Position numbers and translations under genes: made by a program. A DNA stretch of 33,772 nt from [Mycobacterium] zoologicum (lineage in GTDB: Bacteria > Actinomycetota > Actinomycetes > Mycobacteriales > Mycobacteriaceae). The stretch covers positions 1,861,098 through 1,894,869 of the forward strand of contig NZ_CP083985.1 of NCBI RefSeq assembly GCF_020172665.1, written 5' to 3'. Under the pieces are notes generated by a model. It was not told the DNA's origin and made no database searches. It saw only the letters and a list, made by a program, of their open reading frames with translations. Numbering within the stretch: the first letter of the stretch is position 1; each line of letters starts with the position of its first letter. Shown one piece after another: positions 1 through 33,772 of the stretch.

Positions 1-19
1 GAAGCATTAGCGTGGACCA

Positions 20-81
20 TGAGGACCTCTCGGTAATCGGATGTGCGTGTTTGGTAACCACACCGATACCGGAGGTCCTCA
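20..81. repeat. Imperfect inverted repeat at the window edge
   Basis: The left arm (20-40) and right arm (63-81) are reverse complements over about 19 bases, apart from two single-base bulges in the left arm. Each arm contains GAGGACCTC or its complement, and the loop is about 22 bases. It lies upstream of the lipoprotein gene. In M. tuberculosis the gene beyond this point is the divergent aceE, so this could be an operator or a transcript-end hairpin in that intergenic space. The rest of 1-256 shows no convincing gene. Confidence 0.6.
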
Positions 82-256
82 CCTACTTCCGCTCACCACG
101 CCGTTCACAACCTGTCTGGGAGTTACAACTAGTGCCTCCCGGCTTGTGGCTGGGACAACACCGAACCGATCTCGCCGAACGGTCCCGTCCTTTTTATCCT
201 GCCTCACCGGTGGGCTGATCTCCGACCGTCGTTCACTACCCGGTAACGTCTGTCGA

Positions 257-832
257 GTGCTGACCGGATGGCGGACCGCCTCGCGCGAGCAGGCGCGGCG
301 ACACGGTCGGGTGGGCGCGCTTGCGGTCGGTGGGGCCGCGGCCCTGGCGATGGGTGTCGTCGGGTGTACCAGCATCATCGGTGGCTCCCCGCAGGTGAAC
401 GTCTCCGAGGCGCCGGCGTACCGCTCCTCAGTGTCGGCGTCGGAGGTGACGTCGAGCATTCGCGAGACCGAGCGCCAGCATTCGATGACGACCCAGGCAG
501 TACGCGGTGCCTGCGGCAGGTTCGCCTCCAGTAGCAGTGACGCCGTCGAGACGGTGAACAAGTACGTCGAGGCGTTCAACAACGGCGGGGACATCCCCGG
601 TACCGCCGCTCCGGCGATCGAGGCGCTCAACCAGAGTGCCAATGAGGTGACCGGTGCCGTCAACGAGAAGCTGTCGGATGCGCTCAAGGAGGCGTTCGGC
701 ACCTACGCCGAAGCCGCCCGCGGTGTGGCGAACGCGATTTCGACCAAGGCGCCCATCTCGATCTACAACGCCCGCAAGGACGAGCTCAACCGGGCCAGGC
801 AGAAGGGGATGGAACTGTGCCGAGCATTCTGA
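257..832 (+). CDS. Mycobacterial lipoprotein (Rv2240c position)
   Basis: This is a 191-residue exported lipoprotein of unknown function. From the GTG at 257 the N-terminus has a basic segment rich in Arg, a hydrophobic stretch with many Ala/Gly/Val, and a lipobox ending in VVGC, so Cys 37 would be the lipidated residue. The mature part is Ala/Ser/Glu-rich and looks helical. The frame stays open upstream to an ATG at 41, but that extension would put about 70 residues of unlikely sequence before the signal peptide. A TAACGT -10-like hexamer (244-249) lies 7 bases before the GTG, which fits a leaderless transcript and supports this start. It is followed after 80 bases by the DUF3052 gene. The position matches Rv2240c by synteny. 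The lipoprotein nature is secure, the start less so. Confidence 0.72.
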   Translation: MLTGWRTASREQARRHGRVGALAVGGAAALAMGVVGCTSIIGGSPQVNVSEAPAYRSSVSASEVTSSIRETERQHSMTTQAVRGACGRFASSSSDAVETVNKYVEAFNNGGDIPGTAAPAIEALNQSANEVTGAVNEKLSDALKEAFGTYAEAARGVANAISTKAPISIYNARKDELNRARQKGMELCRAF

Positions 833-912
833 TTCGCGCACAACTGACCCGCGGTGCTGTGCAACGATGATGCCCAGCACAAGACGCGCTGATGATCGAA
901 GGAGGTCACACG

Positions 913-1335
913 GTGGTCGCGGCGGATAGCGCCCCGAGCTTCGCCCGCAAACTGGGCATCGGAAGTAAGCAGTTGGTCCAGGAGTTCGGCTGGGACGAGG
1001 ACGCTGACGACGACATCCGTGTCGACGTCGAAGAGGCCTGCGGCAGCGAACTGCTCGACGAAGACACCGACGAGGTGGTCGACGTGGTGCTGCTGTGGTG
1101 GCGCGACGGTGACGGGGACCTGGTCGACACGTTGATGGACGCGATCACCGCGCTGGCCGACGACGGCGTGATCTGGGTGTTGACACCCAAGACCGGTAAG
1201 CCCGGGCACGTACAGCCCGCTGAGATCGCCGAGGCGGCGCCCACGGCCGGCCTGATGCCGACGTCTTCGGTCAACCTGGGGGACTGGAGTGCCAGCCGCC
1301 TGGTGCAGCCCAAGTCGCGGGCGGGAAAGCGTTGA
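913..1335 (+). CDS. DUF3052 family protein (Rv2239c-like)
   Basis: This is a 140-residue acidic cytosolic protein of the actinobacterial DUF3052 family, of unknown function. Recognisable parts are the N-terminal FARKLGIGSKQ segment, an Asp/Glu-rich middle, LLWWRDGDGD, and the C-terminal VNLGDWSASRL. An ATG at 892 is in frame, but an excellent Shine-Dalgarno (AAGGAGG, 899-905) lies just before the GTG at 913 and decides the start. The stop overlaps the ATG of ahpE (TGATG), so the two are translationally coupled. The same pairing occurs in M. tuberculosis (Rv2239c-ahpE). A link with peroxide stress is suggested only by this pairing. Confidence 0.9.
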   Translation: MVAADSAPSFARKLGIGSKQLVQEFGWDEDADDDIRVDVEEACGSELLDEDTDEVVDVVLLWWRDGDGDLVDTLMDAITALADDGVIWVLTPKTGKPGHVQPAEIAEAAPTAGLMPTSSVNLGDWSASRLVQPKSRAGKR

Positions 1336-1796
1336 TGCTCGGCGTCGGCGCCGAAGCTCCTGACTTCACCCTGCGGGATCAGAACCAGCAGCAGGTCACG
1401 CTGAGTGCCTTCCGCGGCGACAAGAACGTGCTGCTGGTGTTCTTCCCGTTGGCGTTCACCGGAATCTGCCAGGGCGAGCTGGACCAGTTGCGCGACCACC
1501 TGCCCAGCTACGTCAATGACGACAGCGTGGCCGTGGCGATCTCGGTGGGTCCGCCGCCCACCCACAAGATCTGGGCGACCGAGAGCGGGTTCCTGTTCCC
1601 GGTGCTGTCCGACTTCTGGCCGCACGGCGCGGTCGCCGAGTCCTACGGGGTGTTCAACTCCGAGACCGGCTTCCCCAACCGCGGCACCTTCGTCATCGAC
1701 AAGTCCGGGATCATCCGGTTCGCCGAGATGAAGCAGCCCGGTGAGGCGCGTGACCAGCAGCTCTGGCTTGACGCGCTGGCGGCGCTCAAGGGCTAG
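1335..1796 (+). CDS. ahpE: AhpE, one-cysteine peroxiredoxin
   Basis: This 153-residue cytosolic peroxiredoxin reduces H2O2, organic peroxides and peroxynitrite. It has the AhpC/TSA thioredoxin-like fold from APDFTLRDQ onward and the active-site segment PLAFTGICQGE, with the peroxidatic Cys at residue 45. It is the only cysteine in the protein, as expected for a 1-Cys enzyme. M. tuberculosis AhpE is recycled through mycothiol and mycoredoxin-1, and the same is likely here. Length and sequence agree with M. tuberculosis AhpE. The ATG at 1335 overlaps the preceding stop. A TTG three bases upstream is a less likely start. Confidence 0.96.
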   Translation: MLGVGAEAPDFTLRDQNQQQVTLSAFRGDKNVLLVFFPLAFTGICQGELDQLRDHLPSYVNDDSVAVAISVGPPPTHKIWATESGFLFPVLSDFWPHGAVAESYGVFNSETGFPNRGTFVIDKSGIIRFAEMKQPGEARDQQLWLDALAALKG

Positions 1797-1815
1797 TCCG
1801 CGCCCGGCCACTCCG

Positions 1816-1879
1816 CCGCGACCGTGCAGAATCGTCCGGTCCCACGTGGGTTTTGGCGGACATTTCCGCACGGTCGCGG
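1816..1879. repeat. Long inverted repeat with a palindromic core
   Basis: Arms 1816-1837 and 1858-1879 are reverse complements with 3 mismatches in 22. The outer 12 bases (CCGCGACCGTGC and its complement) match perfectly. The loop contains a perfect 10-base palindrome, CCCACGTGGG (1841-1850). It sits between the ahpE stop and tRNA-Val, with no T-tract. It could act as a terminator-like hairpin after ahpE or be a dispersed REP-like element. The structure is seen directly and the role is inferred. Confidence 0.7.
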
Positions 1880-1932
1880 AGGGTTGGGAATTTTGGGCGT
1901 GGGCGCACGTCCGGGTAACCTGCCCCAGGCAG

Positions 1933-2007
1933 GGGCGCGTAGCTCAGGGGTAGAGCTCTGGTTTTACACACCAGCGGTCGGCGGTTCGAAACCGTCCGCG
2001 CCCACCA
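1933..2007 (+). tRNA. tRNA-Val (anticodon TAC)
   Basis: A full cloverleaf can be drawn. The acceptor 1933-1939 pairs with 1997-2003, the D stem is 1942-1945 with 1953-1956, and the anticodon stem is 1958-1962 with 1970-1974. The seven-base anticodon loop (1963-1969) has TAC at 1965-1967. The T arm is 1980-1984 with 1992-1996, around a TTCGAAA loop. The discriminator is A2004 and CCA is encoded at 2005-2007. It reads GUA and other GUN valine codons. The convergent histidine-rich gene ends 12 bases downstream. Confidence 0.96.
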
Positions 2008-2018
2008 GGAAACGGCAC

Positions 2019-2147
2019 TCAGTGTGAGTGATCGTGACCCGCATCCTCTTGCCCCGCCTGGTGGACGTGCGGGTGGCTGTGCACCGTCCCGTCGGCGTGG
2101 GTGTGCTCGTGGGTGTGCTCGACCTGGTCGTGATTGTGGTGCGACAT
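2019..2147 (-). CDS. Histidine-rich 42-residue protein, probable Ni/Co/Zn binder
   Basis: Fourteen of the 42 residues are His, mostly in alternating H-x-H patterns, with several Asp and Glu. There is no Cys, signal peptide or membrane segment. This composition is typical of small metal-buffering or metallochaperone peptides, but no named family is recognised. It lies directly downstream of the ArsR-type Ni/Co sensor gene on the same strand. Two starts are possible. An ATG at 2153 overlaps the kmtR stop as ATGA. An ATG at 2147, six bases further, is correctly spaced from an AAGGGAG Shine-Dalgarno and is preferred here. Either way translation is coupled to kmtR, so derepression of kmtR should raise this peptide. 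It ends 12 bases from the convergent tRNA-Val. Metal binding is inferred from composition and context only. Confidence 0.8.
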   Translation of the reverse strand: MSHHNHDQVEHTHEHTHADGTVHSHPHVHQAGQEDAGHDHSH

Positions 2148-2149
2148 AT

Positions 2150-2533
2150 TCATCTCCCTTGTTCGATACTGCGTTGACCTACGGCTGTAGCGGCTCGGTG
2201 ATGCGGCGGCACCCCGGGGCCCGCGTGCTCGGCATTGAAGACGGCATCGGTGACCAACTGGCAGATGTGCTCGTTCTCCATGCTGTAGAAGACCGTGGTG
2301 CCCTCCCGGCGGGTGCGCACCAGCCGCGCCATCCGTAGCTTCGCCAGGTGCTGGGAGACCGAGGGGGCCGGTTTGCCGACGTGCTCGGCGAGCTCGTTGA
2401 CCGACATCTCCCGGCTGGTCAGGGCCCACAGCACCTGCACCCGGGTGGGGTCGGCCAGCATCCGGAACACTTCGACGATCAGGCCGACCTGGTCGTCGGG
2501 GAGACGTTCGGTTGCACCATTATCTGCATGCAT
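2150..2533 (-). CDS. kmtR: KmtR, ArsR/SmtB-family nickel/cobalt-sensing repressor
   Basis: This is a 127-residue winged-helix repressor closely resembling M. tuberculosis KmtR (Rv0827c). The DNA-binding part includes ADPTRVQVLWAL and the recognition segment PAPSVSQHLAKLR (residues 55-67). Residues His89, Glu102, His103, His111 and His112 match, with a one-residue offset, the five ligands described for KmtR (His88, Glu101, His102, His110, His111), so Ni/Co sensing is likely retained. In M. tuberculosis KmtR represses itself and a distant cation-efflux gene. Here the adjacent candidate target is the His-rich peptide gene, whose start overlaps this stop. The ATG lies inside a perfect palindrome and 7 bases after a TATTAT hexamer, so the transcript is probably leaderless. 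No gene sits between it and the divergent fadD8-like gene. Confidence 0.92.
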   Translation of the reverse strand: MHADNGATERLPDDQVGLIVEVFRMLADPTRVQVLWALTSREMSVNELAEHVGKPAPSVSQHLAKLRMARLVRTRREGTTVFYSMENEHICQLVTDAVFNAEHAGPGVPPHHRAATAVGQRSIEQGR

Positions 2534-2544
2534 ACGCAGATAAT
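2519..2544. promoter_or_regulatory. Probable KmtR operator
   Basis: A perfect inverted repeat, ATTATCTGC (2519-2527) and GCAGATAAT (2536-2544), is separated by 8 bases. It covers the kmtR start codon (2531-2533) and nearly all of its -10 element, so a bound repressor would block initiation. Size and symmetry suit an ArsR/SmtB dimer. KmtR binding is inferred from position. The divergent fadD8-like gene might also be affected. Confidence 0.75.
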
Positions 2545-2570
2545 AAGTCTTGGGGTGGGCGGGGTGTCAA
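2540..2570 (-). promoter_or_regulatory. Leaderless promoter of kmtR
   Basis: On the minus strand a consensus -35 TTGACA (2565-2570) and a -10 TATTAT (2540-2545) are separated by 19 bases. The -10 ends 6 bases before the A of the kmtR ATG (2533), so transcription would begin at the start codon. No Shine-Dalgarno is present, in agreement. The -10 is inside the palindromic operator. Confidence 0.7.
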
Positions 2571-2629
2571 CCCCCGGCTCGTGGGTAGTGTCCAGCGGCA
2601 GGCCGTCAGCCCAACAGCGGAGGTAACCC

Positions 2630-4222
2630 ATGTCGACGCAGTCCATGCGCCAGCCCATCCATTCCGGGCATCTGACCGTGGGTGCGCTCAAGCGCAACAA
2701 GGACAATCCGGTGCTGTTCCTGGGCGACACCACGTTGACCGGCGGCCAGCTCGCCGAGCGCATCAGCCAGTACATCCAGGCATTCGAGTCGCTGGGCGCC
2801 GAGACCGTCGGCCTGTTGTCGCTGAACCGTCCCGAGGTGCTGATGATCATCGGCGCCGGCCAGATCCGGGGCTACCGGCGCACCGCACTGCACCCGCTGG
2901 GATCGCTCGACGACCATGCCTACGTGCTGACCGACGCCGCCGTCAGCGCGCTGATCATCGACCCCACCCCGGCATTCGTCGAGCGCGCGCTGGGCCTGCT
3001 GGAGAAGGTGCCGACCCTGCGGCAGGTGCTGACGATCGGGCCGGTGCCCCCCGAGCTCGAAGGCAAGGCCATCGACCTGGCCGCGCAGGCGGCCCAGTTC
3101 GACCCGCAGCCGCTGGTGGCCGCCGACCTGCCGGGCGATCACATCGGCGGCCTCACCTACACCGGAGGCACCACCGGCAAGCCCAAGGGCGTCATCGGCA
3201 CGGTCTCGTCCATCACCGCGATGACGACGATCCAGCTCGCCGAGTGGGAATGGCCGGAGCACCCGAAGTTCCTGATGTGCACCCCGCTGTCGCACGCGGG
3301 CGCGGCGTTCTTCGTGCCGACGGTGGTCAAGGGCGGCCAACTGGTGGTGCTGACCAAGTTCGATCCGGCCGAGGTGCTGCGGGTCATCGAGGAGCAGAAG
3401 ATCACCGCCACCATGCTGGTGCCCTCGATGATCTACGCGCTGATGGATCATCCGGATTCGCATACCCGCGATCTGTCTTCGCTGGAGACGGTCTACTACG
3501 GCGCCTCGGCGATGAACCCCGTCCGGCTCCGGGAGGCCATCGATCGGTTCGGCCCGATCTTCGCCCAGTACTACGGTCAGTCCGAGGCGCCGATGGTGAT
3601 CACCTACCTGGCCAAGGGCGATCACGACGCGAAGCGACTCACCTCCTGCGGTCGCCCGACGCTGTTCGCCCAGGTGGCGTTGCTCGGCGACGACGGCATG
3701 CCGGTCGCCCAGGGTGAGGTCGGCGAGATCTGCGTGGCGGGGCCGCTGGTGTCGGGCGGCTATTGGAAACTGCCGGAGGCCACCGCCGACACCTTCTCCG
3801 GCGGCTGGATGCACACCGGCGACCTGGCCCGCGAGGACGAAGACGGCTTCTACTACATCGTGGACCGCACCAAGGACATGATCGTCACCGGCGGCTTCAA
3901 CGTGTTCCCCCGCGAGGTCGAGGACGTCATCGCCGAGCACCCGTCGGTGGCGCAGGTGTGTGTGATCGGAACCCCCGACGAGAAGTGGGGCGAGGCGGTG
4001 ACCGCGATCGTGGTGCTGCGTCCGGGTGCCGACGCCGACGACGCCGCGGTGGCCGCGATGACGGCCGAGATCCAGTCTGCGGTCAAGGAACGCAAGGGTT
4101 CGGTCCAGTCGCCCAAGCAGGTCATCATCGCCGAATCGGTGCCGGTGACCGCGCTGGGCAAGCCGGACAAGAAGGCGCTGCGTGCCCAGTTCTGGTCCGG
4201 CTCAGAACGTTCCGTCGGCTGA
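2630..4222 (+). CDS. fadD8: FadD8-like acyl-CoA synthetase (AMP-binding)
   Basis: This 530-residue adenylate-forming enzyme would activate a carboxylic acid to acyl-AMP and then acyl-CoA. Motifs in order are the P-loop YTGGTTGKPKG (177-187), YYGQSEAP (314-321), TGDLA (396-400), the hinge DRTKD (412-416), GGFNVFPREVE (421-431), and the C-terminal catalytic lysine in GKPDKKALR (Lys511). All key residues are present. The N-terminal HSGHLTVGALKRN segment and overall sequence resemble M. tuberculosis FadD8, but chain length and true substrate are unknown. A GGAGG ribosome site lies about 6 bases before the ATG. It is divergent from kmtR, with the metal-sensor operator between them, and ends 2 bases from the convergent LLM gene. 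It is not part of this region in M. tuberculosis. Confidence 0.88.
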   Translation: MSTQSMRQPIHSGHLTVGALKRNKDNPVLFLGDTTLTGGQLAERISQYIQAFESLGAETVGLLSLNRPEVLMIIGAGQIRGYRRTALHPLGSLDDHAYVLTDAAVSALIIDPTPAFVERALGLLEKVPTLRQVLTIGPVPPELEGKAIDLAAQAAQFDPQPLVAADLPGDHIGGLTYTGGTTGKPKGVIGTVSSITAMTTIQLAEWEWPEHPKFLMCTPLSHAGAAFFVPTVVKGGQLVVLTKFDPAEVLRVIEEQKITATMLVPSMIYALMDHPDSHTRDLSSLETVYYGASAMNPVRLREAIDRFGPIFAQYYGQSEAPMVITYLAKGDHDAKRLTSCGRPTLFAQVALLGDDGMPVAQGEVGEICVAGPLVSGGYWKLPEATADTFSGGWMHTGDLAREDEDGFYYIVDRTKDMIVTGGFNVFPREVEDVIAEHPSVAQVCVIGTPDEKWGEAVTAIVVLRPGADADDAAVAAMTAEIQSAVKERKGSVQSPKQVIIAESVPVTALGKPDKKALRAQFWSGSERSVG

Positions 4223-4224
4223 GG

Positions 4225-5088
4225 TCACCCCAGCGCGGCGGCCAGCTGCCGCCACTGCTCCCGCGGGAAGGCATTCGGGTTCTCATCCAGTAGCTGCACG
4301 CACACGTGGTCGGCCCCGGCGTCCCGGTGCTCGGCGATCCGGGCGACGACGTCCTGTGGGCTGCGCCAGGCGATGATCGCGTCGAACAACCGATCGCTGA
4401 CTTGCGCGATGTCGTCTTCGGAGAACCCTGAGCGCAGCAGATTGTTGGCGTAGTTGGGCAACCCGAGGTAGGTCTTGAGCCAGCCGGTGCCGATCGCGCG
4501 GGCCTGCTCGCGGTCGGCGCACAGGATCGCGGTCTGCTCGGGTGCCAGCAGCGGCCCGGTGCCCAGCTGCTCGCGGGCGTACCGGGTGTGTTCGGGGGTG
4601 GTCAGGTAGGGGTGGGCGCCGCGGCTGCGGTCGGCGGCCAGCCGCAGCATCTTCGGGCCGAGTGCGGCCAGCACCCGGGACTGCACCGGAACGGGCTTCT
4701 CGGCGGCATCCAGGCCATCGAGGAAGGTGCTCATCGCCCGCAACGGCCGGCGGTACCGCCCGGGATCGCCGGCGTCGATCAGCGGGGCGTGGCTGACGCC
4801 GATCCCCATCAGGAACCGGTCACCGTGCTTGGCGGCCAGCGCCGCGAAAGACGCCGCCACATCGGCCGGGGTGTGCATCCACAGGTTCAGGATGCCGGTG
4901 GCGATCACCGTGTTTCGGGTCGCGGCCAGCAGATTGCCGACCGCGTCGAACACCGGCCCGCCCACATCGGGAATCCACAGCGCGCTGTAGCCCAGCTCCT
5001 CGCACTCGGCGGCCGCGTCGGCGGCTTCGCCCTGGTCGCCATAGCGCAGCGGCGCACTCCAGATACCGACACCCGAGATGTTCACCAT
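4225..5088 (-). CDS. LLM-class F420-dependent oxidoreductase
   Basis: This 287-residue member of the luciferase-like monooxygenase (TIM-barrel) family probably uses coenzyme F420, as most mycobacterial relatives do. It resembles the TIGR03620 (MSMEG_4141) subgroup. Visible family segments are GVGIWSAPLRYGD at the N-terminus, ALWIPDVGG, the LMGIGVSHAP core, LGPKMLRLAADRSRGAHPYL, and GADHVCVQLL near the end. The substrate is unknown. The ATG at 5088 is chosen because upstream sequence runs into the SURF1 gene's end and loses family similarity. It follows SURF1 by 35 bases on the same strand and could be the last gene of a ptkA-ptpA-SURF1 operon. It meets the fadD8-like gene end to end. Confidence 0.85.
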   Translation of the reverse strand: MVNISGVGIWSAPLRYGDQGEAADAAAECEELGYSALWIPDVGGPVFDAVGNLLAATRNTVIATGILNLWMHTPADVAASFAALAAKHGDRFLMGIGVSHAPLIDAGDPGRYRRPLRAMSTFLDGLDAAEKPVPVQSRVLAALGPKMLRLAADRSRGAHPYLTTPEHTRYAREQLGTGPLLAPEQTAILCADREQARAIGTGWLKTYLGLPNYANNLLRSGFSEDDIAQVSDRLFDAIIAWRSPQDVVARIAEHRDAGADHVCVQLLDENPNAFPREQWRQLAAALG

Positions 5089-5123
5089 GGCCCCAGGATG
5101 GCACAGCCCGCGCAACCGGTGTG

Positions 5124-5960
5124 CTAGCGGCGCCGTCCGTACCGATCGGCGAGCTTCTGCTCGACCGTCATCGGCGGTGCCGGCTCGTCGGCCGCGGTCC
5201 CGCCCTCGGCTTCGGAGCGCTCCGCGCGGCGGGCCCGCAGCTCGGCGAACGCGAAGTAGCCCAGGCCGATAGGCGCCAGGATTCCGAATGCGATCCACTG
5301 GATTCCGTAGGACAAGAACGGCCCGGCGTCGCGGCGCGGCAGTGCGATCACACCCAGCCCGCCCGGTTGGTCATCGACCAACTGTAGGTAGGAACCGGTC
5401 AAAGCCACCTTGGTCAACGCCGCGATCTGATCGGTGTTGATCGAGTAGACCTGATGAAAACCGTTCTCGGTGAAGGGATTCTTGCCCGGAACCGCCGGTT
5501 GCGAGTCCCGCAGCCGGGCGGTGACGGTGACCTCGTCGGCCGGTGGTGTGGGTATCTCCGGTATGCGGGTGCCGCCGTCGTCGGTGCGCACGAAGCCCCG
5601 GTTCACCAGCACCGTGGGCCCGCCGGTGACCGCGAACGGTGTCAGAACCTCATAGGCCGGGACTCCGTCGATCACTCGCAGGCGCGCCAGCACCTGCGCC
5701 TCGGGCAGGTAGTGGCCGCGCGCGGTCACCGGCCGCCACTGCTCCTCCGGTGCCGACGAATCCTGATGGGCCAGAAGCGTTGTCACCGGCACGGGTTCGG
5801 CAGTCAGGGCGTGTTCGAGTTGGCTGTTGGCCCGCGACGTGGTGGTGTTCTTGCCCAACTGCCACGGCGCCAGCACGGTGAAGCACAGATACGCGAAGGC
5901 CAGCACCACCGCCGCCAGAGCCAGCCAGCTCGGACGCAGCAGGAACGCCAGCCGGCGCAT
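5124..5960 (-). CDS. SURF1 family cytochrome oxidase biogenesis protein
   Basis: This is a 278-residue membrane protein of the SURF1/Shy1 family, equivalent by synteny to Rv2235. It has the family topology: one transmembrane helix near residues 11-31, a periplasmic domain with WRPVTARGHYL and VLVNRGFVR, and a second helix near 213-236 starting at GIQWIAFG. SURF1 proteins assist insertion of heme a into cytochrome c oxidase. The C-terminal tail is charged and cytoplasmic. The ATG overlaps the ptpA stop by one base (TGATG), so it is coupled to the phosphatase gene. Confidence 0.92.
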   Translation of the reverse strand: MRRLAFLLRPSWLALAAVVLAFAYLCFTVLAPWQLGKNTTTSRANSQLEHALTAEPVPVTTLLAHQDSSAPEEQWRPVTARGHYLPEAQVLARLRVIDGVPAYEVLTPFAVTGGPTVLVNRGFVRTDDGGTRIPEIPTPPADEVTVTARLRDSQPAVPGKNPFTENGFHQVYSINTDQIAALTKVALTGSYLQLVDDQPGGLGVIALPRRDAGPFLSYGIQWIAFGILAPIGLGYFAFAELRARRAERSEAEGGTAADEPAPPMTVEQKLADRYGRRR

Positions 5961-6439
5961 CAGCCCAACCGCTCGTCGACCCAGGCGTGCAGACCGGGTA
6001 GGGCTGCCGAGATGACGGTGAACGACTCCTCGAAATCCTCCAGGCCGCCGTAATACGGGTCGTCGACGTCGGGGGCGACCGCGCCCGAGCGCGGGTCGAA
6101 GGATCGCAGCATTCGGATCCGCTCGGCCGGCGCACCGAGATCCTGCAACAGCCGGATGTGGTTGCGGGCCAATGCCACCACCAGGTCGGCGGCCGCGTGA
6201 TCGTCGCCGAACTGTGCGGCGAAGTGGTCGGTGGGGTAGCCGTGGGCGCGCAGCACCTGGTTGGTGCGCTCGTCGGCACCCTTGCCGATGTGCCAGTCGG
6301 CGGTGCCGGCACTGCTCACCCGCACCGCGGCGCCCAGGCCCCGTCCGGTGATCTGATGGGCGAACATCTTCTCGGCCATCGGCGAGCGGCAGATGTTGCC
6401 GGTGCACACGAACGTCACGTGCAGGAGCAGGTCAGACAC
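5960..6439 (-). CDS. ptpA: PtpA, low-molecular-weight protein tyrosine phosphatase
   Basis: This is a 159-residue phosphatase. The phosphate-binding loop is VCTGNICRS, with nucleophile Cys12 and Arg18, and the general acid is in the DPYYG segment near the C-terminus. M. tuberculosis PtpA is secreted into macrophages and dephosphorylates host proteins such as VPS33B. In an environmental species its role is more likely internal. The GTG at 6439 fits the start of the M. tuberculosis protein and has a GAGG ribosome site. It overlaps the end of ptkA by 8 bases. The frame stays open upstream to 6556, but that part lies inside ptkA. Confidence 0.94.
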
Positions 6440-7085
6440 CGAGCACCTCGCGAAGTTCGGCGATGTCGTCGACCCGGGTCGTCGCGGCATCGATGGCATC
6501 ATCTCGCCCGTAACCCCAGCCGACCAGGACGGTGTCGATGCCGTGCGCGGCCGCACCGTCGGCGTCGTGCCGCCGGTCGCCGACCATCAGCACTCGCTCG
6601 GGCAGGGGTTCCAACTGTTGCAGGGCGTGGGCCACGACGTCGGACTTCGTCGCGCGGGTGCCGTCGACGCTGGCGCCGGCGACCACCTCGAAGAACCCGC
6701 CGAGCCCGAAATGGGCCAGGATCTTGCGTGCGGTCGGCTCGGCCTTGGAGGTGGCCACCGCCAGCCGGACCCCGGCGGCAAGCAGGTCTTCCAGCAGCGG
6801 GACGATCCCGTCAAAGACGCTGTTCATCGCCCAGCCTCGGGTGGTGTAGTCGGCCCGGTAGGCGGCTATCGCGGCCTCGGCCTGATCACCCAGGCCCATC
6901 GCGGCAAGCGTGTGGTGCATCGGCGGGCCGACCAGTCGCTGCGCCAGATCGCCCCCGGGCACCGGCGCGCCGATATGCGCCAGTGCGTGGCGGAAGCTGG
7001 CGACGATCCCGGCTGCCGAGTCGGTCAGGGTGCCGTCCAGGTCGAAGATGACCAGTTCGGCGACATCGGTGGTAGTGCGCGTCAC
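6432..7085 (-). CDS. ptkA: PtkA, HAD-fold protein tyrosine kinase (short form)
   Basis: This 217-residue protein has the complete haloacid dehalogenase fold: DLDGTLTD near residue 15, the Ser/Thr motif in VATSK, the Lys segment ATKSDVV, and [11 protein letters not shown]. It aligns with M. tuberculosis PtkA, reported to autophosphorylate and to phosphorylate PtpA. The reported site Tyr262 is conserved in WGYGR (Tyr192 here). The roughly 75-residue disordered N-terminal region of the M. tuberculosis protein is missing. The GTG at 7085 leaves only 11 residues before the HAD core, and a longer frame would run into the divergent NIF3 gene, whose start is 60 bases away. By sequence alone it could equally be called a phosphoglycolate phosphatase-like HAD enzyme. 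Synteny with ptpA supports ptkA. Confidence 0.88.
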
Positions 7086-7145
7086 GAGCCCATTGTCCCC
7101 GACGCGCCCGGTGCGGTTGCCAGGTGGCGCACTACTGTTGCACGG

Positions 7146-8279
7146 GTGACTGCGCGGCTGACTGACGTCATCGACGTCCTGGATGCTGCCTACCCGCCGC
7201 AATTGGCCAGCAGCTGGGATTCGGTGGGGCTGGTGTGCGGGGACCCCGACGACGTGGTGGGCTCGGTGACGATCGCAGTGGACGCCACCGCGGCCGTGGT
7301 CGGCGAGGTGCCTGACGGCGGCCTGCTGCTGGCGCATCACCCACTGTTGCTACGCGGCGTGGACACCGTGGCCGCGAGTACCCCCAAGGGGTCCCTGATA
7401 CATCGGCTGATTCGCTCCGGGCGTTCGCTGTTCACCGCGCACACCAATGCCGACGCCGCCTCGCCCGGGGTGTCGGACGCACTGGCGCAGACCCTCGGGC
7501 TGACCGTGCGGGCCGTGCTGGACCCGGCGGCCGCCGAACCGGACACCGACAAGTGGGTGATCTACGTCCCCGCCGAGCACGCCGACGCGGTGCGGGCCGC
7601 GGTGTTCGCGGCCGGCGCCGGAGCGATCGGCGATTATTCGCAGTGCAGTTGGAGCACGACCGGTGTCGGCCAGTTCCTGCCCGGCCAGGCCGCGATGCCC
7701 GCGATCGGTCGCGCCGGTGTTGTGGAGCAGGTCAGCGAGCAGCGCATCGAGGTGGTGGCGCCGGCCCGCGCGCGCGGCCGGATCCATGCGGCGATGCAGT
7801 CGGCGCATCCTTACGAGGAGCCGGCCTTCGACGTCTTCGCGATGCAGCCGTTGCCGGCGGGGGTCGGGATCGGCCGGATCGGCACCCTGGACTCCCCGGA
7901 GCCGCTGAGTGCTTTTGTGGCGCGCGTCGCCGAGCGGCTACCGGCGACGACGTGGGGAGTGCGGGCCGCCGGGGACCCGGATCTGCCGGTGTCGCGGGTG
8001 GCGGTCTGCGGTGGTTCCGGAGATTCGCTGTTGGGCGCGGCGGCGACGTCCGACGCCCAGGTCTACCTGACCGCAGACCTGCGTCATCATCCGGCCGACG
8101 AGCACTCTCGACGCTCAGGGATGGCACTGGTCGACGTGGCGCACTGGGCCAGTGAATACCCGTGGTGCGCACAGGCTGCCGAGATAATCCGCTCGCATTT
8201 CGGCGCGACCCTGCCGGTGCGCGTCAGCGCACTGCGCACCGACCCCTGGAACCTGGCCTGCGAAGGAGAACGGCGATGA
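7146..8279 (+). CDS. NIF3/DUF34 family metal-binding protein (Rv2230c-like)
   Basis: This 377-residue protein has the two-part NIF3 (GTP cyclohydrolase 1 type 2-like) fold with a PII-like insertion. Metal-site signatures are [21 protein letters not shown] and the C-terminal [10 protein letters not shown] with DVAHWASE. The middle part contains [11 protein letters not shown], typical of the inserted domain. The molecular function of the family is still uncertain. The GTG at 7146 matches the start of Rv2230c. A TACTGT hexamer 7 bases upstream suggests a leaderless transcript. The stop overlaps the next ATG (ATGA), the start of a three-gene set kept in M. tuberculosis as Rv2230c-Rv2228c. Confidence 0.93.
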
Positions 8280-9010
8280 AGGCCGAACTGGCACAGCAGC
8301 GTTTACTTCTGGAGTTGGCGGAGCTCGACGTCGAACTGTCCCGGCTGGCGCACCGAGCGGGACATCTGCCCGAGCAGCAGGACCGTGAGCGCATCCAGGC
8401 CGACCACACCGCGGCCGCCGACCGGCTGGCCGCGCTGGAATTGGCGTTGGAGGACCTGGATGCTCAAGCCGGGCGTCTGGAGTCCGAGATCAATGCGGTG
8501 CGTCAGCGCGAGGACCGCGACCGCGCCCTGCTGGATTCGGGGCAGACCCACGCCAAGCAGGTGACCGATCTGCAGCACGAACTGGAGACGCTGCAACGGC
8601 GCCAATCCAGCCTGGAGGACTCGCTTTTGGAGTTGATGGAGCAGCGCGAGCAGCTTCAGGCCCAGGCCACCTCCGAGTCGAACGTGGTCGCCGAACTGGA
8701 GGCGGAGCTGACCCGGGTGCAACAGAGGCTGGACACAGCCGCGGCGGAGATCGAAACCACCCGCGGGCAGCGTTCCGCCCGCCGCGACGAGCTGGCCGGC
8801 ACCGTCGAGGACGAACTGCTGGCGCTCTACGAGCGTCAGCGTGCCTCCGGCGGGATCGGTGCGGGACTGCTGCGCGGCGGCCAGTGCGGCGCCTGCCGGA
8901 TCGAGATCGACCGCGGCGAGCTGGCACGGATCTCGGCGGCCCCGCCCGAGGAGGTGCTGCGCTGCACGGAGTGCAGTGCGATTCTGCTGCGGGTCAAGGA
9001 CCTCGGATAG
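8276..9010 (+). CDS. Coiled-coil zinc-ribbon protein (Rv2229c-like)
   Basis: This is a 244-residue protein with a long Glu/Gln/Leu/Arg-rich coiled coil over residues 1 to about 190, then a zinc ribbon with CGAC and CTEC pairs (Cys-x2-Cys twice, about 24 residues apart). This is the C4-type zinc ribbon / CT398-like family. Related proteins in other bacteria have been linked to secretion or flagellar export, but the role in mycobacteria is unknown. A GGAG ribosome site lies before the ATG, which overlaps the NIF3 stop. The zinc ribbon next to a nuclease gene may suggest nucleic-acid contact. Confidence 0.92.
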
Positions 9011-9034
9011 TGCGTCGCCGGTGAAGGTCCTGGG

Positions 9035-10126
9035 ATGAAGGTCGTAGTCGAGGCCGACGGCGGGTCGCGCGGCAATCCGGGGCCGGCGGGCTACGGAGCG
9101 GTGGTGTGGTCGGCGGATCGGGCAGAGGTGCTGGCCGAGGCCAACGAGTCGATCGGGGTGGCCACCAACAACGTCGCCGAATATCGCGGTCTGATAGCGG
9201 GATTGGTCGAGGCGGTCCGGCTGGGTGCCGCCGAGGTCGCGGTGTTCATGGACTCCAAGCTGGTGGTCGAACAGATGGCCGGGCGGTGGAAGGTCAAGCA
9301 TCCCGACCTGATCACGTTGCACACCCAGGCTCGCGGGCTGGCCTCGCAGTTCGACCACGTTCGCTACTCCTGGATTCCGCGGGAGAAGAACTCGCACGCG
9401 GACCGGCTGGCCAACGAGGCGATGGACGCCGCGGCAGGTAAGGAGAAACCCGCGAAGCCCGAGAAGTCTGAAAAGTCTTTGGCGCCAACGGCGCCCGGTT
9501 GGACTGGCGCGGTCGGAACGCCTACCCGGCTGTTGCTGCTGCGGCACGGGCAGACCGAACTGTCGGTGCAGCGACGCTACTCCGGACGGGGCAACCCACA
9601 GCTGACCGACACCGGCCGGGCGCAGGCCGACGCGGCTGCACGCTACCTGGCGCAGCGCGGCGGCATCGCGGCGGTCATCAGCTCACCGTTGCAGCGGTGC
9701 CGGGAAACAGCAAGTGCGGCAGCGGAACTGCTGCGCCTGGACGTGAACGTCGATGAGGACCTGACCGAAACCGATTTCGGGGCGTGGGAGGGCCTGACGT
9801 TCGCCGAGGCCGCCGAACGCGATCCGGAGTTGCACCGGCGCTGGTTGCGGGACACGTCCGTCGAACCTCCCGGCGGGGAGAGCTTCGACGCGGTGCAGCA
9901 GCGGGTGGTGGCTGCGCGTGACCGGATCGTCGCCGAGCACAACGGTTCCACTGTGTTGGTGGTCTCGCACGTGACGCCGATCAAGACGATGCTTCGACTG
10001 GCGCTCGACGCCGGTCCCGCCATCCTGTACCGGCTGCACCTCGACCTGGCCTCGCTGAGCATCGCCGAGTTCTACGGCGACGGGCCGGCGTCGGTGCGGC
10101 TGGTCAACCAGACCGCCTACCTCTAG
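9035..10126 (+). CDS. Bifunctional RNase HI / histidine phosphatase (Rv2228c-like)
   Basis: This is a 363-residue fusion. Residues 1-133 form an RNase HI domain that cuts RNA in RNA-DNA hybrids, with acidic residues Asp8, Glu49, Asp73 and Asp123 in the right places. A Lys/Glu/Pro-rich linker (about 134-162) follows. The rest is a histidine-phosphatase domain with LLRHGQTE (His171), SSPLQRCRETA and VSHVTPIK. M. tuberculosis Rv2228c has the same arrangement, with RNase HI and CobC-like alpha-ribazole phosphatase activity. No separate cobC gene follows here, so this may supply that cobalamin step, which is an inference. It starts 24 bases after the zinc-ribbon gene. Confidence 0.95.
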   Translation: MKVVVEADGGSRGNPGPAGYGAVVWSADRAEVLAEANESIGVATNNVAEYRGLIAGLVEAVRLGAAEVAVFMDSKLVVEQMAGRWKVKHPDLITLHTQARGLASQFDHVRYSWIPREKNSHADRLANEAMDAAAGKEKPAKPEKSEKSLAPTAPGWTGAVGTPTRLLLLRHGQTELSVQRRYSGRGNPQLTDTGRAQADAAARYLAQRGGIAAVISSPLQRCRETASAAAELLRLDVNVDEDLTETDFGAWEGLTFAEAAERDPELHRRWLRDTSVEPPGGESFDAVQQRVVAARDRIVAEHNGSTVLVVSHVTPIKTMLRLALDAGPAILYRLHLDLASLSIAEFYGDGPASVRLVNQTAYL

Positions 10127-10133
10127 CCCGCGC

Positions 10134-10709
10134 TCACTCGTGCAGGTGCACCCGTTCACCGCCGGCGCCGAAGATCATGATCGCCTCGGCCGGGCCGTCG
10201 ACCGCGCCGAACCAGTGCGGCGTCCAGGTGGAGAACTCGACGGCCTCGCCCGGCTCGATCAGGAAGTCCTCCTCGCCCAGCACCAATCGGAGCCGGCCGG
10301 ACAGCAGGTACATCCATTCGTGGCCCTCGTGCACCGGCAGCTCCGCCGGTCGGCGGCGCCGCACACCGACCCGGATCTTGAAGGCGTGCAGGCCGCCGGC
10401 CGGGCCGTGCCGGGTCAGCGGCCAGTAGGTGATGCCGTGGCGAGTCTGGGACGCCCCCCGAACCCGCGGATCCGGCTGCTGGGGGGCGCGCAGCAGCTCA
10501 TCGGTGCTGACCGAGAGCGCTTGGGCCAACCGGGGCAGGTGATCGAGCGCCAGCCGCCGCTTGCCGGATTCCAGCCGGCTCAGCGTCGACAGGTCGATGC
10601 GGGCTCGGTCGGCCACCTCCTGCAACGTCAGGCCCTGCTGGGTGCGCAACTCACGTAACCGTCGTCGCACCCGCAGCTCGACGCCGGCCTCGTCGACATT
10701 TGCCTGCAT
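10134..10709 (-). CDS. XRE-family regulator with C-terminal cupin
   Basis: This is a 191-residue transcription factor. A helix-turn-helix spans about 17-72 (TLQEVADRARIDLSTLSRLESG), and a cupin-2 sensor domain spans about 105-180 (HEGHEWMYLLSGRL, EPGEAVEFSTWTPHWFGA). XRE-cupin proteins bind small ligands. E. coli SutR (YdcN), a sulfur-utilisation regulator, has the same architecture. It is the third gene after cysK and cysE on this strand, 37 bases behind cysE. Its start codon lies inside a TTGCC-N5-GGCAA-N5-CTTGCC site also found in the cysK/flavoprotein divergent region, so it probably controls itself and those genes. No Shine-Dalgarno or -10 is seen at its start, so it is likely read from the cysK-cysE transcript. 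The ligand is unknown. Confidence 0.85.
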   Translation of the reverse strand: MQANVDEAGVELRVRRRLRELRTQQGLTLQEVADRARIDLSTLSRLESGKRRLALDHLPRLAQALSVSTDELLRAPQQPDPRVRGASQTRHGITYWPLTRHGPAGGLHAFKIRVGVRRRRPAELPVHEGHEWMYLLSGRLRLVLGEEDFLIEPGEAVEFSTWTPHWFGAVDGPAEAIMIFGAGGERVHLHE

Positions 10710-10725
10710 GGCAAGCCAGCTTGCC
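10700..10725. promoter_or_regulatory. Operator copy 1 at the xre start
   Basis: TTGCC (10700-10704), five bases, GGCAA (10710-10714), five bases, CTTGCC (10720-10725). The half-sites repeat every 10 bases, one helical turn, so they lie on one DNA face. The site overlaps the ATG of the XRE-cupin gene, as expected for autoregulation. The identical layout recurs at 12435-12460. Confidence 0.75.
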
Positions 10726-10746
10726 AGCTGGTTGTGGGCCGTGCAA

Positions 10747-11331
10747 TCAGATGTACATGGCAGGGTCGATATAGCTCGTCGGATCTACAAGGGGTTCGCG
10801 CTGATTCGCGTTGCGGGCGCGCACCACTGCGGGAATGCCGGTGGCGATCGAATTCGGCGGCACGTCATGGGTGACCACCGAGTTGGCGCCCACCGCCGAA
10901 TCGTCGCCGATGTGTAGGGGCCCGAGCACCTTCGCGCCGGCGCCGATGGTCACCCGATCGCCGACCGTCGGGTGGCGCTTGCCGTGGTTCAGCGAACGGC
11001 CGCCCAGCGTCACGCCGTGGTAGAGCATCACGTCATCGCCGATCTCGGTGGTCTCGCCGATCACCACGCCCATCCCGTGGTCGATGAAGAACCGCTTGCC
11101 GATGGTCGCGCCCGGGTGGATCTCGATGCCGGTGACCAAGCGCGTCGCCTGCGACAGCAGACGGGCGGTGCCACGCAGCGCCGGCCGGGACCAGAGCCGG
11201 TGCGCCACGCGGTAGGACCAGATGGCGTGCAGACCCGAATAGACCAGTGCGTTCTCCAGGTCGCCACGCGCCGCCGGATCGTGGGCCCGCGCATTACGCA
11301 GATCGTCGCGGACAGCGGACAGCAGACTCAT
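10747..11331 (-). CDS. cysE: Serine O-acetyltransferase
   Basis: This 194-residue enzyme transfers acetyl from acetyl-CoA to serine, giving O-acetylserine for cysteine synthesis. It has the short N-terminal helical region and the left-handed beta-helix of hexapeptide repeats. Catalytic motifs are [12 protein letters not shown] and [12 protein letters not shown]. The chain ends in Ile (MYI). A C-terminal Ile is what inserts into the CysK active site in the cysteine synthase complex. It is somewhat shorter than M. tuberculosis CysE because the C-terminal tail is reduced. It begins 8 bases after the cysK stop, so the two are one unit. Feedback inhibition by cysteine is usual for the family. Confidence 0.93.
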
Positions 11332-11339
11332 GGGTGTGA

Positions 11340-12275
11340 TTATTCCCTGATGTGCTCGAACAGCGGCGTCGAGATGTAGCGTTCGCCGAAATCGGGGGCG
11401 ATCACCACGATGAGCTTGCCGGCGTTGGCCGGCCGTTTCGCCAATTCGAGTGCGGCCCAGACGTTTGCACCCGTGGAGATTCCACCGAGAATGCCCTCCT
11501 CGGTCCCGAGCGCACGCGCGACTCGCAGGGCGTCGTCGGAGGCGACATCGATGATCTCGTCGTAGACGTTGCGATCGAGCACCTCGGGCACGAAGTTGGG
11601 CCCGAGGCCCTGCAGCCCGTGCGGCCCGGGTTTGCCGCCGTTGAGAATGGCGGAGTCTTTCGGTTCGACGCCGATGATGCTCACTTCGGGCTTGTGGGCC
11701 TTGAGGCCGTGACCCACACCGGTCAGTGTTCCGCCGGTGCCGATCCCGGCGACGAAGAAGTCGACGGCGCCGGCGGTGTCCGACCAGATCTCCTCGGCCG
11801 TCGTCGTCGCATGGATCTGCGGATTGGCGGGGTTGGCGAACTGATCGGCCGCGACGGCGTTGCGGGTTTCGGCGATGATCGCCTTGGCCTTGGCCACCGC
11901 ACCCGACATGCCCTCGGCACCGGGCGTCAACACGATCTCGGCGCCGAAGGCCCGCAGCATCACCCGGCGCTCGGTGGACATGGTGTCGGGCATGGTGAGG
12001 ATGACCTTGTAGCCACGTGCGGCACCCACCATCGCCAGCGCGATACCGGTGTTGCCGCTGGTCGCCTCGACGATCGTCCCGCCGGGCCGCAGTTCGCCGG
12101 ATTGCTCGGCGGCGTCGATGATGGCCACCCCGATGCGGTCCTTGACACTGTTGGCCGGGTTGTAGAACTCGAGCTTGACCACCACCTCGGCGCCGAGGCC
12201 GTCGGTCAACCGGTTGAGCCGGACGAGCGGCGTGTGCCCGACCAGCTCGGTGACGTTGTCGTAGATCCTGTGCAT
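11340..12275 (-). CDS. cysK: O-acetylserine sulfhydrylase (cysteine synthase A)
   Basis: This 311-residue PLP enzyme makes cysteine from O-acetylserine and sulfide. It has the PLP lysine in [11 protein letters not shown] (Lys45), the substrate loop TSGNTG (72-77), the phosphate-binding GTGGT, and the C-terminal [13 protein letters not shown]. It has the size and sequence of the CysK1 type. M. tuberculosis keeps cysK1-cysE at a different locus (Rv2334-Rv2335), so this pair is either moved or an extra copy. An AAGGG ribosome site lies 6 bases before the ATG. It is divergent from a TrxB-like flavoprotein gene, with an XRE-type operator in the 217-base gap. Confidence 0.94.
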
Positions 12276-12434
12276 TAGGAGCCCTTATCTCTTGCTGCTC
12301 GTCCAGGGGTACGCGCTGCACCGGGTGGATCGCCCCGCCCCCGATGTTATGCGCCGCCCTCCGCGATGCGTCGCACAGCCCGGAGGAACTCGAAGCCGAC
12401 CGTGACCCGAGCAAGCGCCGGCCCGTCTCGAAAT

Positions 12435-12460
12435 TTGCCAGTATGGCAAAGGAGCTTGCC
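12435..12460. promoter_or_regulatory. Operator copy 2 in the cysK/flavoprotein divergent region
   Basis: TTGCC (12435-12439), N5, GGCAA (12445-12449), N5, CTTGCC (12455-12460). Its inner part extends to a 7-base palindrome, TTTGCCA-GTA-TGGCAAA (12434-12450). It has the same three half-sites and spacing as the site at the start of the XRE-cupin gene. It ends 20 to 32 bases before the possible flavoprotein starts and about 160 bases upstream of cysK, so it could control both directions. Confidence 0.75.
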
Positions 12461-12492
12461 GAATTCTGGACGGGGACCGCATGCTCGGGTGC

Positions 12493-13443
12493 ATGACCGA
12501 CAGCTGGGATTGCATCGTGGTGGGTGGCGGAGCGGCCGGGCTCAGCGCCGGTTTGGTGTTGGGCCGGGCGCGACGCAAGACTCTGCTGATCGACGCGGGG
12601 GAGCAGAGCAATCTGGCCGCGCACGGCATCGGCGGCCTGCTGGGCCACGACGGTCGCCCGCCGGAGGAGTTGTACGCGCGCGGCCGGGGTGAGCTCGCGA
12701 CCTACGGCGTCGCGATTCGCAGCGGCGCGGTGTCCGATATCGGGCGGGTGGGAGAGGATTTCGTCGTGCACCTGACAGGTGGAACCGTCGAGCGGACCCG
12801 CCGGGTGTTGCTGGCCACCGGGATGAGCTATTCGCCGCCGGATCTGCCCGGCGTCGACAAGCTATGGGGGCGTTCGGTTTTCCACTGCCCGTTCTGCCAC
12901 GGGTGGGAGGTTGCCGATCAGCCGCTGGCGGTGTTGGGCCGCGGCGACCGAGCCGTGCACCAGGCGCTGCTGCTGCGGTGCTGGAGTGCGGACGTCGTGG
13001 TGCTCACCGACGGTCCCGCAGAATTCGGCGACGCCGACTCCGCCCGGTTGGCGAGTGCCGGCATCCGGGTCGACGAGCGGCCGGTCACCGCGCTGGACGG
13101 GGCCGACGGTCAGCTGTCGGCGGTGGTGTTCGCCGACGGCAGCCGGCTGCCGCGGCGCGGACTGCTGGCCGGTGTGACCATGTGGCAGCGTGACCGGCTG
13201 GCCGAACGGCTCGGCGTGGCCGCGGCGGCGCCCACCCCGGTCGCCGAAGACCCCGTGGGTGTCGATCCGTTATGCCGGACCTCGATTCCCGGGGTGTTCG
13301 CCGCCGGGGACATCACCGGGGAGATGCCGCAGGTCGCCGCGGCGATCGCGGCGGGTTCGCGGGCCGCGGCGGCGGTGGTGCAGAGCCTGGCGGCCCAGGA
13401 CTACGGCCTGCCGCTGCCCGAGCGCGGAAGCGCTGCGCGATGA
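12493..13443 (+). CDS. TrxB-like FAD/NAD(P)-dependent (di)thiol oxidoreductase
   Basis: This 316-residue flavoprotein is of the thioredoxin-reductase-like family. It has FAD-binding VVGGGAAG (residues 9-16), a redox CPFCHGWE motif (Cys132, Cys135), a second nucleotide-binding region VLGRGDRA (147-154), and the FAD-contacting GVFAAGDIT near the end. True thioredoxin reductases usually have CATC. The CxxCHG form is found in FAD-dependent dithiol oxidases such as GliT and HlmI and in uncharacterised actinobacterial relatives. The next gene, a methyltransferase, overlaps it as ATGA. In some actinobacteria these two activities occur as one fused protein. An in-frame ATG at 12481, with a GGGG-type ribosome site, is an alternative start. 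The function on a low-molecular-weight thiol is inferred. Confidence 0.87.
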
Positions 13444-14087
13444 CCGAGTCGGTGCGGGACGCTCGCGAGTTCTGGGATGAGTTCTACGCCGGTGACCGGC
13501 GGGTATGGAGCGGGAAAGTGAACCTCCACCTCGCCGAGGTCGCCGCCGACCTCGCTCCGGGCCGCGCCCTGGACCTGGGCTGCGGTGAGGGCGCCGACGC
13601 CATCTGGCTGGCCGAAGACGGCTGGCAGGTGGTCGCCGTCGACGTCTCTGCCAACGCGTTGGACCGGGCTCGGGCCGCGGCCGAACAGCACCAGGTCGCA
13701 GCACGCATCCGCTTCGAGCGCCACGACCTGTCCGCCGGCTTCCCCGACGGCCGCTATGACCTGGTGTCGGCGCAGTTCCTGCATTCTCCGGCGCGGCTGG
13801 ACCGCGACGCGGTGCTGCGCCGCGCCGCCGAGGCCGTGGCGGTCGGAGGGCGGCTGCTGATCGTCGACCACGGTGCCGCGCCGCCGTGGGCCGGCGACCA
13901 CGACCACGAGCATCAGTTCGACACGATCGACGAGGTGCTGGCCGGCCTGCGGCTCGAAGACGGGCAGTGGGAACGGTTGCGCGCCGGGGCCGTCGAGCGC
14001 GACGCCGTCGGACCCGATGGCCAGGCCGCCACCCTGACCGACAACGTGATCCTGCTGCGCCGGCTGGATGGTCACGCAGCATCGTGA
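13440..14087 (+). CDS. Class I SAM-dependent methyltransferase
   Basis: This is a 215-residue methyltransferase with the SAM-binding motif I ALDLGCGEGADAIWLA (about 43-58), the acidic motif II VVAVDVS, a DLVSAQF strand, and GGRLLIVDHGA. It has the general form of TehB/thiol-methyltransferase-like enzymes. The substrate is unknown. Its ATG overlaps the flavoprotein stop (ATGA), so the pair is translationally coupled. In context, S-methylation of a thiol or detoxification of a chalcogen is possible but unproven. The last 16 bases overlap the convergent oxygenase gene. An open frame extends upstream to 13272 but lies inside the flavoprotein gene. Confidence 0.88.
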   Translation: MTESVRDAREFWDEFYAGDRRVWSGKVNLHLAEVAADLAPGRALDLGCGEGADAIWLAEDGWQVVAVDVSANALDRARAAAEQHQVAARIRFERHDLSAGFPDGRYDLVSAQFLHSPARLDRDAVLRRAAEAVAVGGRLLIVDHGAAPPWAGDHDHEHQFDTIDEVLAGLRLEDGQWERLRAGAVERDAVGPDGQAATLTDNVILLRRLDGHAAS

Positions 14088-14797
14088 AAGATCAGCCCCA
14101 GCGTGTAGCGCTCGCCGGAGCGGATGGCCGACACGCCGTGCCGCACCGGAGCCGTCGACCAGCCTCGGGTCGAACGCACCGGCCGGTCCCGGGTGGTGAA
14201 CACATAACCGTGCCCCTGCGGCAACTGCGTTGCGGTGCCCCGCGATTGGGCGCGCGGCCGCTGTTCGACCAACAAGAACTCACCGCCGGTGTAGTCGGTG
14301 GCCGGGTCGCTCAGGTTGATCACCACCTGCAGCGGAAACACCAACTCGCCGTAGAGGTCCCGGTGCAGTGCGTTCCAGTCGCCGGGGCCGTAGCGCAACA
14401 TCAGCGCGGTCGGTTTGGTCTGACCGGCGCGGTGGCAGTGATCGAGCCAGTCCTCGAAGTCGTCCGGCCAGGGCGCATCTCGGCCTTGGCGGGCCGCCCA
14501 GTCCCGGGCGATCGGCAGCAGGTGGGGGTACAGGGCCCGTTTGAGCGGGTCGACGGGATTCGGCGCCGGGGCCGCGAAGTACCGGTACTGCCCGGAGCCG
14601 TAGCGGTGACGTCGCATGTCGACGGTGGCGCGGAAGCGCTCGTCGTGCTCGTAGACCCGCCGCAGCTTCGCCGCCTCCGAGGCCGTCAGCAGCCGGGGCA
14701 GCGGTGCGCCGCCGCACTCGTCGAGTTCGGCGGTGATCGCGTCCCAGTCGCCGGCGTCCACCCGCCGCTGCCACCGTGTTGTCGAAAGTGCGCCCAC
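14072..14797 (-). CDS. 2-oxoglutarate/Fe(II)-dependent oxygenase
   Basis: This 241-residue protein resembles the 2OG-Fe(II) oxygenase (prolyl-4-hydroxylase-like) superfamily. The iron ligands appear as HRDLYG (H-x-D) and the distal His in PVRHGVSAI, followed by the 2OG-binding Arg in RSGERYTLGLIF. NLSDPATDYTGGEFLLVEQ is the typical jelly-roll strand before the distal His. The substrate is unknown. The GTG at 14797 is the only start that keeps the N-terminus clear of the rnpB promoter. It runs convergent to the methyltransferase gene, overlapping by 16 bases. Confidence 0.86.
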   Translation of the reverse strand: MGALSTTRWQRRVDAGDWDAITAELDECGGAPLPRLLTASEAAKLRRVYEHDERFRATVDMRRHRYGSGQYRYFAAPAPNPVDPLKRALYPHLLPIARDWAARQGRDAPWPDDFEDWLDHCHRAGQTKPTALMLRYGPGDWNALHRDLYGELVFPLQVVINLSDPATDYTGGEFLLVEQRPRAQSRGTATQLPQGHGYVFTTRDRPVRSTRGWSTAPVRHGVSAIRSGERYTLGLIFHDAA

Positions 14798-14813
14798 GGC
14801 GCCATCATGCCGG

Positions 14814-14843
14814 TTGGCCTGCGCCGACGCTTGCCGGTACGGT
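14814..14843 (+). promoter_or_regulatory. Putative rnpB promoter
   Basis: A -35-like TTGGCC (14814-14819) and a -10-like TACGGT (14838-14843) are separated by 18 bases. The -10 ends 7 bases before the expected 5' end of RNase P RNA at 14851. Position and spacing support it; the hexamers are only partly consensus. Confidence 0.5.
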
Positions 14844-14850
14844 GATCAGC

Positions 14851-15244
<394 letters not shown>

Positions 15245-15248
15245 CTAC

Positions 15249-15269
15249 ACCGCCCGATTCATGGGCGGT
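15249..15269 (+). terminator. Hairpin after rnpB
   Basis: ACCGCCC (15249-15255) and GGGCGGT (15263-15269) form a perfect 7-base stem with a 7-base loop, 4 bases after the rnpB P1 helix. There is no strong T-tract, as is common for mycobacterial terminators. It lies between two convergent genes and could serve both. The sequence ACCGCCCGATTCA recurs at 15305-15317. Confidence 0.55.
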
Positions 15270-15297
15270 CCCAGTTGCGGCTCTCCTCCGTCGAGCC

Positions 15298-16716
15298 TTA
15301 CTGAACCGCCCGATTCAGCTTGCGCAGCGCGGGCCGCAGCGCCGCCCGGCTCTGCGCGGCGAGGTCGGCCTCGCGGGCATACAGCAGCCCGTAGGTGAAG
15401 GTGTCCTGGCCGGCGGCCGCCGCGATATCGGCCTGCTGAACCAGATGCGCCCGGCTCACCACACTGTCCTGATGGTCGCCGAGCAGGGTCTGAATCGTCT
15501 TCGCTCGCTTGGCGATCTTCTTCTCATTGGCTGCTGCGGCGGCGTAGCGCAGCCGCTTGGCGGCCTTGCGGATCCGGTGCAGTGCCGCGTCGTGGTCGGC
15601 AGCCGTCTTGGCGGCCTTCACCGCCTTGCGAAGCCGCCGGTAGGCGATGTCCACGGTGGCGTACCGCTCGGCGGCCGGTGCGCTGACCAGGTCGTCGAGG
15701 CCGTCGAGCAGCCGGAAGTACCGCGGCGAACGCATCGCGGCCAGGCTGCGCCGCCGTCCCGACTGGTAGCGGCGCAGCGAGCCGTCGACCAGCCGTTCGC
15801 CCACCGGCCCGCGGACCAGCTCTGGCGACAGCTCGTCGAGCGCCTGCTGATAGCGCTGGGCCAGGACCTCGGCGTCGCGGGCGCCTCCCAGCACCGCACC
15901 CAGTTCCTGCAGTTCGCCGAGCAGCGGGGCGTGGGCCGCCTCCTCGCCGTGCAACAGGCTGCGAATCCGTCGGATCGTCACCCGCATCTGATGAACCGCG
16001 TCGTCGGCGTTGGCGCGCACCGCGCGATCGGCGACCAGCAGTTGCTCGATCTGCTCGGCCAGTGCCCGATGCAGGAGGTCGCTCGGGTGGGCGACCACCG
16101 ACGGCGTGCCGAGCACCCTGGCCAGTTTGGAGCCGTATCCGGCCGGCCTGGCACCGGTGTCGAGCAGCCGATTGCTCAGCCGTTCCAGCAGCTCGAGGTC
16201 CCCGCTGCCCAGTTCCAGTTCCCACTCCCGCCAGTGCTGTTCGGCTCGTTCGTGCTCGGCGCCTTCGGTCGACGCGATGACCTGGTCGTCGCAGAACTCG
16301 GCCAGCACCTCACCTCGATCGTCGCGCAGCACCACGACGCTGCGAGCGGTACCGATTTGGGCGACCGGTGCCAGCGGCCGATCCCTGACGATCGCCATCA
16401 CCACGTCGAGCAGCTCGTCCGGAACCTCCGGGCTCAGGGGTGCGCGCACCTCGGTGCGGGTCGCCGGCCCGGCCGGAAGTTTGAGGTGCCAGCCGGCGTC
16501 GGGACCGCCGGTGCGCCGGCGCAACGTGATCCGTCGTGCCGCCAGGTCGTGGCCGGGCGTATCGAAGTACACGGCCGCAAGTGCCTGTGCCGGCAACTGC
16601 TCGACTCGGGCGACCCCGGCGATGCCGTCGAAGGACGGCGAGATCGCCGACGCGTCAACGTCGAACTTGCGTTCCACCTCGCGAAACCGAGAGGTGCTCG
16701 GGTCGGTTGCAGGCAC
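15298..16716 (-). CDS. CYTH and CHAD domain protein (Rv2226-like)
   Basis: This is a 472-residue two-domain protein. The N-terminal CYTH (triphosphate tunnel) domain runs from about 12 to 205, starting with the EVERKF (E-x-E-x-K) signature and with basic strand RRITLRRRTGG and WHLKLP. The C-terminal CHAD domain runs from about 215 to 460, with conserved histidines and arginines in DAVHQMRVTIRRIRS and LHRIRKAAKRLRY. CHAD domains bind polyphosphate and CYTH domains hydrolyse triphosphates, so a role in polyphosphate or triphosphate metabolism is likely. The GTG at 16716 is used. It follows panB by 72 bases on the same strand, with a hairpin between them. Confidence 0.93.
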   Translation of the reverse strand: MPATDPSTSRFREVERKFDVDASAISPSFDGIAGVARVEQLPAQALAAVYFDTPGHDLAARRITLRRRTGGPDAGWHLKLPAGPATRTEVRAPLSPEVPDELLDVVMAIVRDRPLAPVAQIGTARSVVVLRDDRGEVLAEFCDDQVIASTEGAEHERAEQHWREWELELGSGDLELLERLSNRLLDTGARPAGYGSKLARVLGTPSVVAHPSDLLHRALAEQIEQLLVADRAVRANADDAVHQMRVTIRRIRSLLHGEEAAHAPLLGELQELGAVLGGARDAEVLAQRYQQALDELSPELVRGPVGERLVDGSLRRYQSGRRRSLAAMRSPRYFRLLDGLDDLVSAPAAERYATVDIAYRRLRKAVKAAKTAADHDAALHRIRKAAKRLRYAAAAANEKKIAKRAKTIQTLLGDHQDSVVSRAHLVQQADIAAAAGQDTFTYGLLYAREADLAAQSRAALRPALRKLNRAVQ

Positions 16717-16733
16717 GGGCCCAGCCTGTCATA

Positions 16734-16748
16734 TCCGGGCCGCCCGGA
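16734..16748 (-). terminator. Small hairpin between panB and the CYTH/CHAD gene
   Basis: TCCGGG (16734-16739) and CCCGGA (16743-16748) form a perfect 6-base stem with a 3-base loop in the 72-base gap downstream of panB. No T-tract follows directly. It could attenuate readthrough from panB, but this is a weak call. Confidence 0.3.
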
Positions 16749-16788
16749 CACTGCGTTGCGAAAGCAGTCGCTGCAAAAAACAGCCGTT

Positions 16789-17628
16789 CTAGAAGCAGTG
16801 CTCTTCGGCCGGGAAGGTTCCGGCCGCCACGTCGGCGGCGTAGTTCGTTGCCGCGCGGTGCAATTCGCCGCCCACGTCCCCGAAGCGTTTGACGAACCGG
16901 GCGGTCTTGCCGCTGGTCATCCCGGCCATGTCCTGCCACACCAGAACCTGTGCGTCGCAGTTGGGTCCGGCGCCGATCCCGACGGTGGGGATGGTCAGTT
17001 TGCCGGTGATCTGGGTGGCCAGCTCCGCGGGCACCATCTCCATCACGACCGCGAACGCGCCCGCCTCGGCCACCGCGATCGCATCGTGGATGGTCTGCTC
17101 GGCGGCGTCGCCGCGGCCCTGCACCCGGAACCCGCCCAGGGTGTTGACGCTCTGCGGGGTGAAACCGATGTGTGCCATCACCGGGATACCGGCCGCCGAC
17201 AGCGTCGCGATCTGGTCGGCCACCCGCTCGCCGCCCTCCAACTTGACCGCGTGGGCGCCGCCTTCCTTCATGAACCGGGTGGCCGTCGCCAGCGCCGCCG
17301 CCGGGGAGCCCTCATAGGAGCCGAACGGCAGGTCGGCGATCACCAGCGCGTGCGGGGCGCCGCGCACCACCGCGCGGACCAGCGGGATCAGCTCGTCGAT
17401 GGTGATCGGCACGGTGCTGTCGTAGCCGTAGACCACGTTGGCGGCCGAGTCGCCGACCAGCAGCACCGGGATGCCGGCATCGTCGAAGATCCGAGCGGTG
17501 GAGTAGTCGTAGGCCGTCAGCATCGACCACTTTCGGCCCTCGCCCTTCATCTGCTGCAGATGATGGACGCGGGTCTGCGGTGCGACACGGGTTATTGCGG
17601 TTGAGGAGCCATAGAGCTGCTCAGACAT
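16789..17628 (-). CDS. panB: 3-methyl-2-oxobutanoate hydroxymethyltransferase
   Basis: This 279-residue TIM-barrel enzyme makes ketopantoate from alpha-ketoisovalerate and methylene-tetrahydrofolate, the first committed step of pantothenate and CoA synthesis. Signatures are [36 protein letters not shown] (metal-binding Asp), [15 protein letters not shown], and EMVPAELA with the catalytic Glu. It is within two residues of the length of M. tuberculosis PanB. An AAGGGA ribosome site 7 bases before the ATG at 17628 decides the start. It is divergent from hip1 across a 200-base gap. Confidence 0.96.
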
Positions 17629-17802
17629 CGGTGTCCCTTGATGGTCGGGTCGATCCTCGAAGCCCAAGACGGGTCTCCGGGTCGTCTGACACAGCCAGTG
17701 TGCCACCCGCGATGACGCAGGTGAACCAGCTGGGGGAGTGGATTTCCTCACACCGGGCCGGCCGACCCGAACTGCTGAGCGCCCCGCTGTCCGGTCGTCG
17801 GT

Positions 17803-17838
17803 GCCTGTGCATGGCACCATGTGGTGTCATGCACAGGC
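17803..17838. repeat. Near-perfect palindrome on the hip1 start codon
   Basis: Arms 17803-17819 and 17822-17838 are reverse complements with a single G/T mismatch (17814 with 17827), around a 2-base centre. As RNA it would be a 17-pair hairpin with one G-U pair, the loop opening slightly. It includes the ATG chosen for hip1 (17829) and the in-frame ATG at 17811. It may be an operator for hip1, or an RNA hairpin limiting its translation. Confidence 0.75.
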
Positions 17839-19370
17839 CCCCCCGTCGCCACGACACCGTGCGCACCACTTTGACCTGCCTCGCGATCGCGATGGTGGCC
17901 GTGACGGTCGGCAGCTGCACCCGGGTGACCCCGGGGCACGCGGTGCCGGCCACGGTTCAGCTCGGCCAGCCGGTCCAGTGGGAGAAGTGCAGGTTCACCG
18001 CCGACACCAACATAAAGGTGCCAGGCGATGCCCAGTGCGGGTTCCTCGGTGTCCCGGTGGACTACAACAACCTCAAGGGTCCGGTCGCCCGGTTGGCCAT
18101 GATCCGGTTCCCGGCCACCAAGGACAAGATCGGTTCGCTGGTGATCAATCCCGGCGGCCCGGGGGAGTCGGGCATCGAAACCGCGGTCAGCCTGGTCACC
18201 TCGCTGCCGCGCCCGGTCCGGGAGCATTTCGACCTGGTGGGCTTCGACCCGCGCGGGGTGGCGTCGTCGCGGCCGGCGGTCTGGTGTAACGACGACAAGG
18301 AGAATGACCGGCTGCGGGCCCTTAATCAGGTCGACTACAGCCCCGAGGGCGTCGAGCGCATCGAGAACGAGACCAAGGACTACGTCGCGCGCTGCCTGGA
18401 GAAGTCCGGCAAGGAGTTCCTGGCCAACATCGGCACTGTCAACGTCGCCCGCGACCTCGACGCGATCCGGGCCGGGCTCGGTGACGACAAGTTGACCTAC
18501 CTGGGCTACTCCTACGGCACCCGGATCGGTGCGGCGTACGCCGAGGCGTTCCCGCAGAACATCCGCGCGATGATCCTCGACGGCGCCGTGGACCCCAACG
18601 CCGACCCGATCGAAGAAGACCTGCGCCAGGCGGAGGCGTTCCAGGGGGCGTTCGACGACTTCGCCAAGGACTGCGCCAAGGACGAGGACTGCCCGTTGGG
18701 CACCGACCCGGCCAAGGCCGTCGATGTCTACCACAGCCTGGTCGACCCGTTGGTGGACAAGCCCGCCAAGACCAAGGACCCGCGCGGGCTGAGCTACAGC
18801 GACGCTATCGTCGGCACCATCATGGCGCTGTACTCGCCGACGTTCTGGACGCACCTCAACGACGGGCTGTCGGATCTGGTCGACGGCCGCGGCGACATCA
18901 TGCTCGGGCTGGCCGACCTGTACATGCGCCGTGACGCAGGCGGCCACTACACCAACGCCACCGACGCCCGGGTGGCGGTCAACTGTGTCGACCAGCCGCC
19001 GATCACCGACCGCGAGAAGGTGATCGACGAGGACCGGCGGTCGCGGGAGGTCGCGCCATTCATGAGCTACGGCAAGTTCACCGGCGACGCACCGCTGGGC
19101 ACCTGTGCGTTCTGGCCGGTGCCGCCGACCACCAAGCCGCACGCCATCTCGGTACCCGACCTGCCGCCGACGATGGTGGTGTCGACCACCCGCGATCCGG
19201 CTACCCCGTATCAGGCCGGAGTGGACCTGGCCAAGCAGCTGCACGGCAGCCTGTTGACGTTCAACGGAACCCAACACACGGTGGTGTTTCAGGGCAACGA
19301 ATGCGTGGACGGCTTCGCCACCCGCTACCTGGTCGAAGGGAGCCTGCCGCCTGCCGGTGCGAAGTGCTGA
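17829..19370 (+). CDS. hip1: Hip1/CaeA-like cell-envelope serine protease
   Basis: This 513-residue secreted alpha/beta hydrolase is very similar to M. tuberculosis Hip1 (Rv2224c, CaeA), a cell-envelope protease that cleaves GroEL2 and shapes innate immune responses. It has a lipoprotein signal (Arg-rich n-region, hydrophobic core, lipobox VGSC with Cys30). The oxyanion region is NPGGPGESG, and the nucleophile is in GYSYGTRIG at Ser228, the same number as in Hip1. The catalytic His is in GTQHTVVFQ near the end, and several paired cysteines are present. M. tuberculosis has a second tandem copy (Rv2223c) that is absent here. ATG 17829 is chosen. In-frame ATG 17811 and GTG 17859 are alternatives, and the first two lie in a palindrome. 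glnA2 begins 20 bases downstream. Confidence 0.93.
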   Translation: MHRPPRRHDTVRTTLTCLAIAMVAVTVGSCTRVTPGHAVPATVQLGQPVQWEKCRFTADTNIKVPGDAQCGFLGVPVDYNNLKGPVARLAMIRFPATKDKIGSLVINPGGPGESGIETAVSLVTSLPRPVREHFDLVGFDPRGVASSRPAVWCNDDKENDRLRALNQVDYSPEGVERIENETKDYVARCLEKSGKEFLANIGTVNVARDLDAIRAGLGDDKLTYLGYSYGTRIGAAYAEAFPQNIRAMILDGAVDPNADPIEEDLRQAEAFQGAFDDFAKDCAKDEDCPLGTDPAKAVDVYHSLVDPLVDKPAKTKDPRGLSYSDAIVGTIMALYSPTFWTHLNDGLSDLVDGRGDIMLGLADLYMRRDAGGHYTNATDARVAVNCVDQPPITDREKVIDEDRRSREVAPFMSYGKFTGDAPLGTCAFWPVPPTTKPHAISVPDLPPTMVVSTTRDPATPYQAGVDLAKQLHGSLLTFNGTQHTVVFQGNECVDGFATRYLVEGSLPPAGAKC

Positions 19371-19377
19371 GCGCTGC

Positions 19378-19383
19378 TACGCT
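19378..19383 (+). promoter_or_regulatory. Putative leaderless -10 of glnA2
   Basis: TACGCT fits the TANNNT pattern and ends 7 bases before the glnA2 ATG (19391), with no Shine-Dalgarno in between. Transcription could begin at the start codon, independent of readthrough from hip1. No clear -35 is seen. Confidence 0.4.
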
Positions 19384-19390
19384 TCGCGGT

Positions 19391-20731
19391 ATGGACCGTC
19401 AGAAGGAGTTTGTGCTCCGCACGCTGGAGGAACGCGACATTCGTTTCGTCCGGCTCTGGTTCACCGATGTGCTGGGTTACCTGAAGTCGGTGGCGATCGC
19501 CCCGGCTGAGCTCGAGGGTGCCTTCGAGGAAGGTGTCGGCTTCGACGGCTCGGCGATCGAGGGCTTCGCCCGGGTCTTCGAGTCCGACATGGTCGCTCAT
19601 CCGGATCCGTCCACGTTCCAGCTGCTGCCGTGGACCTCCGATGCCGGCCGGCAGTACTCGGCGCGGATGTTCTGCGACATCACCATGCCGGACGGATCGC
19701 CGGCCTGGGCGTCGTCGCGGCATGTGCTGCGCCGGCAGCTGGCCAAGGCCGGCGAACTGGGCTTCTCCTGCTATGTGCATCCCGAGATCGAGTTCTTCCT
19801 GCTCGAACCCGGCCCCTTCGACGGGTCGACTCCGGTCCCGGCTGACGACGCCGGCTACTTCGACCAGTCGATCCACGGTTCGGCCGCCAACTTCCGCCGC
19901 CACGCGATCGACGCCCTGGAGTCGATGGGCATCTCGGTGGAGTACAGCCACCACGAGAACGCGCCCGGTCAGCAGGAGATCGACCTGCGCTACGCCGACG
20001 CGCTGTCGATGGCCGACAACGTGATGACCTTCCGCTACCTGATCAAGGAGATCGCCCTCAAGGAGGGTGTGCGGGCGTCGTTCATGCCCAAGCCGTTCCG
20101 TGAGCACGCGGGCTCGGCCATGCACACCCACATGAGCCTGTTCGAGGGCGAGGTCAACGCCTTCCACAGCCCTGACGACCCGCTGCAGCTGTCCGGCACC
20201 GCCAAGTCGTTCATCGCCGGGATCCTGGAGCACGCCAACGAGATCAGCGCGGTCACCAACCAGTGGGTGAACTCCTACAAGCGCCTGATCCACGGCGGGG
20301 AGGCTCCGACCGCGGCATCATGGGGCGCGTCGAACCGCTCCGCGCTGGTGCGGGTGCCGATGTACAGCCCGCACAAGACGTCGTCGCGTCGTGTCGAGGT
20401 GCGCAGTCCGGACTCGGCGTGCAACCCGTACTTGACATTCGCCGTGCTGCTGGCCGCCGGCCTGCGCGGGGTGGAGAAGGGCTACGAACTGGGCCCGGAG
20501 GCCGAGGACAACGTGTGGGCGCTGACGCCCGAGGAGCGCCGGGCGATGGGCTACAAGGAGCTGCCCGGCACCCTGGAGCGCGCGCTGAGCGAGATGGAGA
20601 ACTCCGAGTTGGTCGCAGAAGCGCTGGGGGAGCAGGTCTTCGACTTCTTCTTGCGTAATAAGCGCCAGGAATGGGCCAACTACCGCAGCCACGTCACCCC
20701 CTACGAGCTGCAGAACTACCTGGCGCTCTAG
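19391..20731 (+). CDS. glnA2: Glutamine synthetase GlnA2
   Basis: This 446-residue type I glutamine synthetase has the same length as M. tuberculosis GlnA2. Motifs are [17 protein letters not shown], the metal-binding HPEIEFFL, the ATP-binding [18 protein letters not shown], and the glutamate-binding NRSALVRVP. Where GlnA1 has the adenylylated Tyr, this protein reads NVWALTPEE with Trp, so it should not be controlled by GlnE. In mycobacteria GlnA1 carries most of the glutamine synthesis and GlnA2 has a minor, non-essential role. It is followed after 13 bases by glnE. Confidence 0.96.
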
Positions 20732-20744
20732 TCCCGGACGCCTC

Positions 20745-23738
20745 GTGGCCTACCCCGCAGCGCAGCGCCGCAAGCTGCCCAGCGTCGGGCGGCTCGGTCT
20801 GGTCGACCGGTACGCCACCGCGGACCTGACCCAATTGGGTTGGTACAGCTCCTACACCCAGGCGAACGTCGAGGTGCTGTGGGCGCTGTCGCGCGCCCCC
20901 GACGCCGACGCCGCCCTGCGCACCCTGGTTCGGCTGGCCGAGGCGCCGGGCATCGACTGGGAGGAGCTGAGCGCGGCGCTGATGGCCGACCGCGGACTGC
21001 GGGGGCGGCTGTTCGGGGTGCTCGGATCCTCACTGGCGCTGGGCGATCACTTGATCACCCACCCGCAGTCCTGGAAGCTGCTGGCCAGTACCGACGCCGA
21101 CGACGGGCTGATCACCCTACCGACCGCCGAAGAGCTGCGAAAGCTGTTCTGCGACTGCGTTACCCAGACCACCGACGGTGCCTACGTCGAGCGGCTGCGG
21201 GCGCTCTACCGGGACCGGTTGATGGTGCTGGCGGCGACGGACCTGTCATCCACCGTCGTCGAGAGCCTGCCGGGGCTGCCGTTCACCGCCGTCGGGGAAC
21301 ACCTGTCCGACCTAGCTGACGCCGCACTGGCCGCCGCGCTGCAGGTGGCCGAGATACTGGTGTGTGCCGGCGAGCCCGCCCCGCGGCTGGCGGTGATCGC
21401 CATGGGTAAATGCGGTGCGCGGGAACTGAATTACGTCAGCGACGTTGATGTCATCTTCGTGGCAGAAGAGGTCGACGCGCTCAGCGTGCGGGTGGCCGGA
21501 GAGCTGATGGCGGTGGCCGGCGAGGCATTCTTCGAGGTGGATGCCGGGCTGCGGCCCGAAGGCCGCAACGGTGCGCTGGTGCGAACCCTTGAGTCGCACC
21601 TGGCCTATTACCAGCGGTGGGCTAAGACCTGGGAGTTCCAGGCCCTGCTCAAGGCGCGTCCCGCGGCCGGTGACCCCGAGTTGGGCCGGGCCTACGCCGA
21701 CGCGCTGCTGCCGATGGTGTGGACGGCCTGCGAGCGTGAGGATTTCGTCGTCGACGTACAGGCCATGCGTCGCCGGGTCGCACAACTGGTACCGGCCGAG
21801 ATCCGAACCCGCGAGATCAAGCTGGGCGCGGGGGGCCTACGCGATGTGGAGTTCGCCGTGCAGCTGCTGCAGCTGGTGCACGGCCGCGCAGACCAGTCGT
21901 TGCACGTGGCGTCCACCGTCGATGCGCTGGCTGCGCTGGGGGCCGGCGGGTACATCGGCCGCGAGGACTCCGCCGACCTGACCGCGTCGTATGAGTTCCT
22001 GCGGCTGCTGGAACACCGATTGCAGCTGCAGCGGCTCAAACGCACCCACATGCTGCCGCCGCCCGACGACGACGAGGCATTGCGCTGGCTGGCCCGTGCC
22101 GCCCACATTCGTCCCGACGCCCGGCACGACGCGCTGGGTGTGCTGCGCGAGGAGCTCAAGGCGCAGAACGGTCGGGTCTCACGGCTGCACGCCAAGCTGT
22201 TCTATCAGCCTCTTCTGGAGTCGGTCGGCCCGGCGGCGCTCGAGCTGGCCGGCGGATTGACGCCCGGCGCGGCCGGCCGGCAGCTGGCCGCCCTGGGCTA
22301 CGAGGCGCCGGAGAACGCGCTGTCGCATCTGGCAGCGCTGACCAATCAGAGTGGCCGGCGCGGGCGGGTGCAGACGGTGCTGCTGCCCAAGCTGCTGTAC
22401 TGGCTGTCGGACACCCCCAACCCCGATGCCGGGCTGCTGGCCTACCGGCGGCTCAGCGAGGCACTGGCCGCGCAGCGCTGGTATCTGAGCACCTTGCGTG
22501 ACAGCAGTGCCGTCGCCAAACGACTGATGCGGGTGCTGGGCACCTCGGCGTACGTCCCGGAACTGTTGATGCGGGCCCCGGATGTCCTGCAGGCCTACGG
22601 TGACGGTCCGGCCGGGCCCAAGCTGCTCGAGACCAGCCCGGACGCGGTGGCGCGGGCACTGCTCGCCTCGGTGGCCCGCTACCCCGACCCGGTGCGCGCC
22701 ATCGCCGTCGCCCGCAGCCTGCGCCGCTACGAGCTGGCTCGGGTCGCCTCGGCGGACCTGCTCGGCATGCTCGACGTGACCGACATCTGCCGCGCGCTGA
22801 CCGCGGTATGGGTGGCGGTGCTACAGGCCTCCTTGGACGCGATCATCCGGGTCAACTTGCCCGACGAGCAGCAGGCCCCGGCCCGGATCGCGGTCATCGC
22901 GATGGGCCGCCTCGGCGGTCGCGAGCTCGGCTACGGCTCGGATGCCGACGTGATGTTCGTCTGTGAACCTGTCGAGGGCGTGGGCGACGCCGACGCGGTG
23001 CGCTGGGCGACCCTGATCGCCGAGCAGGTCCGGGCGCTGCTGGCCACCGCCAGCGTCGACCCGCCGCTGCAGGTCGACATCAACCTGCGACCCGAGGGCC
23101 GCAACGGGCCGCCGGTACGCACCCTGGCGTCCTATGCGGCCTACTACGCGCAGTGGGCGCAACCCTGGGAGGTCCAGGCGTTGCTGCGCGCCGACTGGGT
23201 CGCCGGCGATGCGGATCTGGGTCGCCGATTCCTGTTGATGGTCGATGACACCCGGTATCCCGACGGCGGGGTGTCCGCCGATGCGGTGCGCGAGATCCGC
23301 CGGGTCAAGGCCCGGGTCGACGCCGAGCGGCTGCCGCGGGGCGCCGATCCCAACACCCACACCAAGCTGGGCCGCGGCGGGCTGGCCGACGTCGAGTGGA
23401 CGGTGCAGTTGCTGCAGTTGCGCCATGCCCATCGTGTACCGGCGTTGCACAACACCTCGACGCTGGAGACCCTGGACGCCATAGCCGCCGCGGAGTTGCT
23501 CGACGAAGGCGATGTGGATCGGCTGCGGCAGGCGTGGCTGACCGCCACTCGGGCCCGTAACGCGCTGGTGCTGGTGCGCGGCAAACCCACCGATCAGTTG
23601 CCGGGCCCGGGGCGTGCGCTCAATGCGGTTGCGGTGGCCGCCGGCTGGCCCGGTGGTGACGGCGGTGAGTTCCTGGACAACTACCTGCGGGTGACGCGGC
23701 GCGCGAAGTCTGTGGTGCGCAAGGTATTCGGAGATTGA
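20745..23738 (+). CDS. glnE: Glutamine synthetase adenylyltransferase/deadenylase
   Basis: This 997-residue bifunctional enzyme adds and removes AMP on GlnA1 Tyr406. It has two nucleotidyltransferase domains. The first has [20 protein letters not shown] (about 218-237) and the second [20 protein letters not shown] (about 717-736), each with the paired aspartates intact. Each is followed by an alpha-helical domain; the N-terminal half is the deadenylase and the C-terminal half the adenylyltransferase. It matches M. tuberculosis GlnE, essential there, along its length. The start is the GTG at 20745, 13 bases after glnA2. The substrate gene glnA1 is about 3.6 kb away on the other strand, separated by accessory genes; in M. 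tuberculosis they are adjacent. Confidence 0.97.
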
Positions 23739-23750
23739 GGGAGTACATCT

Positions 23751-24512
23751 GTGGTGGATTTCGGAGCGCAGTCAGGCGTGCCGACGATCGGCGCCGACGA
23801 GAGCGAGCAGCTGTTGGCGCGCTACGGCCCGCTGGCGGAGGCGGTACGTGAGCTCATCGATGCCACCATCCGGACCCAGGCCGACGACGCCACGATGCGC
23901 GAGGCCACCACGCAGGTGCGCCAGGTGACCGAGCGGCTGCGCGACGGAATCCTCAGCGACGCACCCGGAATGCGCTATGTCGTCGACGGCCGGCCGCTGG
24001 CATGGGGCAACGCGGTGATCGGCCTGCGCAACCCGATCGCCCCGCCACTGGTGATCGAGCACGGCGGTTCAGCGAGCCTCGACGGAGGAGAGGCGACGCT
24101 GGGACCGCCGCATGAACACGGCGGTTCAGCGAGCCTCGACGGAGGAGAGGCGACGCTGGGACCGCCGCATGAACACGGCGAGAACGGCCACTGCTGGAGC
24201 GACTTTCACCTGGGCGCCGCCTACGAGGGCCCGCCGTCGCTGGTCCACGGCGGCGTGAGTGCGTTGATCCTCGACCATCTGCTCGGCGAGGCCGCCAGTG
24301 AAGGCCTGACCAAACCGCTGTTCACCGGCACCATCACGGTGAAGTACCTGCGTGGCACCCCACTGGGGCCACTGCGGGCCGAAGCCTGGGTGTATCGCCG
24401 AGAGGCCATCAAGACGTATGCCCGCGGCCATATCGCGGACTCCGCCGGGGTCACGGTGGAGGCCGAAGGGGTGTTCATCATCCCGGCTTGGGCTCGCGAA
24501 TCGGTGGAGTGA
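23751..24512 (+). CDS. PaaI-like hotdog thioesterase with in-frame repeat insertion
   Basis: This 253-residue protein is predicted to hydrolyse acyl-CoA. The hotdog core is at about 150-245, with HGGVSALILDHLLGEA as the active-site helix (Asp as catalytic residue), FTGTITVKYLRGTPLG, and EGVFIIPAWA at the end. The N-terminal half is helical and charged. Between the two parts is an exact tandem duplication of 19 residues (HGGSASLDGGEATLGPPHE, 57 bases each), which looks inserted into HGENGHCWSDFHLG. A GAGGGAG ribosome site (23737-23743) lies before the GTG at 23751; the next codon is also GTG. It follows glnE by 12 bases. The substrate is unknown. Confidence 0.88.
   Translation: MVDFGAQSGVPTIGADESEQLLARYGPLAEAVRELIDATIRTQADDATMREATTQVRQVTERLRDGILSDAPGMRYVVDGRPLAWGNAVIGLRNPIAPPLVIEHGGSASLDGGEATLGPPHEHGGSASLDGGEATLGPPHEHGENGHCWSDFHLGAAYEGPPSLVHGGVSALILDHLLGEAASEGLTKPLFTGTITVKYLRGTPLGPLRAEAWVYRREAIKTYARGHIADSAGVTVEAEGVFIIPAWARESVE
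24060..24173 (+). repeat. Two exact 57-bp tandem copies of a REP-like element
   Basis: Copies 24060-24116 and 24117-24173 are identical and in frame. Each can fold: CGGTTCAGCG near the start pairs imperfectly with CGCTGGGACCG near the end, and inside it GCCTC pairs with GAGGC. This palindromic layout resembles short dispersed repeats of mycobacteria (REP or MIRU type). Removing both copies leaves a continuous thioesterase reading frame. Confidence 0.85.
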
Positions 24513-24589
24513 CGGATGCATTCCTGAGGCCGATCCCAATTAAATCTGATATTGTTCTGAAAACTGTCTTGTGATTGGGGGGTGCGTCG

Positions 24590-25210
24590 ATGTCTGGTCG
24601 AGTCGGTTATTCGATGACCGGGGCGGGTCTGATCGGTGGGGTGGCCGCCGTCGCGATGACGCTGGGGCTGGGCGGAGTCGACGCCGGTGCCTCGGATCAG
24701 CAGATCAGCCTCGCTGCCGCCGGTCAGAACGCCGATGCGAGCGACCTGCTGGGGATGGCCAGCACGAACTTCCTCGATGCCAAGGACATCTACACCGGGA
24801 TTGACACCACTGAGCTGTCCGACCAGGTGGCGTCCGCGGTCGAGGCGCTTCATCGCCAGCCCGACATTCTCGACCGGGCGGTGAACATCCTGGACAACCA
24901 CGTGTCGCCGGCCGAAGCGGCCATCCTTTCGCAGTCGGGCTCGATGGCGGAGCTGATCGATCAACTGTTCTTCACGCCGCTCAACCAGCAGTGGGCGGAT
25001 TCCAGCGAGTCGATGCTCACGGCCATGCAGGCGTTCGACGGTGCGGTCACGTCCGGCTCGATACCGGACATCATGGCCGCTGAACTCCAAATACTCGGGG
25101 TCGACTTCTTTCAGGTGATCCCGGCGGCGCTGATGTCCGTTCCCGTCGTATGGATCGGCAGCCTGTTCGACGATGCCGTGTCCGTGTCGGACCTCGGCCT
25201 CCTCTTCTGA
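24590..25210 (+). CDS. Exported mycobacterial protein of unknown function
   Basis: No family is recognised for this 206-residue protein. It has an N-terminal signal-like segment: a short basic start, then GAGLIGGVAAVAMTLGLGG, with possible cleavage after the Ala-Gly-Ala near residue 34. The mature part is acidic and helical, with many Asp/Ala/Ser. A hydrophobic stretch near 175-195 (VIPAALMSVPVVWIGSLF) may contact membrane. The C-terminus is GLLF. It contains no cysteine. The upstream region 24530-24580 is unusually AT-rich for this genome and probably holds the promoter. A run of six G before the ATG may act as ribosome site. It lies in a block absent from M. tuberculosis at this position. 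Confidence 0.78.
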   Translation: MSGRVGYSMTGAGLIGGVAAVAMTLGLGGVDAGASDQQISLAAAGQNADASDLLGMASTNFLDAKDIYTGIDTTELSDQVASAVEALHRQPDILDRAVNILDNHVSPAEAAILSQSGSMAELIDQLFFTPLNQQWADSSESMLTAMQAFDGAVTSGSIPDIMAAELQILGVDFFQVIPAALMSVPVVWIGSLFDDAVSVSDLGLLF

Positions 25211-25232
25211 CCGGCCGGCACGGCACACCTGG

Positions 25233-25745
25233 TCACCAGCCGAAGACAGCCACGTTGCTGCCGGGGCTGTGACCGTGGCGGCCGACTCGGTGGATGACAT
25301 AGGCGACCATTCCGGTGAAAGTCGGATCGTAGGAGTCGTGGGTGAGTTGCCAGGTTCCGTCGTGGTCGACCAGAACCAGCGGACGCACCACTGGGATCGG
25401 TGCCCGCGGCCCGGTGAGGGTTGCGGTGACACCGGCCAGGTTGTTGATCGCCGGCTGGATGTCGGTGACGTCGAACGTGAACGGCAAGGCGTGGTGTCGG
25501 ACCAGTTTGGCCAACCCCTGATCGTTCCGGCCCATCTCATCGGGTGATAAACCGCCGTCGATCAGCTTGGCCTTGTCATCGTCGGGGACGTTCGGATCGG
25601 TCAGCTGGTTGAGCATCACTGCCACCTGCTCGGCGGTGGGGACCGGTGCCGCGGGTGGCGGTTCGGGATCGGCCTGGGCGTCAGCGGCGCAAGCCAGCGT
25701 GGCGGCCAGCAGTGCCGTGCCGATGACGAGTGTCGGCGTACGCAT
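25233..25745 (-). CDS. Secreted MTB12/CFP-2-like protein
   Basis: This 170-residue secreted protein has a signal peptide (residues 1-25, cleavage at AQA-DP) and a Pro-rich stretch. Its domain resembles the M. tuberculosis low-molecular-weight antigen MTB12 (Rv2376c, CFP-2): PTAEQVAVMLNQLTDPNV, KLIDGGLS, LPFTFDVTDIQPA, then TLTGP and a DGTWQLTHDS strand. The biochemical function of this family is unknown; MTB12 is a T-cell antigen in culture filtrates. TACGAT (25752-25757) ends 6 bases before the ATG and no ribosome site is seen, so the transcript is probably leaderless. An imperfect palindrome (TCGTA-C-TACGA, 25753-25763) covers that -10 element. It is downstream of the HNH gene on the same strand. 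Confidence 0.85.
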   Translation of the reverse strand: MRTPTLVIGTALLAATLACAADAQADPEPPPAAPVPTAEQVAVMLNQLTDPNVPDDDKAKLIDGGLSPDEMGRNDQGLAKLVRHHALPFTFDVTDIQPAINNLAGVTATLTGPRAPIPVVRPLVLVDHDGTWQLTHDSYDPTFTGMVAYVIHRVGRHGHSPGSNVAVFGW

Positions 25746-25751
25746 TGATTT

Positions 25752-25763
25752 ATCGTACTACGA
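25752..25763 (-). promoter_or_regulatory. Leaderless -10 and overlapping palindrome of the MTB12-like gene
   Basis: On the minus strand TACGAT (25752-25757) is placed at -12 to -7 relative to the ATG. The inverted repeat TCGTA-C-TACGA (25753-25763) overlaps it and extends imperfectly outward into AT-rich flanks. A repressor site is possible. Confidence 0.45.
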
Positions 25764-25819
25764 CATAATTGGGGATCGCGGATTCCGGTGGTGAACAAGC
25801 CGACGTCACCGTCGCCGGC

Positions 25820-27199
25820 TCAGACGGCGCCGTCGTCGGGTGGGTCGGGGTCGCCTCGGAGGAGTTCTTCGGGGTGATGCGCGTGGTTGATTTCCGGCGG
25901 GGCGGTGCCGTCGGTCCAGCCCAGGCGGCCTGATTCGGTCGGCACCGTAACCTGGCGACCTTCGCTGGCGTCGGTGTGGTCGGGGCCGCAGGCGAAGAAC
26001 AGTTCGTCGGCGTTGGTGCGCCCACCTTTTGCCCAGGGGTGGGCGTGGTGGACTTCGCTGTGGTATCCGGGGACGGTGCAGTTCGGCCTGGTGCATCCGC
26101 GATCACGCGCGTGACAGATCAGGCGTTGGTCGGCGGTGGCGATGCGCTTCTGCCGGCCCAGGTATAGGGGGCGCTTGGTGTGGTCGTCGAATACGGCCAG
26201 ATAGTGAATCGCGTTGCCGGCCATGGCGATCAGATCCCGCATGGGGAGTCGCGAGCCGCCTCCGGTATGTGCGGGAGCCGGCATCGCGATGGTCGGGTCG
26301 ATAAAGGCGTGGGCGGCTTGGTTGATTTCGGCCAGGGTGGTGGTGACTACGACCGTGACCGGATGGCCGCGATGGTTACCCAGTTTCCCTGAGGCGATAG
26401 CGGTGGCCAGGGCGAGGGTGAAGGCGTCGTGGTTGCGTTGGGCGGTACTGCGCTCATCCCGGCCGCTGGATCCGTCGGGCTGGCGGTGTCCGGGCCTGAC
26501 CGCGGCGGCGACGGCTTCGAAGTGCGCGCGGGCCCGCGGGTCGAGCAGCCCGGAGATTTTCGACATGCCGTCGGGGCCTTGGCGGCCCAGTGTCAGGCCG
26601 CGGCGTCGGGCGCGGTCCTTATCGCTGAACTGGCCGTCGGGGTTGAGGTGATCGGCGATGCGCTGCCCGATCTTGGTGACCATACCGGCGTCGACGCGGC
26701 TGGCGTGGTCGACCAGGCTCTGTTCGGCTTTGGTGACCTCGGCCGGCGGTACCGCAGCCGGAAGGACGTCGACGGCATCGCAGACCGCACGGATGTGATC
26801 GTGACCGACAGTGCCGGATTCGACTGCGGCGGCCAAGGCCGGTAACTCCGGTGGGATCTCGGCGCCGGTCAACGAGCGTCGCGGCCGGATGCGGGCGGCC
26901 AGCTTGGTGCGGCGGGCGATCTCGCGTGGGGTGATGCGCAGCCGTTGCCACAACGCTGCGCGCACTGATTCGAGGGTGCCGACGCCGTCGGGCGGGTCGG
27001 CCAACTCGCCGAAGATCCGGTACATCAGCCCCCGGTTGGTGCGGTCCTGGGTTTCCAGCCGCTCGGCCACGTCGACCCGGAAGTCATTGCCCACCAGATC
27101 CGAAGAGGTCGCCCGCAACACGTCGTGGGCGGCGTCGATGGCATCCAGGGCCGCAGAGATCTGCTCTCGCGCCGCTGCCGCACCCAGTGCTGTTGCCAT
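25820..27199 (-). CDS. DUF222/HNH endonuclease (13E12 family)
   Basis: This 459-residue protein belongs to the 13E12-repeat family, abundant and variable in mycobacteria. The N-terminal two thirds is the DUF222 domain. The C-terminal HNH nuclease has ICHARDRGCTRPNCTVP, the metal-binding EVHHAHPWAKGG with catalytic His, and NADELFFACGPDHT. All catalytic residues look intact. Its biological role is unsettled; in M. tuberculosis such genes lie in REP13E12 elements used as phage attachment sites. TAACGT (27206-27211) ends 6 bases before the ATG, so expression may be leaderless. No terminal repeats or intron are seen around it. Confidence 0.92.
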   Translation of the reverse strand: MATALGAAAAREQISAALDAIDAAHDVLRATSSDLVGNDFRVDVAERLETQDRTNRGLMYRIFGELADPPDGVGTLESVRAALWQRLRITPREIARRTKLAARIRPRRSLTGAEIPPELPALAAAVESGTVGHDHIRAVCDAVDVLPAAVPPAEVTKAEQSLVDHASRVDAGMVTKIGQRIADHLNPDGQFSDKDRARRRGLTLGRQGPDGMSKISGLLDPRARAHFEAVAAAVRPGHRQPDGSSGRDERSTAQRNHDAFTLALATAIASGKLGNHRGHPVTVVVTTTLAEINQAAHAFIDPTIAMPAPAHTGGGSRLPMRDLIAMAGNAIHYLAVFDDHTKRPLYLGRQKRIATADQRLICHARDRGCTRPNCTVPGYHSEVHHAHPWAKGGRTNADELFFACGPDHTDASEGRQVTVPTESGRLGWTDGTAPPEINHAHHPEELLRGDPDPPDDGAV

Positions 27200-27273
27200 A
27201 CAGCGACGTTAAGAATGCACCCCGACAGCCCCGCCGGTAGACACCCGTGCAACAGCCCAGACTGTGGATCAAA

Positions 27274-27311
27274 CCCCAACTGGGGATAACGACGTACGGG
27301 TCCGGGGACCC
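27274..27311 (-). terminator. Hairpins downstream of glnA1
   Basis: Going downstream from the glnA1 stop, GGGTCC-GG-GGACCC (27298-27311) is a perfect 6-base inverted repeat starting 7 bases after the gene. CCCCA-AC-TGGGG (27274-27285) follows. Neither has a T-tract. They are candidate terminators before the HNH gene. Confidence 0.45.
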
Positions 27312-27317
27312 CGAGCG

Positions 27318-28754
<1,437 letters not shown>

Positions 28755-28795
28755 AGAAGTGCTCTCCTCCGCAGGTAGCCCCGGTCGAATGCAGG

Positions 28796-28822
28796 GGTTG
28801 CCGGTATGGACGTTACGCAACC
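28796..28822. promoter_or_regulatory. Inverted repeat between glnA1 and the RDD gene
   Basis: GGTTGC (28796-28801) and GCAACC (28817-28822) are a perfect 6-base inverted repeat with a 15-base spacer, in the divergent glnA1/RDD intergenic region, about 42 to 68 bases upstream of the glnA1 GTG. It could be a regulator site; its identity is unknown. Confidence 0.35.
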
Positions 28823-28877
28823 GGCGCGTGGCCTCTCGACGCCGGGTCGGGTTCTCCGCTCGCTTATCGTATGGGCC

Positions 28878-29348
28878 ATGAGCCGCACGTTCTCATCGTG
28901 GTTGTCCGGGCCCGAGTCGGCCGGACCCCACCCCGGCGAGGCAGCGCCGGGGGCCGGTCTCGGCCTGCCGGCCGCCGGACCCGGTTCGCTGGCCCCGACG
29001 GGACGCCGCGCGCTGGCGCTGCTGGTCGACTGGCTGGTGGCCTACGGGGTGACCGGCCTGGGCGTGCGGGCGGGTGTGGTCACACCCGAACTGCTCGCGA
29101 CCGTGGTGCTGGGCATCTGGCTGGTACTGGGTGCGGCAGCGCTGCGACTGTTCGGCTTCACCCCGGGGCAGTACGCCTGCAGGCTGCGGGTGATCCCGGT
29201 GGAAAGTCCCGACGCCGGCGTGGGGATCGTGCGCGCTCTGGTGCGCGGACTGATGATCGCGCTGGTGGTCCCGGCGCTGTTCGCCGACGCCGACGGGCGT
29301 GGCCTGCAGGACCGGGCGACGGCCACCGCGGTGGTGCGCAGCCGCTGA
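28878..29348 (+). CDS. RDD-domain membrane protein (Rv2219A-like)
   Basis: This 156-residue membrane protein has a Gly/Pro/Ala-rich N-terminal tail (about 1-38). The RDD domain follows: an Arg-Arg before the first helix with Asp in [15 protein letters not shown], a second helix [32 protein letters not shown], and a third helix ending in [22 protein letters not shown] proteins are thought to be small transporters or membrane partners; the specific role is unknown. TATCGT (28865-28870) lies 7 bases before the ATG, suggesting a leaderless start. It is divergent from glnA1 and convergent with the Rv2219-like gene. Confidence 0.9.
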
Positions 29349-29361
29349 TTTCTGCCGGCGG

Positions 29362-30114
29362 CTAGCGACGCCGCGCGGCGCGCTGCACGCCGCGCAGCTT
29401 GGCGCCGGCCGGCATGGGGCCCTTGGGCATGGCCGCGGCCCCGGTCCGTGAGCCCAGCGCGGCAAGCCGCGATTCCAGCGAGTCCATCTGCTTGGCGGTG
29501 ATATTGGCCGGGAGTTTGGTCAGGAAGCGCTCCAGCTTGGCCAGCGGGACCTCGCCTTCGCCGTTGCCCACCACCACGTCGTAGATCGGCACGTCGCCGA
29601 CCAGCCGGGCGGTGCGTTTCTTCTCCTGCGCCAGCAGCGGTTTGAGGCGCGAGGCCGAGCCTTCGGCGACGAAGATGACGCCCGGTCGCCCGATCACCCG
29701 GTGCACGGCGTCGAGCTGCCCGGTGGCGGCCACCCCCGGGGTGACGCGCCACTTGCCGCGCAGGTTGTCCAGAGCCCAGGCGGCGGCACCGGCCTGCCCC
29801 TCGGCCTTGCGGTAGACCGACCGCTGAGCGCGGCGGCCGAAGATCACGAACGCCACCAGCGCGCCCAGTACCACGCCGAGCGGAATCGTGGTCACCTTGG
29901 CAAAGGTCCCGGCGTTCAGCCCCAGGAAAGTCGTCACGCCGACCACCAGGACGAACGCGCCGATCATGTACGGCAGCAGCCGGGTGTCCTCTTTGCGCTG
30001 AATCTGGAAGGCTTGCCACAGCTGCCTGCGGCGCTCTTTGCCGGCGGCCTTGCGGGTGGCTTTGGCCGCCTCCCGAGCAGCCTTGTTCTCGGCGGTGCTG
30101 CGCTGTCTGGGCAT
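29362..30114 (-). CDS. DUF4191 membrane protein (Rv2219-like)
   Basis: This is a 250-residue protein equal in length to Rv2219. It starts with a Lys/Arg/Ala-rich cytoplasmic segment (1-45), has two transmembrane helices (about 50-68 and 76-95, MIGAFVLVVGVTTFLGL and IPLGVVLGALVAFVIFG), and a conserved cytoplasmic domain (about 105-230) with GAAAWALDNLRGKWRVTPGVA and VIGRPGVIFVAEG. The function is unknown. The ATG at 30114 is preferred over a TTG at 30123. It follows lipA by 31 bases, as in M. tuberculosis, so a link to lipoate metabolism is possible but unproven. Confidence 0.92.
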   Translation of the reverse strand: MPRQRSTAENKAAREAAKATRKAAGKERRRQLWQAFQIQRKEDTRLLPYMIGAFVLVVGVTTFLGLNAGTFAKVTTIPLGVVLGALVAFVIFGRRAQRSVYRKAEGQAGAAAWALDNLRGKWRVTPGVAATGQLDAVHRVIGRPGVIFVAEGSASRLKPLLAQEKKRTARLVGDVPIYDVVVGNGEGEVPLAKLERFLTKLPANITAKQMDSLESRLAALGSRTGAAAMPKGPMPAGAKLRGVQRAARRR

Positions 30115-30145
30115 AGCTACCAAGGATACCCAGCGGCCTCCGGGG

Positions 30146-31111
30146 TCAGCCGTGGGCCGGGGTGGCGGGCCTGTTCGCCAGGGCCCGGTTCGCCCGGTTG
30201 TCGATGGCCTGCTGGTAAAGCCGGCCGGCCCGGTAGGACGAACGCACCAGCGGTCCTGACATCACCCCGGCGAACCCGAGCTGCTCGGCGTAACGGGCGT
30301 GCTCGACGAACTCCTCGGGCTTGACCCAGCGATCGATCGGGTGATGACGCTCGCTGGGCCGCAGGTACTGGGTGATGGTGACCAGTTCGGCGCCGGCCTC
30401 GTACATCGCAGAGAGTGCCTCGCGGATCTCCTCGGGGGTCTCGCCCATGCCCAGGATCAGATTGCTCTTGGCCACCAGGCCGGCAGCGCGGGCCTGGGTC
30501 AGCACGTTCAGGCTGCGTTCGTAGCTGAACCCCGGCCGGATCAGCCGGAAGATGCGCGGGACCGTTTCGACGTTGTGCGCCAGTACTTCCGGTCGCGTTT
30601 CGAATACCTCGCCCAACAGGTCGGGCCGGCCTCCGAAGTCGGGGATCAACAGCTCGACACCGGTGGTCGGGTTGAGCTTCTTGATGGCCCGCACGGTCTC
30701 GGCGTACAGCCAGGAGCCCTGGTCGGGCAGGTCGTCGCGGGCCACACCGGTCACCGTCGAATACCGCAGCCCCATGGTCTGCACGCTCTCGGCGACCCGG
30801 CGCGGCTCGTCGCGGTCGAGGTCTGCGGGCTTACCGGACTTGATCAGGCAGAACGAGCAGTTTCGGGTGCAGACCTCGCCGCCGATCAAGAAGGTGGCCT
30901 CGCGGTCTTCCCAGCACTCGTAGATGTTGGGGCAGCCGGCCTCCTCGCAGACCGTGTGCAGCTTCTCCTGTTTGACCAACACCTTCAGTTCGGTGTAGTT
31001 CGGCCCCATTCGGGCGCGGGTCTTGATCCATGACGGTTTGCGTTCGATCGGTGTCTCGGCGTTGCGTGCTTCGGCTCGGCTTAACCTGCGACCTTCTCCG
31101 ACGGCGCTCAC
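30146..31111 (-). CDS. lipA: Lipoyl synthase
   Basis: This 321-residue radical SAM enzyme inserts two sulfurs into octanoyl groups on lipoyl domains. The auxiliary cluster ligands are Cys55, Cys60 and Cys66 ([12 protein letters not shown]). The radical SAM cluster is CTRNCSFC (Cys81, Cys85, Cys88). The C-terminal RSSYRAG carries the Ser that ligates the auxiliary cluster. Both clusters are complete. The GTG start at 31111 overlaps the lipB stop (GTGA), so synthesis is coupled to LipB. The substrate protein DlaT is encoded just upstream on the same strand. Confidence 0.97.
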
Positions 31112-31803
31112 TGGGTCGATGTTACGCGTGGCCCGGAATGGTCACGCACCGGCAGCAGGCCGTCGAGCGCGGCGACGACAGCGTCCGCCACCGCGAGCCG
31201 AACGTCATCGACGCTGGTCAGGCTGCCTAACTCGGCCGACAGTGACGTGACACCGGCGTCGCTGATGCCGCACGGCACGATCGAGCCGAACGCATTGAGG
31301 TCACAATCACAGTTGAGTGCGAATCCGTGCAGGGTGGTTGCGCGGGCCACCCGCACACCGATCGCCGCGATCTTGCGCTCGGGCCGGCCGTCGCCGGCGG
31401 GCAGCCATACGCCGGACCTACCGTCGACGCGAATAGCGTTGAGGCCCAATCCGTTACACACCTCGATGAGCGACTCTTCAAGGCGCCGTACGTAGTTGAC
31501 CACATCCAGTGGTTCGGCCAGCCCGATGATCGGATAGCCAACCAGCTGTCCGGGGCCGTGCCAGGTGATCTTGCCGCCCCGGTCGGTGTCGACCACCGGG
31601 GTCCCGTCAAGCGGGCGTTCCTGCGGTTCGGTGCGCCGTCCGGCGGTGTAGACCGGCGGATGCTCCAGCAGCAGCAGAGTGTCTGGACCGCCGGCCGCCC
31701 GGGCGTCGGCAAGATCGCGTTGCAGCTGCCAGGCGGTGCCGTAATCGACGGTGTCCAGCTGTCGCACGTCGACCGGTGTGGCAAGGGACCGGATGGACGT
31801 CAT
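31108..31803 (-). CDS. lipB: Octanoyl-ACP:protein octanoyltransferase
   Basis: This 231-residue enzyme moves octanoyl from acyl carrier protein to lipoyl domains, the step before LipA. The family signature [17 protein letters not shown] is at 76-91. The catalytic dyad is Lys144 (in [11 protein letters not shown]) and Cys178 (in GSIVPCGI), matching Lys142/Cys176 of M. tuberculosis LipB. It is 25 bases behind the epimerase-like gene and overlaps lipA. Confidence 0.97.
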
Positions 31804-31828
31804 GGTCGCAGGCTACTCGGCCCGGACG

Positions 31829-32731
31829 CTACAGCGGGGTCGGGTGGGCGGTGGCGTATTGCAGAGCCTCGCCGATGGTGTTGTGCCGGAATTGAAAGCC
31901 GGCCTCTTCCAGCGCTGCGGGAATGGCTCGCTGACCGGTCAGCAGGCTGTCGGCGAACTCGCCGAGCCCAGCGCGCACCAAGAATTCGGGCAGCAGCATC
32001 GGGGTCGGGCGACGCAGCGCACGACCCAGCGCGGCGGTGAACTCGGCGTTGGTCACCGGCGCCGGGCCGGTCAGGTTCACCGGGCCGGACAGTGTGTCGT
32101 TCGCGATGGCGAACAACAGCGCGCGCACCTCGTCCTCGAGACTGATCCACGACATGTACTGCCGGCCGTTGCCGAGTCGTGCGCCGAGGCGCAGCGAGAA
32201 CAGCGGCCGCAACCGGCCCAGGGCGCCGCCGGAGGGCGCCAGCACGATACCGGTGCGGGCCAGCACCACCCGCACCCCGGATTGCCTGGCCGACTCGGTG
32301 GCCGCTTCCCAGTCCCGGGAGAGCTGGGCCAGGAAACCCGTTCCCGCGGAGGAGGATTCGTCGACGGTCTGGTCCCGACTGTCACCGTAATAGCCGACCC
32401 CGCTGGCATTGACCAGGACGGGCACTCCGGCGACGGACACCGCGGCTGACAGTACCTCGGTCGGGGTGATCCGGCTGTCGCGCAGGTTCTGTTTGAACGC
32501 ACCGGACCAACGGCGATCGCCGACACCGATCCCGCACATGTTGACCACGGCGTCCACACCGTCCAAGGCGTCGACGTCGATGAGGCCGGCCTCGGGGTCC
32601 CAGCGCACTTCGGCGTCGTTGGCCGGTGCGCGCCGCACGATGCGCAGCACCCGATGGTCGGCGGCACGCAGGGCCGACACCAGGGCGGAGCCGATCAGCC
32701 CCGACGACCCGGCGATTGCGACCTTGGCCAC
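31829..32731 (-). CDS. TIGR01777/SDR39U1-type epimerase (Rv2216-like)
   Basis: This is a 300-residue extended short-chain dehydrogenase-like protein. The NAD(P)-binding GSSGLIG is at residues 8-14, [10 protein letters not shown] is at about 58-67, and [11 protein letters not shown] replaces the usual catalytic region. The C-terminus carries the DUF1731 domain ([26 protein letters not shown]). Reaction and substrate are unknown. The start is the GTG at 32731, 8 bases after dlaT. The dlaT-Rv2216-lipB-lipA order is the same in M. tuberculosis. Confidence 0.93.
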
Positions 32732-32739
32732 GCGCCCCC

Positions 32740-33752
32740 CTACAGCCCGAGTTCGGCTTCGAATTCGCCTTCCTCAAGCCGGTTCTTGATGGTGGTGACG
32801 AACCGTCCGGCGTCGGCGCCGTCGATCAGCCGGTGGTCGTAGGTCAACGGGAGGTAGGAGATCGACCGCACGCCGACGGACTCGTTGCCGGCCTCGTCGA
32901 TGACCACCCGCGGGCGCTTGACGATGGCTCCGGTGCCGAGCATGGCGGCCTGCGGCGGGACCAGGATCGGGGTGTCGAACAACGCGCCCTGGCTGCCGAT
33001 ATTGGTGATCGTGAAGGTGCCGCCGGCCAATTCGTCCGGTCGCAGACCGCCCGACCGCGCCCGTGCGGCGATGTCGGCGATGGCACGGGCCAGACCCGCC
33101 AGCGACAGATCACCGGCGTTGTGGATCACCGGGGACAGCAGTCCCTGTTCGGTGTCCACCGCAAAGCCCAGGTGCTCGGCGTCGTAGTAGGTGATTTCGC
33201 CGGCGTCCTCGTTGTAGCTGGCGTTGACGTTCGGATGCGCCTTGAGTGCGTCGATCACCGCGCGGGCGATGAACGGCAGGTAGGTCAGGTTGACGCCCTC
33301 GCGCTCGGCGAAGTCGGCCTTCGCCCGGGCCCGCAGCGCCACGATGCGGGTCATGTCGACCTCGTGGGTCTGGGTGAGCTGGGCGGTGGCCTGCAGCGAC
33401 TCGCGGGTCTTGCGGGCGGTGAGCTGCCGGATCCGGTTGGCCTTGGCGGTGGTGCCGCGCAGGTGGGCCAGGGCCGAAACCGGCGCCGACGGCGCTGCCG
33501 CCGGTTGCGCGGCCGGTGCGGCCGCAGCTGCGGGAGCCTTGCGCTGTTCGGCGGCTGCCAGCACGTCCTGCTTGCGAATCCGTCCGCCGACGCCGGTTCC
33601 GCTGACCTGGCTCAGGTCGACGCCGTTGTCGGCCGCGAGCTTGCGGACCAGCGGAGTCACATACGGCGTGGTGTCTCCTGCTGGAGCAGGAGCCGCCGGA
33701 GCAGGTGCCGGAGCCGGAGGAGCCGGGGGCGCGGCGGGAGCAGCAGGGGGAG
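32740..33752 (-). CDS. dlaT: Dihydrolipoamide acyltransferase E2, 5' end missing
   Basis: This is the C-terminal 336 or so residues of the E2 core of the pyruvate dehydrogenase complex; in M. tuberculosis DlaT also works in the peroxynitrite reductase system with AhpD and AhpC. The visible part starts in an Ala/Pro linker, then has the peripheral subunit-binding domain ([33 protein letters not shown]), another Ala/Pro linker, and the catalytic acyltransferase domain ending with [14 protein letters not shown] (active-site His). The lipoyl domain or domains are cut off by the contig end. An in-frame GTG at 33660 is not the true start, because the linker continues upstream in frame until the adapter at 33753. 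Confidence 0.93.
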
Positions 33753-33772
33753 CTGTCTCTTATACACATCTC
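33753..33772. other. Sequencing adapter remnant (Tn5 mosaic end)
   Basis: CTGTCTCTTATACACATCT (33753-33771) is the reverse complement of the 19-base Tn5 mosaic end used in Nextera libraries. The final C agrees with the next base of the i7-side adapter. This is not genomic sequence. It lies where the dlaT linker should continue, so the genomic part ends at 33752. Confidence 0.97.

Follow-up and report, generated by a model that had tools for sequence, protein, structure and literature searches.

An XRE-cupin regulator, its predicted three-half-site operator and a flavoprotein–methyltransferase gene pair as a candidate thiol/disulfide defence unit of actinobacteria

The three-half-site motif TTGCC-N5-GGCAA-N6-TTGCC, which is present twice in the window (the whole stretch of 33,772 nucleotides that was analysed), behaves in genome comparisons as a genuine and old operator. 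Judged from these comparisons, it mostly marks the genes of an XRE-cupin regulator, a flavoprotein and a methyltransferase, and it is far older than the insertion of the cysK-cysE genes between its two copies. We consider the chances about even that the unit is an inducible, XRE-cupin-controlled defence against thiol or disulfide compounds, possibly antibiotics, which would work like GliT plus GtmA. The conservation of the operator, its gene partners, the fusion of the two enzymes, the insertion, the CxxC motif and the absence of NADPH motifs were all computed here. The following features were assigned:

10134-10709, minus strand: XRE-cupin transcriptional regulator (HTH_3 and Cupin_2 domains); transcript probably leaderless, with the start codon (10707-10709) within operator copy 1
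10700-10725, unstranded: predicted operator copy 1, three half-sites, overlapping a −10-like CAAGCT and the XRE-cupin ATG
10747-11331, minus strand: cysE, serine O-acetyltransferase (TIGR01172, 227.8 bits; cut-off 210.65), part of the lineage-specific insertion
11340-12275, minus strand: cysK, cysteine synthase A (TIGR01139, 448 bits; cut-off 350.95), part of the insertion
12435-12460, unstranded: predicted operator copy 2, three half-sites, upstream of the flavoprotein gene
12480-12485, plus strand: candidate −10 CATGCT of a leaderless flavoprotein transcript, placed by position only, by analogy with the promoter of the regulator
12493-13443, plus strand: thioredoxin-reductase-like flavoprotein with CPFCHG, similar to HlmI and DepH and without NADPH motifs
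13440-14087, plus strand: class I SAM-dependent methyltransferase; its first bases overlap the stop codon of the flavoprotein gene, and the two proteins are fused in many relatives

The identities of the five genes are as described in the initial annotation. The regulator combines an XRE-type HTH with a cupin domain (profile matches of 54.1 bits to HTH_3 and 45.9 bits to Cupin_2). Its identification as PuuR was rejected (28.3 bits vs a cut-off of 211). PuuR and SutR of E. coli are XRE-cupin regulators that likewise consist of HTH plus cupin, and autoregulation is plausible.

Both window 26-mers match the motif with 0 mismatches, just as had been annotated. The exact pattern occurs at only these two places in the whole genome (4,425,202 bases) and nowhere in the reversed control, and the palindrome TTGCCN5GGCAA is confined to the same places; the concern that the motif might be common in this 4.43-Mb genome is thereby removed. 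In shuffled sequence, the mean number of matches with up to 3 mismatches was 0.35, and two matches were reached in 3 of 100 shuffles. At the same tolerance, the whole genome gave 46 matches (both window copies counted) vs 71 in the reversed control, which is noise. Additional weak operators in this genome were rejected because the matches with 3 mismatches did not surpass the control, and so were the two-half-site variants TTGSC/GSCAA (18 rows vs 26 in the control).

One operator variant or the other was found in 121 of the 198 genomes of the genus, whereas the reversed control produced 3 matches. After subtraction of the second site of the window from the 147 genus rows (50 + 97), and with four duplicates counted only once, 146 sites were classified, and 142 of them lie at an XRE-cupin start or near a gene of a SAM-methyltransferase (the site-to-gene distances at these and the further operator sites are estimates from alignment starts). 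The same operator is present at promoters of XRE-cupin, flavoprotein and methyltransferase genes in other genera and families, and its conservation extends across the order and the class; the order-wide sites were in part sampled, with a selection representing repeated sites of one genus. Regulators of other genera were inspected for the operator in 22 cases (L227-L248, with L226 and matches without a locus set aside). Weaker operators were found with some distant regulators, namely 5 mismatches at L246 and only 4-mismatch matches near the regulators L440 and L441, and none with up to 3 mismatches at L438 and L439. The reading made from the single locus, with half-sites under selection and a link to the XRE-cupin gene, is supported; a lack of conservation in orthologous loci, which would have counted against it, was not observed. 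Since the operator is highly specific, unlinked target genes can be predicted across an order; in many genomes, these would include additional methyltransferase genes outside the locus.

The conserved unit is an XRE-cupin gene facing a flavoprotein gene, a methyltransferase gene or both. The two enzymes often form one fused protein in relatives (fusions were counted from stop-to-stop ORFs, many of them cut off at the edge of the sequence examined), and this protein bears the database name bifunctional NAD(P)/FAD-dependent oxidoreductase/class I SAM-dependent methyltransferase, given by domain only. At 46 of the 120 XRE-cupin sites of the genus, it is the methyltransferase and not the flavoprotein that faces the regulator, and no more than 3 of the 46 have a flavoprotein elsewhere in the surrounding sequence, which indicates that the oxidation step is not indispensable.

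The start of the flavoprotein is most likely at 12493 (MTDSWDC) rather than at 12481, as suggested by relatives which were read from the equivalent point, with their starts picked by rule. The CxxC motif is present in all 138 distinct relatives (obtained from 173 matches in loci up to L325 by dropping repeats and those under 250 residues). The TrxB-type NADPH motifs GGGDSA and HRR were found in none of the 138, whereas the genome's own TrxB carries both. The absence of these motifs is generally taken as a defining trait of FAD-dependent dithiol oxidases. The identity with TrxB was rejected also by profile (TIGR01292, 99.3 bits vs a cut-off of 343.45; 409.6 for the real TrxB of this genome). 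The nearest solved structures are HlmI and DepH, which have CPYCHG in the alignment where this protein has CPFCHG; the uncharacterised 3fbs and 4fk1 are equally near, and the mycobacterial TrxB fold scores just 3 Z units under DepH and 1.2 under HlmI. The flavoprotein is thus similar to HlmI and DepH, both of them dithiol oxidases, and dithiol oxidation is its predicted activity.

The methyltransferase has the class I SAM-methyltransferase fold. Its top structural match was 4nec (22% identity), which we take to be Ecm18, with several unrelated methyltransferases tied within 1 Z, so that no substrate class was singled out in this comparison. TmtA (5egp), presumably the same gliotoxin methyltransferase as GtmA, was only 14% identical in its structural match. 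S-methylation does not follow from the fold; the structures of METTL6 and Rv0560c score level with 4nec. The title of the 4nec entry names the action of a SAM-methyltransferase on a disulfide, the reaction of Ecm18 in echinomycin synthesis. The assignment as a TehB tellurite methyltransferase was rejected, all three NCBIfam models being under their cut-offs (47.2/218, 45.6/303 and 39.2/219.5 bits), although the looser Pfam TehB model was passed. A role in metalloid detoxification, in which tellurite, selenite or arsenic would be methylated as by TehB and the flavoprotein would serve as a reductase, is very improbable in view of the best of these NCBIfam scores and of a flavoprotein that carries no NADPH motifs. 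The pair might also handle heterocyclic or phenolic toxins by N- or O-methylation, the flavoprotein performing an unrelated redox step. We regard this as improbable, because the recurrent fusion with a CxxC flavoprotein and the CxxC conservation in 138/138 relatives favour thiol chemistry. The initial annotation had read the pair as thiol chemistry, in agreement with this conservation and with the likeness to HlmI and DepH.

In the thiol/disulfide defence that we infer, the XRE-cupin protein would act as a repressor, binding the three-half-site operator at a divergent promoter, where the site overlaps the −10 region from which its own gene is transcribed without a leader. It would repress its own gene and the flavoprotein/methyltransferase operon and, in many genomes, also the unlinked methyltransferase genes, until a thiol or disulfide compound bound at the cupin domain lifted the repression. 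The flavoprotein, via CxxC and FAD, would close toxic dithiols to disulfides, and the methyltransferase would methylate the thiols that remain. The pair would follow the same logic as GliT plus GtmA or Ecm17 plus Ecm18, and the locus in this genome would be a version of an old control unit of actinobacteria that was split by cysK-cysE inside the bidirectional promoter. Points against this model are the many sites at which the methyltransferase faces the regulator, the narrow margin of HlmI and DepH over the TrxB fold, the tied methyltransferase structures, and the weaker or absent operators of some distant regulators.

These are the nearest known systems, together with HlmI, DepH and DnoP; no defence of this type in actinobacteria was found described in the open-access literature, nor was this operator or regulator (subscription papers were mostly outside the scope). 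HlmI (holomycin), DepH (romidepsin) and GliT (gliotoxin), which share the fold, are parts of natural-product pathways (PMC11317636, PMC3826145). What sets the flavoprotein described here apart is the position of its gene, facing that of an XRE-cupin regulator, and its frequent fusion with a methyltransferase. DnoP (PA4170) of Pseudomonas aeruginosa is a dithiol oxidase serving xenobiotic defence in an organism that does not produce the toxin, and it is induced by zinc starvation (PMC11317636). The likeness lies in a dithiol oxidase, here a predicted one, that would protect a non-producer from a foreign toxin; neither XRE nor methyltransferase is mentioned in the main text of that paper (PMC11317636). 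In Aspergillus fumigatus, the oxidase GliT and the S-methyltransferase GtmA jointly remove the dithiol gliotoxin (PMC5356443), but they are fungal and separate enzymes. In echinomycin synthesis, the FAD oxidoreductase Ecm17 was proposed to form the disulfide on which the SAM-methyltransferase Ecm18 then acts (PMC4052310); this pair differs in its role of biosynthetic tailoring and in the 22% identity to the methyltransferase of the window.

Streptomyces clavuligerus, which produces holomycin, has a copy of the unit on its megaplasmid (L436, operator-linked methyltransferase gene at 4233-4817), and MFS transporters lie beside the regulator loci on two plasmids (of the 86 plasmid records in which the regulator was matched, 6 were inspected). 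S-methylated holomycin intermediates have been reported in hlmI mutants, according to a review (PMC3826145). With clearly less confidence than the defence itself, we tentatively suggest one shared by actinobacteria against thiol/disulfide antibiotics, in which an XRE-cupin sensor with a three-half-site operator controls a dithiol oxidase and one or more S-methyltransferases, often as one fused two-step enzyme. Plasmids would carry relatives of it next to an exporter, and the L436 copy would encode the enzyme behind these intermediates. A gene pair known in databases by domain names only can now be assigned a regulator, a precisely defined predicted operator and target enzymes, and the handling of dithiol and disulfide natural products by actinobacteria becomes accessible to testing.

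The cysK-cysE genes lie between the regulator and the flavoprotein/methyltransferase genes at 6 of 80 XRE-cupin loci, all in Mycolicibacter, and in one more genome (L388), which makes 7 loci. CysK or CysE was found within the surrounding sequence at 3 of the 146 genus operator sites, and CysK adjoined the operator at 1 of 125 further sites. In this genome, cysK is the sole close copy (next match 45% identity), with its start about 160 bases from operator copy 2. By locus comparison, cysK-cysE is a late insertion into the bidirectional promoter in some Mycolicibacter, by which this promoter was divided into two halves, each with an operator of its own. The locus is an example of a gene pair inserted in this way with the operator retained by both halves. 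The view that the core function is that of a cysteine regulon was therefore rejected, the genes being beside the operator only in one Mycolicibacter group. Of the initial interpretation, the selected half-sites, the XRE-cupin link and the thiol-fitting pair were supported, and the five-gene cysteine locus was not.

Read on the minus strand, copy 2 resembles the remains of an XRE-cupin 5′ end which lost its ATG and kept its half-sites: the 40 bases past the operator align with the 5′ end of the regulator gene with a score reached by 0.15% of 2000 shuffles. This resemblance to a duplicated and decayed 5′ end would also suit a recent local repeat of no regulatory meaning. Such an origin of the two operators is hardly credible, as the operator on the flavoprotein side persists in each of the 7 loci with the insertion (exactly in 3, with one mismatch in 4), though the ATG there is lost, and the operator is conserved across the order and class.

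A physiological sulfur-stress regulon responding to sulfide, sulfite, persulfide or cysteine, close to the view of the initial annotation, appears unlikely, if less so than the other alternatives to a thiol/disulfide defence. The methyltransferase would then methylate sulfide, CysK fix sulfide, YeiH remove sulfite and the flavoprotein oxidise small thiols. It is consistent with cysK-cysE downstream of the operator in 7 Mycolicibacter genomes, with a YeiH-family gene (PF03601, 283 to 290 bits) as the first gene of the operon in 5 sister genomes, YeiH giving Salmonella sulfite resistance (PMC12880088), and with a sulfite-oxidase-like gene that lies 28 bases from one operator (L155). However, such genes occur rarely and only in particular lineages; methyltransferases and flavoproteins are the usual partners, joined by MFS transporters on two plasmids. 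Moreover, the TIGR00698 (YeiH) score at L065 is under the cut-off (124.3 of 232.6), and the L155 site may be among the few chance sites.

The few sites with cysKE, a YeiH gene or a sulfite-oxidase-like gene fit a physiological sulfur signal equally well.

The motif TTGCCN5GGCAAN6TTGCC, which the initial annotation had placed at the XRE-cupin start and in the divergent region between cysK and the flavoprotein gene, is exact in both copies and absent from the rest of the genome (4,425,202 bases). The two-half-site palindrome TTGCCN5GGCAA is likewise confined to these two places. Among named records, Mycolicibacter sp. MYC017 is the closest, its regulator being 100% identical.

Genes and operator copies of the locus
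10134-10709, minus strand: XRE-cupin regulator
10700-10725: operator copy 1, exact 26-base motif
10747-11331, minus strand: cysE
11340-12275, minus strand: cysK (start about 160 bases from operator copy 2)
12435-12460: operator copy 2, exact 26-base motif
12493-13443, plus strand: flavoprotein
13440-14087, plus strand: methyltransferase

A 2OG-Fe(II) oxygenase gene (PF09859; 14072-14797, minus strand) converges with the methyltransferase gene, their coding ends overlapping by 16 bases, and outside the locus lies an RNase P RNA of bacterial class A (14856-15243, plus strand), matched by Rfam model RF00010 at 293.8 bits.

The expected recurrence of the operator in related mycobacteria was borne out with few control matches: at least one site of either form was counted in 121 of the 198 genus genomes. 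The strict pattern gave 50 sites in 40 of these genomes (reversed control, 3) and a variant ending in TTGGCA 97 sites in 93 (reversed control, 0). The strict pattern was found in 130 of 397 genomes of the order (reversed control, 4), and either form in 27 of 296 genomes of a class-wide draw (reversed control, 1). In 22 regulator loci of other genera, the best operator had 0 (10 loci), 1 (5), 2 (4), 3 (2) or 5 mismatches (1). A separate regulator branch (L228, L229 and L234) carries the variant operator TTGCAGTTTC[GA]GCAA...TTTGTC, with neither flavoprotein nor methyltransferase within the 3.5 kb examined.

Among the 146 distinct genus sites, 120 mark the start of an XRE-cupin gene, the opposite gene being a flavoprotein (70), directly a methyltransferase (46) or something else (4, cysKE in three). 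Further sites lie upstream of a second, unlinked methyltransferase (14) or of methyltransferase paralogues (6), or near methyltransferases (2: L154, at about 190 bases, and L188, between two, one assigned by eye). The four sites without regulator start or methyltransferase (L042, L045, L051 and L155) are about as many as the reversed controls predict. Another 125 sites come mainly from other genera and families, and 117 of these adjoin a regulator, flavoprotein or methyltransferase; the other eight comprise one upstream of a methyltransferase (L214), one upstream of a luciferase-type monooxygenase-like gene (L402, position 2081, by eye) and chance-like sites or sites with no clear gene. In the genome of the window, the regulator and the flavoprotein-methyltransferase pair are very probably controlled by this predicted operator. 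In a single case, L155 (1475-1528), a molybdopterin gene resembling sulfite oxidase (PF00174) lies at a distance of 28 bases from an exact operator. In L392, an operator (2023) falls between a regulator relative and an MFS transporter-like gene (by eye).

The middle one of the three half-sites is common to two overlapping palindromes, and the fourth base of the outer half-site may be G or C. The regulator start codon (78 ATG and 2 GTG in 80 loci) sits inside the operator, and a −10-like NANNNT, whose A but not T belongs to a half-site, ends at −9 from it in 80/80 loci versus 153/3200 background positions. The divergent gene start is similarly spaced from its own GGCAAGCT or a similar element (by eye). 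With this layout, the regulator could block both putatively leaderless promoters.

The proposed five-gene unit was not supported: the regulator directly adjoins the flavoprotein or methyltransferase in most of the 80 loci, and cysK-cysE lies between them in seven Mycolicibacter loci (L061-063, L066, L072, L074 and L388; L061 stands in for the window's close relative). These cluster in the tree with modest whole-group support (0.774) and imperfect rooting. In all seven, the flavoprotein-side operator has 0 or 1 mismatch and keeps its half-sites, and its ATG is gone. The 40 bases past copy 2 in the window align with the living regulator start, a match reached by only 0.15% of shuffles (L388, 0.8%; L066, 10.7%, not significant), so that copy 2 looks like a degenerate remnant of a regulator gene's 5′ end. 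It can safely be stated that this genome has a conserved XRE-cupin operator, present twice because cysK-cysE split the ancestral promoter.

In five sister Mycolicibacter loci (L064, L065, L068, L069 and L071), a YeiH-family transporter gene (PF03601; around 4640-5860) takes the place of cysK-cysE, first in the flavoprotein/methyltransferase operon; in three of these loci (L065, L068 and L069), no neighbouring flavoprotein was found. Sulfur-linked genes thus entered the promoter region twice, which leaves a sulfur theme in play. The main alternative reading is that a physiological sulfur signal drives the system. By analogy, the flavoprotein-methyltransferase pair would best fit an oxidation and S-methylation defence against dithiols, a reading to which we give about an even chance. 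Such a defence would resemble the re-oxidation and S-methylation by which, besides efflux, the gliotoxin producer is described as clearing dithiol gliotoxin (PMC5356443), and the dithiol oxidase described as a defence in Pseudomonas, a non-producer (PMC11317636). Dithiolopyrrolones are described as prodrugs reduced within cells (PMC12288471).

A plasmid search with the regulator gave 86 matching records, six regions of which were examined. The regulator lies opposite a flavoprotein and thioredoxin, with a one-mismatch operator (L437); a methyltransferase and MFS transporter, with no close operator (L439); a different NAD(P)H-dependent oxidoreductase, with no operator (L438, Tsukamurella); or neither flavoprotein nor methyltransferase (L441). 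On a Streptomyces plasmid (L440, 1-7511), a Tn3-family transposase gene flanks each side of a cassette in which it faces a flavoprotein together with an MFS transporter, with no close operator. On the megaplasmid of the holomycin producer Streptomyces clavuligerus (L436, 4233-5480), it diverges from a methyltransferase across an operator with two mismatches. Mono- and di-S-methylated holomycin intermediates are mentioned for an hlmI mutant in a review (PMC3826145), and this methyltransferase is predicted to make such intermediates.
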